Shown: piece by piece, positions 1-51,331 of the stretch
How positions within the stretch are numbered: the stretch's first letter is position 1
Layout: each line of letters starts with the position of its first letter
Assembly: GCA_937924505.1 (NCBI GenBank)
Contig: CALDSR010000063.1
Coordinates: 1 to 51,331 of the forward strand
Source of the DNA: an uncultured Granulosicoccus sp.
Lineage (GTDB): Bacteria > Pseudomonadota > Gammaproteobacteria > Granulosicoccales > Granulosicoccaceae
Reading direction: 5' to 3'
Length of the DNA stretch: 51,331 nt
Notes under the pieces: generated by a model
Databases searched by the model: none
Told to the model about the DNA's origin: nothing
Seen by the model: only the letters and a program-made list of their open reading frames with translations
Program-made: the position numbers and the translations under genes

Positions 1-1
1 C

Positions 2-1288
2 AACGGAGCGGTAACACTTGCCAGCTACGAGACCCGTTTTCGAACCACCTCAGACGCAGTACAGGAGTTTCAGGTCGTGGCGGATCAATTCGATTCGGAG
101 CGCTGGGATAATGACGGCGACGGTACCAGTAACCTTGAAGAGCTAAGGGTTGGTCGCGATCCTTTTATTGTTGATACCACTGATCCGACAGGTCCTACTC
201 AGGTTCCGGCTCTGAATATCACAACCTATTCCGGTTTCGATCTTGAACTGTTCTGGCCCAATGCGACCGATGACGTTGTGGTTATAGGGTACGATATTTA
301 TCGAAATGGTGAATTGATTGAGTCAATGCTGGATGCGTTAAGTTACTACGACCCAACCGTTGAACCGGAGCGTGAATATGTTTATACCATTTACGCTGTG
401 GACAATGACGATTTCAGAAGTATTCCAACATCCACAACGGTCGTGACGCCTGCTGATCAACCGGTGACAGGAGTTGCTGCGCAGTATGCATCCATTTCCG
501 GTGGCGTAGACAACCAGGCTATTTGGAGCATCAGTGACGGTCTGACGACAACAACTGGAACGCCAACGGGCGGCTCATGCACGACCCGTGGTGGTGCAGG
601 TAGTGGTGTCGGTGTTAGCGATGGAACATTAATAAGTGAGGGTGGATCGCGACAGGGAGATGCGTTCGACAATGCGTCGTTACTCTGGGTCAATGGAGAG
701 CAGGTGGGTGGTTTCCTGCGTGCAGTAACAGAGAGTACGTCCAATTATGCGACCGTACCGTTGTCAGGTCTTGAGGTTACTGTTCAGTATCATGCAGTTA
801 GCACTTCATCGACTTTGCGCAATTACACAACACTCAGAAATGATACTGGCAGCGATATCTTCGCCATAGTCAATTTTACGAGTAATTTTGGATCAGATGG
901 GGGCACGAATATTTATACAACCAGTGACGGCGATTCCTCGCTTACAGAGAATGATCGTTGGGTTATAACTGACGATTTTTCCAGTGACATTGGAGATCCC
1001 GCAAACACTACTGTGTTGTATGGTCCCGGTGCACCACGTAGCCAGGTTGTATTCACTCAGCAGGCGGTCTTTGACTGTTGGTCATCAGATGGGCTCAATG
1101 CGCGACTGGATGTCATGATCCCCGCTGGATCGCAACGTTCGCTGATGTTCTTCCATCACTTGTCAACGTCGAGTGCCAATGCTGATTTTGAGGCGTTGCA
1201 GTTTGATACAACGCCAGCGGTTGGTAGCGCGCTTGTTGAGGGATTAAGCGCAGCTCAGTTATCTGAAATTGTTAACTGGGATTTCTAA
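2..1288 (+). CDS. C-terminal part of a large secreted/surface protein (partial, open at left edge)
   Basis: The frame is open from the first bases of the window with no stop, so the true start lies outside; the GTG at 77 is probably internal. Near the left end is a calcium-binding repeat of thrombospondin-3/EF-hand type (DNDGDGTSNLEEL). A fibronectin type III-like beta domain follows (FDLELFWPNATDD ... YDIYRNGE ... YVYTIYAVD). The last 250 or so residues are rich in Ser, Thr, Asn, Gly and Asp, as in beta-rich extracellular domains. No sortase, PEP-CTERM or autotransporter motif is visible; the protein ends NWDF. Export is inferred from composition, because the N-terminus is missing. No function beyond a calcium-stabilised surface or secreted protein can be assigned. 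Confidence 0.75.
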   Translation, partial: NGAVTLASYETRFRTTSDAVQEFQVVADQFDSERWDNDGDGTSNLEELRVGRDPFIVDTTDPTGPTQVPALNITTYSGFDLELFWPNATDDVVVIGYDIYRNGELIESMLDALSYYDPTVEPEREYVYTIYAVDNDDFRSIPTSTTVVTPADQPVTGVAAQYASISGGVDNQAIWSISDGLTTTTGTPTGGSCTTRGGAGSGVGVSDGTLISEGGSRQGDAFDNASLLWVNGEQVGGFLRAVTESTSNYATVPLSGLEVTVQYHAVSTSSTLRNYTTLRNDTGSDIFAIVNFTSNFGSDGGTNIYTTSDGDSSLTENDRWVITDDFSSDIGDPANTTVLYGPGAPRSQVVFTQQAVFDCWSSDGLNARLDVMIPAGSQRSLMFFHHLSTSSANADFEALQFDTTPAVGSALVEGLSAAQLSEIVNWDF

Positions 1289-1311
1289 TTAGAGTCAGCT
1301 GAAAGAGTGGA

Positions 1312-1333
1312 AACGCACCAATAGTGGTGCGTT
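1312..1333 (+). repeat. Inverted repeat, possible terminator stem
   Basis: A perfect 8-bp stem (AACGCACC/GGTGCGTT) with a 6-nt loop starts 23 bp after the surface-protein stop codon. The position suits a transcript 3' end, but no T-run follows, so a classical intrinsic terminator is not shown. Confidence 0.4.
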
Positions 1334-1505
1334 GAGTGGTAAATGTGATAATCCGGTGCACAAAGACAGGGGAAGTTTCATAAAAAGGTGTACACCGATT
1401 ATCTGTTGTTGAATTTCATGGCAAATTTGCTCGGTTTACTTTGTCGTTTTAAATGGGGGGCAGAGCGGGCTACCCTGAAACGGCAATCGCCGTGTCTGTG
1501 GAAAT

Positions 1506-1538
1506 GATGGCCAATGGTGATGCAAGCCATTGGCCATC
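1506..1538. repeat. Perfect 12-bp hairpin, intergenic
   Basis: GATGGCCAATGG and CCATTGGCCATC form an uninterrupted 12-bp stem around a 9-nt loop (1518-1526). It lies in non-coding DNA and has no T-run on either side. It could be a Rho-type or processed 3' end, a structured RNA element, or one copy of a dispersed repeat; no second copy was noticed in the window. Confidence 0.55.
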
Positions 1539-2063
1539 GGGCTTCGCAGATTCCTTCAAAATATCGAAATCTATCTGTGGTAGCCGGTATCGACTGAGGT
1601 CCGTATCGCGTGCTGTAGATCAGTGCACAAAATCGGGTCGAACTTAAGAGTTCGAGAACTTGCACACGTTATTAGTAAAAATAATCCTCGGTAAAAATAC
1701 CCAGTAGAGAGAAACATCGCTGCGTATCCTAGAAAGTAGTGGATATGTGCAGTGCCTTTGCTGGTCGAGTCGTTATGTTGACGAACCAAATTGTTCTAAA
1801 GGCATTCAAAGGGCAGGAGTGCGATGTTAATCGCCAGGTAATTCATACAGCGACTTACTGACTTTTTCTAGTGGCTGATATCGTGAGTAGAACAAATAAT
1901 ACAAATTTCAATCATCATTTTTTCTTTTAGTTAACGCGAGTGTTATCACAAACTACGATCTCGACTTTCGCTAGCATGTGACGCTGTAGGGACAGGCAGC
2001 AAAGTAGCAAATTTAATGCCTTGGAAACAATATGTTACGCGTGACGTAACGTCGATATTTGAA

Positions 2064-2138
2064 ATGTGTACTAACCTTAATCTATCAAGGAGGTACTTCA
2101 AGTCTTTCGGTAAGTATTGCCGGAGACTAGCAGACTAA
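2064..2138 (+). other. Possible 24-codon leader ORF abutting the glycosyltransferase
   Basis: An ATG at 2064 opens a 24-codon basic frame that ends in TAA at 2136-2138, directly before the ATG at 2139 (TAAATG). The arrangement would allow translational coupling. No clear Shine-Dalgarno sequence precedes 2064, and the strong AAGGAGG at 2087-2093 is inside the frame. It may be chance. Confidence 0.2.
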
Positions 2139-3854
2139 ATGATGCTGACAAGTATTCTTAAACTGATCTCCTATGGTTCTTCCGGTTCTACGCGGAAGAC
2201 GGATAGGTCTGTCAAACAGGCGAGTCTCTGGCAGGCGTCATACCAGGGTAGTGCTCGGACTAAACCCGTTACAGCCTGGTTGGTCATAGTCGGTATTCTA
2301 GTGCTGGCAGCACTGTTAAGACTGTTCATGCTCTCTAGTCAAAGTCTATGGCTGGATGAGGGTGCGTCACTGGCAATGACTGACTCTGGAAGTTTCAAAG
2401 GCACTCTGGAGGCGCTTTGGTCAATTACTGGTGGTGACAAGTATCAGGCAGTCTACTTCTTGATATTGAGCCAATGGCGTTCCTGGGTGGGGGATAGTCA
2501 ATTCTATTTGCAGTCTCTTTCTGTTATTCCTGGCATACTCACGCCATTATTTATCTACCTCTGCGTTAACGTTTTATTCAGCACTCGTCACGCCGTATAT
2601 GCCGCTGTTTTTGTTGCCTCCAGCGCATTTTGCATATCATTCAGTCAAGAAGTCAGACCCTATGCGTTTTTGATATGCATTGCGTCTCTTCAACTGCTCG
2701 CAATGACACCCATATTAAGGGACTCTGAGGTCACAAACATTCACCGATGGCTTTTTGCCTCAGTGACCTTGCTCGCTACCCTTAGTAGCGTATTTCTAGT
2801 GGTTTTTATTTCTGCACTTGCCTTGGCGCATTTACTTGCCTATCAGAATGTGAAAAGCTGGTTTCGTTGGTGGCTGCCTTCGGTACTATTATCAATTCCG
2901 GCGTTGTTCTACTATTCGGGGACGCCTGCAAGAACGAACTTAACTATAGATGCTGTAAACGGTACGGGCAGTCCGCTGTGGGAGAACATGATTTATGCGC
3001 TCTATTCTCACTTGGCTGGACAAACCTATGGGCCTGCCGTCAATGCCTTGAGAGAAACGGATAATGTCGTCGCCCTGTTAATGAAACATAGCTTCAGCTT
3101 AGGCCTCTTGGCCTTGCTTGGCTTGGCCTTGGTTTGGTATGTCATTCAGGCATTGCGTAACTCAACTGTGCTAAACAGTAAAGTTGCTAGTGTGAGATTT
3201 TTCGTCACGCTGTTTGTACTCTCCTTTGGCATGGCTACAGCCTTCGCGTTTGTGACATCTATCAACTGGATGCCACGCCACTCCTTCTATTTGGTAGTGC
3301 CCCTCAGCGTGTTGATATCAATTGCGGCTGTACAGAGTATTCAGGCCAGGGCCAAGAACCAATCATTGATAAGGGCTCGCTTACCGATGCTCTTTTATCC
3401 GATGCTACTTACAATTAATTTGTATTCTAGTTACCAATATTTCTTTCAGCCAGAGCATTTGCTTGACGACTATCGGTCTGCAGCAAATTACTTGTCTGAC
3501 AATGTGAGCGAAGAGGACTCCTCACTGATGCTATGGGGCGAGCCGTACCTTTTGTCATATTATGGTCATACAAGCACCAAAGGTATATGGCGTCTTGAGA
3601 ATCCTAATCTGATAATGAGTGAGATAGAAGAGGCGGCATTGGTCAGCGATGATGTCTATATTGTTATCAATCGAGAATCGACCTGGGAACGATACTCTGA
3701 CGCATTGTTAGGACAGCTCAATCAATCGTACAAGCTGGTGGCGAAGGCTCAATTCACCAACTTTACTATCTATGGATTAGAGACGAACAGCACGGCACTT
3801 GCCATAAATACTCAAGATGTCCAGGACGTTCAAGATGTGCAAGATGTTCAATAG
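2139..3854 (+). CDS. GT-C (ArnT/PMT-like) membrane glycosyltransferase
   Basis: A 571-aa polytopic inner-membrane protein. The first helix is near residues 46-64. It is followed by LWLDEGAS (70-77), whose Asp-Glu pair in the first periplasmic loop is the catalytic/metal signature of GT-C enzymes that use polyprenyl-phosphate sugars. A second family motif, SQEVRPYAF, is at 169-177. About ten further hydrophobic segments follow, then a soluble C-terminal part from about 440. The likely role is transfer of a lipid-linked sugar to a protein or glycan on the periplasmic face; the acceptor is unknown. An in-frame TAA at 2136 excludes an upstream start; GGAG at 2122-2125 is a plausible but distant ribosome site. 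The C-terminus ends in a DVQ tandem repeat. By eye, base composition looks more AT-rich than in the housekeeping region, which may reflect transfer. Confidence 0.8.
   Translation: MMLTSILKLISYGSSGSTRKTDRSVKQASLWQASYQGSARTKPVTAWLVIVGILVLAALLRLFMLSSQSLWLDEGASLAMTDSGSFKGTLEALWSITGGDKYQAVYFLILSQWRSWVGDSQFYLQSLSVIPGILTPLFIYLCVNVLFSTRHAVYAAVFVASSAFCISFSQEVRPYAFLICIASLQLLAMTPILRDSEVTNIHRWLFASVTLLATLSSVFLVVFISALALAHLLAYQNVKSWFRWWLPSVLLSIPALFYYSGTPARTNLTIDAVNGTGSPLWENMIYALYSHLAGQTYGPAVNALRETDNVVALLMKHSFSLGLLALLGLALVWYVIQALRNSTVLNSKVASVRFFVTLFVLSFGMATAFAFVTSINWMPRHSFYLVVPLSVLISIAAVQSIQARAKNQSLIRARLPMLFYPMLLTINLYSSYQYFFQPEHLLDDYRSAANYLSDNVSEEDSSLMLWGEPYLLSYYGHTSTKGIWRLENPNLIMSEIEEAALVSDDVYIVINRESTWERYSDALLGQLNQSYKLVAKAQFTNFTIYGLETNSTALAINTQDVQDVQDVQDVQ
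3813..3848 (+). repeat. 9-bp tandem repeat, four copies, at the 3' end of the glycosyltransferase gene
   Basis: Four 9-bp units of the type CAAGATGTN encode (QDV)4 immediately before the final Gln and the stop codon. Units differ at a few third positions. The reading frame is kept, so copy-number change would only lengthen or shorten the tail. Confidence 0.85.
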
Positions 3855-3911
3855 GACGACCACTGCAGTATTTGGGTAAAGACTGTTCCCAATGAGAAAG
3901 CGAACTTCATA

Positions 3912-5423
3912 TCAAGCACGCCTGTTCATCAGAATATCCAGATCCTCTGTCGACAGCTCTTCTTCAGGTTCACGCTTTGGTTCAACTAGCAGCATGCCGA
4001 TGATGATGATTACCAGCGCGACCAGGGCAGTAGGTGTAAGAGTTTCCCGCAGAAGAAAAACGCTGATGGTGATGCCGCCAATGGTTTGAATATAGGCGGT
4101 CTGGCTCGCGAAGACAGGGCCTGCGCTGAGTGTCAGCTTAACAAAAACCAACATTGAAACTAACGCGATTATTCCCCAGATGATCACACCTGCGGCGGCA
4201 TCGGGTGGGATGGTGTTCAGGGGTATGAATTCATCTTGGATCCAGGCAATCGGTAACATGATTATTATGCCAGCGACAGAGGCCAGGCCCAGGGTCGTTA
4301 GCGGCGAGGTGTTCACGTTGCGCGATGAGTCAACCAGAATATCTATAGCGGCGTAACCAAGCGGGACTCCGAGAGCAAGGATGGCCCAGAGCACATTTGT
4401 TGATCCTTCTCCGGAGGAGCGTTGTGCGTAAACCGCGAGAACTACCCCGACGATACCCAATAGAACGCCAGATGCTTTCTTTACTGTGACGTTCTCAAGT
4501 CGCATTATCGCTGAGTATGCGTACACCATAAGAACTTCCGTGACCATGATGATGATGATCACAGAGGCTTCAATATGTTCTGAGGCTTTGAGTAGTAAAA
4601 GATCGCCAAGTATGACGGTGAAGAATCCCCACAGGAGGAAGTATACGATGACGTAGAAGCTCGGTTTGGGTAAGTCTTTTTTATATACCGATCTCGGTAT
4701 GGTTAATATCACTATCACCACGTTCAGCCAGATCGCCATGCCGATGGAGCTGAGATTGAACTGACTCAACCATTTGGCAGCAGGTGCATCGAGGCCAAAA
4801 AACAAGCCTGCCAGTAGTAGAAGTCCAAAGCCGCGTATGGTTTGAGCTTGGTGTTTGAGCCGGCGTTCTCGATCATAGATTCTCTGTGCCATGTCAGAAA
4901 ACACCGAGGCGAAGCTTGCCATCGTGCTCGTGCCGCTGGCAATGGCATTCAATCGCAACTGTTTAGGATTATAAATGGATTGTTCGAGCAATTTACTGGC
5001 ACGCGTCAGTCGTTCGATCTGATGCACCATTTCAATTTCTCTGTCACGATTTTTCTTGATCAGCAAGCCGGCCTTGATCCTCGCTTTCAGTACGGGGCGA
5101 GGAAAGTTCTTGGGAAGAAAATCCTCAGCACCCATCTTTATGGCTTTGATGACCTGGCTTCTATCGTTTTCGTGCGCAGATATGACAATAACTGGAATGT
5201 GTTTGAGAGCAGCTTGTCGGCGTAACCAATCCAGAACCGAGAAGCCGTCTGTATCGGGCATTTCGATATCGAGTAAAAGTATATCGACCGGGTTATGTTG
5301 TAAATGCGACATGGCATCTGCCGCATTGGTAGCAGTTTCGACGTCGTATCCGAGCCCGGATACAGCAAGTTCAATTTTTTTAAGTTGCGTTGCCTGGTCG
5401 TCGACGATCAGAATTCTGCTCAT
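3912..5423 (-). CDS. Receiver domain-EamA/DMT transporter fusion, copy 1
   Basis: 503 aa. Residues 1-125 are a complete CheY-like receiver: acidic pair D8-D9, phospho-acceptor D52 (LLLDIEMP), S82 and K105. Residues 126-195 are a charged helical linker resembling HAMP-like signalling helices (FASVFSDMAQRIYDRERRL). From about 197 to 485 there are about ten hydrophobic helices with the two-repeat layout and the late motif GPVFASQTAYIQ of EamA/DMT transporters. An acidic tail follows. The inferred role is an inner-membrane transporter, or transporter-like sensor, whose state is set by phosphorylation of its cytoplasmic receiver. The gene is divergent from the haem-protein/kinase genes and is a paralogue of the gene at 9756-11288. 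No DNA-binding output is present. I know of no characterised protein with this fusion; the substrate is unknown. Confidence 0.85.
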   Translation of the reverse strand: MSRILIVDDQATQLKKIELAVSGLGYDVETATNAADAMSHLQHNPVDILLLDIEMPDTDGFSVLDWLRRQAALKHIPVIVISAHENDRSQVIKAIKMGAEDFLPKNFPRPVLKARIKAGLLIKKNRDREIEMVHQIERLTRASKLLEQSIYNPKQLRLNAIASGTSTMASFASVFSDMAQRIYDRERRLKHQAQTIRGFGLLLLAGLFFGLDAPAAKWLSQFNLSSIGMAIWLNVVIVILTIPRSVYKKDLPKPSFYVIVYFLLWGFFTVILGDLLLLKASEHIEASVIIIIMVTEVLMVYAYSAIMRLENVTVKKASGVLLGIVGVVLAVYAQRSSGEGSTNVLWAILALGVPLGYAAIDILVDSSRNVNTSPLTTLGLASVAGIIIMLPIAWIQDEFIPLNTIPPDAAAGVIIWGIIALVSMLVFVKLTLSAGPVFASQTAYIQTIGGITISVFLLRETLTPTALVALVIIIIGMLLVEPKREPEEELSTEDLDILMNRRA

Positions 5424-5619
5424 TTTTACGGTCTATGCACGCTTGTTGGTACTTTAAACTGTTTACGTCGGAGGAGAATATCGCGATTGCGTCCTACGTT
5501 ATACACGACAGCATGTGTGCGAGTATTTCTGAGCAAATTTTAGAAGGATTCGTATATCAATACGTCCTCTTTTATATAAGAATTCTCTATACTGATCAGA
5601 GGTTTGAGGGAGTCGTATT
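5424..5619. promoter_or_regulatory. Divergent promoter region of the phosphorelay locus
   Basis: A 196-bp AT-rich gap between the divergent starts of the receiver-EamA gene and the haem-protein gene must drive both transcripts. TATACT at 5588-5593 is a candidate -10 box for the plus strand, without a convincing -35. GAGGGAG at 5606-5612 is a good ribosome site 7 nt before the ATG at 5620. An imperfect dyad (GGA..CGTAT/ATACGTCC) lies around 5546-5567. Confidence 0.45.
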
Positions 5620-6465
5620 ATGTATAACGGGAGCTATTTTGCGCCTATTCCTTTGTATAGGGCCAATCGATTTGCACCGATTATAATCAGTGGTGAAAAA
5701 ACCAATTGGCGAATGAGAACACTCGCGACTATTTTGACGTGGTCTCTGCTCACCACAATTTTTCCAGCTTTTACAAAAGTAGCTCGTGCTGACGAAAGTA
5801 GTCTGAGTACCGCTTTGATGCTTGCAGATATTCTAAGAGCTGCGAGAAGAGAAATCGCTAGTCAGCAGCCGACGATAAATGATCAATCGCTTGGTGACAA
5901 GGGGCTAAGCGGCGATGTCGTGCAAAAAAATATTATCGCTCGTCTCGAGGAGTTGCGGGAGCCAGGCGTTCTCACTCAGCCTGCAGATGAGCGAGAGGCA
6001 AAGCTAATCAAAGCACAGCTTGATTCGATGCGCGAAATCCTTGACGAGAATCAATCGCTGATAAACAACAAAGGCATAGGATTCAAAGGTTTTGTACCGG
6101 CTGTTTTTGCACAGTTATCCAACGAGCGCTTTGGTGAGAAGGTGGGTGATATTGCTGAGATAAAAGTCACGGCACCGTTGGAATTTGTGCGTAATCGTAA
6201 ATCGCGACCGGATAGATGGGAGCTTGGTGTTCTCGAAAATCGTTTCAAGTCAGACGAGTGGGTTCGTGGAGAACTGTATTCTGAAGATGCCGAAGGCAAA
6301 CGTGGCTCCGCTTTTCGGGTCATGGTGCCGGAGTACTATGGTGAGGTTTGTCTTGCTTGTCACGGAAGCCCCAAAGGCGAAGTGGACGTTACCGGTTATC
6401 CCAAGGAAGGTGGCCGCGTGGGGGATCTCGGTGGCGCTATCAGTATAACAATTTACGATAAGTGA
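5620..6465 (+). CDS. DUF3365 (Tll0287-like) periplasmic c-type haem protein
   Basis: 281 aa from the ATG at 5620. The C-terminal half carries CLACHGSPKG with the haem-c motif C244-x-x-C247-H248, followed by GGAISI, the hallmark of DUF3365 proteins that bind haem in a PAS-like fold. A good signal peptide runs from Met32 and ends VARADES. GAGGGAG 7 nt before ATG 5620 supports the longer form, while signal-peptide geometry favours Met32 (5713), so the start is uncertain. The mature protein should be periplasmic. Lying 37 bp before a hybrid kinase that has a periplasmic segment, it is plausibly a redox, gas or small-ligand sensor feeding that kinase. This is inference; an electron-transfer role is the alternative. 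Confidence 0.8.
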   Translation: MYNGSYFAPIPLYRANRFAPIIISGEKTNWRMRTLATILTWSLLTTIFPAFTKVARADESSLSTALMLADILRAARREIASQQPTINDQSLGDKGLSGDVVQKNIIARLEELREPGVLTQPADEREAKLIKAQLDSMREILDENQSLINNKGIGFKGFVPAVFAQLSNERFGEKVGDIAEIKVTAPLEFVRNRKSRPDRWELGVLENRFKSDEWVRGELYSEDAEGKRGSAFRVMVPEYYGEVCLACHGSPKGEVDVTGYPKEGGRVGDLGGAISITIYDK

Positions 6466-6502
6466 TCGCGAAAACAAGTATTGGGCTCAGTAGATTGCTT
6501 GT

Positions 6503-9500
6503 ATGAAGAATCTCTCGATTGTTTCGCGCTTGATGTTGCTGTGCACATGTCTACTTGCCGTACTGATAGGTTCTAGTGTCTATCTGAACAGAGCCTTGTC
6601 ACATAGTACAGATACACTTCTTGAAGAGACCAGGCTCGTTGGTGTGATGACTAACGCCAATGCTGCGGCTAATGCCTTTGGTGATCTGAAGTACTGGTTG
6701 ACTGATCTGGCTGCAAGTCTGCTCGTGCGTTCTGAGCTGGAAGCGGAATCTGCACGCGAGCGACTGGAAGCAGAATTGGAACTTCTGGCGCCCGACAAAC
6801 CGGAATTGGTCAATGCCATCAAAGCCGATGTTGACAAAATGGTTGAGCAATCGCTCAATGCAGTAGACGCTTATACAGATTCACAGCGTGTGATGGGAAA
6901 CACCTTGATGGCAGCTTCACGTGGCTACATCATGAAAGTTGATGAACATTTTGCCGAATTGGTACGTGATCTTGATTCCCAAGTACAAGCGCACAGCACA
7001 AGTGCGCTTGAAGCGACTGGCAGGACAGAGCGAAATTCTTTCTGGCTGACGGCGACCGCAAGCCTTCTGGGTCTGTTGCTTACCGCATGGGTTGTTCAAT
7101 CTATCCGCTCACCGTTGAGAAGTCTCGTATCGGCGATGGGTGATATCACCAGTGGAAATCTGGATACAGAGATACCAGAACCAGGGCATGACGAGATTGG
7201 GGCGATGTCTCGCACATTGAGTTTGTTTCGCGATAGTACGCGTGAACGTAACCGCTTGCAGCAAGAACGGGACAATACAGCCAGTGCGCTTCAGGAAACG
7301 CAATCTCAGTTGAACGCTGCGCTGGATAGTATGTCGGACGGCTTCTGCCTGTATGACAACAATGATCGTCTGTTGTTATCCAATGACCGTTTTCGAAGCG
7401 GGTTGCATCCAGGGATGGATGAACTATTTACTGAGGGTGTCACGTTTGAAGCGATTGTTCGGGAATCCGTACGTCGTGGTTTGATACCGGAGGCAAATGA
7501 CGACCCTGAAGCGTGGGTGTTGGAGAGAGTCAAGCGCCATAAAAATCCGGGTTCTGCGTACGAGCAAGAAAGACTGGATGGCCAATGGCTGCGCATAGAT
7601 GAACGACGAACCGCCAGTGGTGGAACGGTATCAATCTATTCGGATATCTCGGAGCTGAAACACCGCCAGCACCTCCTGGCAGAGGCAGCCGAGGCGAAGG
7701 ATGCTGTGTTGAACGAGTTGAATGTCGTGCTCGAAAATATCGATTACGGCGTCTTGTTCATGGACAGTGAGTTTGATATACATATAACCAATAACGCTTA
7801 CAGAAAGCTTTGGAATATTCCAGAGTCATTCTACAAAGACAAGCCCACACTATTTGACGATATGGCTTATACCCGCGAGCACGGAGTCTATTCAGTACCC
7901 GATGATGAGTGGGATGATTTTGTCACAGCAAGGATCGCAGCCATTCGTTCAAATACCGGTGAGCGTCAGGAATTGTCACTCGCGGACGGCAGAACATTGC
8001 AGCATCAATGTATTTCTCTGCCAACCGGTGGGTATATGTTGACGTACTTTGATATCACTGAACTTAAGGAGGCCGAGGCAACCATGCGTTCGGCACGTGA
8101 TATCGCCGAACAGGCAACCTCAGCGAAAAGTACGTTTCTCGCGACCATGAGCCATGAGATCAGAACGCCGATGAATGGCATCATTGGTATGAGTAATCTT
8201 ATGTTGAACACTGATCTTGATAAAGAACAGGAGGATTTCACTCGTACCATTGTTGATAGTGCTGAATCGCTGTTGACAGTAATCAATGATGTGCTTGATT
8301 TTTCCAAGATAGAGGCGGGGAAATTTGATCTGGATCCGCAAGTCACCGACTTGCGTGAGTGCATCGAAGGCGCATTGGATCTTGTGACAACCAGCGTAGA
8401 CAAAAAAAATCTCAACCTTGCTTATTTACTTGAGCGGGATACGCCAGAAGGTGTTATCGCCGATGCTGGCCGGTTACGGCAGGTATTGCTCAATCTCCTG
8501 AACAATGCGATTAAATTTACCAGTAAGGGTGAGATAGTCTTACGTGTGGCACTTGCATCTCCAGATGATGAAACCGTTCTGACGCACAATGCCAAAGACG
8601 TTTCCGAATCACACACAGTTATACACTTCTCGGTGTCTGATACGGGAATTGGTATTGCTAAAGACAAAATCGGTATGTTGTTCAATTCCTTTTCGCAAGT
8701 GGATGCATCAACGACCCGCATCTATGGGGGTACTGGTCTCGGCTTGGCGATATCCAAAAATCTTGTTGAGATGATGGGTGGACGCATATGGGTCGAAAGC
8801 GAACTTGGAAAAGGCACAACCTTTCATTTCACCACGGTTTTCCCCACAGCCTCGATTGACAGACGGGTTGCATTGCATGAAATAAAACCGGATTTGGCCA
8901 ACAAGAAGCTCTTGATCGTCGATGACAATTTGACGAATCGGAAAATATTGTCAATTCAGGCCGAGGAATGGGCCATGTCTAGCGAGCAAACAGAGTTTCC
9001 CCTTGAGGCGTTGGGCTGGATTCGCGAGGGGCAACACTATGATATTGCCATTCTTGATATGAGTATGCCTGAAATGAACGGAATCGAGTTGGCTCGAAAA
9101 ATTCGCCAATACCGATCATCACAGGAGTTGCCGCTTATATTGCTGAGTTCCCTGGCGACGTTGTCCGATGTGCCCAAGAGTGAGCTTGAAGAGGCTGAAT
9201 TTTCTGCCAAGTTGGCGAAGCCAATAAAGCCTTCGGCCTTGCTCGATATCATGATGGATACGTTTTCGGATCAAGCAAGTACGTTCAAGCGGCGTGATAA
9301 AAACAAGAATCAAGAGTTTGATAAAGAGTTGGCGATAAAAATGCCGCTGCATATCTTACTGGTCGATGACAACAAGACCAATCAGAAACTCGCATCATTG
9401 GTGCTGGGTCGCTTGGGCTATAAACCCGATATCGCCTCAAATGGCTCTGAGGCGGTCAGTAAACAGCTCGACTCCAACTATGATGTGATCCTGATGGATA

Positions 9501-9724
9501 TCGAAATGCCTGAAATGGATGGGGTTGATGCGACAAAGGCGATTCGCGCTGCGGAAAGCGGTAACGCCAAACCGGTGTATATAGTTGCGACGACGGCTAA
9601 CGCAATGCAAGGTGACCGAGAACGTTATCTCGCCGCAGGAATGGATGGCTATGTGAGCAAGCCCATTCGCATTAGCGAACTTGTGAACGCACTTGAAGTC
9701 GCTTACGAGGTACGCAATGTTTGA
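6503..9724 (+). CDS. Hybrid sensor histidine kinase with HAMP, two PAS, HisKA, HATPase and two receivers
   Basis: 1073 aa. TM1 is about residues 8-28, a helical periplasmic part 30-178, TM2 179-200 and HAMP 200-253. Two PAS domains span about 270-385 and 410-525. HisKA carries the phospho-acceptor His551 ([11 protein letters not shown]). HATPase_c shows the N box (NLLNNAIKF), G1 (DTGIGI) and G2 ([10 protein letters not shown]). Two receivers follow with acceptors Asp852 ([11 protein letters not shown]) and Asp999 ([11 protein letters not shown]); both keep the acidic pair and the Lys, so both look active. There is no HPt domain in the protein; a separate HPt gene lies at 11294-11647. Placed between the haem protein and the second receiver-EamA gene, it is the probable entry point of a phosphorelay to the two receiver-transporters. 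Confidence 0.93.
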
Positions 9725-9755
9725 AAATGAGTTAGATATGAGTTGTCAGCGGTAA

Positions 9756-11288
9756 ATGCCAAATTCTACAAAAGAGCGAATTCTGATTATTGATGATCAG
9801 AAGGTATTCCGGAAAAAACTTGAATTGGCCGTAACCCATCTGGGCTATGAAGCCAGCTCAGCTGAGAGTGGTCAGCTGGGGCTGAACAGGCTTCGCAAAG
9901 AAAATTTCGATGTTCTGTTACTGGACATCATGATGCCCGGTATGGATGGATTCGAAGTCATGCAATTCATGAAGGAGGAGGCGAGTTTACGGGATATTCC
10001 CATAATCGTTATCTCGGCGCTTGATGGTGAAATGGATGCAGTGGTTCGAGCGATTGAATTCGGTGCGCAGGATTTTCTTTCCAAGGATTTTGATCCGGTT
10101 CTACTGGAAGCTCGTCTCAGCAGCTCCTTGGAAAAAAAGCGTAATCGCGATCGTGAATTGGAACACCTGCAGCAGGTTGAACGTTTGACCAAAGCGGCTG
10201 CTGTGCTCGAAAATGGTGTGGTTGATCCGAAGAGGTTGCACATCGATGACGTTGCCAGTAGAACGGATGCGCTCGGTCAGCTGGCTCGTGTTTTTGTCAA
10301 TATGGCCGGCCAGATATTTGAACGTGAGAAGCGATTACGGCAGCAAGTACGAACCTTGAAAAGCTCCGGAGTGCTACTCGCTGTCGGTGTGATTTCTGGA
10401 CTCGGAGTTGTATTGTCGAGAATTGCCGCTGAAGCAGCTGCTCATCCGTTTGGCATTGCGCTGTGGGCGAATATTATCGTCGCGGTTTTATGTATTCCTC
10501 ATGCTGCTTATCGTGGGAAGCTGCCTAAACTGAACCGCTCATTGATCATGGTGTTTGTACTTTGGGCGTTCCTGTCGACTGTTATCGCTGAATCTGTGGT
10601 TTTTCTTGTCGCTCAACAGTTACCGGCTTCAATCATAGCCTTGATATTGTCGACAGAAGGTTTGATGGTTTTCGCATTTGCATCGAGTATCGGTATCGAA
10701 CAGGCCAATCTCAGGCGCTTGGTCGGTTTTTTTGTTGGCTTGACGGGAATTGCTTTGGTCATTTATGCCACTAGTGATTCATCATCGATCAAAAATGTAT
10801 GGATATGGACGTTGCTTGCCCTGTTCGCACCATTTGGTTATGCGCTACGCACACTCTTGATTACTGTGAAATTACCAAGTGATATAGATATGATCGCGGC
10901 GACGGGTTGCTGCGCTGTCGCTGCGGTCACTTTATTGATACCGTTGGTTATTGGATTAAATGATTTTGTGCCGCTATCCTTGAATAAGGACACGGGTAAT
11001 ATCTCGCTGGTGCTGGCGATTATTCTGTTTGGCATCGTCTCCGCGGTCGGTGTATCACTGCGAGTGTCGCTTATTCGCTCAGCCGGTGCCGTGTTCGCCA
11101 GTCAATCAAGCTTTGTCGTGACATTTGCCGGTATTGTCTGGAGCATTTTATTGTTGGGTGAATCATTACCGCTGCTTGCCTGGGCAGCGTTGATACTACT
11201 GGTGATTGGTTTGATGCTTGTAGGACCCAAGGAAGAAGCTGAAGAAAGAGACCCTATCTTGACGAGAACCGTTGATATTGAAGTGTAA
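9756..11288 (+). CDS. Receiver domain-EamA/DMT transporter fusion, copy 2
   Basis: 510 aa with the same plan as the gene at 3912-5423. The receiver is residues 1-130: acidic pair D13-D14, acceptor D57 in LLLDIMMPGMDG, S88 and K110. The linker at about 130-200 (LGQLARVFVNMAGQIFEREKRL) resembles HAMP-like helices joining receivers to outputs. About ten membrane helices from 205 to 490 have the EamA repeat layout, including GAVFASQSSF late in the second repeat. The tail is acidic. It starts 31 bp after the hybrid kinase stop, so co-transcription is likely. The receiver and linker resemble the first copy more than the membrane part does, which would fit paralogues with different transported substrates. 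Direct control of transport by Asp phosphorylation is inferred, not shown. Confidence 0.87.
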   Translation: MPNSTKERILIIDDQKVFRKKLELAVTHLGYEASSAESGQLGLNRLRKENFDVLLLDIMMPGMDGFEVMQFMKEEASLRDIPIIVISALDGEMDAVVRAIEFGAQDFLSKDFDPVLLEARLSSSLEKKRNRDRELEHLQQVERLTKAAAVLENGVVDPKRLHIDDVASRTDALGQLARVFVNMAGQIFEREKRLRQQVRTLKSSGVLLAVGVISGLGVVLSRIAAEAAAHPFGIALWANIIVAVLCIPHAAYRGKLPKLNRSLIMVFVLWAFLSTVIAESVVFLVAQQLPASIIALILSTEGLMVFAFASSIGIEQANLRRLVGFFVGLTGIALVIYATSDSSSIKNVWIWTLLALFAPFGYALRTLLITVKLPSDIDMIAATGCCAVAAVTLLIPLVIGLNDFVPLSLNKDTGNISLVLAIILFGIVSAVGVSLRVSLIRSAGAVFASQSSFVVTFAGIVWSILLLGESLPLLAWAALILLVIGLMLVGPKEEAEERDPILTRTVDIEV

Positions 11289-11293
11289 GCAGT

Positions 11294-11647
11294 TTATTGA
11301 TTGCTATCGATATAGTGTTGCAATTCGGTATGCGCAGCGGAAAATTGATTGGATATACCTTCAACCTGTGCCGCTGCATTATCTGGCCAGGTGTTTTTGC
11401 ATTGTGATTCCAGGCTTGCATTCATTTCCGAGAGCTCTTTTGCGCCGAAATCCTGAGCACTGGATTTCATTGAATGCGCACCTCGCCTGAGAACGTCGAG
11501 GTCTTTGTCTGCAAGCGATGCTTTCATTGCCGCGACGATTTCAGTACCTTCTTCAAGGAAGGTACTGATCAGTTCATGCAAGGTTTCCTTGTCTCCACCG
11601 ATGAGCTCGGATAATTGGTCTAATAGTCGGTGATCTATAGTGGTCAT
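11294..11647 (-). CDS. Single-domain HPt phosphotransfer protein
   Basis: 117 aa, all alpha-helical in appearance, with the histidine phosphotransfer motif AHSMKSSAQDFGA, phospho-acceptor His58. Its length is right for a stand-alone HPt four-helix bundle, and no other domain is fused. It ends 5 bp from the stop of the receiver-EamA gene on the opposite strand. Because the hybrid kinase at 6503-9724 lacks an HPt, this is the obvious shuttle between that kinase's receivers and the receiver domains of the two transporter fusions. Upstream on the same strand is an unrelated ABC ATPase ending 131 bp away, so the gene probably has its own promoter in that gap. Confidence 0.88.
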   Translation of the reverse strand: MTTIDHRLLDQLSELIGGDKETLHELISTFLEEGTEIVAAMKASLADKDLDVLRRGAHSMKSSAQDFGAKELSEMNASLESQCKNTWPDNAAAQVEGISNQFSAAHTELQHYIDSNQ

Positions 11648-11778
11648 AAATTTGTTTGCCGCGAAGAAGGGTATCTTGCTTCGATAGAGTTGACACTTTG
11701 GCGTTGATGCTTTGACGGGGTAAATGTTACGCTTAAACCGGGCTTGACGCTACAGTGGGAAAAGCGCATCTGGGGCCT

Positions 11779-12846
11779 CTACCGACTTTCAACTTCATCA
11801 AATTCCCGGTCAAAAATAACCAGGTGATCTAACTGTAAACGCAGGCCAAATTCCTCACCAACATGATGATTGTGATGTGAAGGCGCAAGACACAGTAGTC
11901 GTGTATTACCAGGCATTCGCAAGGTATACAAATGATCGGCGCCGCGGAAGTCTCGTGCAATGACGGTCGCCTTGTTAGGGCTGGCATCATCGTGGATGAT
12001 GTCATCAGGACGGACCAGCAGTTCGATCAGCGTACCCGGTGGTACTGACTCGGACAACTCTCCATGGATGATCCCAAGCTCGGTCTGAATGATATTGTTT
12101 TCAAGTGTATTGCCACACAAGAAAACACCCTCACCGATAAAGTCAGCAACAAACCGATCAGCCGGGGTGTGATACAGATTGTAGGCATTGTCCCACTGAC
12201 GCAGCTGTCCCTCTGACATGACGCCGATATGGTCAGCGATGGCAAAGGCCTCGAATTGATCATGAGTCACGAGTATCGCCGTGATGCTGTCGCGCTTCAG
12301 TATCTCGCGAACCTCATGGGCGAGTTGAACACGACGTTCGGTGTCCTGGCTACTGAAAGGCTCATCAAGCAGTAGCACCGGCGGGCGTGGTGCCATCGCG
12401 CGAATCAGGGCCACCCGTTGTTGCTGGCCACCTGAGAGCTGATGCGGGTAACTGTCACCGAAGCGCTGCATGGCAACCAACTCGAGGAGTTCATCGACTC
12501 GTGCTTCCACCTCTCGACGAGCAAAGCCGCGCATACCGAAGGCCACGTTTTTTCTGACCGTCATATGCGGGAACAGCGCGAGGTCTTGAAACACCATGCC
12601 AATACGGCGCTCTTCGGGACTGGCCTGCGCGTCGGCCGTTGCGACTGTCTGGTCAGCAATGGTTATTTCACCGGCCGATGGATTCTGAAACCCACCAATG
12701 GCGCGAAGCAGGGTAGTCTTGCCACAGCCGCTGGGACCAAGCAGGCAGCCAATGTCGCCAGGCTTGAGCGCAAATGAGACATCGCTGATGATCGGGTGAC
12801 CATTGATTTCGACGGACACCTCATTAAGTTCGAGCTGATTTAGCAT
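11779..12846 (-). CDS. ABC transporter ATP-binding protein, Fe(III)/FbpC-like
   Basis: 355 aa. It has Walker A GPSGCGKT (37-44), Q-loop Gln87, signature LSGGQQQR (137-144), Walker B PVLLLDEP (156-163) and switch His195 (VTHDQ). A C-terminal TOBE-like regulatory domain follows from about 240 (VRPDDI ... [11 protein letters not shown]). The family drives importers for iron, sulfate, polyamines or sugars; the TOBE part and GEGVFLCG resemble FbpC iron(III) importers. The D-loop reads SSQD in place of the usual SNLD. No permease or binding protein is adjacent, so it is an orphan subunit here. It is divergent from glnE with an 81-bp gap. Confidence 0.8.
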
Positions 12847-12927
12847 GCCGCAATTCTACCCGAACCGCAGGCATTGCCCATGCTAAAGTCCACACAATGA
12901 GCAGGTGCTTAAGCAGAGATCGATCGG

Positions 12928-15864
12928 TTGATAACGCCTAATTGTCCGGCAGACTTAAAGACATCGGCATCGGTGCTGACGGCTGTGCAGGAGATCACTG
13001 TGGCCCTGGATGCTCACGCCTCTCATCCACTTGTCGTGCAGCAGCTGGATACCTTGTGCGCCCTGAGTCCTTACATTGCGCGCACCTGTCGACAGTATCC
13101 TGATGCATTGGCTGAGCTGTTGGATCTTGGCGTGTTTAAAGACTCCGCCGTACCGCCAACGCTGGCTGTGCTTGAAACCGATTTGCAGTTGATGTTCGAC
13201 ACGTTATGCGATGGAGCTTCACTGGTTGATGCGACACAAGCTGCCTTGGAGACACTGCAAATGCAGACGCTCAGGCGGTTCCGTCACAAGCAAATGCTGC
13301 GCATCCTGATTCGAGATATCACCGGTATAGCCTCACTGGATGAAACCTTGTTGCAGCTGTCTCTGTGCGCCGATGCGTGTATTCGATGTGCCGCGGACTG
13401 GGCTGATGCCCATTGTGTCTCACGTTTTGGTGAACCGTACGCAGAGGAAGGTATCCGGCAGCGGTTGATCGTACTCGGCATGGGAAAACTCGGTGGGTAT
13501 GAGCTCAATGTATCTTCCGATATCGATTTGATCTGCCTGTTTCCCTCGGCAGGCTCAAGCGATGGCCGGAAACCGATCGACAACGGTGATTTCTTTCGCC
13601 GTGTCGCGCAGCAAATGACGCGCTTGTTGAATTCGCCGACAACGGATGGTTTTGTGTATCGCGTCGATATGCGTTTGCGACCCTTTGGTGAAAGTGGGCC
13701 GCTCGTCATCAACTTTGATGGGCTTGAGAATTACTACCTGACGCAAGGGCGTGACTGGGAACGTTACGCGATGATCAAGGCAAGAGCGATCACGGGTGAT
13801 ACCGCGAGCCTTAGCGAACTCGATGCGCTGATCACGCCATTCGTCTATCGGCGCTACCTTGACTATAACGCTATCGAATCCTTGCGTGAACTCAAACGAA
13901 AAATCGCCTTGTCTCTGCGGCAAAAGCAGATGGTTGACAACCTGAAACTGGGCGCGGGTGGTATCCGTGAAATCGAATTTATCGCCCAGGCGTTTCAGTT
14001 GGTTCGCGGTGGACGCGATACCCGGTTAAGACTGCGCTCGCTTCGAGCTGTTCTGGATGAGCTTGCTAAGCAGGCCCTGATGCCTCAGGACGAGGTTGAC
14101 ATCCTGCATGAAGCCTATGGCTTTCTGCGCCGTGCCGAGAACGCTGTGCAGATGATGCGTGACGAACAGCTGCACAGCCTGCCGGTTGATGAAGAGGACA
14201 AACAACGACTCCTGTGTCTGATGGGATACACGGACTGGCCGACCTTCAGAGATGATCTTGCCGGTCATCAGAATCGCGTTGACAAAATGTTCAATGCCTT
14301 GTTTCGCGATGACTTCGACCCCGAGGCAACTGACCCGGTCGATAACGCTGCCCGTGATAGTTGGGCGGTTTTAAGCAGTATCGAGCTTGAGGAACAGGAT
14401 TATGCCGATGCCCTGGATGCCTATGGCATCGAGCCAACCGACGAGTTGCTGGCCGCTGTTGCCAGTGTTTGTCGGGGGGCCTATTACCAGCGCTTGACGG
14501 CGCGGGGACAGGAGCGTGTTGACGAGATTGTCCCGCGCCTGATGGAGGTGGTACATGGTCAATCGGCTGCGAATGAAGTGCTTACTCGTTGTTTGAAGTT
14601 TGTTCGATCGGTTGCCGGGCGAAGTGGTTATCTCCAAGCCTTGATCGACAGACCGTCGGCACTTGCCTTGCTGGTCAAGCTCTTTGGTGAAAGTTTGTGG
14701 CTGGCCAATTTCGTGACACGACAGCCGGTCGTTCTTGATGAGTTGCTGATACACGGGTCCTTGGAAGCATGGCCCGATGCGATCAGCATACGCAACGAAA
14801 CCATGGCCATGGCAGTGCGATTGAACGATGAGGAGCTTGATGTTCAGATGGATGTGTTGCGTCAGTTTCGGCAAGCGCGTGAATTTCGTATTGCCGTGGC
14901 GGAATTGACGGGCGAATTGCCGTTGATGAAGGTCAGCGATCAGCTGACCTGGCTTGCTGAATCCTTGATCGAGGCGGTACTGCTGCTGGTCGAGAAACCG
15001 CTTCGCGAAAAACATGGCGAGCCGCGATGCCTGGTTGATGGCGAATCTGTCCCGACCGATGTCGGAGTCATCGCCTATGGCAAGCTTGGCGGCATCGAAC
15101 TGGGTTTTGGCTCGGATCTCGATCTGGTCTTTGTCCATTCGAGTCGCGGTGAAAGGCAGCAGACATCAGGCGAGAAATGTGTAGACAACAGTGTTTACTA
15201 CGTCAGACTTGCGCAGAAGTTTGTCCATTTCATGACCACGACGACCCCTGCGGGCATTTTGTACGAGATTGATCTTCGCCTTCGTCCCAATGGCAGCTCG
15301 GGGATGCTGGTTACGGGAATCGAAACGTTTGAGGGGTATCAGCGAGGCGATGCCTGGACCTGGGAGCATCAGGCATTGATGCGGGCTCGGGTCGTTGTAT
15401 CTGACTCGAGTCTCGGCAAGCGATTTGATCAGTTGCGCCGTGCGGTGCTTGGTCAGTCACGATCGCCAGACGAACTTCGTGAGGCGGTCGCCACCATGCG
15501 TAAGCGTATGCGCGATGCGCTTGGTAGCACGACGTCGGACCGAATGCATCTAAAGCAGGACGATGGAGGTGTCGCCGATATCGAGTTTGTGGTTCAATAT
15601 CTGGTGCTGGCCAATGCCGCTGAGCATCCCACGTTGCTGGCCTACACTGACAACGTCCGTGTGCTCGACAGAGTCAATGCGCTTGGGCTGGTGTCAGAAG
15701 ACGTCGCCAAACAGCTGACGAACTGCTACCTTGAGTTGCGAGCCCGCTTGCATCGACAGGCTCTGCAGGAAGCCGACGCTGTGGTGCCGTATGATCAGGA
15801 ATTGAAAAAACTAGTCACCGCTGTGGTGGCCATCCGTGAAGAAATACTGGGAAATAGTCATTGA
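12928..15864 (+). CDS. glnE: Glutamine synthetase adenylyltransferase/adenylyl-removing enzyme
   Basis: 978 aa, close to the usual length. It adenylylates and deadenylylates glutamine synthetase in response to PII and glutamine. The two nucleotidyltransferase domains show the duplicated motif: GMGKLGGYELNVSSDIDL with Asp198 and Asp200 (deadenylylating half), and AYGKLGGIELGFGSDLDL with Asp730 and Asp732 (adenylylating half). The start is TTG at 12928; an in-frame TAA at 12910 forbids anything further upstream, and the ATG at 12897 is out of frame and soon stops. Only a weak AGAG precedes the TTG, so a slightly later start is possible. The next gene follows 5 bp after the stop. Glutamine synthetase itself is not in the window; the glnA-like gene at 32394 is a catabolic paralogue. 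Confidence 0.95.
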   Translation: MITPNCPADLKTSASVLTAVQEITVALDAHASHPLVVQQLDTLCALSPYIARTCRQYPDALAELLDLGVFKDSAVPPTLAVLETDLQLMFDTLCDGASLVDATQAALETLQMQTLRRFRHKQMLRILIRDITGIASLDETLLQLSLCADACIRCAADWADAHCVSRFGEPYAEEGIRQRLIVLGMGKLGGYELNVSSDIDLICLFPSAGSSDGRKPIDNGDFFRRVAQQMTRLLNSPTTDGFVYRVDMRLRPFGESGPLVINFDGLENYYLTQGRDWERYAMIKARAITGDTASLSELDALITPFVYRRYLDYNAIESLRELKRKIALSLRQKQMVDNLKLGAGGIREIEFIAQAFQLVRGGRDTRLRLRSLRAVLDELAKQALMPQDEVDILHEAYGFLRRAENAVQMMRDEQLHSLPVDEEDKQRLLCLMGYTDWPTFRDDLAGHQNRVDKMFNALFRDDFDPEATDPVDNAARDSWAVLSSIELEEQDYADALDAYGIEPTDELLAAVASVCRGAYYQRLTARGQERVDEIVPRLMEVVHGQSAANEVLTRCLKFVRSVAGRSGYLQALIDRPSALALLVKLFGESLWLANFVTRQPVVLDELLIHGSLEAWPDAISIRNETMAMAVRLNDEELDVQMDVLRQFRQAREFRIAVAELTGELPLMKVSDQLTWLAESLIEAVLLLVEKPLREKHGEPRCLVDGESVPTDVGVIAYGKLGGIELGFGSDLDLVFVHSSRGERQQTSGEKCVDNSVYYVRLAQKFVHFMTTTTPAGILYEIDLRLRPNGSSGMLVTGIETFEGYQRGDAWTWEHQALMRARVVVSDSSLGKRFDQLRRAVLGQSRSPDELREAVATMRKRMRDALGSTTSDRMHLKQDDGGVADIEFVVQYLVLANAAEHPTLLAYTDNVRVLDRVNALGLVSEDVAKQLTNCYLELRARLHRQALQEADAVVPYDQELKKLVTAVVAIREEILGNSH

Positions 15865-15869
15865 GCGCC

Positions 15870-16091
15870 ATGTCAGAACAAAATGCATCATCAGCGGCCC
15901 ACGCCGAAACCGTATCAAACAGTGAAACACTCGTCGAGGTGACCCGGGATGAGCTGCCGATGCATTGCCCAGCCCCATCAGGGCCACTTTGGAACAGCCA
16001 CCCACGTGTCTATATCCCCCTCGAAGATGCGCCGGAGGCCACCTGTTCCTATTGTGGCACTGTGTATCGTCTGGTTGACGCGAAAAGCTGA
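15870..16091 (+). CDS. Small zinc-finger protein (zf-CHCC/NDUFS6-like)
   Basis: 73 aa from the ATG at 15870. The core LPMHCPAPSGPLWNSHPRVY followed by CSYCGTVYRL gives the Cys-His-Cys-Cys set of the zf-CHCC family, related to the zinc domain of mitochondrial complex I subunit NDUFS6. A TTG at 15861 overlapping the glnE stop would add three residues; the ATG is preferred. It is in one transcription unit with glnE and kdkA (17-bp gap to the latter). The bacterial function is unknown. Confidence 0.75.
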   Translation: MSEQNASSAAHAETVSNSETLVEVTRDELPMHCPAPSGPLWNSHPRVYIPLEDAPEATCSYCGTVYRLVDAKS

Positions 16092-16108
16092 CGCGCCCGA
16101 GCGTTTTA

Positions 16109-16831
16109 GTGAAGCGACAGTGTGATCGCGAGGGTCGGATCACGTATTGCTACCGGCAGGATTCAGAACCTGACTTTGATCCTTGCGTGTTTGACGAGGA
16201 GCGGCTTTCGGCCAGCGGCCTGGTCAAAGGTGTTGCGGATGGCGGTCGAGGCAATACTTTTTTCATCGAACAGGGCGGAACGGCGCTGGTACTTCGCCAT
16301 TACCGACGTGGCGGCATGGTTCGATATTTCAGTGAAGCGTCGTATCTGTATAGCGGAATGCAAAAAACTCGCGCCTGGCGTGAGTTCATGTTTTTGTGCG
16401 AGCTTGAAGATTCAAACCTTCCAGCGGCCAAGCCCTTTGCCTGTCGTATTGAGCGACGCGGCCTGGTGTATTCGGCAAGTTTAGTGACGTATCGACTTGC
16501 TGGCGCGACGCTGGCGACGTTGTTGATCGATGGCAAGATTAACAACACGGACTGGGAAAACATCGGCAAGTGCATTGCTCGTTTTCACAAGGCCGGTGTT
16601 TGTCACGCTGATCTTAATGCTCACAACATAATACTTGATGCGTCAGGTAATGTTTCGCTCATTGATTTTGATCGTGCGCGTTGTCTGAAGACAAACGGGC
16701 AATCCTACCCAGGCAAATGGAGCTACACGAACATGGAGCGCCTCTGGCGTTCCATCTGTAAAACCACGGCAAGCGATGAGCGTCATCAACCGGGGTTCGA
16801 CATTTTGCGTCAAGCCTGGCTTGACGCCTGA
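16109..16831 (+). CDS. kdkA: 3-deoxy-D-manno-octulosonate (Kdo) kinase
   Basis: 240 aa, of kinase fold. KdkA phosphorylates the Kdo of lipid A-Kdo on the inner face of the inner membrane. Visible features are GGRGNT (45-50), VLRHYRRGG (61-69), a family mark, the catalytic loop HADLNAHN (166-173) and the metal motif IDFD (185-188). The start is GTG at 16109. Its 3' end overlaps waaA tail-to-tail by 22 bp. Having Kdo kinase next to Kdo transferase supports a single-Kdo, phosphorylated inner core as in Haemophilus-like LPS; that last point is inference. Confidence 0.88.
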   Translation: MKRQCDREGRITYCYRQDSEPDFDPCVFDEERLSASGLVKGVADGGRGNTFFIEQGGTALVLRHYRRGGMVRYFSEASYLYSGMQKTRAWREFMFLCELEDSNLPAAKPFACRIERRGLVYSASLVTYRLAGATLATLLIDGKINNTDWENIGKCIARFHKAGVCHADLNAHNIILDASGNVSLIDFDRARCLKTNGQSYPGKWSYTNMERLWRSICKTTASDERHQPGFDILRQAWLDA

Positions 16832-18069
16832 TCGATAAGTGCCTCCATGTAGAGAATACCGACGCGGCTACAAGACTCCGCCAGCCTAACCGCATTTTGT
16901 GCACGCTCGGAAAACGCGGCATGGCCTTTGGCAGCCGAATCCAGCAGCATGGCTAGCGCTTGTGCATCATTCGCGACGTTAATGGCGTTATTTTCCAGCA
17001 TTAGCTGCATGACATCGGTGAAGTTGTGGGTATGTGGCCCAACAATAACCGGTACACCCATTCTCGCTGGCTCAAGCATGTTGTGACCGCCTCGCTCAAT
17101 CAATGAGCCACCTACAAATGCGGCTTGCGCACCGCTGTACCAAGCTTGTAGTTCACCCAATGTATCAGCCAGATATAGTTGATCTTCTGGCTGTGGATCT
17201 TCTCCAGCGCTACGTTGTTTAACAACAAGTCCGGTTTCTTTCTGCAGCGATTGCAAAATGGCTGAGGCACGCTCGGGATGCCGCGGTACGATAACCAGTA
17301 GCGGTAGGCTGTCATCCTTGATCCATTCTCTCGCCAGTTGCAGTTCTTCATTGTCATGGGTTGACGCAGCAACGATATAGTCGCGTTGCAGCAATTGTTT
17401 TACATCGATCGGCTTGCGGTTATCCATGTATTTAAGATTTCCGACAGTCTTGACCTTCATGGGATCGGCGCCGATAGAGACATAACGCCTGTTGTCTTCT
17501 GCCGATCTTGCCAGCACATCTACATCAGCCAAGGCGTGTTCATAGCTGGTACGAAGAATGCCGGCGGCAGACTTCAGCGTCCTGTCAGACAAACGACCAT
17601 TGATAATAGTGAGCTTGATCTGATGTTGGCGACACGTCGCATACAGCTGCGGCCATATTTCAGTTTCGACGATCCAGCCCTGGCGTGTATTCAGTCGCGC
17701 GCAAAATCGCGAACTGGCAAAGGCGAAATCGATTGGCAAGTAGGCATGTGATACTGCGGCAATGTTGTTTTTTTTCAGCACCTCTTTTGCTGTCGGTGTA
17801 TTCGTTGTCAGCAAGATGGACTCGATGGTGTTATCGGCTGAGGCCAAGGCCATTTCCAGCAGCGGTAACACGGTGGTGACCTCGCCTACCGAGGCCGCAT
17901 GTACCCACAGATCGGCGGTTCGTACCTCGTTCGGGTAGTTGAAGCCCAAGCGTTGTTTAAGGTATATCCAGCCGCCGTCCTTGACACTTCGCCACACCGT
18001 GTAAGCCAGGAGCAACGGGGTGAGTGCCAACACGATCAGCCGATAGGAAAGAGGTGGCGCCGTGCTCAT
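16810..18069 (-). CDS. waaA: Kdo transferase (3-deoxy-D-manno-octulosonic acid transferase)
   Basis: 419 aa from the ATG at 18069; the open frame extends to 18132 but the added 21 residues do not look native. An N-terminal membrane anchor (LIVLALTPLLLAYTVW) is followed by a GT-B fold of the GT30 family: LWVHAASVGEV, VETEIWPQ, INGRLSDRT and, near the C-terminus, GGHNMLEPARMGVPVIVGP. It adds Kdo from CMP-Kdo to lipid IVA. It converges on and overlaps kdkA. It lies 123 bp downstream of tolC on the same strand, and could be read from the pcm-tolC transcript or from its own promoter. Confidence 0.92.
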   Translation of the reverse strand: MSTAPPLSYRLIVLALTPLLLAYTVWRSVKDGGWIYLKQRLGFNYPNEVRTADLWVHAASVGEVTTVLPLLEMALASADNTIESILLTTNTPTAKEVLKKNNIAAVSHAYLPIDFAFASSRFCARLNTRQGWIVETEIWPQLYATCRQHQIKLTIINGRLSDRTLKSAAGILRTSYEHALADVDVLARSAEDNRRYVSIGADPMKVKTVGNLKYMDNRKPIDVKQLLQRDYIVAASTHDNEELQLAREWIKDDSLPLLVIVPRHPERASAILQSLQKETGLVVKQRSAGEDPQPEDQLYLADTLGELQAWYSGAQAAFVGGSLIERGGHNMLEPARMGVPVIVGPHTHNFTDVMQLMLENNAINVANDAQALAMLLDSAAKGHAAFSERAQNAVRLAESCSRVGILYMEALIDQASSQA

Positions 18070-18192
18070 GGGACAGGGTTGTCGATAAACCTGTCGGCGG
18101 AGAAGGGCAGACGTGTATACGGCCAGGCACAATCAACACCCATTCGGGTTGGCCAGTAGCGCAGTAAAGAAAAGGGCTGCCAGTTGAACGGC

Positions 18193-19533
18193 TTATTCAA
18201 CGGGTACTAAAAAATTATTGATCGAGGTGAGATCGTTTTCGCTCAGGGTACCAGCTGCACTCTTGAGGCTGAGCAGGTTGATGATGTAATCATACAAAGC
18301 ACCGGAGTAGTCTGAGCGTGCACGAAAGGTATCGCGTAGTGCCTGCAGCACTTCAACGGATGTCCGTGTGCCTGCACGAAAGCCGGCATCGGTAGCCTCT
18401 GCAGACTGCTGCGTCGATACCAAGGCTTGACGCAAGGCGCGAACCTGGCTGATCGACGCGAGTACACCGCGGTAGCTATCACGCGTTTGTTGTGTCGTAC
18501 TGCGTTCCCGCGCGATCAGTGTCTGCGATGCGCTCATGGCTTCGGCATTGGCTTGGGCTATCTGTGCCTTGATACGCCCGCCTGTCAGTAATGGGAGACT
18601 CAGCTGGACCCTGAGTTCGGTGGCGTCGAGGTCGGTAATGCCCTCGCGTTCGGTTCGGTTTGAAACGGCGATACCGATAAGGTCAACGGTCGGATAGCGG
18701 GATGCACGCTCGACAGCAATTTGTGTTTGCGCCGATTCAGAACTCAGTCTGGCAATGGCAAGCTCGATGTTCTGATCATTGGCCAGTTTGACCCAGGCAT
18801 CGATATTGGTCGGGTTAGGTGGCGTCAGTGGGAAGTCGCGGGCAAGGGTTGCAACTTGTTCGGTGTCAATACCGCTGACCAGGAACAGTGCTTCGCGTGC
18901 GGTTGCCAACTGATTTGATGCGGCAATTTCCTGCGCCACGGCGAGATCATACTGGGCCTGCGCCGAACGCACGTCAGTGATGGGCACGAGTCCAACATCG
19001 AAACGGCGATTGGCTTGTTCGCGCTGGCGATCGATAGCTTGTAATTCGGATTGGCTGAATTCAACATTCGCTTGTGCGCGCAGCACATCGAAGTAGGCAT
19101 TGGCGACTTGCAGAATCAAGGCCTGGTTCTGCGATGCGAATTGCGCTTCTGCCTGCATGACACCGAGTTGTGCCTGATCAAGCAATTTTGAGTTGCTGCG
19201 ATTGAAGATCGTCTGGTTCAGTGTCAGTGATATGGAGTCTTCGCGAAACGTTGAATCAAAACCTGTATTTGCGTTGGTTACACCAACATCGGCGCCCAGT
19301 TGAAGTTGTGGCCGAAAGGCGGACCGGGCCAGCGGCACACGTTGGCGCGCCGCCTCAAGGTCGAAGCCGGCGGCCTGGATTTCGGCGTCGTAAGCTTTTG
19401 CGGCGTTGTAGGCCGCTTTGAGATCTGTTGCGTTGGCTTGTTGGGCCAACGTTAGAAACAGGCAGACGATCAGGGCGCGCACGGAATAACTACCGTGGGT
19501 TCGACGATCCATCAGTTTTCGCGTCATCGTCAT
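18193..19533 (-). CDS. tolC: TolC-family outer-membrane efflux channel
   Basis: 446 aa with a signal peptide (ALIVCLFLTLAQQANATD) and the duplicated alpha-helical/beta outer-membrane efflux protein layout. Family marks include LNQTIFNRS, an NAYFDVLRA helix, RFDVGLVPITDV, LSLPLLTGGRIKAQ and FRAGTRTSVEVLQA. It forms the outer-membrane exit duct for tripartite pumps or type I secretion. It starts 15 bp after the pcm stop, an arrangement common in gammaproteobacteria. Met8 (19512) is an alternative start. No pump or adaptor genes are adjacent. Confidence 0.92.
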   Translation of the reverse strand: MTMTRKLMDRRTHGSYSVRALIVCLFLTLAQQANATDLKAAYNAAKAYDAEIQAAGFDLEAARQRVPLARSAFRPQLQLGADVGVTNANTGFDSTFREDSISLTLNQTIFNRSNSKLLDQAQLGVMQAEAQFASQNQALILQVANAYFDVLRAQANVEFSQSELQAIDRQREQANRRFDVGLVPITDVRSAQAQYDLAVAQEIAASNQLATAREALFLVSGIDTEQVATLARDFPLTPPNPTNIDAWVKLANDQNIELAIARLSSESAQTQIAVERASRYPTVDLIGIAVSNRTEREGITDLDATELRVQLSLPLLTGGRIKAQIAQANAEAMSASQTLIARERSTTQQTRDSYRGVLASISQVRALRQALVSTQQSAEATDAGFRAGTRTSVEVLQALRDTFRARSDYSGALYDYIINLLSLKSAAGTLSENDLTSINNFLVPVE

Positions 19534-19548
19534 AGAGTTAAAAAATGG

Positions 19549-20214
19549 TTAAAAGATAAAACTTGGTCGGTCAGGATCAAAATGAACCAGGGGATCGATA
19601 CGGGTTTCAAAGAGACTTTCGGTCAGCCATTCGACGTCGCTAATACGCGTCATCAGCTGCGCATCCATGGTCGGCTGGCTAAGGTCTCCTATCACTGCAA
19701 ACAACCGGCCACCTACCGCCAGTTTCTGCTTGTAAAAGTCAGGAATGGCCGGAATTGCACCAGAGAAGGCAATGGCCTGGTAGGCGTCACGCGCGTCCCA
19801 TTCTTTTGCAGCGTCTTGCTGTTTCAGAGTCACATTGCTGACACCTGAATCTTTGAGTCTGGCGGCTGCAACATGATGCAGCTCGGGAATGATTTCGATG
19901 CTGTCGCAGTGGGCGGACAGTTTTGCCAGGCAACTGGTCAGATAGCCGCTGCCCGTGCCGATCTCCAGAACCGTATCGGTGACTTCCAGTAGCAGTGATT
20001 GCAGCAAGCGCCCATCGATGGTTGGCTTGAGCATATTCTGGCCATGGCCAATCGGCAGCGCGAAGTCGCTGTAGGCAACACCTGCATAGGCGGCGTCGAG
20101 GAATGCCTCGCGAGGAATATCCGACAACACATCCAGAACACGTTGGTCCAGTACGTCCCAGGGACGTACTTGCTGTTCGATCATGTTGCTGCGGGCTTGC
20201 TGCTGTAAATCCAT
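19549..20214 (-). CDS. pcm: Protein-L-isoaspartate O-methyltransferase family protein
   Basis: 221 aa from the ATG at 20214 (MDLQQQARSNMIEQQVRPW); the open frame continues 17 codons further without merit. It has the SAM-binding motif VLEIGTGSGYLTSCLA, the PCMT-family GHGQNMLKPTIDGRLLQ and AAKEWDARDAYQAIAFSGA. Classical enzymes repair isoaspartyl residues in aged proteins. In this tolC-linked subfamily the C-terminus is shortened and the substrate has not always been shown, so methyltransferase is certain but isoaspartate repair is likely only. It is first gene of pcm-tolC. Confidence 0.85.
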   Translation of the reverse strand: MDLQQQARSNMIEQQVRPWDVLDQRVLDVLSDIPREAFLDAAYAGVAYSDFALPIGHGQNMLKPTIDGRLLQSLLLEVTDTVLEIGTGSGYLTSCLAKLSAHCDSIEIIPELHHVAAARLKDSGVSNVTLKQQDAAKEWDARDAYQAIAFSGAIPAIPDFYKQKLAVGGRLFAVIGDLSQPTMDAQLMTRISDVEWLTESLFETRIDPLVHFDPDRPSFIF

Positions 20215-20323
20215 GGGAAAGTTGTCTTGCGCGTCAATGTGGATGGAATTATAGCCTGCCCACACTCAACAACGGTTACGACCGGGTATCCGCATTAGAC
20301 TTGCTGTATGCAATACAATTTTT

Positions 20324-20383
20324 TCCCTGACACCGTGGCACCGTAATACGATTGCAACAGTGTCAGGGAAGCGCTTACAGCGC
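20324..20383. repeat. Two inverted repeats downstream of the cold-shock gene
   Basis: TCCCTGACAC (20324-20333) and GTGTCAGGGA (20360-20369) pair perfectly over 10 bp around 26 nt. Next to it GCGCT-TAC-AGCGC (20371-20383) forms a 5-bp stem. They follow the cspA stop on the minus strand, so they may end its mRNA. On that strand the larger stem is followed by A residues, not T, which argues against a normal intrinsic terminator. Confidence 0.45.
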
Positions 20384-20393
20384 CGCTTGTAAC

Positions 20394-20597
20394 TTACTCG
20401 GGAACAACTCCGCTGGCTTGCGGACCCTTGGCGCCCTGTTCGATATCAAATCGAACTTTCTGACCTTCATTCAAAGTCTTGAATCCATCTGACTGAATCG
20501 CTGAAAAATGCACGAAAACGTCGTCGCCGCCATCGTCCTGCGCCAGAAATCCAAACCCTTTGGATTCGTTAAACCACTTCACCGTACCTGTTGCCAT
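20394..20597 (-). CDS. CspA-family cold-shock protein
   Basis: 67 aa, the standard length. RNP-1 KGFGFL and RNP-2 VFVHFSAI are both intact in [21 protein letters not shown] context. It is an OB-fold single-strand nucleic acid binder and RNA chaperone. The open frame runs back to 20639, but the true start is the ATG at 20597, preceded by AGGTGAG at good spacing. It lies downstream of rhlB on the same strand with a 166-bp gap, long enough for its own promoter and a 5' leader of the type cold-shock genes use. Confidence 0.95.
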
Positions 20598-20727
20598 CTT
20601 TCTCACCTCAACCAAATGAACGTTTGGTGGCGGGAGCACCCTTTAGAATTAGCTTTGCCACCGGCCCCAGTCTACTGGTTTTCGTGACGCGGTCTACAGT
20701 TTTGATGATTTTTGGTCTGTCTATTTG

Positions 20728-20745
20728 CCGTCATTGGCCTGACGG
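20728..20745. repeat. Small hairpin between rhlB and cspA
   Basis: CCGTCA-TTGGCC-TGACGG makes a 6-bp stem with a 6-nt loop, 19 bp beyond the rhlB stop on the minus strand. No T-run follows. It may mark the rhlB 3' end or be part of the cspA leader. Confidence 0.35.
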
Positions 20746-20763
20746 TGAACCGTCTATCGGTGG

Positions 20764-22221
20764 CTAGCTGCCACCTTCTGCGGCGGGCTTGGGTTTACGG
20801 CGGCGTCGCCGACGCTTGGGTTTATCGACGCCTGTGCTCGAAGCCGCGGAGTTTGTGCTGGCGGCTGCGGAGTTTGCGGTGCTATCTGGGGTTGGATTGC
20901 TTCGATTTTTGCTCTGAGCACCGCTGCGATTCTGACTGCGACCGCGGCCACCCTGCGTGCGTCCCTTGCCACGACCACGAGCGTCCCGGCCACGCGCGTC
21001 CTGACTGACACGATCACGTTCGATACGGGCAGGTTTCTTCGGCTCAACCAGCAGCTCATCAGTGATCGCGGCCAGCGGAATGGTCTGACCGATATATTCC
21101 TGAATTTCCGGTAGTGAAAACGAGTAGTTTTCGCAGGCAAAACTGACCGCGACACCTTCGGAACCGGCGCGCGCTGTTCGTCCGATTCGATGGACATAGT
21201 CTTCGGCCTGTTGGGGCAGGTCGTAATTGAACACATGGCTTACATCGTCAATGTGCAATCCGCGAGCAGCCACATCAGTTGCGATCAGTACCGGCAGTTC
21301 GCCAGCGGTGAAATCCTTCAAAATTCGTTGGCGCTTGTTTTGGCGCACATCACCGGACAAGGTACCGCAGCTAATGCCGTTGCCGACAAGATAGGACTCG
21401 ATGCGTTCGGCCGCCCGCTTGGTGTTGACAAAGATAATTGAGCGTGGTGGTTGCAAAGTGTTCAACAAGCCGAGTAGCAGGGGTATCTTTTCGTCGGTTG
21501 CTGGCTGATAAAGTGATTGCTCAACGCCATCGGCAGTGACCCCCGTGGTTTCAGTCTGCAGCTGTTGCGGGTTATCCATGTGCTCGTAGGCGAGCTCCAT
21601 GACGCGGTGCGACAAGGTAGCCGAGAAAAGCATGCTCAAACGCTCGCCAGGCGCTGGCATGCGTCGAAGCAGAAAGCGAATGTCGGCGATAAAGCCGAGA
21701 TCGAACATGCGATCAGCTTCGTCAAGTACCGCAATTTCAAGCGTTTTCAGATTGAAAACTTTTTGCTTGAAGTAATCGATCAGGCGCCCGGGCGTACCGA
21801 TAAGAACATCGACACCGTCGGCCAGTTGTTTTCGTTGCTTCTCGTAGTCGATGCCGCCATACACGACGGCTGTTTTCAGATGGGTATGTTTTGCCAATGA
21901 TTCAGCGTCCTTGGCAATCTGGATAGCCAACTCGCGGGTCGGAGCAATAACCAGCATGCGTGGTTGCCCGGCTTGTCGATTTTCAGGTTCGTGTTCGAGC
22001 AGTCGGGCAAAACTGCCAAGCAGAAAGGCGGCGGTCTTGCCCGTACCGGTTTGTGCTTGTGCAGCAATGTCGTTACCAGCAGCGATGGCTGGCAGGGTCA
22101 GTCCCTGTATTTCGGTGCACAGGGTAAAACCGAGCTCATCGGTGGCTGCAATCAATGGTGCAGGCAGCTTGAGTTCAGCGAAGCTTGTCACTACCTTGGG
22201 ACTAGTAGCATCGTCGGTCAT
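20764..22221 (-). CDS. rhlB: DEAD-box RNA helicase RhlB-like
   Basis: 485 aa from the ATG at 22221 (MTDDATSPKV). It has the Q motif near 33-39, motif I AQTGTGKT (56-63), Ia PTRELA, DEAD (167-170), SAT, ATDVAARGLH and motif VI HRIGRTARAG. The core (YGGIDYEKQRKQL, DRMFDLGFIADIR, SLPEIQEYIG) matches RhlB better than RhlE. The C-terminus has a long tail, first rich in Arg, Gly and Gln and then in Ala, Ser and Asn, ending in a run of Arg and Lys, longer than in E. coli RhlB. RhlB unwinds RNA in the degradosome. The divergent neighbour trxA followed by rho is the conserved RhlB context. Confidence 0.92.
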   Translation of the reverse strand: MTDDATSPKVVTSFAELKLPAPLIAATDELGFTLCTEIQGLTLPAIAAGNDIAAQAQTGTGKTAAFLLGSFARLLEHEPENRQAGQPRMLVIAPTRELAIQIAKDAESLAKHTHLKTAVVYGGIDYEKQRKQLADGVDVLIGTPGRLIDYFKQKVFNLKTLEIAVLDEADRMFDLGFIADIRFLLRRMPAPGERLSMLFSATLSHRVMELAYEHMDNPQQLQTETTGVTADGVEQSLYQPATDEKIPLLLGLLNTLQPPRSIIFVNTKRAAERIESYLVGNGISCGTLSGDVRQNKRQRILKDFTAGELPVLIATDVAARGLHIDDVSHVFNYDLPQQAEDYVHRIGRTARAGSEGVAVSFACENYSFSLPEIQEYIGQTIPLAAITDELLVEPKKPARIERDRVSQDARGRDARGRGKGRTQGGRGRSQNRSGAQSKNRSNPTPDSTANSAAASTNSAASSTGVDKPKRRRRRRKPKPAAEGGS

Positions 22222-22356
22222 GCGGTCTGGTAGAGTGGCGGCATAGAATGTTGTGATTCGGCAACTTTTTTTAATGCCCGATGACCAATGCCCCGGACCC
22301 ATGAATTAGACACGCCAGCCTTTGGCATCGATTACGAACCGAGACAGGAGGAGCCC

Positions 22357-22683
22357 TTGAGCGACCATATTACACATATTAGTGATTCGACTTTCGAAGA
22401 AGAGGTACTAAATTCCAGTACGCCAGTCCTTGTGGACTATTGGGCGGAGTGGTGTGGGCCCTGCAAGGCCATTGGTCCGGTACTCGAAGACGTTGCACCG
22501 GGCTATTCCGGCAAGGTGAAAATCGTCAAGATGAACATTGACGAAAACCCGAATACGCCGCCCAAGTACGGCATTCGGAGCATTCCAACACTGATGCTGT
22601 TCAAAAACGGCGCAGTAGAAAGCACCAAGGTGGGCAGTCTGAACAAGTCTCAACTGACTGAATTTCTCGACGAACACGCCTGA
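22357..22683 (+). CDS. trxA: Thioredoxin 1
   Basis: 108 aa with active site WCGPC (32-36) and the cis-proline loop RSIPTLMLF, end to end like E. coli TrxA. It reduces cytoplasmic protein disulfides with electrons from thioredoxin reductase. The start is TTG at 22357: AGGAGGAG at 22346-22353 sits just upstream and the alignment with other thioredoxins begins there; the longer open frame from 22288 is not native. It is divergent from rhlB and upstream of rho. Confidence 0.96.
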   Translation: MSDHITHISDSTFEEEVLNSSTPVLVDYWAEWCGPCKAIGPVLEDVAPGYSGKVKIVKMNIDENPNTPPKYGIRSIPTLMLFKNGAVESTKVGSLNKSQLTEFLDEHA

Positions 22684-23024
22684 TTTTTATCAGATTGACC
22701 CTGCCATTTACTGGGTAGATGGCAGGGGAATTGCACATCAGCCTCCATTCATTCACGAAATTGGCCTGATAACGGCCCTGTTTTCTGAAATTTAGTGCTG
22801 AACTGATCAGCGGATGGCGAGCTTTGCTGGACCTTCGTGCTGTGTCGTGCTAGATTGTCCCTATTCGAGATCCGTGCAGCCAGCCCACTCCTTGGCGCTC
22901 GCGCAACCCCAGACTAACTGCTGCTTCATTTCGTAATCAAAGATTGTCTCGCCATGAATTGTCATGGCTTTCCCATCCCGGCGATTCTCGCCCACCCCTC
23001 AAGTCACACCCCTGTCTAATCTGT
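22684..23024 (+). promoter_or_regulatory. rho leader region with hairpins and a C-rich, G-poor tract
   Basis: A 341-bp non-coding gap between trxA and rho. CCCTGCCAT (22699-22707) and ATGGCAGGG (22719-22727) form a perfect 9-bp stem shortly after the trxA stop. GCCATGA-ATTG-TCATGGC (22951-22968) forms a 7-bp stem with a 4-nt loop. From about 22968 to 23023 the plus strand is nearly half C and poor in G, the composition of a Rho-utilisation (rut) site. Known rho genes are autoregulated by Rho-dependent termination in the leader, and this tract is placed to do that. Confidence 0.55.
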
Positions 23025-24281
23025 ATGAACCTGACCGATTTAAAAAAGAAAAACCCAACCGAGCTCATGGAGCTCGCCGAGTCGATTGGCGTCGATAACA
23101 TCGCGCGGCAACGCAAACAGGACATGATCTTCTCGATCCTGAAAGCGCACTCGCGAAAGGGCGAAGACATCTTTGGCGGTGGTGTTCTTGAAATTCTGCA
23201 GGATGGCTTCGGCTTTCTGAGGTCGGCGGACAGCTCCTATCTGGCGGGCCCTGACGATATTTATGTATCGCCCAGTCAAATTCGTCGATTTGCCTTGCGT
23301 ACCGGGGACACGATTTTCGGCAAGATCCGCCCACCGAAGGAAGGTGAGCGTTACTTTGCGCTGCTCAAGGTGGATGAAATCAATTTCGGCCCCCCTGAGC
23401 AGGCCAAGAACAAGGTCTTGTTTGAAAACCTGACGCCACTGCACGCCAATGATCGTCTGACGATGGAGCGTGGTAATGGCTCTACCGAAGACATAACCGC
23501 TCGTATCATTGATTTCGCGGCGCCGATTGGTAAAGGCCAGCGTGGTTTGATCGTGTCTCCACCGAAAGCGGGCAAGACCTTGATGTTGCAAAACATTGCA
23601 CAAAGCATCGCCGCCAATTCTCCAGATTCCTATCTGATTGTTTTGCTGATCGATGAACGGCCGGAAGAAGTCACCGAGATGCAACGCATGGTTCAAGGTG
23701 AAGTTATCTCGAGTACCTTTGACGAACCTGCGGCACGCCACGTACAGGTTGCCGAGATGGTTATCGAGAAAGCCAAGCGGCTTGTTGAGCACAAGAAAGA
23801 TGTCGTTATTCTGCTCGATTCAATTACGCGTCTGGCGCGCGCCTACAACACAGTTGTGCCTTCATCCGGCAAAGTGTTGACCGGTGGTGTGGATGCCAAT
23901 GCACTGCATCGACCCAAGCGATTCTTCGGTGCGGCGCGTAATATCGAAGAGGGTGGCAGCTTGACGATCATCGCAACTGCATTGGTCGATACGGGTTCGA
24001 AGATGGACGAAGTCATTTACGAAGAGTTCAAGGGCACCGGTAATATGGAATTGCACCTTGATCGACGTATTGCGGAGAAGCGCGTATTCCCGGCCATCAA
24101 TATCAATCGTTCCGGTACGCGTCGTGAGGAGCTCATGATGGATCAGGAAGAGTTGCAGAAGACCTGGATCTTGCGCAAGTTCATCCATTCAATGGATGAA
24201 ATAGAGGCGGTTGAATTCCTGCTTGGTCGATTGCAACAAACCAAGACGAACAATGAGTTCTTCGATTCGATGAAACGTTAG
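23025..24281 (+). CDS. rho: Transcription termination factor Rho
   Basis: 418 aa, almost exactly the usual length. It starts MNLTDLKKK at the ATG 23025, as in other Rho proteins; the frame is open to 22944 but that part is leader. The RNA-binding N-domain carries GFGFLR (61-66). The ATPase has the P-loop VSPPKAGKT (177-185), [27 protein letters not shown] (Walker B and Q-loop region) and [20 protein letters not shown]. The hexameric helicase terminates transcription at rut-containing RNAs. It shares the trxA side of the conserved rhlB/trxA-rho locus. Confidence 0.98.
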
Positions 24282-24297
24282 GGAGTTGCTTTCTTAG

Positions 24298-25584
24298 TTA
24301 GCTGTTCTCTCTGGCTATCGCGCGATAACCGATATCACGTCGGTAACGCCGATCTTTCCAATGCACGATTTCTGCACCTTTGTCAGCCAAGGTCTTGGCA
24401 TCACGGAGGCTTGTCGCTTGTGCGGTCACACACATGACGCGCCCGCCCGCCGTTTGCAGCTCATTGCCATCCAGTCGTGTGCCGGCATGAAACACCTTGC
24501 AGCCACTGTCATCGGCCGCCGCAACACCGCTGATAGCTTCTCCCTTGCTACTGCCTTCTGGATAGTTACCGGCGGCCAACACGATACCAATCGCACTACC
24601 ATCGAGCCAGTGAGCGTGCTGGCTCGGCAGGTTGCCATCCACCGCGGCATTGAGCAAGGGCAATAAATCCGATTCAAGACGCATCATCAACGGTTGTGTT
24701 TCGGGGTCACCCAATCGCACGTTGTATTCAACAACCCGTGCCTTGCCTTCATCATCGATCATCAAACCGACATATAAAAAGCCAATGAAGGGCATGCCAT
24801 CGTTGTTCAGGGCATCGATAGTGGGTTGCAGGATGTCCTTGACGACATGCGCGTGTACTGAGTCGGTCACGACGGGGGCGGGTGAGTAAGCACCCATGCC
24901 ACCGGTATTCGGGCCAAGGTCGCCTTCATCACGTGCCTTGTGATCCTGGCTGGTTGCCAGTGGCAGACAATCGGTTCCCGAAACGATCGCAATGAAACTT
25001 GCTTCCTCGCCTGCGAGGAATTCTTCGACGACAATTGTGGCGCTGGCCTGACCAAAGCGACGCTCGCCTAACATGGCATGGACTGCGTTGCTCGCCTCTT
25101 CAACCGTTTGTGCGACAACCACACCCTTGCCTGCGGCCAGTCCATCAGCCTTGATGACAATGGGCGCGCCTTGTTGCTTGATCCATTCGATCGCCTTGTC
25201 AGCCTCCGTGAATGTGGCATGGGCGGCGGTCGGTATCTTGTTCCTCTGCATAAAGGCTTTGGCGAATGCCTTGCTGCCTTCGAGTTGGGCGGCTGCTGCC
25301 ACAGGGGCAAAGATGCGCAGGCCTGCGGCGTGAAACTGATCGGCGATACCGAGCACCAGCGGTGCTTCAGGGCCGACAACGGTCAAGGCCACATCGTTGT
25401 CCCTGGCGTAGTTGATCAAGCCGTCAATATCGTCAACGGCGATATCAACGTTGGTTGATTTCGGTTCTGACGCGGTACCGGGATTGCCGGGTGCGGCCGT
25501 GATGTGGGTGACTTCGGGGGAGGCGGCGAGTTTCCAGACGAGCGCATGTTCGCGACCACCGCTACCTACGACGAGAATGTGCAT
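24298..25584 (-). CDS. purD: Phosphoribosylamine-glycine ligase (GAR synthetase)
   Basis: 428 aa from the ATG at 25584 (MHILVVGSGGREHALVW), the conserved N-terminus; the open frame to 25647 is not native. It has the ATP-grasp fold with GPEAPLVLGIAD, IKADGLAAGKGVVVA, EEFLAGEEASFIA, NTGGMGAYSPAP and NVRLGDPETQPLMMRL. It makes glycinamide ribonucleotide in purine synthesis. It converges on rho (16-bp gap). The usual partner purH is not in the window. Confidence 0.97.
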   Translation of the reverse strand: MHILVVGSGGREHALVWKLAASPEVTHITAAPGNPGTASEPKSTNVDIAVDDIDGLINYARDNDVALTVVGPEAPLVLGIADQFHAAGLRIFAPVAAAAQLEGSKAFAKAFMQRNKIPTAAHATFTEADKAIEWIKQQGAPIVIKADGLAAGKGVVVAQTVEEASNAVHAMLGERRFGQASATIVVEEFLAGEEASFIAIVSGTDCLPLATSQDHKARDEGDLGPNTGGMGAYSPAPVVTDSVHAHVVKDILQPTIDALNNDGMPFIGFLYVGLMIDDEGKARVVEYNVRLGDPETQPLMMRLESDLLPLLNAAVDGNLPSQHAHWLDGSAIGIVLAAGNYPEGSSKGEAISGVAAADDSGCKVFHAGTRLDGNELQTAGGRVMCVTAQATSLRDAKTLADKGAEIVHWKDRRYRRDIGYRAIARENS

Positions 25585-25613
25585 CTTTTGTGCTGCCTTG
25601 ATAAAAGCGCTTA

Positions 25614-26837
25614 GTGTACTGTGTCGCAGTGATAAATCGCGCACCACACTCTCGCGTTAATGATATTTCGATCTCAGCCATTGCCATGGGGTTGCTCGCG
25701 GCGATTGTCGGTTTCGCTGGATCGTTTACCGTGGTGTTGCAAGGCTTTCGAACCGCGGGTGCCTCGGAGGCTGAAGCCGCATCAGCCTTGATGGCCTTGA
25801 CCGTGGGCATGGGTGTCTCCGGCATCACGCTGGCCTGGCGTTATCGGATGCCGATTGGCGTTGCCTGGTCGACACCGGGCTCTGCCTTGCTGATCTCGTC
25901 TGGTGCCGCACTGTCGAGTGTCAATGTGGCCATCGGGGCTTATTTGTTCAGCGCCGTGTTATTGATCATCGCCGGCGTCTTCCGACCACTGGGACGCTTG
26001 ATCGAAGCCATACCGTCAAGCCTTGCGAATGCCATGCTGGCCGGTGTGTTGTTGATGATCTGTGTAGCACCGGTTCAGGCCCTGGCAAGCGAGACCTTGT
26101 TGGCGTTGCCGGTTGTACTGACCTGGTATGTGGTTGGTCGATATCGGCGTATGCTGGCTGTGCCGGCCGCCCTGATAGTACTGGTACCGATTGTGTTGCT
26201 GCATATTGGCGTGCCGGACGAGTTTGCCGCCGAGTTTCGTCAAGCCTTGATACCTGCACCGATATTCCTGACGCCCCAGTTTGAACTAGATGCATTGGTG
26301 AGCATCGGCATACCACTGTTTGTGGTCACGATGGCCTCGCAGAATGTTCCTGGTATTGCGGTATTGCGGGCCAATGGGTATACGCCCAGGGCGGGACCCT
26401 TGATCACCAATACGGGCATTTTCAGCCTGCTCGCAGCACCCCTGGGTTCGCATGGCATCAACCTCGCCGCCATTACCGCGGCGATGATGTCCGGTGAGGA
26501 CTCACACCCGGATGCCTCACGTCGCTATTGGGCAGCGTTGACAGCAGGCATTGCGTACATCCTGATGGGTTTGCTTGCCGGTGCGATCAGCTTGTTGGTG
26601 ACACTGTTACCACAAATCATTGTTCAAGCGATTGCCGGGCTTGCCTTGCTAGGCTCATTTACGGGTGCATTGGTGTCGGCCTTTGCCGTTGAACAAGAAC
26701 GTGAAGCTGCTGCCGTTACGTTCTTGTTTGCCGCATCCGGGCTGACCCTGTTGAGTGTTGGTGGTGCATTCTGGGGGCTTCTGGTGGGTGGTGTCATGTT
26801 GTATCTGTTGAACCGAAAACGAGTGAGTCAAGCATGA
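25614..26837 (+). CDS. BenE-family membrane transporter (benzoate/H+ symporter-like)
   Basis: About 407 aa with 11-12 hydrophobic helices. It resembles BenE in AIVGFAGSFTVVLQGFRTAGAS near the N-terminus, GVAWSTPGSALL, PSSLANAMLAGVLL, ASQNVPGIAVLRANGY and SHGINLAAITAAMMSGEDSH. BenE imports benzoate or related carboxylates with protons. The start is uncertain: GTG 25614 or GTG 25629 are both possible. It is divergent from purD (29-bp gap). Its stop overlaps the start of the next gene (ATGA), so the lyase and the transporter are translationally coupled and the imported acid may feed the lyase. Confidence 0.85.
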   Translation: MYCVAVINRAPHSRVNDISISAIAMGLLAAIVGFAGSFTVVLQGFRTAGASEAEAASALMALTVGMGVSGITLAWRYRMPIGVAWSTPGSALLISSGAALSSVNVAIGAYLFSAVLLIIAGVFRPLGRLIEAIPSSLANAMLAGVLLMICVAPVQALASETLLALPVVLTWYVVGRYRRMLAVPAALIVLVPIVLLHIGVPDEFAAEFRQALIPAPIFLTPQFELDALVSIGIPLFVVTMASQNVPGIAVLRANGYTPRAGPLITNTGIFSLLAAPLGSHGINLAAITAAMMSGEDSHPDASRRYWAALTAGIAYILMGLLAGAISLLVTLLPQIIVQAIAGLALLGSFTGALVSAFAVEQEREAAAVTFLFAASGLTLLSVGGAFWGLLVGGVMLYLLNRKRVSQA

Positions 26838-27727
26838 GAGAACATCCCATGACGTTTTGTCGTAGTGCCTTGTTCATGCCGGCAAGTAATGAGCGTGTGT
26901 TGGCCAAAGGCCCAACGCTTGATTGTGATGCGGTGATTGTTGATCTTGAGGACTCTGTTGCACCGGATGCAAAAGATGCTGCACGCCATTCTGCAGTCAC
27001 GGCCCTTGAAGAACAGGACTATGGTTTTCGCTTGCGTGCCCTGCGGGTCAACGCTGTCGATACCGAATGGCATGCGGACGACATGCAAGCGGTGATTGCC
27101 TGCAAGCCTGATGTGTTGGTCATGCCCAAGGTGGAATCAGTTAGTGATATTGCCAAGACCAGCGCTGTGCTCGATGCACAGGCGTTTGACTGTGAAATCT
27201 GGGCAATGATTGAAACACCTGTCGCTGTGCTGCATGTTGAACAGATTGCCGCGAGTGTCAGTCAACACCCGCGTCTGTCACGCCTTGTTGCAGGCACCAA
27301 TGATCTGGCGCGAACTGTCGGTATGCCCATCAGTCGTGATCGACACTATTTGCTGCCGTGGTTGATGCAATGTGTCGCCGCAGCCAAGGCGTATGGCTTG
27401 CAGATTCTCGATGGTATTTATAATGACTTTGCCGATAGTGAAGGCTTCGCCTCGGAATGTCATGCCGGTGTGATGATGGGCATGGATGGCAAGACTCTGA
27501 TTCATCCGATGCAAATAGCGCCGGCAAATGCTGCATGGACACCGTCGGTGGAAAGCATAAGCGAGGCGCGAGAAATCGTCGCGACGTTTGCACAGTCACA
27601 ACATCAGCAGGCGGGTGTAGTACAGATTAATGGTCGAATGATTGAACGCCTGCATCTCGAGATGGCGGAACGAACGCTGGCTATTGCAGCGGATATCGCT
27701 CAGCGAGGCGAATCGAGCCCCGCATGA
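26834..27727 (+). CDS. HpcH/HpaI-CitE family CoA-ester lyase
   Basis: 297 aa, a TIM-barrel C-C lyase of the citrate lyase beta/malyl-CoA lyase type. Motifs: FMPASNERVLAKG, VIVDLEDSVAPDAKDAAR with the acidic metal ligands, LRALRVNAVDT, LVMPKVES, WAMIETPVAVL and AGTNDLARTVG near the C-terminal half, then GKTLIHPMQI. The family cleaves or forms beta-hydroxyacyl-CoA esters such as malyl-CoA or citramalyl-CoA; the substrate here is not evident. It overlaps the BenE gene by 4 bp (ATGA). Met6 (26849) is an alternative start. It converges on an SDR gene 28 bp away. Confidence 0.85.
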   Translation: MREHPMTFCRSALFMPASNERVLAKGPTLDCDAVIVDLEDSVAPDAKDAARHSAVTALEEQDYGFRLRALRVNAVDTEWHADDMQAVIACKPDVLVMPKVESVSDIAKTSAVLDAQAFDCEIWAMIETPVAVLHVEQIAASVSQHPRLSRLVAGTNDLARTVGMPISRDRHYLLPWLMQCVAAAKAYGLQILDGIYNDFADSEGFASECHAGVMMGMDGKTLIHPMQIAPANAAWTPSVESISEAREIVATFAQSQHQQAGVVQINGRMIERLHLEMAERTLAIAADIAQRGESSPA

Positions 27728-27755
27728 ACCGGTGGCAAGATTGCGCGCTCATCAC

Positions 27756-28508
27756 CTAACGCTGACCGCCATTGATTTCGAGCACTTGACCGGTGATATA
27801 ACCGGATAGTTCGGGTGCTGCAAAAAAAAGATAGCTGGGTGCGCAGTCCTCGCTGGTGCCCAATCGTTGCAAGGGTATTTGCTTGCGGGTCGCTTCTAGT
27901 TTTTCGGCACTTGAATAGCGTGCATGGAAATCGGTATCAATGACACCCGGTGAAATGGCATTGGCGCGGATACCATCTGATGCCAACTCTCGCGCAAGAC
28001 CTCGTGTATAGGTGCTGACAAAGGCTTTGCTTGCTGAATAAATCGATGAGCCAGGACTGCCTCCGGTACTTGCTGAAATCGACACTGTATTGATGATCGA
28101 TGCGTTTTTTGATTGCTTGAGTAACGGGATTAGTGCACGTGTGATGCGGACAACCGAATCCTGATTGAGACTGATAATATTGGCGTAGTCTGATTCGCTT
28201 AGTGTGTCGGCTGGAAAGCGTCCAAACATGGTCCCGGCATTATTGATCAATACATCGACACACTTGGTGTGTGTGTTGACAAAGTCGATGAAAGCAAGCT
28301 GATCCTCGACTTTCGTAAAGTCACCGCATGCCGTGTACAGTTGATCGGTGTTGTTGATGCCATGATCTTGCCGGCCAAGATGAGCAATGACCGTGGCACC
28401 TGTATCGAGAAAAGCATCCAGTGTTGCGCGTCCAATACCAGCACCTGCGCCGGTGATGACAATGACTCGATCCTGAAACAGGCCGGTAAATGGTGAGTTA
28501 TTTCTCAT
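27756..28508 (-). CDS. Short-chain dehydrogenase/reductase
   Basis: 250 aa, classical SDR. The Rossmann motif TGAGAGIG is near residues 19-26, followed by NNAGT, a catalytic Ser in NTVSISAS and YSASK (Tyr-x3-Lys). ISPGVIDTDF and the ending GYITGQVLEINGGQR are typical of 3-oxoacyl-ACP reductase/glucose dehydrogenase-like SDRs. It should use NAD(P)H; the substrate is unknown. It stands alone on the minus strand, with a 337-bp gap to the divergent OtnC-like gene. Confidence 0.88.
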   Translation of the reverse strand: MRNNSPFTGLFQDRVIVITGAGAGIGRATLDAFLDTGATVIAHLGRQDHGINNTDQLYTACGDFTKVEDQLAFIDFVNTHTKCVDVLINNAGTMFGRFPADTLSESDYANIISLNQDSVVRITRALIPLLKQSKNASIINTVSISASTGGSPGSSIYSASKAFVSTYTRGLARELASDGIRANAISPGVIDTDFHARYSSAEKLEATRKQIPLQRLGTSEDCAPSYLFFAAPELSGYITGQVLEINGGQR

Positions 28509-28845
28509 GGATGAAGCTTAGCGCCAAAAGAGGAGTGATAATACATGTAGCGCTCATTTATAGCGAAATTGAGCGAATGACGCTATTCAGCAGAAACCGA
28601 TTTGCTTCTATATTCAATGCGCGAGCTGACACTCGACAAGCTCGGTCGTTTTGCCATGATGTTGCGCCGAGCAGCCTGAACAGCTACCGGTGATTACTGT
28701 ACGTTGTATCTGCGGTAAGTTGTCGTGACAGACGTTAAAGCATTCTTTTATCTCAGCGAAGAGACAGCTTGGTGAAGATACTTTTCTGTAGGCGTCGAGT
28801 GTATTATCAATCTTTCTGATATCAGAGTTGTTTGCGAGATTGATC
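28509..28845. other. 337-bp intergenic region
   Basis: Divergent promoter space between the SDR (minus) and the OtnC-like gene (plus). A 6-bp dyad CGAGCT/AGCTCG lies around 28621-28645. A 77-codon frame on the minus strand (28614-28847) fills most of it, but its start codon overlaps the OtnC start and it has no clear ribosome site, so I do not call it a gene. No clear promoter box is seen. Confidence 0.4.
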
Positions 28846-29493
28846 ATGGCTGAGAACAAGCTCAGGGAGCACATTTGTCTGCTGGCAAAGTCTTTGTTTG
28901 ATCGTGGTTTAACCGGCGGCAGTACTGGCAATATTTCCGCGCGAACCAGCGACGGAGGCCTGTTGGTGTCGCCGACGGGCACGAGCTTTGGCAGGCTCGA
29001 TCCGGCAAGGCTGAGTCGATTTGATAAAAGCGGGGTGCAAATTGACGGCGACAAACCGACCAAGGAAATGCCACTGCATACAGCCTTTTATGACACGCGC
29101 TCGACAGCCGGTGCGGTCGTTCATTTGCATGCTTGTCATTCAGTAGCGTGGTCGATGATGCCAGACGTCGATGAAGACAATTTTCTACCACCGTTGACGC
29201 CGTACGCCATCATGAAACTGGGCAAGGTCAAGTTGTTGCCGTTTTTTGTGCCTGGCGATGCAGCGGCTGGCGAAGCTGTCAGAGGTCTGGCTGGTAAACG
29301 CTCAGCGGTCATGCTGGCCAATCATGGTCCTGTGGTTGCGGCAAAGGATGTAGAAGCCGCCTGTAATGCCATTGAAGAACTCGAAGACACCGCTCGTCTT
29401 GCCATTATGATGCGTGGTTTTGAGCCACGCATGCTCAGTCAGCTGGATATTCGAAAACTCGTGACGACATTTGATATCGAGTGGGATGGGTGA
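28846..29493 (+). CDS. Class II aldolase, OtnC-like 3-dehydro-tetronate 4-phosphate decarboxylase
   Basis: 215 aa from the ATG at 28846 (MAENKLREH). It is a zinc-dependent class II aldolase/adducin-fold enzyme. RGLTGGSTGNISAR, VSPTGTSFGRLDP, a KEMPLH acidic residue, HLHACHS with the zinc histidines, LTPYAIMKLGKVKLLPFFVPG and ANHGPVV closely match OtnC (YgbL). That enzyme decarboxylates 3-oxo-tetronate 4-phosphate to dihydroxyacetone phosphate in four-carbon acid sugar breakdown. The normal partners, kinase OtnK, isomerase OtnI and dehydrogenase LtnD, are not beside it, so the exact substrate is uncertain. Confidence 0.82.
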   Translation: MAENKLREHICLLAKSLFDRGLTGGSTGNISARTSDGGLLVSPTGTSFGRLDPARLSRFDKSGVQIDGDKPTKEMPLHTAFYDTRSTAGAVVHLHACHSVAWSMMPDVDEDNFLPPLTPYAIMKLGKVKLLPFFVPGDAAAGEAVRGLAGKRSAVMLANHGPVVAAKDVEAACNAIEELEDTARLAIMMRGFEPRMLSQLDIRKLVTTFDIEWDG

Positions 29494-29514
29494 AATGTTA
29501 CGACAGGTAGAAAC

Positions 29515-29997
29515 TCAATTGGCAGGTAAGGGATACTGCAGTTTCTGACCAACAAAGATGCTGGATCCGGACAAATTATTGATTCTGCGCAGCTCGCTGA
29601 CAGACGTGCCATAGTCGATGGCGATCTTGCCCAGGTAGTCACCATAGACAACTTCGTGCTCACCGTATAGTGGGCCACTGCTTGTCACGCTATCGTTTGC
29701 CGAAGCGGTATTGTCAGATTCGGTATTGGCAACAATGTTGGTTGGCGCCACGGGTTCACTGATGATTCGAGGGCTGCTTGTCTTAGCCGATTGTTTTTCG
29801 GCATTTACGGTGCTTGCGTTAACTGCGCTTGAGGCGTTGATGTTTTCGCCGGCCACCGGGGTGCGGACGTTTGATTGCAGGCTTGCGGGTACCGTAACCG
29901 CTGGCACAGCGCCATTGTTGTTCTGCCAGCGGTAAAGTCCGCCGCCGAGTGCGGACAGGGAAACCAGCAAAATGACAAAGTCGGATTTAGCGATCAC
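29515..29997 (-). CDS. Membrane-anchored LysM-domain protein
   Basis: 160 aa. An N-terminal hydrophobic helix (FVILLVSLSALGGGLY) acts as anchor or uncleaved signal. A disordered stretch rich in Ser, Ala, Asn and Val runs from about 27 to 110. One C-terminal LysM module follows (VVYGDYLGKIAIDYGTSV ... INNLSGSSIFVGQKLQYPL). LysM binds peptidoglycan N-acetylglucosamine. It has no catalytic domain, so it is likely a cell-wall-binding adaptor. It converges on the OtnC-like gene. Confidence 0.85.
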   Translation of the reverse strand: MIAKSDFVILLVSLSALGGGLYRWQNNNGAVPAVTVPASLQSNVRTPVAGENINASSAVNASTVNAEKQSAKTSSPRIISEPVAPTNIVANTESDNTASANDSVTSSGPLYGEHEVVYGDYLGKIAIDYGTSVSELRRINNLSGSSIFVGQKLQYPLPAN

Positions 29998-30158
29998 AAG
30001 TGAGGTGCCGTAAAACGTTTATCGATGAGGCGATGATAACTATTCGGGTCAGTCACGGATAGTCGGATTCACACAAGTTTACTGAAAATGTGCACTCAAG
30101 CCATTGATTTAGCCGTATTTGCGAAAAACTACCGTTCCCGGGGAGATACTTGACGGGG

Positions 30159-31547
30159 TTACAGTTTGTCGCCCAGAGAATAAGCCCCCATAGCCGCCCG
30201 AAGCAGCAGGTCTCGCGCTCTCACGCCACCAGGGAACTTTGGCGTGGGCAGTGCGGCGAGATCCTTGAACCGAGAACTGTCGCCGGCCATGGCCTCGGCT
30301 GTGATTCGGCCCGTGAGGGTTGCCAATGCCACGCCATGCCCTGAATATCCACCAGCGGTGTACAGCGCTGGGGATATTTTGCGAACGTACGGTAAACGGT
30401 TTCGTGTGATCGCCAGTGTTCCACCCCAGGCGTAGTCGAGGCTGACGTCGTGTAAATCCGGGAAGACATCCAGCATTGCGCGCTGTGAGGAGCGGGAAAT
30501 ATCGCCTGGGAAACGATAACCGTAATTTTCTCCGCCACCAAACAAAAGCCTTGAGTCCTTCAAGCGGCGGAAGTAACGCACCACGAAGCGTGAATCGGCA
30601 ACCGCGTGATTTCCTGGCAATAGTGACGATGCCCTTTCCTCCCCGAGTGGTTCGGTGACAACGATAAAGCTGTTTATCGGCATGACGTGTTTGGCGACGC
30701 TGCTTACCTTGTCTTCCGGATAAGGGGTATCCAGATATCCGTTGCCTGCGAGTAGTACCCGGGATGCCGTGACGCTGCCATTGGCGGTTACGGCCCGTAG
30801 TCTTGAACTCGGGAGGCTTGATGCAGGGGCGCACGACATCTGAGCGCGTGAAGGGGACCGTGACATGTCAGCCAGCTTGTCGATGCGGATGACTTCGCTT
30901 AGTTCATGAATGACGGCCCCATGCTTTTCGCCTAATTGCGCAAGAGCCTGGCAAAGCTTCAAGGGGTGTATATGACCGGCGCCGTGATCGATTGTGCCGC
31001 CCACATAGTCATCTGATCTGACCAGTGCCTGGCATTGTGATCGGTTCAAGGGTTCGATCGCGTTATAGCCATAGTCGCGCTTGAGTGTTTTTGCGTAGGC
31101 GTGAGCCTGGCTGAGATAACGTTTGCGATGGAGCCCATGAATGATGCCACTTTGGTATTCGATATCCACTTGAGCTTCTGCTGCGATCTCATGCACTTCG
31201 GACTTGGCCGCTTCGCTCAAGTCCCATAAACGATGAGCGTGGTCCTGCCCGAGCAAGGATTCGAGTTCTGGTTGTGAGATGTTGTAACCGGTACCGAGTT
31301 GCCCTCCATTGCGTCCTGACGCACCCCATCCAACCCGGTGTGCATCGAGTACCACGACACTCATACCGCGCCGTGCGATTTCGCGAGCAGCTGACAATCC
31401 GGTAAAGCCGGCACCGACAATCACGACATCGACATCGAGGTGGCGTTCCAGTCGTGAACGAGCCGGAATATCGCAGGTGTCGTGGTACCACGACGGTGCG
31501 TGTTTACCGGTTTGGTCGTTGGCGTAGAGTAATCTCATCGACGACAT
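30159..31547 (-). CDS. FAD-dependent amine oxidoreductase, PuuB-like, copy 1
   Basis: 462 aa of the D-amino acid oxidase/glycine oxidase fold. It has the dinucleotide motif VVIVGAGFTGLSAAREIA, then GWGASGRNGGQLGTGYN, the mark of gamma-glutamylputrescine oxidase (PuuB)-like enzymes, and near the end YTAGGYSGHGVALATLTGRI. It oxidises an amine, probably gamma-glutamylated, to an aldehyde with release of NH3 and H2O2. About 15 extra residues at 228-245 (SRSPSRAQMSCAPASSLPS) look like a loop insertion relative to copy 2. It is divergent from the SDR at 31648 (100-bp gap). Met4 (31538) is an alternative start. Confidence 0.87.
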   Translation of the reverse strand: MSSMRLLYANDQTGKHAPSWYHDTCDIPARSRLERHLDVDVVIVGAGFTGLSAAREIARRGMSVVVLDAHRVGWGASGRNGGQLGTGYNISQPELESLLGQDHAHRLWDLSEAAKSEVHEIAAEAQVDIEYQSGIIHGLHRKRYLSQAHAYAKTLKRDYGYNAIEPLNRSQCQALVRSDDYVGGTIDHGAGHIHPLKLCQALAQLGEKHGAVIHELSEVIRIDKLADMSRSPSRAQMSCAPASSLPSSRLRAVTANGSVTASRVLLAGNGYLDTPYPEDKVSSVAKHVMPINSFIVVTEPLGEERASSLLPGNHAVADSRFVVRYFRRLKDSRLLFGGGENYGYRFPGDISRSSQRAMLDVFPDLHDVSLDYAWGGTLAITRNRLPYVRKISPALYTAGGYSGHGVALATLTGRITAEAMAGDSSRFKDLAALPTPKFPGGVRARDLLLRAAMGAYSLGDKL

Positions 31548-31647
31548 TATCCAGACTCGGGCTACGCTTGTGTGTGAAAAACGGCGCGTATAAAACGAAA
31601 ACTCACCGGGTTATCATGCACACTTTCTCCCAGAGTTTGTGTTGGCA

Positions 31648-32397
31648 ATGATTGATCTCTCAGGCAGGACGGCTTTCATAACTGGTGCCAGTCGCGGCAT
31701 CGGTGAGGCCACGGCCCGCAAAATGGCAAGCTATGGCGCCAAGGTGATTCTGACGGCTCGAAGCGCGGCCGATATTGAACGCATCGCAGAGGATATCGGC
31801 GATTCGGCAATGGCGATCGCCTGCGATGTGTCCGAACATGCGGCGGTAGGCGACGCGATCGCCAAGGGGGTGTCCGCATTCGGTTCGCTGGATTTCTGCG
31901 TTAATAATGCCGGCACCATAGAACCCATCGCGCGTATCGAAGACTCCTCTCCCGAGGATTGGGGCAAGGTCATCGATATCAATACCAAGGGTGTATACAA
32001 CGTCATGCGCCACGGCTATGAATACCTTGTCGACGGTGGTGGTGTCATCATCAATATTTCATCGGGTGCGGCGACGGGCGCACTTGAAGGCTGGAGCCAC
32101 TATTGCGCGTCAAAGGCCGCCGTGTTGTCGTTAACCCGATGCGGACACAAGGAATGGGGCGACAAGGGTGTGCATGTTGTTGGTCTGTCACCGGGTACTG
32201 TCGCGACCGACATGCAACATGCGATCAAGGACTCGGGCGTCAATCCGGTCAGTCGACTGGATTGGTCGAACCATATCAGTGCGGAGTGGGTCGCCGAAGC
32301 AATCGTCTGGCTTACAACGGATGCTGCCCGTGTGTATGACGGCACTGATTTTTCATTGAAGACTGAAGAAGGGCGCCGGGCAGTAGGGCTTGTCTAG
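31648..32397 (+). CDS. Short-chain dehydrogenase/reductase
   Basis: 249 aa from the ATG at 31648 (MIDLSGRTAFITGASRGIG). It has NNAGT, a catalytic Ser in INISSGAA and YCASK (Tyr-x3-Lys). LSPGTVATDMQ is followed by an atypical C-terminal part (RVYDGTDFSLKTEEGRR). NAD(P)-dependent; the substrate is unknown. It sits between the two minus-strand amine-catabolism units and shares its last 4 bp, palindromic CTAG, with the stop of the PuuA-like gene, so the two transcripts converge with no spacer. Confidence 0.88.
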   Translation: MIDLSGRTAFITGASRGIGEATARKMASYGAKVILTARSAADIERIAEDIGDSAMAIACDVSEHAAVGDAIAKGVSAFGSLDFCVNNAGTIEPIARIEDSSPEDWGKVIDINTKGVYNVMRHGYEYLVDGGGVIINISSGAATGALEGWSHYCASKAAVLSLTRCGHKEWGDKGVHVVGLSPGTVATDMQHAIKDSGVNPVSRLDWSNHISAEWVAEAIVWLTTDAARVYDGTDFSLKTEEGRRAVGLV

Positions 32398-33773
32398 ACG
32401 TTCAGCAACAGATGCTCGCGTTCCCACGGGCTGATGATTTGCAGAAAGGCTTCTGATTCCTGACGTTTGATCGCGCTGTAAAGTGTGCAGAAGTCTTGCC
32501 CCAATGTTGACGTGATTTCCTCACTGGAGTTAAACAGATCCAGCGCGTGTAACAGGTCACGTGGTAGTTCGTGAGGGAGATCGTAGGCGTCACCGGTTTC
32601 AGGTTTTCGCGGCTTTGCCTTGTTCAACATGCCGATCAGACCGCAGGCAAGGCTTGCGGCGATGGCCAGATACGGATTGCAGTCCATACCCACCACGCGA
32701 TTTTCTATACGTCTGCTGCCCGGTGCCGAGACTGGTACGCGTAAGCCGGTCGTACGGTTATCATTGCCCCATTCCAGGTTGATGGGTGCGGCATCGTCCT
32801 TGATGAAGCGTCGATATGAATTGACGTACGGCGCTAACATGCAGAGCACGTGTGGCAGGCAGTTTTGTTGTCCGCCGAGAAAACCGTAGAAAAGCTCACT
32901 GGGTTTATCGTCGTCTGTATTAAAAATGTTTTTGCCATCGCGAGTAGACACAACGCTTTGATGGATATGCATCGCGCTACCGGGTTGGTGCTGCATCGGT
33001 TTGGCCATGAACGTGGCGAAGCAGCCATTTTTTAATGCGGCTTCACGTATCAAGCGCTTGTAGAAAAACACTTGATCGGCCAGTGCAATCGGATCACCAT
33101 GTTTGAGATTGATCTCGATTTGTCCGGCGCCACTTTCCTGAATGATCGTGTCGATCTCGAAACCCTGCGCTTCGGCAAAATCATAAATATCGTCGATCAC
33201 GGTGCCGTACTCTTCAACAGCCGACATACTGTAAGCCTGCCGAGCTATGCCTTGACGACCGGTCCTGCCGATAGGTGGTTCCACCGGGTTGTTCGGGTCT
33301 ATGTTCGGCTTGGTCAGATAGAACTCAAGCTCAGGGGCTACTACCGGTCGCCAACCCTGTGACTCGTAGGCTGCCATGATCCTTTTAAGCACGTTACGTG
33401 GCGCAATCGATACCGGTGAGCCGTCCTGGTTTTGCACATCATGCACCACTTGCAGCGTGACATCGTCCGACCATGGCACGGCAGTCGCCGCATTGTAGTC
33501 AGGCACGAGAACGAGATCTGACTCGGTCCACTGATCCGGCATGTCTTCGAGATCAACATACTCGCCGTTGATGGTTTGATAGAAAATGGATGTTGGCAAG
33601 AACATCTGTTCGCTGCGAGAGAATTTTTTTGCGGGCATGGCCTTGCCACGTGAGGTGCCGGCGATATCGGCAACGATGCACTCGACATCGTCGACTCGTC
33701 TTCCGTTGAGCCATTCATGAAAGGTCTCTGGAAGATTGCTCATCCACTTGTCGTTGATGATGTGCCGTGTCAT
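32394..33773 (-). CDS. Glutamine synthetase-like gamma-glutamyl-amine ligase (PuuA-like)
   Basis: 459 aa from the ATG at 33773, preceded by AAGGA (complement of 33782-33786) at 8-nt spacing; the frame continues to 33797. It has a beta-grasp N-domain and a GS catalytic domain with ELEFYL, ESGAGQIEINLKHGDPI, AMHIHQSV and LEWGNDNRTTGLRVP. It resembles PuuA/GlnA4-type ligases joining glutamate to amines using ATP, not nitrogen-assimilating GlnA. It lacks the GlnA adenylylation context. It is last of the unit PuuB2-amidotransferase-this gene, starting 5 bp after the amidotransferase stop. The amine may be putrescine, ethanolamine or another. Confidence 0.88.
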   Translation of the reverse strand: MTRHIINDKWMSNLPETFHEWLNGRRVDDVECIVADIAGTSRGKAMPAKKFSRSEQMFLPTSIFYQTINGEYVDLEDMPDQWTESDLVLVPDYNAATAVPWSDDVTLQVVHDVQNQDGSPVSIAPRNVLKRIMAAYESQGWRPVVAPELEFYLTKPNIDPNNPVEPPIGRTGRQGIARQAYSMSAVEEYGTVIDDIYDFAEAQGFEIDTIIQESGAGQIEINLKHGDPIALADQVFFYKRLIREAALKNGCFATFMAKPMQHQPGSAMHIHQSVVSTRDGKNIFNTDDDKPSELFYGFLGGQQNCLPHVLCMLAPYVNSYRRFIKDDAAPINLEWGNDNRTTGLRVPVSAPGSRRIENRVVGMDCNPYLAIAASLACGLIGMLNKAKPRKPETGDAYDLPHELPRDLLHALDLFNSSEEITSTLGQDFCTLYSAIKRQESEAFLQIISPWEREHLLLNV

Positions 33774-33778
33774 CTTGC

Positions 33779-34525
33779 TTATCCTTTTCGTGTCCACTGT
33801 CCGTTAAGGAACTGACGGAGTGTTTCAGCAACACCTTCCTGAGCGATGGGTTGATCGAGCGTCTGAGCGGCGTGCTCGCGAATCTCCGGCGGTAGAAGCT
33901 TTCCGCGCGTTTCAAGTAGTCCGTCAACGAAGTCGCCGTTGAATTCAGGGTGTGGTTGCATTGTGAATGCGTTGTTACCGTATACCAGAACCGCATGACG
34001 ACAAAACGCATTGGAACCCACGGTCTCGGCCATTGCCGGGGGTTCGATCACCTGATCCTGGTGGTAGGCCATCAGCCCGAGCGAATCCGTATTTTCGCCA
34101 AGTGCGGTGACATGTTCGCCGGCAAACACATGCGCATCCACTTTATAGTCAACATGACCTACCGCCCAACCGCCGTCGAATTTCTCAACCTTGCCACCAA
34201 GTGCCTGGGCAATGATCTGATGGCCGAAGCAGACGCCGACAATGGGTTGATTGGCATGAAAAATTTCGCGTATCAGATTCTCAAGCGGTGGTATCCATGC
34301 ATGATCTTCATAAACGCCATGGCGTGAACCGGTGATCAACCAGGCATCGGCGTCATCGATGGAGTCTGGAAATACATTATCGACGACTGGCCAGTTCCGA
34401 TAATCAAAGGATGACTCACCCAGCAGACGCGGAAACATGCCTTCATAGTTTGGAAATTTTCCGATCAGCTCTTCTGGTGCGTGTCCGGCTTGCAGGATGC
34501 CGAGACGTGTAAGTTGTTTTGTCAT
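33779..34525 (-). CDS. Class I glutamine amidotransferase-like hydrolase
   Basis: 248 aa. The triad is Cys99 (GVCFGHQ), His192 and Glu194 (QPHPEFN). The fold resembles the GMP-synthase-type GATase1 family and is not the PuuD/peptidase C26 type. In this operon a role in hydrolysing a gamma-glutamyl bond after amine oxidation is likely, functionally like PuuD. It is placed between PuuB copy 2 (10-bp gap) and the PuuA-like ligase (5-bp gap). Role in the pathway is inferred from context. Confidence 0.85.
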   Translation of the reverse strand: MTKQLTRLGILQAGHAPEELIGKFPNYEGMFPRLLGESSFDYRNWPVVDNVFPDSIDDADAWLITGSRHGVYEDHAWIPPLENLIREIFHANQPIVGVCFGHQIIAQALGGKVEKFDGGWAVGHVDYKVDAHVFAGEHVTALGENTDSLGLMAYHQDQVIEPPAMAETVGSNAFCRHAVLVYGNNAFTMQPHPEFNGDFVDGLLETRGKLLPPEIREHAAQTLDQPIAQEGVAETLRQFLNGQWTRKG

Positions 34526-34535
34526 GTTCCTAACC

Positions 34536-35828
34536 TTATACGCCTAACTTGTCGCGCATCGCATACCACCATGAACCCAGTGTGGAGTAGGGTGCCCGAA
34601 AACGCTGACCGCCCGGGAATGGGTACCAAGGTAGTTTGGCGAATCGTTCAAAGCGAGACGTATTGCCCTCGATAGCTTCAGCGACCAGGCGGCCGAAAAG
34701 ATGAGAGCCCGTCACGCCATGGCCACTGTAGCCCATCGCATGAAAGGTGTTGGGGCCCAGTTGTCCAAGTTGTGGAACACGTGTGAACGACAAGGCGAAA
34801 TTGCCGCTCCAGGCGTGTTCAACCGGGATGCCTTTGAGCTCGGGAAACACCTTTTCCATATTTGGCCGAAGCTTGGCTTCGACATCGCGTGGGTCGGTAC
34901 CCCCGTATACGGTACCGCCACCAAACAGCAGTCGCTTGTCGGCAGAGAGACGGTAGTAGTCCAGTATGTATCGCACATCTTCAACACAGGCGTCAGTGGG
35001 CAGTAGACGTGCAGCAAGATCATCGTCCAGTGGCGTGGTTGCCATGACCTGCGTTGATACGGGCATGACCCGAGGTTCGAGCAATGGCACCGACTTGCCC
35101 AAATAGGCGTTGCCGCACAGCACCAGTGTTCGACATTGCACACGTCCGTTATCGGTATGTACGAGCGGATGGCCATCGAGATTGTCGACTTTATTGACTC
35201 GAGTCTGTTCGTAAATCTTGCCGTCTAGTTGTTCAACTGCGTGTGCTTCACCCAACGCCAGGTTCAAAGGATGCAAGTGTCCACCGGAGTGATCAATCAT
35301 TCCGCCGCAATATCGTTTCGAGCCGACATGTTCGCGCAGGGCATCGCGGTCCAGCAATTCGTGATCATCCATGCCGTAACGTCGCCAGAGCGCTTGCTTT
35401 TCTTCGAGGCCACGCATATGCCGGGCATTGAAACCAACGTAGATGTTGCGTTGCTTGAGATCGCAGTCAATGTGGTAGCGTGAGACGAATTCTCGAATGA
35501 TGCTGGCGCCTTCCTGCACCAATGAACCGACAAACTCGGCAGCAGGTTCGCCATAACGCTTGCCGATGGTTTCCAGGCTTGCATTCAGCCCATTGACGAT
35601 TTGCCCTCCATTTCGCCCGGACGCTCCCCAGCCGATTCGCGCCCCTTCGATGAGTGTGACCGTGTGCCCATTTTGTGCCAGGTGCAGCGCGGTTGACAGG
35701 CCGCTGAACCCCCCGCCAACCACACAAATATCCGCATCGATATCCTCACCCAATGGCGGTGCCTCCGTGCGTGGATTGGCGCTTGCGGCGTAGTAACTGG
35801 TCGTGTGGTCAATGTTTGCAGGTGTCAT
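34536..35828 (-). CDS. FAD-dependent amine oxidoreductase, PuuB-like, copy 2
   Basis: 430 aa. It has the FAD motif CVVGGGFSGLSTALHLAQ, GWGASGRNGGQIVNG and GYSGHGVTGSHLFGRLVAEA near the C-terminus. It is the same family as the gene at 30159-31547 but without that protein's extra loop. It is expected to oxidise a gamma-glutamyl amine, or the free amine, to an aldehyde. First gene of the three-gene minus-strand unit with the amidotransferase and the PuuA-like ligase. It is divergent from the HisD-like gene with only 69 bp between starts, so the two are probably co-regulated. Confidence 0.88.
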   Translation of the reverse strand: MTPANIDHTTSYYAASANPRTEAPPLGEDIDADICVVGGGFSGLSTALHLAQNGHTVTLIEGARIGWGASGRNGGQIVNGLNASLETIGKRYGEPAAEFVGSLVQEGASIIREFVSRYHIDCDLKQRNIYVGFNARHMRGLEEKQALWRRYGMDDHELLDRDALREHVGSKRYCGGMIDHSGGHLHPLNLALGEAHAVEQLDGKIYEQTRVNKVDNLDGHPLVHTDNGRVQCRTLVLCGNAYLGKSVPLLEPRVMPVSTQVMATTPLDDDLAARLLPTDACVEDVRYILDYYRLSADKRLLFGGGTVYGGTDPRDVEAKLRPNMEKVFPELKGIPVEHAWSGNFALSFTRVPQLGQLGPNTFHAMGYSGHGVTGSHLFGRLVAEAIEGNTSRFERFAKLPWYPFPGGQRFRAPYSTLGSWWYAMRDKLGV

Positions 35829-35897
35829 GCGCGGATGTTAGCACCGGTGTCCCGGCAGGGCGGTATACTGGTGCGATGCTTTTTCCGTTGATTGATC

Positions 35898-37241
35898 ATG
35901 TCTGAACGAAACTACCCGACTGTTGCGCTGCATGAACTGTCATCGATGAGCGTTGCCGCTCGAAGCGAGCTGTTACTGCGTGCCGAAGATGACCTCGAAC
36001 CCTTTATCAACGCAGTAGAGCCGATCATCGCGGCCGTCCGCGAAGAGGGTGATGTCGCATTGGCCCGTTTTGGTTGCGAATTCGATGGCGCAACATCGCT
36101 GGACGCTGATGCCATAGCTGCGACATCGACTGATTTCGATGCCGCATTCGATGCGCTGGACCCTTTGATGATAGAGACGCTTGAATATTCGGCCGATAAC
36201 ATTCGTCGTTACCATGAAGCCCAGGTACCCACCGAAATGTGGATGAAGGAAATTCGCCCTGGCGTTGTCGTTGGCGAACGTGCAACGCCGATCGATTCGG
36301 TCGCCTGTTACTCGCCGCGTGGCAAGGGATCCTTCCCGGTAGTGACTTTGATGACAGCGATACCTGCTCGGGTAGCCGGTGTGCCTCAGGCGATCATCCT
36401 GACGCCAGCCGGCAAGGATGGAAAAGTCGATGCAGCAACCTTGGTTGCAGCGCGTATTGCCGGTGTTGAACAAGTCTACAAGGTTGGTGGTGCGCAGGCG
36501 GTGGCAGCTGCAGCTTATGGCACGGAGACCGTTCCGCGCTGCCGCAAGATTGTCGGCCCCGGCAGTCCCTATCTGATGGCAGCCAAACGTTTACTGACCG
36601 GGGTCATTGATCCCGGCTTGCCTGCGGGACCGAGCGAGACCATCATCCTGGCTGATCCGACAGCCAACCCCGAGATTGCTGCGCTTGATATGTGTATCGA
36701 GTCTGAACACGGTGCCGATAGTAGTGCGTTTCTCGTTACCTGGAGCCGCGATATCGCCGAAAAAGTCATCGCCTCAATCCCAACGTATTGGGATCGGCAA
36801 TCAGAAACATTGGCGGAGTATTCGTCAACGGTGTTAAGTGGCAAACGTGGGGGCGTTGTGCTCGCCGCCTCTGCGCAAGAGGCCTATGCGTTTATCAATG
36901 ACTATGCACCTGAGCATTGCCAGGTGTTGTCCAAAGAGCCGTTCGAACACTTGGCGCATATTCGTAACGCCAGTGAAATCCTGCTTGGTGAGCATGCGGC
37001 AGGTTCGATCGCCAATTATATGATGGGGCCCAATTGCGTGCTACCGACTTCAGGTGCGGCACATACGCATTCGCCGCTCGGGGTGCATGACTTTATCAAG
37101 ACTGCATCAATCGGGCATATGACGTTGACTGGCTATCGTGAAATGGCACCGCACACTGAACGGTTTGCCCGTTATGAGGGATTTGATGGACACGCCAATG
37201 CCGTGAGCGATTTGCGTGACAAGGCTCGTCAGTCACTTTAA
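35898..37241 (+). CDS. HisD-like dehydrogenase, probably not histidinol
   Basis: 447 aa from the ATG at 35898 (MSERNYPTVA); the TTG at 35892 is less likely. It has the histidinol dehydrogenase fold with YSPRGKGSFPVVTLM, KVGGAQAVAAAAYGT, GPGSPYLMAAK, AGPSETIILAD, catalytic Glu339-His340 (YAPEH) and GPNCVLPTSG. By eye, the zinc ligands of E. coli HisD (Gln259, His262, Asp360, His419) correspond to Glu268, His271, Asn373 and His432, so two ligands have exchanged acid and amide. No other his gene is near. HisD-type enzymes oxidise an alcohol through the aldehyde to the acid; here an amino-alcohol or polyol derivative of the flanking amine pathway is a likely substrate. Confidence 0.85.
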   Translation: MSERNYPTVALHELSSMSVAARSELLLRAEDDLEPFINAVEPIIAAVREEGDVALARFGCEFDGATSLDADAIAATSTDFDAAFDALDPLMIETLEYSADNIRRYHEAQVPTEMWMKEIRPGVVVGERATPIDSVACYSPRGKGSFPVVTLMTAIPARVAGVPQAIILTPAGKDGKVDAATLVAARIAGVEQVYKVGGAQAVAAAAYGTETVPRCRKIVGPGSPYLMAAKRLLTGVIDPGLPAGPSETIILADPTANPEIAALDMCIESEHGADSSAFLVTWSRDIAEKVIASIPTYWDRQSETLAEYSSTVLSGKRGGVVLAASAQEAYAFINDYAPEHCQVLSKEPFEHLAHIRNASEILLGEHAAGSIANYMMGPNCVLPTSGAAHTHSPLGVHDFIKTASIGHMTLTGYREMAPHTERFARYEGFDGHANAVSDLRDKARQSL

Positions 37242-37283
37242 ACACCACAGTCTGGCAATGGCATCCAACAGGGAGCGGTGCTG

Positions 37284-37343
37284 ATGTCTTGGATTACCAG
37301 TGGCATTGTATTGATCGGGATCATAAGCCTGCTTGTTTTCTGA
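37284..37343 (+). CDS. Candidate 19-aa hydrophobic membrane peptide
   Basis: ATG at 37284, stop TGA at 37341-37343, product MSWITSGIVLIGIISLLVF, one membrane-spanning helix. GGGAG at 37271-37275 lies 8 nt before the ATG, a strong ribosome site, whereas the following kinase gene (ATG 37347) has none and starts 3 nt after this stop. The peptide may be a functional small membrane protein or a leader whose translation delivers ribosomes to the kinase gene. Chance cannot be excluded at this length. Confidence 0.45.
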   Translation: MSWITSGIVLIGIISLLVF

Positions 37344-37346
37344 ATA

Positions 37347-38123
37347 ATGACAGCCGAAATTTGCTTGAGCGGTGGCAACGTCAATGAGAGCGTTGTTCGG
37401 ATAGGTGATACGGTCCGGCGTGCGCTCTCTCCGTATTCAGATGCGGTGCATGCGTGGATGCAGCATCTCAATGCAGCGGGTTTTGTCGAAGCACCTGAGT
37501 TTTTAGGTATCGATGAGCAGGGGCGTGAGACGCTGTCATTTATTGATGGTTACTGTGGTGTGTCCGATGTGCTGTGGCAGAACAGTGACATGTTATCGAG
37601 TGCAGCGCAGCTGCTTCGCCGTTATCATGATCTCAGTCGCGACTTTGTGTTTGAAGCACATGACTGGGCCTATTCATTTCCTGACAGTCGCGAGCATGAG
37701 GTGATGTGCCATAACGACTTTGCGCCTTACAACCTCATTTTCAAGAATAATCGCACCATCGGATTGATTGATTTCGATCTTGTCGGTCCGGGTCCACGTT
37801 TACGTGATATCGCTTATGCGGTTTACTGGTTCACACCTTTATCCGAGCAGATGTCAGCTGCCTATTTAAGTGCCAACGAGGGTGAAGACAATCGACTGTA
37901 TCGACTTAAGGAATTCTGTGTCGAATACAGTATTGCGGCGGATGCCAAGTTGCTTGAATGGGTACATCGTGTTTTGCTGCACATGGCAGATGAGACGATC
38001 GCCAGACAAATGATCGGTCGCGATGCCACAAAGCGTCTTAAGGCGGGTGGTCATTTTGCTCACTGGCAGCGGGAAGCTGATGCGTTTCGAACGGCTATGC
38101 CTGCCTGGCTTGCTGTACTGTGA
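37347..38123 (+). CDS. APH-family small-molecule kinase
   Basis: 258 aa, aminoglycoside phosphotransferase/choline kinase fold. The catalytic loop is CHNDFAPYNLIF (His122, Asp124, Asn129), with the metal motif LIDFD (140-144) and VGPGPRLRDIAYAVYW after it. It is unlikely to be a resistance enzyme; it lies in a catabolic gene group between a HisD-like dehydrogenase and a gamma-glutamyltransferase. Phosphorylation of an amino alcohol or sugar-like intermediate is inferred. Its start probably depends on coupling to the 19-aa ORF just upstream. Confidence 0.82.
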   Translation: MTAEICLSGGNVNESVVRIGDTVRRALSPYSDAVHAWMQHLNAAGFVEAPEFLGIDEQGRETLSFIDGYCGVSDVLWQNSDMLSSAAQLLRRYHDLSRDFVFEAHDWAYSFPDSREHEVMCHNDFAPYNLIFKNNRTIGLIDFDLVGPGPRLRDIAYAVYWFTPLSEQMSAAYLSANEGEDNRLYRLKEFCVEYSIAADAKLLEWVHRVLLHMADETIARQMIGRDATKRLKAGGHFAHWQREADAFRTAMPAWLAVL

Positions 38124-38159
38124 CTGGCGTAACGACTGACAACACATTACTCTTGCAGC

Positions 38160-39752
38160 ATGCGAAATCTAGAACATCCCGGACGTTCCCCGGTCCACAG
38201 CCGTCATGGCATGGCTTGTACCTCCCATACTGAAGCATCACAAACTGCACTTGATGTCTTGAAAGCGGGTGGTAATGCCCTTGACGCCGCTATTGCCGCT
38301 TGCGCCATGCAATGTGTCGTGGAACCTGGCTCAACCGGAATTGGTGGGGATTGTTTCGCCATGTATGCCAAAGGTGGAAGTGGTCAACCGATAACGTATA
38401 ACGGTTCGGGCAGAGCGCCGGCGGCGGCGACTGTCGACGCGCTGGCAGCGCTGGGTGTCAACAAGCTGGAACGCGGATCGCCGCACTCGGTCATCATCCC
38501 GGGCGCAGTTGATGCGTGGGCGCAGTTGCATGCTGATCAGGGTCATATGCCGTTCAATGAACTGTTGCAACCTGCGATAAACACGGCAAGGCACGGTTAC
38601 GCTTTGTCGTCTCGGGTGCGTTATGACTTGTCGCGACAGGTTGATTACCTGTCGCAGTTTCCGCGCACACGAGATATCTTCCTTGATGACGGCAAGTTGC
38701 CGGCGGAAGGACAAGTCAGAAAATTGCCTTTACTGGCCGATGCTCTGGAAGCGATTGGCACGGAAGGGCGTGATGTGTTTTATCGTGGACACCTCGCGCG
38801 GGGCATGCTTGATGAACTAAATGAACGTGGTGGTTTGCATACAGCTAGCGACTTTGCCAATGCACGCGGCGAATATGTAACGCCCATCAAGGGTCGATTT
38901 CGCGATCACGATGTCTATCAATGTCCACCTAATGGGCAGGGTGTCATTGCTTTGTTGATGCTGAACATGATGAGCAAGGTGTCGCATCAGAACGTGGGTT
39001 TGCTTTCGGTAGAGCGTATGCATCTGGAGATTGAAGCTTGCCGACAGGCGTATCGCACACGAGATCGTTGGCTCGCTGACCCTGGGCACAGCGATGTTCC
39101 TGTAGACGCGATGCTCAGCGATGCTTATGCAACTGCTTTGCTTGCAGCGATTAATCCTGCGAAGGCTACGGTACCCCCAAGTGATGTGGACCTGCCGCCA
39201 CATCAGGACACGGTTTACATCGCCGTTGTCGACAAGGATCGCAATGTTTGTAGTTTTATCAATACCTTGTTCTGGATATACGGCAGTGGTATAACCAGCC
39301 GCGACGGTATAACACTGACCAATCGTGGAATGGGTTTTGTGCTTGACCCGGCAAACCCGAATTGCATTGCGCCCAACAAGCGACCCTTGCATACAATTAT
39401 TCCTGCCATGGCGATGCGTGATGATCGCGTTGAGTTGTGCTTTGGTGTCATGGGTGGTGAATATCAGGCCATGGGGCATCAGCAGTTTCTGACACGTTAT
39501 CTCGATTACGGTTGCGACATTCAGGAAGCCATGGACATGCCGCGTTATATGGCGAACCCGTTTACTGATGAAGTAGAAGTTGAATCTACTGTTGATCTGG
39601 CGACTTGCGAAGCCTTGAGGGCGATGGGACATAACATCGTGCCGGCTGACAATCCGATTGGTGGTTCTCAAGCGATTGCCATAGATTGGGAGACGGATGT
39701 TCTGACAGGCGGTTCTGATCCGCGCAAGGACGGATGCGCTGCCGGGTATTAA
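38160..39752 (+). CDS. Gamma-glutamyltransferase family protein
   Basis: 530 aa, an Ntn-hydrolase precursor. Motifs: GGNALDAAIAACAMQCVVEP, STGIGGDCFAMY, then HQDTVYIAVVDKD where Thr351 is the expected autocleavage and catalytic residue. After it come RGMGFVLDPANPN, KRPLHTIIPAM and GVMGGEYQAMGHQQ. No signal peptide is visible, so a cytoplasmic enzyme is expected, unlike periplasmic GGT of E. coli. It hydrolyses or transfers gamma-glutamyl groups; with the PuuA-like ligase nearby it could recycle glutamate from gamma-glutamyl intermediates. Soluble GGT-like proteins also include acylases, so the substrate is open. The sox/dsr-like genes start 32 bp downstream. Confidence 0.88.
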   Translation: MRNLEHPGRSPVHSRHGMACTSHTEASQTALDVLKAGGNALDAAIAACAMQCVVEPGSTGIGGDCFAMYAKGGSGQPITYNGSGRAPAAATVDALAALGVNKLERGSPHSVIIPGAVDAWAQLHADQGHMPFNELLQPAINTARHGYALSSRVRYDLSRQVDYLSQFPRTRDIFLDDGKLPAEGQVRKLPLLADALEAIGTEGRDVFYRGHLARGMLDELNERGGLHTASDFANARGEYVTPIKGRFRDHDVYQCPPNGQGVIALLMLNMMSKVSHQNVGLLSVERMHLEIEACRQAYRTRDRWLADPGHSDVPVDAMLSDAYATALLAAINPAKATVPPSDVDLPPHQDTVYIAVVDKDRNVCSFINTLFWIYGSGITSRDGITLTNRGMGFVLDPANPNCIAPNKRPLHTIIPAMAMRDDRVELCFGVMGGEYQAMGHQQFLTRYLDYGCDIQEAMDMPRYMANPFTDEVEVESTVDLATCEALRAMGHNIVPADNPIGGSQAIAIDWETDVLTGGSDPRKDGCAAGY

Positions 39753-39784
39753 GCAGCGTATACGAGGACCCGAGATCCATATGA

Positions 39785-40246
39785 ATGACAAGAGAACAAG
39801 CCCACATGACTAGTCGGCGAGATCTGATCAAGACCAGCGCCGGAATAGCCGTGGGTAGCGTTGGTGTTCTGAGTGCAGCGGATGCGAAGTCAACGACCGG
39901 ACTGAATTCTCTGAGTTTCGAACAGACACTGACTGACTTGACTGGCGGTTTTACAACGGATGCAGGCGACGATATACATCTGGAGGTACCAAACCTCGTC
40001 AGCAATGGCGCGTTTGTCACGGTGACGCTTCGCAGTGCCTTGTCCGATATCGACATCATGCATATCCTGATCGATAAGCATCCGATCAGTCATGTCGTCA
40101 GCATGCGACCAAGCGCCGCTGCCTTTCTGTCGTTGTCCATACGTATCGCTCGGGCCTGCCAGGTTACAGCGCTGGTGAATACGCCGGATGGATGGCTGAG
40201 ACAGGATGCTGCGATCGAAAACGTGCAGATTGGCTGCGAGATCTGA
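39785..40246 (+). CDS. SoxY-like sulfur carrier with variant C-terminus
   Basis: 153 aa. It has a Tat signal (SRRDLIKTSAGIAVGSVG) and the SoxY immunoglobulin-like domain. SoxY of thiosulfate oxidation ends in GGCGG, whose Cys carries the sulfur substrate. This protein ends VQIGCEI, so the Cys is still third from the C-terminus but the flexible glycines are replaced. It should be periplasmic, bound to the next protein. Start is ATG 39785 or 39806. No SoxXA, SoxB or SoxCD is in the window. It is first of a tight operon with soxZ, dsrC, dsrM and dsrK. Confidence 0.78.
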   Translation: MTREQAHMTSRRDLIKTSAGIAVGSVGVLSAADAKSTTGLNSLSFEQTLTDLTGGFTTDAGDDIHLEVPNLVSNGAFVTVTLRSALSDIDIMHILIDKHPISHVVSMRPSAAAFLSLSIRIARACQVTALVNTPDGWLRQDAAIENVQIGCEI

Positions 40247-40247
40247 T

Positions 40248-40562
40248 ATGACGAGCGTAAGGCTCAGAGCGCAACAACAGGACGCCGGTATATCGCTCAG
40301 CATGCTGTTTGAACATCCGATGGAGTCCGGCCGACGCGTTGACGCACAAGGTGTCGTCATTCCACCGTGGTATCTGACAACCGTGAAAGTGTTGCTCGAC
40401 GACACGCCGTTTGCTGATTTTGTACTGGGATCGCTGGTGACCAGGAATCCGGTACTGGCACTGGAGCTTGATAACGATGCACAGGGGAAGGAAATCAAGG
40501 TATTGTGGACAGACAATCGTGGGGGCAAGGGTGAGCGAAGGCTCAAACTTGTGAATCTCTAA
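40248..40562 (+). CDS. soxZ: SoxZ-like sulfur carrier partner
   Basis: 104 aa from the ATG at 40248, 1 nt after the soxY-like stop. The SoxZ family signs are VRLRAQQQDAGISLSMLFEHPMESG-type, written here in parts: SVRLRAQQQ, FEHPMESGRR, GVVIPPWYL, VTRNPVLALEL and LWTDNRGG. It has no signal peptide and would be exported with its Tat partner as in canonical SoxYZ. The pair forms the carrier heterodimer; here it is linked to DsrC and DsrMK and not to the Sox enzymes. Confidence 0.85.
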   Translation: MTSVRLRAQQQDAGISLSMLFEHPMESGRRVDAQGVVIPPWYLTTVKVLLDDTPFADFVLGSLVTRNPVLALELDNDAQGKEIKVLWTDNRGGKGERRLKLVNL

Positions 40563-40586
40563 AGCGCAGGTCTGGTACACGGACAC

Positions 40587-40913
40587 ATGACAGCATTGAT
40601 CGAATCTCTCGACACGGATCACGAGGGTTATCTGAAACGACAATCGGACTGGACAGAAGCCTTAGCGGTGGAACTTGCCAGTGCCGATGGTATTGAGCTT
40701 AGCGAAGCGCATTGGGAGGTCATGCACTTTCTTCAGGAATATTACGAGAAGTACGATATTGCACCGGCCATTCGAATATTGACCAAACAGATGGGCAAAC
40801 GTTTTGGCAAGGAAAAAGGCAATAGCAAATACCTCTATGAGTTGTTCCCGAAAGGTCCTGCCAAGCAAGCTTGTCGCTATGCAGGGCTGCCAAAGCCGAC
40901 CGGCTGTGTCTGA
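40587..40913 (+). CDS. dsrC: DsrC/TusE-family sulfur carrier with both redox cysteines
   Basis: 108 aa. The C-terminal arm has both conserved cysteines, Cys96 (KQACRYAG) and the penultimate Cys107 (LPKPTGCV), 11 residues apart as in true DsrC; TusE keeps only the last. DsrC carries persulfide or trisulfide sulfur in the cytoplasm and is regenerated through a DsrMK-type membrane complex. Those partners follow directly (6-bp gap to dsrM). DsrAB, its usual partner, is not in the window. Confidence 0.92.
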   Translation: MTALIESLDTDHEGYLKRQSDWTEALAVELASADGIELSEAHWEVMHFLQEYYEKYDIAPAIRILTKQMGKRFGKEKGNSKYLYELFPKGPAKQACRYAGLPKPTGCV

Positions 40914-40919
40914 ACGCCG

Positions 40920-41699
40920 TTGAGCATCGTCGAATCACTATTCGCCTGGGGGTTTTCGCTGGCCTGGCTTTGGTGGCTTGGCGCGATGGTGTTTCGGCTC
41001 TGGCAATGGGCTGCAACGCCATCACCATTGCCCATCCCGCTATCTCCAGCTCCACGTACGCGCGCAGGCGTCGTGTTGCGTCTGTTGTTGGAACTGCTGT
41101 TGTTTCGTGCCTTGGCCCGAGGTGACAAACTAACCTGGGCTTTAAGCCTCTTGTTCCATTATGGTTTGTTACTGGTGGTGTTAATGCATCTGCGATTTTT
41201 GATTCCGGTGTTACCTGCCTTCATGATCCCCTTACTCTTCGTCAGTGGTTGGGCAGCACTGGCGAGCAGCATTGGGCTTGGCGGATTGTTGCTGCGTCGA
41301 TTTGCCAATGAGCGATTGCGTTATATCTCGGCGCCGAGTGATTACCTGCATCTGGTTTTGCTCTTGTTGATTGTCGGGTCAGGTGTATTGCTCAAACGTG
41401 TCTGGCCGGTGGATCTTTTTGCGGTTGGCCAGTTCTTGCGTGGAACACTGAGCCTTGATTGGCAACCGTTGCCTGCGGCAGTCGGCGTGTACCTGCATGT
41501 CTCCCTGGTGCTGTTGCTAATCCTTATCTTTCCCATCAGTAAACTCGTACATGGTCCGGGTATTGTGTTCAGCCCGACCTTACATCAGCGTGATCCGCAC
41601 GGCGTTCAGCATGTCGGTAAGCATTCCAATCGCGACGGTGAGAAAAGTGGCACTCCTCAAGGCGAGGCTAACGCCGAACACCGAAGCCTGCGCAAATGA
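40920..41699 (+). CDS. dsrM: DsrM/NarI-like cytochrome b membrane subunit
   Basis: 259 aa with about five membrane helices. Potential haem-b histidines lie in FHYGLLLVVLMH, SDYLHLVLLLLI, VYLHVSLVLLL and KLVHGPG, the pattern of NarI/DsrM quinone-reactive cytochromes. A hydrophilic, His- and Lys-containing tail follows from about 225. The start is TTG 40920, coupled to the dsrC stop 6 nt upstream. It should link the quinone pool to the iron-sulfur subunit encoded next. Confidence 0.87.
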   Translation: MSIVESLFAWGFSLAWLWWLGAMVFRLWQWAATPSPLPIPLSPAPRTRAGVVLRLLLELLLFRALARGDKLTWALSLLFHYGLLLVVLMHLRFLIPVLPAFMIPLLFVSGWAALASSIGLGGLLLRRFANERLRYISAPSDYLHLVLLLLIVGSGVLLKRVWPVDLFAVGQFLRGTLSLDWQPLPAAVGVYLHVSLVLLLILIFPISKLVHGPGIVFSPTLHQRDPHGVQHVGKHSNRDGEKSGTPQGEANAEHRSLRK

Positions 41700-41754
41700 A
41701 GTCACGTACAAGGTTTAATGAAAGATCATCCATGCGATCGGTAGGGCTCGTCCC

Positions 41755-43248
41755 TTGAGCACAAACAAGCCTGCGCCGGTTGTCGGTACTTATCGTGTCA
41801 TTCCACTTATTGAGGAAAAGGCAGCCGCTGGCATCAATCCAACTCGTTCGTCTGCTGACATTGCAAACGCGTTGGGTTATCCCGGCGAATTGATTGATGA
41901 CTGGCAAGCGCGTGCCATCAAACGCCTGGGTGAGTTGGTGTCGGCTCGACGTGGGCTTCGGGTATTTCTTGATACGTGCACCAAGTGTGGTGCGTGTACC
42001 GACAAATGCCATTACTTTCTCGGTACTCATGACCCAAAGAACATGCCGGTAGCGCGACAAGAACTTCTGCGTTCGGTATATCGACGTTACTTTACCTTCG
42101 CGGGTCGCTGGTTTCCGTGGCTTGTCGGTGCGCGGGATCTTGATCGCGATCTACTCGATGACTGGTATCGCTATTTTCATCAATGTTCGGAATGCAGGCG
42201 ATGTACCGTATTCTGCCCAAAGGGCATTGACACCAGTGAAGTCACCATGGCCGGCCGGGAGATACTCGCCACGGTGGGGGTTGGGCAACAGTACAGTCAG
42301 GAAGTCGTTGGCAAGGTCAATGATATTGGCAACAATCTCGGTTTGAAGAAGGTGGCTTTGCAGGATGTACTTGATAATCTCGAAGAAGACATCGAAGAAG
42401 ACACCGGCCTGCCGATCAAGTTGCCATTGGATGACAAGTCGGCTGACATGCTGGTTGTTACGCCGTCAGCCGATTTCTTTGCGGAGCCTCACGTCGATGG
42501 ATTGATTGGTTATGCCAAGGTTTTACATGCCGCGGGTATTCGTTGGACCTTTAGTAGTGATGCATCGGAAGCGGCAAATTTTGCGCTTTTTTCAGGTAAT
42601 GAGGGTCATATGCGATCGATCGCTGAGCGCATAGGTCGTGCAGGTCGGGCACTGGGCGTCAAACGCATCATGATAGGAGAGTGTGGTCATGCCTGGCGAG
42701 TCGCCTACAGTTTTATGGACTCTCTTGTTGGCTCATTGGACTATCTTGATCCGGAACACCCGCGGGTCGAGCATGTATGTGAAGTGACTAGTGAGCTGTT
42801 GGAACGAGGACTTATCACCCTGGACGCGAGTCGTAATGCCGGCAAAGTGGTGACTTACCACGATTCCTGCAATGTGGCGCGTGGCGCCAGTATGGGTAAT
42901 CGGCCAGGTGGTCAATTTACGATACCGCGTGCGTTACTTAATGCATCTGTACCTCATGTGGTCGACATGAGTTCGGATACGACTCATCAAAAAACGTTTT
43001 GTTGTGGTGGCGGTGGTGGATTGCTCGGTGACGATGTGATGGAACTGCGAGTTAAAGGCTCGTTACCTAGAGCTCAGGCCTTGCAGTCGGTTGTCACGAG
43101 CGATAAGGTGACCCACCTTGCAGCGATTTGTGCGATTTGTAAAACGCAATTATCAACGGTGTTGCCGCATCATGATTTAGCTGACATTAAAGTAACCAGC
43201 CTGCATCATTTAGTGGGGGATGCACTTGTGTTGGACAAGCCTGACTAG
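41755..43248 (+). CDS. dsrK: DsrK/HdrD-like iron-sulfur subunit
   Basis: 497 aa. Two [4Fe-4S] motifs are present: Cys75, 78, 81, 85 (CTKCGACTDKC) and Cys144, 147, 150, 154 (CSECRRCTVFC). Two CCG-type segments follow, HDSCNVARG (Cys372) and FCCGGGGG (Cys416-Cys417), with CAICKTQL near the end. These bind the catalytic cluster for disulfide chemistry in heterodisulfide reductases. DsrK is thought to act on the DsrC trisulfide or disulfide. The start is TTG 41755; nearby ATGs are out of frame. Confidence 0.92.
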   Translation: MSTNKPAPVVGTYRVIPLIEEKAAAGINPTRSSADIANALGYPGELIDDWQARAIKRLGELVSARRGLRVFLDTCTKCGACTDKCHYFLGTHDPKNMPVARQELLRSVYRRYFTFAGRWFPWLVGARDLDRDLLDDWYRYFHQCSECRRCTVFCPKGIDTSEVTMAGREILATVGVGQQYSQEVVGKVNDIGNNLGLKKVALQDVLDNLEEDIEEDTGLPIKLPLDDKSADMLVVTPSADFFAEPHVDGLIGYAKVLHAAGIRWTFSSDASEAANFALFSGNEGHMRSIAERIGRAGRALGVKRIMIGECGHAWRVAYSFMDSLVGSLDYLDPEHPRVEHVCEVTSELLERGLITLDASRNAGKVVTYHDSCNVARGASMGNRPGGQFTIPRALLNASVPHVVDMSSDTTHQKTFCCGGGGGLLGDDVMELRVKGSLPRAQALQSVVTSDKVTHLAAICAICKTQLSTVLPHHDLADIKVTSLHHLVGDALVLDKPD

Positions 43249-43265
43249 ATAGACGGAGTTGAGAG

Positions 43266-43400
43266 GTGTCAGAATTGTTGATGACTGGCTTGTTCGCATT
43301 GGCCTGTCTTGCGTTGACCGCTGACAACAGTTTCGGCGGGTTTTCACGATTATTCATGTTGCCCACTTGCCTTATGCCAAGCAATTTCGTTCAGACTTAG
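43266..43400 (+). CDS. Candidate 44-aa peptide between dsrK and oligopeptidase B
   Basis: GTG at 43266 with GGAG at 43255-43258 (7-nt spacing). The frame ends at TAG 43398-43400, 3 nt before the next gene's ATG. The N-terminal third is hydrophobic (LLMTGLFALACLALTA), like a short signal or membrane helix; two Cys are present. It fills the gap almost exactly, which favours a real small gene, but no family is recognised. Confidence 0.4.
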   Translation: MSELLMTGLFALACLALTADNSFGGFSRLFMLPTCLMPSNFVQT

Positions 43401-43403
43401 TCG

Positions 43404-45482
43404 ATGACAAAACCGCCGCAGGCTGAAAAACGCCCGATTACCAAGAAGCTCCACGGTCACGAGTGGATCGACAACTATGCATGGCTGCGAGCAGACAATT
43501 GGCAGGATTGTGTACTCGATCCCACAGTCTTGCCTGAAGATATTCGCGCCCATCTCGATGCTGAAAATGCATATTGCGCACAAGCAATGCGCAGCACCAA
43601 GTCGTTGCAGCACACGCTGGTTCAGGAGATGCGTGGACGTATCGAAGCGGATGATGAATCATTGCCTGATCTTGATGGCCCCTGGTGTTATCTCGAACGT
43701 TATAGCAGCGATGATGAGCACCCGGTTTACTTGCGTCGACCGCGAGAAGGCGGAGAAGAGTCAATCACAATCGATTTTAATCGAGAAGCTTCCGGTCATG
43801 AATACTTCGCACCGGGTGACATTGACTATAACCCCGACCATACACGTCTTGCATGGTCTGCCGACACAACAGGATCAGAGAGTTACACCGCAGTGATCCG
43901 TGATCTGGCGACCGGACATGATACGGACACTATCGACAAGGTCTATGAATTCAGCTGGGCAACACCGGATGTCATTTTTTATACACGACTCGATGATCAG
44001 CTTCGTGCCAATCGTGTTTATCGGCACATTGTCGGTAGTGCGGTCGAAGACGATGTGCTGGTCTATGAAGAGTCTGACGATCGTTTTGATTGCTCGGTCT
44101 GGACCAGTCGCTCAGGCGACTATGTCTTCTTGTCATCGGATATGAATGATCAGTCTGAAATCTGGTTTATTCGCGTGGATGATGTCATGGCGGAGCCGAG
44201 ACTCGTGCAAGCGCGGCAGGAGGGAGTCGAATATGAGATCGAGCATCAGGGTGATCGCTTTCTGATTCTAACCAATTGGCGCGCGGAAGATTTTCGAATT
44301 GTCGAGACACCTGTTGACAAGCCTGCACGTGAATATTGGCAAGATGTGGTTGCCCATCAAGCCGGTCGCATGGTGCTTGAGCTATTCGCGACAAAACACG
44401 CAATTTTGTGGATGGAGCGAGAAAATGGATTGCCGCGAATCTGCTTCAGCTTTGAGGATGGTATTCGGCAAGTCGTTGAATTTGATGAAGAGGCTTATGC
44501 CTTGAGTCTCGAGCCGTTGGTCGAATTTGATGCACGGGCGTTTCGTTTTGGCTACGAATCACCGACCACACCTGAGCATACTTACGAGTTTGATCTTGTT
44601 GTTCATGCTCGAACACTGCTCAAGCAGCAAGTTATCCCTTCGGGGCACGATCCGAGCGACTATGTTGCGCGGCGATTGCAAGCCCGTGCGAAAGATGGCG
44701 AGCAAATACCGCTGACCATTTTATATCATCGCGATACACCGCTAGACGGATCAGCCCCCTGTGTGCTGGATGGTTACGGTGCTTACGGTGATTCGATACC
44801 CGCGAGTTTCTCGACCACCGTTTTGTCATTGGTCGACCGCGGCGTGATTTCAGTTGTCGCTCACATCCGAGGCGGTCAGGAAAAGGGACGTGCCTGGTAT
44901 GAAGCGGCGAAAGGTATGAAGAAGCAGAACAGTTTCGATGATTTTATTGCCGCAGGCAATGCACTGGTTGAACAGGGATTCACGCAAAAGGGGCGGATTG
45001 TCATTAGTGGTGCGTCGGCCGGCGGTTTGACGGTGGGTGCGGTCATCAATCAGGAGTCGGATTTGTGGGGCGGGGTGATTGCCGAGGTGCCTTTTGTCGA
45101 CATACTCAATACGATGATCGATGCCAGCCTGCCATTGACACCAGGTGAATGGAGTCAATGGGGAAATCCGATTGAAGATGCATCGATATTTCATGAGATC
45201 AAGCGCTATGCGCCTTATGACAATGTGCAGGCGCGACCCTATCCGCCCATGCTGGTAACCGCAGGTGTCTCTGATCCGAGGGTGACTTACTGGGAGCCTG
45301 CCAAGTGGGTTGCACGTCACCGCGAGCTCCGCAGCGATGACAATCTGTTGCTACTTAAAACCAACATGAGTTCCGGGCACTATGGGGAAACGGGACGCTA
45401 TGCATCCTTAAAGGACTATGCGCTGTGCAATGCCTTTACCTTGCAGGTGCTAGGAATGCATGTTAACGGTGTTGATCAATAA
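43404..45482 (+). CDS. Oligopeptidase B (prolyl oligopeptidase family, S9A)
   Basis: 692 aa. A seven-bladed beta-propeller N-part (HGHEWIDNYAWLR at the start, a family mark) is followed by an alpha/beta hydrolase domain. The nucleophile is Ser538 in GASAGGLTVG, with YGAYGDSIPASF, SVVAHIRGGQEKGRAWY and catalytic His659 in SSGHYGETGRY. It cleaves short peptides after basic residues in the cytoplasm or periplasm. No signal peptide is visible. It may be co-transcribed with dsrK. It overlaps the convergent VOC gene by 20 bp. Confidence 0.93.
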   Translation: MTKPPQAEKRPITKKLHGHEWIDNYAWLRADNWQDCVLDPTVLPEDIRAHLDAENAYCAQAMRSTKSLQHTLVQEMRGRIEADDESLPDLDGPWCYLERYSSDDEHPVYLRRPREGGEESITIDFNREASGHEYFAPGDIDYNPDHTRLAWSADTTGSESYTAVIRDLATGHDTDTIDKVYEFSWATPDVIFYTRLDDQLRANRVYRHIVGSAVEDDVLVYEESDDRFDCSVWTSRSGDYVFLSSDMNDQSEIWFIRVDDVMAEPRLVQARQEGVEYEIEHQGDRFLILTNWRAEDFRIVETPVDKPAREYWQDVVAHQAGRMVLELFATKHAILWMERENGLPRICFSFEDGIRQVVEFDEEAYALSLEPLVEFDARAFRFGYESPTTPEHTYEFDLVVHARTLLKQQVIPSGHDPSDYVARRLQARAKDGEQIPLTILYHRDTPLDGSAPCVLDGYGAYGDSIPASFSTTVLSLVDRGVISVVAHIRGGQEKGRAWYEAAKGMKKQNSFDDFIAAGNALVEQGFTQKGRIVISGASAGGLTVGAVINQESDLWGGVIAEVPFVDILNTMIDASLPLTPGEWSQWGNPIEDASIFHEIKRYAPYDNVQARPYPPMLVTAGVSDPRVTYWEPAKWVARHRELRSDDNLLLLKTNMSSGHYGETGRYASLKDYALCNAFTLQVLGMHVNGVDQ

Positions 45483-45834
45483 GTATCATGTTGCCATCGG
45501 GATCACGCAAGGTGAAGCTCCCTGGGCCTTTGCTTGAATCGTCGACTTCCGTTGCCAATTCAATCCCTTGATTTTTCAAACTGGCCTGTAGCTCCCGCAC
45601 ATCGGTAAATGTGGCAAGATTTTGCGCCGACTGATCCCACCCCGGATTAAATGTCAGGATATTGCTGTCAAACATGCCCTGAAACAGGCCGATAAGATGA
45701 GAGGCGTTTTTCATGATGACATACCCTTGTTCTGAATCTCCGGCAAATACACTGAAGCCAAGTGTTTCGTAGAACGTCTGGGACTTGCCAAGATCCTTGA
45801 CGGCAAGGCTTACCGAAAATGCGCCGAGTTCCAT
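45463..45834 (-). CDS. VOC-superfamily (glyoxalase-fold) protein
   Basis: 123 aa from the ATG at 45834, which has AGGAG at about 7-nt spacing; the open frame extends to 45879 without support. It has the paired beta-alpha-beta-beta-beta modules of the vicinal oxygen chelate fold (VSLAVKDLGKSQTFYETLGF and FTLRDPDGNMILIDQH). Members include glyoxalases, dioxygenases and resistance proteins; no specific substrate can be named. Confidence 0.85.
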   Translation of the reverse strand: MELGAFSVSLAVKDLGKSQTFYETLGFSVFAGDSEQGYVIMKNASHLIGLFQGMFDSNILTFNPGWDQSAQNLATFTDVRELQASLKNQGIELATEVDDSSKGPGSFTLRDPDGNMILIDQHR

Positions 45835-45892
45835 GCCTGATCTCCTGATGCTATCGATGAGTAATAGCGTGTGTAGCACAGAACATCGACTG

Positions 45893-46795
45893 TCAGCAAA
45901 CGTCGACCGCTATCCTTGCTGCCAGTGCCGCGTTGTTGTTGATCAGCGCCTGGTTACTACGGAGACTTCGGCCATCAGTGATCTCGACGATTCGCCCCAG
46001 TAACCACGGTGTGACGTCCTTGCCGCGAATGCCGGCTGATTCAGCATCCGCAATCGCTGTTTTTATGTAGCCTTCCATTTCCTCGTGAGGGATCTCGGCC
46101 TCGGCTGGCAGTGGGTTGGTAATGAGGATGCCGCCTTTGATGTCGAGCGCCGCACGGGTGTTCATGAATTGCACGATGTCCTGAATATCCTTGGCCACCA
46201 GTGGCGCGTCGATACCGCTATCGCGTGACCAGAATGCGGGAATCTGCACATGTTGATACGACATCACGGGTACACCGAGTGTTTCAAGTACTTCAAATGT
46301 TTTTGGCAAATCGAGGATGGCCTTGGCGCCTGCGCAGATGACGGTCACTGGCGTCTGACTGAGTTCGGTGAGATCGGCGGAGATATCAAAGCTTTGTTCG
46401 GCGCCACGATGAACGCCGCCGATGCCACCGGTTGCGAATACTTTGATGCCGGCACGGGCGGCAGCCATCATGGTGGCGGCGACAGTCGTGGATCCGGTGA
46501 CACCGCGGGACATGGCCACCGCCAGATCAGCACGGGAGAGCTTCATGACATCGCTCGCCTGGGCGAGACGATCGATGGCCTCGTGATCGAGGCCTATGTG
46601 TAATACGCCATCAATGACTGCGATGGTGGCAGGTACCGCGCCATTATCTCGCACTGTCGCTTCAACCATAAGAGCGGTATCCCGATTGTGCGGATACGGC
46701 ATGCCATGGGTAATGATGGTACTTTCCAGCGCGACGACCGCTTGTTGTCCTGCCAACGCCGCCTTGACCGGAGCGTGTATGTTCAATGTCGACAT
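45893..46795 (-). CDS. psuG: Pseudouridine-5'-phosphate glycosidase
   Basis: 300 aa. Family signs are VALESTIITHGMPYPHN at the N-terminus, LAVAMSRGVTGSTTVAATM, FATGGIGGVHRG, VICAGAKAILDLPKTFEVLETLGV and ALDIKGGILITNPLP with the catalytic Lys region. It splits pseudouridine 5'-phosphate to uracil and ribose 5-phosphate. It begins 8 bp after the psuK stop, so psuK-psuG form an operon for pseudouridine salvage. Confidence 0.97.
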   Translation of the reverse strand: MSTLNIHAPVKAALAGQQAVVALESTIITHGMPYPHNRDTALMVEATVRDNGAVPATIAVIDGVLHIGLDHEAIDRLAQASDVMKLSRADLAVAMSRGVTGSTTVAATMMAAARAGIKVFATGGIGGVHRGAEQSFDISADLTELSQTPVTVICAGAKAILDLPKTFEVLETLGVPVMSYQHVQIPAFWSRDSGIDAPLVAKDIQDIVQFMNTRAALDIKGGILITNPLPAEAEIPHEEMEGYIKTAIADAESAGIRGKDVTPWLLGRIVEITDGRSLRSNQALINNNAALAARIAVDVC

Positions 46796-46803
46796 GATGG
46801 GTT

Positions 46804-47913
46804 TTATGCGAGCTGTTGTGGTGGAATCTCACCACTCAGTATACGACTTGCAGCGGGCAAGCCTGCGGTTTTGACGGCGTCAAAGAGCTTTGTACCGTTT
46901 ACCCAGTGGGCAACAATGGCTCCCGCCATTGCATCACCTGCGCCATTGACGGTGGACGCAATGGCCAAGCGTGGCACCGCTACTTGTTTCAATTGATCAT
47001 CCTCAAAGACGAATACAGGATCAGCCCCGTCGCTCAGGACGAAACGTGAGAACCCTGAGTCGATCAATGCAAGTGCCAAAGTTTTGGTGCTGTTATGTTC
47101 AAAGTCTGAATTTGAAGGCGAGAGTGTTGTCGTCGCGATGTCAGTCTGTTTACCAGTTTCCGATTTGCCGGTTTGCAGACTGGTTTGCGGTCTCGTTTGC
47201 GGTTTCGTTTGTAAATTCGTTTGCAATTTCGTTTGCAATAAAGCGATCGCTTCACGACGATTGCAGATCAGTACGGCAAGCTGTTCGCGGATCGCAAGAA
47301 GCTTGAGAACTTTTGCCGGAGACACCGCCAGACCCAACAAGGGGCACTGCCAATGTTGATTAACATGTTGGGCGATGGCAGTGATGGTTTCCGCGTGCAA
47401 ATTCGTGTCGATCAAGACGGCATTCGGTGTTATGGCGTCTATCTTTTGCACAATATGTTCAAGCGTTAATCGTTCGGCATTGTCAACATCGGCCAGACCA
47501 ATGAAGAGCTCGCCGTGTCGGTCCAGAACGGCGGAATAGCGACCGGTCCGCGTGTTGTCCAGTGTCACGAAGCGGGTGTTGATTGTCTGCTGCCGCAAGG
47601 CATCGGTCAGAGTATCGGCAAACGTGTCATCACCGACGGCTGCAATGAAGTCGATGGCGAGCATCGGCCGTTCGCGCCGGGCCGCGCGCAAGGCATTGGC
47701 ACTGACGCCCCCAATACTTTGGGACCAGCGAACCGGATTTGAAGCCTTCGCGACCAATGAGCCAAGCGGGGTAGCCGTGTCATCTATGTGTATCGCACCG
47801 ACACACAGCAGGCGATGTGATTTTGCCGCGCTCATCGGATCGCCGTTCGCCAGTTTGTGGACATCTTGCCAGTATAGGTCAGGTCTGTTTCCAGCAATAA
47901 GGACTATGCTCAT
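46804..47913 (-). CDS. psuK: Pseudouridine kinase (PfkB family)
   Basis: 369 aa, ribokinase/PfkB fold: GGVSANALRAARR, AAVGDDTFAD, and near the end the anion-hole motif STVNGAGDAMAGAI with the catalytic Asp. It phosphorylates pseudouridine for PsuG. The start is either 47913 or Met27 at 47835 (MSAAKSHRLLCVGAIH), where the conserved fold begins. An unusual Thr/Gln/Lys/Ser-rich insertion of about 50 residues, partly made of tandem LQT-type repeats, interrupts the protein after ICNRREAIAL. The catalytic elements on either side are intact, so it is probably active. Confidence 0.92.
   Translation of the reverse strand: MSIVLIAGNRPDLYWQDVHKLANGDPMSAAKSHRLLCVGAIHIDDTATPLGSLVAKASNPVRWSQSIGGVSANALRAARRERPMLAIDFIAAVGDDTFADTLTDALRQQTINTRFVTLDNTRTGRYSAVLDRHGELFIGLADVDNAERLTLEHIVQKIDAITPNAVLIDTNLHAETITAIAQHVNQHWQCPLLGLAVSPAKVLKLLAIREQLAVLICNRREAIALLQTKLQTNLQTKPQTRPQTSLQTGKSETGKQTDIATTTLSPSNSDFEHNSTKTLALALIDSGFSRFVLSDGADPVFVFEDDQLKQVAVPRLAIASTVNGAGDAMAGAIVAHWVNGTKLFDAVKTAGLPAASRILSGEIPPQQLA
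47171..47242 (-). repeat. 12-bp tandem repeat, six copies, inside psuK
   Basis: Six adjacent 12-bp units related to GTTTGCGGTTTC (plus strand) encode the x-L/P-Q-T repeat of the psuK insertion. Units have diverged at several positions. Being a multiple of three, copy changes keep the frame. Confidence 0.85.
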
Positions 47914-47960
47914 AGCAACGCGTCAATAACAGAAAATCACGACAAGCTGCGAGCCTTCCC

Positions 47961-48830
47961 ATGACTGTATCGGCATTGCTGGATAAAGCACCCGAGGTGC
48001 TACTGATTTATGGATCGAATATCGTGCTGGCACTGGCGATATTTTTTATCGGCAAGTGGGCCGCCAGACGACTGGTCGATTTTGTCGCGCAGGTGACGGC
48101 CTCCCGCGGCCTTGATCCGACTGTGGGTGGATTTGTCCGAAACATTGCCTACATCGGTTTGCTGGCACTGATCATTATTGCGACCTTGTCGCAGCTGGGG
48201 GTGCCGACCGCATCATTTATTGCCATCGTTGGTGCCGCGGGCCTTGCGATCGGACTTGCCTTGCAAGGTTCCTTGTCAAATTTTGCATCAGGTGTTTTGC
48301 TGGTATCGTTCCGACCCTGCAAGGTGGGTGACTATATCGAAGGCGCTGGCGTTGCCGGAACCGTTGATCAAATCACGGTATTCAGTACCACCTTGATTAC
48401 ACCGGATCAACGCACGATCACGGTACCTAATTCATCCTTACTGGGTGGACCGATCATCAACTACACGACGTCCCCGTCGCGACGTCTGGATCTGGTCATC
48501 AGTGTTGCCTATGACAGTAATCTGGACGAGGTAAAAACGCTATTGCGCGATACTGTCGAAAACGACCCGCGTGTGCTGGATGAAAAGAAACCCGTGCAGA
48601 TCGGCGTACTGGCACTGGCTGATTCGGCGATCAACTTCGCGGTACGACCTTGGGTATCCAATGATGATTACTGGTCATTGCATTTCGATTTGCATGAGCG
48701 CATCAAGGAACGTTTTGACGAAGCAGGTGTCACGATTCCGTTTCCACAGTTGCAGGTGGCTGTTCACGGGGCAGTTCCTGGAGCAGTACCTGGAGCAGTT
48801 CCTGGAGCAGCATCTGACTCAGTGAGCTAA
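47961..48830 (+). CDS. Small-conductance mechanosensitive channel, MscS family
   Basis: 289 aa, the size of E. coli MscS. Three N-terminal helices are followed by the pore-lining helix rich in Gly and Ala (AIVGAAGLAIGLALQGSLSN). Then FASGVLLVSFRPCKVGDYIE and TPDQRTITVPNSSLLGGPIINY of the beta domain, and the alpha/beta vestibule. It releases solutes on hypo-osmotic shock. The C-terminus carries an AVPG tandem repeat not found in the usual family. It is divergent from psuK (47-bp gap). Confidence 0.95.
   Translation: MTVSALLDKAPEVLLIYGSNIVLALAIFFIGKWAARRLVDFVAQVTASRGLDPTVGGFVRNIAYIGLLALIIIATLSQLGVPTASFIAIVGAAGLAIGLALQGSLSNFASGVLLVSFRPCKVGDYIEGAGVAGTVDQITVFSTTLITPDQRTITVPNSSLLGGPIINYTTSPSRRLDLVISVAYDSNLDEVKTLLRDTVENDPRVLDEKKPVQIGVLALADSAINFAVRPWVSNDDYWSLHFDLHERIKERFDEAGVTIPFPQLQVAVHGAVPGAVPGAVPGAASDSVS
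48771..48818 (+). repeat. 12-bp tandem repeat at the 3' end of the mscS-type gene
   Basis: Three near-identical 12-bp units GCAGTTCCTGGA (48771-48806), with a degenerate fourth to 48818, encode (AVPG)3 in the C-terminal tail. Frame-neutral on expansion or loss. Confidence 0.85.
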
Positions 48831-49162
48831 GCCCGAAATCCCTCGGTGGTTATGATCGGATTCGTCTGATTATTTGAATAAGTTGCGTGGACGATCAATG
48901 GTACCCGGCCGCTAAGCTATCTTGGGTCGGGATTTCAAAAATTTGCAATACGATTGCTGAAACGATAAGCATGCATACCTGCGTGATGATCCATACCTAA
49001 ACCATGCCCACGAGTGGTCGCCAACGAGACAATGCCGCTTGACAGCGAGCGGTAAAGAGAGTTCTGGTAATATCGTGTTTGCGCCTTCGGCAGGGTGGTT
49101 GCTGAATCTTGCTGGACCAAATCTTCATGGAACTTGTTCCGAAAAAAACGTGAGCACAAGCC
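48831..49162. other. 332-bp intergenic region
   Basis: No gene or RNA is recognised between the channel and the EamA gene. A TTGACA occurs near 49034-49039 and TAATAT near 49063-49068, but the spacing is about 23 bp, too long for a standard sigma-70 promoter. No terminator-like hairpin with a T-run was found. Confidence 0.4.
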
Positions 49163-50110
49163 ATGACTAACATTGAATCTTCGGCCCCACCCACAGACAA
49201 GATTCTTACCGGTGTCGCGCTGATGCTTGGATTTTGCCTGACTGCCCCGTTGCTGGACGTGGCGGCCAAGCTGGCGTCTTCCAGTGTACCGGTTGGGCAG
49301 ATTACCGCGGCGCGCTTTATCATTCAGTGTGCGTTGATGGCTCCATTTATTGGGGCCATGCGGCTATCCATGCACGTCGCACGTGAGCAATGGTTGCCGG
49401 TGATTTTTCGCGCGTTACTTTTGCTTTTTGCAACCTTTTGTTTCATCACTGCGATCCGCGTGATGCCACTTGCCGATGCACTGGCGATTGTGTTCGTGGC
49501 ACCGTTTATTGTGTTGTTATTCGGTAAATTTTACCTCGGCGAAGACGTTGGTCCTCGCCGTATTGGGGCCTGCCTTGTAGGATTTTTCGGCGTTTTGTTC
49601 GTGATCCAACCCAGTTTCGCAGCGTTCGGTGCAGTGGCGTTAATCCCGCTTGGTACAGCAATCGCTTTCGCTTTGTACATTCTTGTGACGCGGGGGCTTT
49701 CACGCCGGATGCATCCTGTGGTGCTGCAATTTCATACCGGCCTGATCGCCAGTTTGTTTTGCATACCCGTACTGCTTCTGGCCCAAGGCTCCGGCTCTGA
49801 ATTACTTGATCCGGTTTGGCCACAGCGAATAGCCTGGCTGTGGCTCTTCGGCGCTGGATTCTTCGCGACACTGAGTCATATGATGATGACATACGCACTG
49901 TCACTAGCGCCCTCGGCCACGCTGGCCCCGCTGCAGTATTTTGAGTTACCGGTGGCGACCTTGTTCGGATACCTGGTTTTTCACGATTTCCCTAACACCC
50001 TGAGCCTGATCGGTATTGCCATTATTATCGGTGCTGGGTTGTATATGATCCACCGAGAGAGAATTACCGCCGGACGGCTGATCACTGAGCGCGTGGCTCC
50101 ACCGATCTGA
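49163..50110 (+). CDS. EamA/DMT-family transporter
   Basis: 315 aa with about ten helices in two EamA repeats: FCLTAPLLDVAAKLAS at the N-terminus, AIRVMPLADALAIVFVAPF, GEDVGPRRIGACLVGFFGVL and ALSLAPSATLAPLQYFELP in the second half. It is related to drug/metabolite exporters of the RhaT/YdcZ-like DMT group. Unlike the two receiver fusions at 3.9-11.3 kb it has no extra domain. The substrate is unknown; the dioxygenase and isochorismatase-like genes downstream might hint at an aromatic compound, but this is weak. Confidence 0.9.
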   Translation: MTNIESSAPPTDKILTGVALMLGFCLTAPLLDVAAKLASSSVPVGQITAARFIIQCALMAPFIGAMRLSMHVAREQWLPVIFRALLLLFATFCFITAIRVMPLADALAIVFVAPFIVLLFGKFYLGEDVGPRRIGACLVGFFGVLFVIQPSFAAFGAVALIPLGTAIAFALYILVTRGLSRRMHPVVLQFHTGLIASLFCIPVLLLAQGSGSELLDPVWPQRIAWLWLFGAGFFATLSHMMMTYALSLAPSATLAPLQYFELPVATLFGYLVFHDFPNTLSLIGIAIIIGAGLYMIHRERITAGRLITERVAPPI

Positions 50111-50175
50111 TGTGTCAAATACAGTCCTGGGTGGAACACGGTCGAGTGCTGATGTGTAGTTCGGCTACTAGAATT

Positions 50176-50222
50176 TTAGTACTAACGTAAACTGCGAAAG
50201 ACAATATGCAACGACAATTGTC
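50176..50222. promoter_or_regulatory. Two 10-bp palindromes upstream of the dioxygenase gene
   Basis: TTAGTACTAA (50176-50185) and GACAATTGTC (50213-50222) are perfect palindromes with centres 37 bp apart, in the gap before the dioxygenase-like gene. Such sites can be operators, but no regulator gene is nearby and the two differ in sequence. Confidence 0.25.
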
Positions 50223-50303
50223 AGCAGTAGCGAGGCATACGATTAATGACCGATGATTTCTACTGCACCTAACGTAATATTCGCTTTAGAGGCGGAGCAG
50301 CCA

Positions 50304-50936
50304 ATGAAAACCGACAATGTGAAAAAACGCCGAACCGTGCTAGCCAATATCCTTGCAACGGTTGGAGGTCTGTACATATTTCAAAAGGCGAATGCAGCAA
50401 CCACCACTCCAAGCGCCACCGAAGGCCCATTTTACCCCAAGCGCTCTATGCGAAAGGATGATGCAGACAACGATTTGGTTCAAATTGCAGACCAGCTGAA
50501 TGAGGCCGGTGGCGAAATCATCCGGCTAAAAGGACAGGTTGTCGATAAAAGTGTCAAAGCATTGCCCGGCCTGCGTGTTGAAATCTGGCAATGCGATATG
50601 AATGGTGTTTATTTACATACTGGTGACAGCCGTTCAGGCGAACACGATAACGCGTTCCAGGGTTTTGGACACGACATTACTGACGACAACGGTCGGTATC
50701 GGTTCCGAACCATAAAACCTGCCAAGTACCCTGGTAGAACACCGCATATTCATGTAAAGGTATGCACTGAAGACAAGGAACTGCTAACAACACAATTCTA
50801 TCTAAAGAACGATCCTGACAATGGCAATGATTCAATATTCAAACGCCTGACTCAAACGCAGGCTGACGCGGTATCCATGGTCTTTCCAGATGAACGCGAA
50901 GAGCCCATCGCGACAGTCAATATCACCTTGTCGTGA
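50304..50936 (+). CDS. Intradiol ring-cleavage dioxygenase-like protein, secreted
   Basis: 210 aa from the ATG at 50304, with a GGAG-type ribosome site in GAGGCGGAGCAGCC just upstream; the longer frame from 50253 is less likely. A twin-arginine N-terminus (KKRRTVLANILATVGGLYIF) suggests export. The core matches protocatechuate 3,4-dioxygenase-like proteins: ATEGPFYP, VEIWQCDMNGVYLH, GRYRFRTIKPAKYP and TPHIHVKV. The Tyr and the two His of the last motifs fit the non-haem Fe(III) ligand set. Secreted members of this family often have unproven activity, so ring cleavage is likely but not certain. The next gene starts 48 bp later. Confidence 0.85.
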   Translation: MKTDNVKKRRTVLANILATVGGLYIFQKANAATTTPSATEGPFYPKRSMRKDDADNDLVQIADQLNEAGGEIIRLKGQVVDKSVKALPGLRVEIWQCDMNGVYLHTGDSRSGEHDNAFQGFGHDITDDNGRYRFRTIKPAKYPGRTPHIHVKVCTEDKELLTTQFYLKNDPDNGNDSIFKRLTQTQADAVSMVFPDEREEPIATVNITLS

Positions 50937-50984
50937 ATAATGTTGTTGATTCTGACCATAATTCAACCTCTTTAAGGTAGCGCA

Positions 50985-51331
50985 GTGACTACAACCAAGC
51001 CACATTTCCCCAACATCCCTGCCTATGAATTGGATTTTAAATCCTATCTAGGCTTAAACCGGTGTAACTGGTCTGTCGAAAGCTCGCAAGCTGTTCTACT
51101 CATTTATGACATGCAAACCTGGTACGTGAATCGGTACGAGGATCCATCCCGGCTAGTATCGAAAATTGTTCGTTTGCGTGCCAGTGCAGACGCAGCCGGT
51201 GTGCCAACTGTTTTTGCAAAAGCTGACCCAGTTTCCCATCTGGCTGAACGCGGTATTGCCCGAGATTTGTGGGGTGATGGTATCGGTGCTGTGCAAGATG
51301 CCGAAAGCACTGATGAAGATATCTATTGCGA
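50985..51331 (+). CDS. Isochorismatase-like cysteine hydrolase (partial, open at right edge)
   Basis: A frame from GTG 50985 runs to the window end (115 codons) with no stop. AAGG at about 50974-50977 is a plausible ribosome site. The sequence resembles the N-terminal half of EntB/DhbB-type isochorismatases: LGLNRCNWSVESSQAVLLIYDMQTWYV with the conserved Asp, written in parts as SQAVLLIYDMQ, VPTVFAKADPV and RGIARDLWGDGI. The Cys nucleophile would lie beyond the window. It may act in siderophore or aromatic metabolism with the dioxygenase-like gene. Confidence 0.78.
   Translation, partial: MTTTKPHFPNIPAYELDFKSYLGLNRCNWSVESSQAVLLIYDMQTWYVNRYEDPSRLVSKIVRLRASADAAGVPTVFAKADPVSHLAERGIARDLWGDGIGAVQDAESTDEDIYC

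Follow-up and report, generated by a model that had tools for sequence, protein, structure and literature searches.

Two genes in a 51,331-nucleotide stretch of DNA from an uncultured Granulosicoccus sp. (contig CALDSR010000063.1; hereafter the window) encode proteins in which a receiver domain is fused to a ten-helix transporter of the EamA/drug-metabolite transporter (DMT) superfamily. Such receiver-EamA fusions are a real and recurrent family, and in most of the loci examined their genes are linked to those of a hybrid histidine kinase and a stand-alone HPt protein. The reading that we favour, with modest confidence, is a multistep phosphorelay that ends in a membrane transporter acting as the response regulator, such that phosphorylation gates transport.

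The locus

Each of the five genes is a single open frame at the coordinates proposed by the first-pass annotation. Fusion 1 (3912..5423, minus strand, 503 aa) consists of a receiver with the acceptor residue Asp52, a HAMP-like two-helix linker and a ten-helix EamA/DMT transporter. Fusion 2 (9756..11288, plus strand, 510 aa) has the same order of parts, with Asp57 and Lys110 in the receiver and the linker helices at residues 114-152 and 172-227. For both proteins these assignments derive from Pfam, homologues and a structure model. Between them lie a haem-c, DUF3365/Tll0287-like periplasmic protein with the motif CLACH (5620..6465, plus strand, 281 aa; Pfam), whose true start is likely to be near position 5713, ahead of a signal-peptide-like stretch, and a membrane hybrid histidine kinase (6503..9724, plus strand, 1073 aa), in which Pfam recognizes HAMP, two PAS_7 domains, HisKA (His551), HATPase_c and two receivers (Asp852, Asp999). 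The stand-alone HPt (His58; 11294..11647, minus strand, 117 aa; Pfam 8.3e-13) is convergent with fusion 2. The description of the parts in the first-pass annotation was confirmed: the two fusions are paralogous, a haem-c DUF3365 protein lies between them, both receivers of the kinase are intact, the HPt stands alone, and the kinase, HPt and fusion residues named as phosphate carriers all check out. The complete series of a His-Asp-His-Asp relay, from the kinase His through a receiver Asp and the HPt His to the Asp of the terminal receiver, is intact. Scans for promoters (8 sites vs 12.0 in shuffles) and terminators (10 sites vs 7.4, sd 3.0, in shuffles) were not used further.

The receiver-transporter fusions

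Pfam assigns to the fusions a Response_reg domain (1.2e-26; 5.2e-26) and two EamA stretches (8.8e-23; 1.5e-15). The two proteins are 36% identical across 491 residues, a stretch that spans the domain junction. Both domains are present in 52 of the 74 fusion 1 homologues among the matches listed, the window's own copy counted, and in 114 of the best 120 fusion 2 homologues of 594 that passed the threshold. Two paralogues and this number of homologues with both domains led us to reject a frameshift or assembly artefact that joined two separate genes, the chances of which are negligible; the single-base frameshift that the first-pass annotation had named as a danger is thus refuted.

All catalytic residues of a response regulator are present in the receiver, which is joined to an EamA output domain. 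In 100 aligned sequences (fusion 2 numbering), the acid pair is kept in 99 (Asp13) and 98 (Asp14), and the acceptor Asp57, Ser/Thr87 and Lys110 in all 100; Asp52 of fusion 1 is invariant across 53 aligned sequences. The EamA matches exceed the Pfam cut-off, and the predicted structures (pLDDT 88.0 for fusion 1, 90.3 for fusion 2) display a complete ten-helix DMT fold, as had been claimed from the sequence; transport is the predicted function. In the transporter domain Glu315 and Gly324 are invariant across the 100 aligned sequences, while Phe447, Ser449, Gln450 and Glu469 are kept in 97-99. The search of sequence models matched no named EamA/DMT subfamily, the closest models naming only the receiver, and a PDB sequence search with a linker-transporter profile gave no match at E 0.1.

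In both models the linker forms a helix-connector-helix whose second helix runs into TM1. Of the HAMP-like linker postulated earlier, the two-helix form is seen in the models. Homologous linkers of two HisKA-receiver proteins match Pfam HAMP at 2.4e-7 and 2.8e-6. The HAMP match of the fusions themselves is weak: four of nine linkers match at E up to 5, the best at 7.5e-4, and that of fusion 2 scores 14.8 bits vs a cut-off of 25. The same linker occurs without EamA at L141 and L142, both outside the set of 27 loci described below.

The haem protein and its replacements

The haem protein matches Pfam PF11845 (Tll0287-like) at 5.8e-18, with 66.2 bits vs a cut-off of 24.1, and together with the CxxCH motif this places it in the sCache_heme (DUF3365) family. 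The motif, kept in 120 of 120 DUF3365 homologues among the matches listed, contains the sole two cysteines of the protein, and since there is no third one, Tll0287-type Cys/His ligation is unlikely. Passages of a 2026 preprint describe a stand-alone protein of the DUF3365/Tll0287 family as more redox-like than gas-sensing and an NO-binding sCache_heme example as fused to a HAMP domain (PMC12889525). Unlike the latter, the protein of the window stands alone, without a HAMP fusion, which suggests that its role may lie in redox partnership and not in sensing. A PDB search with the DUF3365 protein gave two matches (0.047 and 0.057), which were taken as chance.

The haem protein gene occupies the same place in five of ten fusion loci from one gammaproteobacterial order. 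The window's relatives have it as the partner gene; in other loci its position is often occupied by the gene of a solute-binding protein. Linkage of DUF3365 genes with fusions was approached through contig sizes, using the best 120 of 1,839 DUF3365 matches. Among 96 fusions on contigs of at least 5 kb, 23 share the exact contig size with a DUF3365 match (22 distinct sizes), compared with twelve offset controls that yielded 0 in nine cases, 1 in two and 2 in one. The comparison was borne out by four contigs fetched later (30101, 17212, 23455 and 44729 bases), each of which holds a DUF3365 gene and a fusion.

Conservation and distribution of the loci

The neighbourhood was compared in 27 outside loci, located by the fusion alone and not by its partners. 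They are partly dependent, since L143 and L144 are near-identical and two or three loci come from each of G003, G1325, G1351 and G1360. The fusion lies next to the gene of a related hybrid kinase in 23 of them, and a stand-alone HPt gene accompanies it in 22. With these counts a chance neighbourhood of fusion, kinase and HPt was rejected, and the neighbour check proposed in the first-pass annotation was passed. In 13 measured loci, drawn from the 16 HPt-bearing outside loci of the first set without L003, L007 and L144, the HPt gene lies directly against the fusion gene or overlaps it. In Gemmobacter straminiformis (L003), fusion and kinase form one 1,353-residue protein (receiver, transporter, kinase, two more receivers), so that a single chain contains everything except the HPt. 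Kinase, HPt and fusion distances correlate with r 0.57-0.69 across 16 loci, in statistics that ignore species descent; the window entered these with fusion 2 alone, and L135, L144 and second copies were left out. A tree was based on 63 rows selected from the available ones, L144 and the broken copies being excluded.

The system layout suggested earlier holds for the linkage to kinase and HPt and has to be corrected in other respects: two-fusion loci recur (L007, L136, L159) as one arrangement among several, fusion 1 is in some cases distant from the relay genes, and DUF3365 is the partner in the window's relatives. Four of the ten loci of the one order have neither kinase nor HPt nearby (L162, L163, L165, L166), which, with the weak HAMP match, was counted against the relay reading. 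At L162 and L163 the fusion-1-type genes stand apart from kinase and HPt genes of any kind and adjoin transport genes. The genomes of L163 and L165 hold complete loci elsewhere (L161; L160 and L164). L134 has, next to its kinase, a GNAT enzyme that carries a closely similar receiver, and in L005 and L139 the fusion is flanked by LuxR-type genes. Among the neighbouring genes compared, which were annotated in part, there is no recurrent DNA-binding receiver protein.

The hosts of fusion relays are alphaproteobacteria, one Pseudomonas and one gammaproteobacterial order. Six of 48 genomes in the richest order searched carry a fusion, as does one of 385 in an alphaproteobacterial sample, that one being the seed itself. 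As to the position of the window, its best near-full-length GlnE match among the matches listed from 143 plus 80 gammaproteobacterial genomes, one of the two listings extending to E 1e-230, is 48% identical. Rarity had been named as a sign against a system: the fusions are indeed scarce by genome, but their conserved neighbours are present. A mobile or viral origin was not adopted. In a scan of viral contigs (33 loci) all matches listed end by query residue 162 and thus comprise receiver or linker only, and a plasmid DNA search gave a query coverage of 1-2% in 20 of 31 records among the matches listed; a protein search located the fusion on three Mesorhizobium plasmids.

A model of the relay and its alternatives

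In the proposed relay, a periplasmic protein (the haem-c DUF3365 protein or, in many other loci, a solute-binding protein) would act on the membrane hybrid kinase, a sensory role to be read with the caution that a kinase gene and the binding-protein gene next to it need not always be linked in function, as pointed out in PMC11113362. Phosphate would pass from His551 to Asp852 and/or Asp999, then to His58 of the HPt and finally to the two fusions, at Asp52 in fusion 1 and Asp57 in fusion 2. A phosphorylated receiver would make the HAMP-like linker pack or dimerise differently, and this would open, close or assemble the DMT carrier without new transcription. The linker would offer a route for such control, since it bears the receiver and continues, through its second helix, into TM1. 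As a first guess from neighbouring genes, the substrate may be an amino acid, ectoine, choline or betaine, either taken up or exported. The relay may have further outputs besides the carrier, as suggested by the occurrence of the linker in HisKA-receiver proteins without EamA and by the receiver-GNAT protein of L134.

The carrier might instead be an input, in keeping with the reversibility of HPt phosphotransfer: passage or occupancy of the DMT substrate would alter phosphate uptake or loss by the receiver, the fusion would report to or drain the relay, and the output would be another regulator. CbrA, a transporter-kinase fusion, is discussed as a link between transport and signalling in a part of PMC8871633, and the receiver-GNAT gene of L134 and the LuxR-type genes of L005 and L139 also speak for this view. 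Arguing against this possibility, the transporter resides on a receiver with a full catalytic set and not on the kinase, no DNA-binding receiver protein recurs among the partly annotated neighbours compared, and the sharing of one relay by several carriers, as possible in L007, L136 and L159, fits outputs better. We regard the input role as unlikely, yet deserving of attention.

Less probable still is a transport-dead membrane domain that serves as an anchor or docking platform for a receiver acting as phosphate sink or binding another protein. Transport by the fusions is a prediction, and the best-matching sequence models carry the name of the receiver alone; an anchor, however, would need neither the full ten-helix fold nor the conserved transporter residues listed above, and some fusion genes adjoin transport genes (L162, L163). 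That the fusions are orphans, near kinase and HPt by accident and phosphorylated by other kinases or never, would agree with the four loci that lack both partners nearby. It is made highly improbable by the linkage in 23 and 22 of the 27 loci, the near-overlapping HPt and fusion genes, the single-protein form and the complete loci elsewhere in the genomes of L163 and L165.

Comparison with known systems and significance

Response regulators are known to drive DNA binding, enzymes or protein contacts. A phosphorelay with a solute carrier for its built-in output was absent from the open-licence full-text listings that we searched. The closest receivers outside the fusion family, among the matches listed, belong to receiver-class III cyclase or receiver-GNAT proteins, whose outputs are soluble enzymes, whereas that of the fusions is a membrane carrier. 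The fusions resemble the EamA/DMT superfamily in their ten-helix fold and their two EamA stretches, and differ in having a receiver at the N terminus, followed by two linker helices before TM1.

TorR binds DNA, and TorS carries its own HPt, which in the window is a separate gene. The TorT-TorS-TorR system resembles that of the window in its binding protein and hybrid kinase, and TorS (TIGR02956) is the NCBIfam model closest to the window's kinase, which is nevertheless not a TorS (455 bits vs a cut-off of 676.5). A periplasmic binding protein acting on a hybrid kinase is described for TorT-TorS in a section of PMC6321045. The LuxPQ-LuxU-LuxO system of Vibrio, as outlined there and in part of PMC13220807, has the same order of parts: periplasmic binding protein, hybrid kinase, stand-alone HPt and response regulator. 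LuxU (NF041948) is the closest named model for the HPt of the window, which at 37.3 bits stays below the cut-off of 140; moreover, LuxO acts on transcription, whereas the regulator of the window is a carrier. The HPt has Ser at H+4, a subclass motif whose contrast is taken from the title and abstract of one paper, without a control set. Like histidine kinases of the CbrA/SLC5 type (excerpts of PMC8871633), the fusions unite a transporter and a two-component domain in one protein, but their transporter is a DMT and not an SLC5 member and is attached to the receiver, on the output side, instead of to the kinase, on the input side; in the window's kinase Pfam recognizes no transporter domain.

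There is, in our estimate, an even chance that a family of phosphorelays controls a DMT carrier, free of transcription, by reversible aspartyl phosphorylation of a built-in receiver, that its periplasmic sensors can be exchanged for one another, and that a single relay can serve two carriers or more, among them carriers encoded at unlinked sites. A sensed signal could then switch transport directly and not via gene expression. The Gemmobacter single-chain form makes phosphotransfer and gating testable within one protein. If gating holds true, bacteria can switch a specific carrier reversibly and without transcription, and biochemists would have, in the superfamily to which SLC35 belongs, a carrier that can be set by phosphate or beryllofluoride on a single Asp.

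Receiver-transporter fusions form a family

The genes that the first-pass annotation had recognized in the sequence, and from which it had proposed a relay running from kinase to HPt to two receiver-EamA fusions, are all present, with coordinates and relay residues unchanged: His551, Asp852 and Asp999 in the hybrid kinase (6503-9724, + strand), His58 in the HPt (11294-11647, - strand), Asp57 in fusion 2 (9756-11288, + strand) and Asp52 in fusion 1 (3912-5423, - strand). The fusions, of 503 aa (fusion 1) and 510 aa (fusion 2), share 36% identity over 491 residues in an alignment that spans the junction between receiver and transporter. An ordinary 315-aa EamA transporter gene without a receiver lies at 49163-50110. 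The HPt gene adjoins an ABC ATPase gene (11779-12846; PotA/PhnT2-like, with a TOBE_2 domain, under the cut-offs of the models named) that is flanked on its other side by the GlnE ORF and so has no directly adjacent permease gene.

Receiver and EamA occur together in 52 of the 74 homologues listed for fusion 1 (E-value 1e-10 or better, the window's own counted) and in 114 of the best 120 of 594 passing homologues of fusion 2. Judged by sequence, the receiver-EamA fusion is a family. Across 100 aligned fusions neither the acceptor Asp nor the Lys ever changes, and position 87 is Ser/Thr in all 100; Asp13 is present in 99 and Asp14 in 98. In a tree built from 63 fusions the two window copies fall into separate, well-supported groups of 10 and 12 rows, both nested in a 27-row group (support 99/97), which is indicative of an old duplication. 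Two gammaproteobacterial HisKA-receiver-HAMP proteins (L141:7052-8110, L142:6255-7817) carry the linker of the fusions without the transporter.

The distribution is patchy, sparse overall and denser in a few groups. Searches with a linker profile yielded 1 of 385 in the alphaproteobacterial sample (the seed), 4 of 369 in the gammaproteobacterial sample (the seed and three proteins without EamA), 7 of 295 in one family (seed counted), 1 of 31 in another sample (the seed), 4 of 247 in a further one (seed counted; one, L133, is not a fusion) and none in three tiny samples (0/1, 0/3 and 0/2). The gammaproteobacterial order examined below yielded 6 of 48.

Kinase and HPt accompany the fusions at most loci

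Outside loci were picked by the fusion or its linker only, not by their neighbours. Eight (L001-L008) are from named genomes, where in the remaining 72 loci the matches listed stop by residue 298; further loci came from whole-genome searches with fetched regions and from Mesorhizobium plasmids. All of the first 17 outside loci have a related hybrid kinase next to the fusion, and 16 of them also a stand-alone HPt; L135, the one without an HPt, contains an interrupting transposase-like frame and has its kinase split over two overlapping frames. Among ten loci from six genomes of the gammaproteobacterial order, six combine kinase, HPt and fusion: L157 and L158 repeat the window's gene order exactly (DUF3365, kinase, fusion 2, converging HPt), L159, L160 and L161 contain its genes rearranged, and in L164 a weakly matching SBP_bac_3 protein (26.1 bits vs a cut-off of 26.4) replaces DUF3365. 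Neither kinase nor HPt was found within the stretch fetched for L162, L163, L165 and L166, the last with a truncated fusion; the source genomes of L163 and L165 each hold a complete locus elsewhere. Together, the kinase is present at 23 and the HPt at 22 of the 27 outside loci.

At 13 co-directional loci the gap between HPt and fusion measures -32 to +17 nt, start codons being assumed. In Gemmobacter straminiformis the kinase is joined onto the transporter in one 1353-aa frame without an internal stop (L003:9968-14029; receiver-EamA-PAS-PAS-HisKA-HATPase-receiver-receiver), followed by a separate HPt. None of the 23 HPts from the window and the outside loci has Gly four residues past the His (22 have Ser, 1 has Ala), a position at which PMC6341664 deals with a highly conserved, surface-exposed Gly. 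By the counts from these 23 HPts, set against the Gly of that description, the relay-locus HPts look like a distinct subclass.

The putative sensory side varies

The putative sensor varies between loci. At 11 of the first 17 outside loci the kinase has a solute-binding protein gene as its neighbour. The encoded proteins belong to family 3 in L001 (three), L004, L134 and L139, to the DctP type in L137 and L138, and to a group with weak assignment in L002, L007, L135, L136 and L140. The L140 protein matches ectoine-binding EhuB at 4.5e-6 (below cut-off), PDB 2q88 at 0.0045 and SBP_bac_3 at 0.13; those of L002, L007, L135 and L136 have zero Pfam matches. The gene is missing from L003, L005, L006, L008, L143 and L144; the kinase contains GAF in L006 and L143 and PAS in L003, that of L144 is annotated as a GAF protein, and the L005 contig stops at the kinase. 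TorS, LuxQ and LytS are kinases on which periplasmic binding proteins act (PMC6321045), but adjacent binding-protein/kinase pairs are not always linked (PMC11113362).

In the window's relatives DUF3365 fills the place of the binding protein (five of the ten gammaproteobacterial-order loci), and fusion and DUF3365 matches on equally long contigs point to the same pairing. The window's DUF3365 haem-c protein (5620-6465, + strand) probably starts near 5713, since about 31 translated residues precede the Met that opens a signal-peptide-like stretch. It contains CLACH and no Cys beyond those of this motif; a third Cys is also missing past residue 35 in 79 of the 120 homologues listed. Because this Cys is missing, the haem pocket may be open. 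PMC12889525 describes a signalling-type family member that binds NO stably and a stand-alone member that is more redox-like; the window protein is stand-alone, and NO, redox or another ligand are all candidates.

The carrier as proposed output of the relay

One locus can hold several fusions, as in L007 (two intact, one broken), L136 (two) and L159 (two); the third L007 fusion (17261-18369) is split. In the tree the second copies from L007 and L136 make up a long-branched group of their own, separate from window fusion 1, so that the arrangement apparently arose more than one time. Fusions on equally long contigs (106315; 4578) suggest two more such cases. In L134 a receiver-GNAT acetyltransferase fusion (14430-15383), its receiver close to those of the receiver-EamA fusions, lies beside the relay kinase and is possibly a second output. 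In L005 (4959-6770) and L139 (431-2278) the fusion is flanked by a gene of about 600 aa that matches a LuxR-type (GerE) helix-turn-helix, the L005 match being weak; these genes could encode a transcriptional partner in that subgroup. Unlinked fusion-1-type genes adjoin a TRAP carrier and a carbon-nitrogen hydrolase in L162 and choline/betaine-type ABC genes in L163 (9358-13885); the latter type also occurs near the complete locus of L160 (12666-15020), which gives no more than a hint of the substrate class.

The best reading is a phosphorelay with the carrier as terminal regulator. Anatomy and linkage are seen in the sequences; phosphotransfer, gating of the carrier, direction and substrate are inferences. 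The main rival runs in the opposite direction, the carrier reporting transport into the relay, as PMC8871633 discusses for the SLC5 domain of CbrA. However, the carrier sits on a receiver whose catalytic set is complete, and several carriers can belong to one relay, all of which argues for the carrier as output. Kinase, HPt and fusion distances correlate (r 0.57-0.69, 16 loci; 1 in 10,001 by permutation) with species descent uncontrolled and lend weak support.

In open-licence full text no description was found of a receiver or response regulator fused to an EamA, DMT or other transporter, nor of a phosphorelay system of this form; in one match the two terms occur in separate table rows. The system so read would be a phosphorelay, a known kind, with a new class of output.
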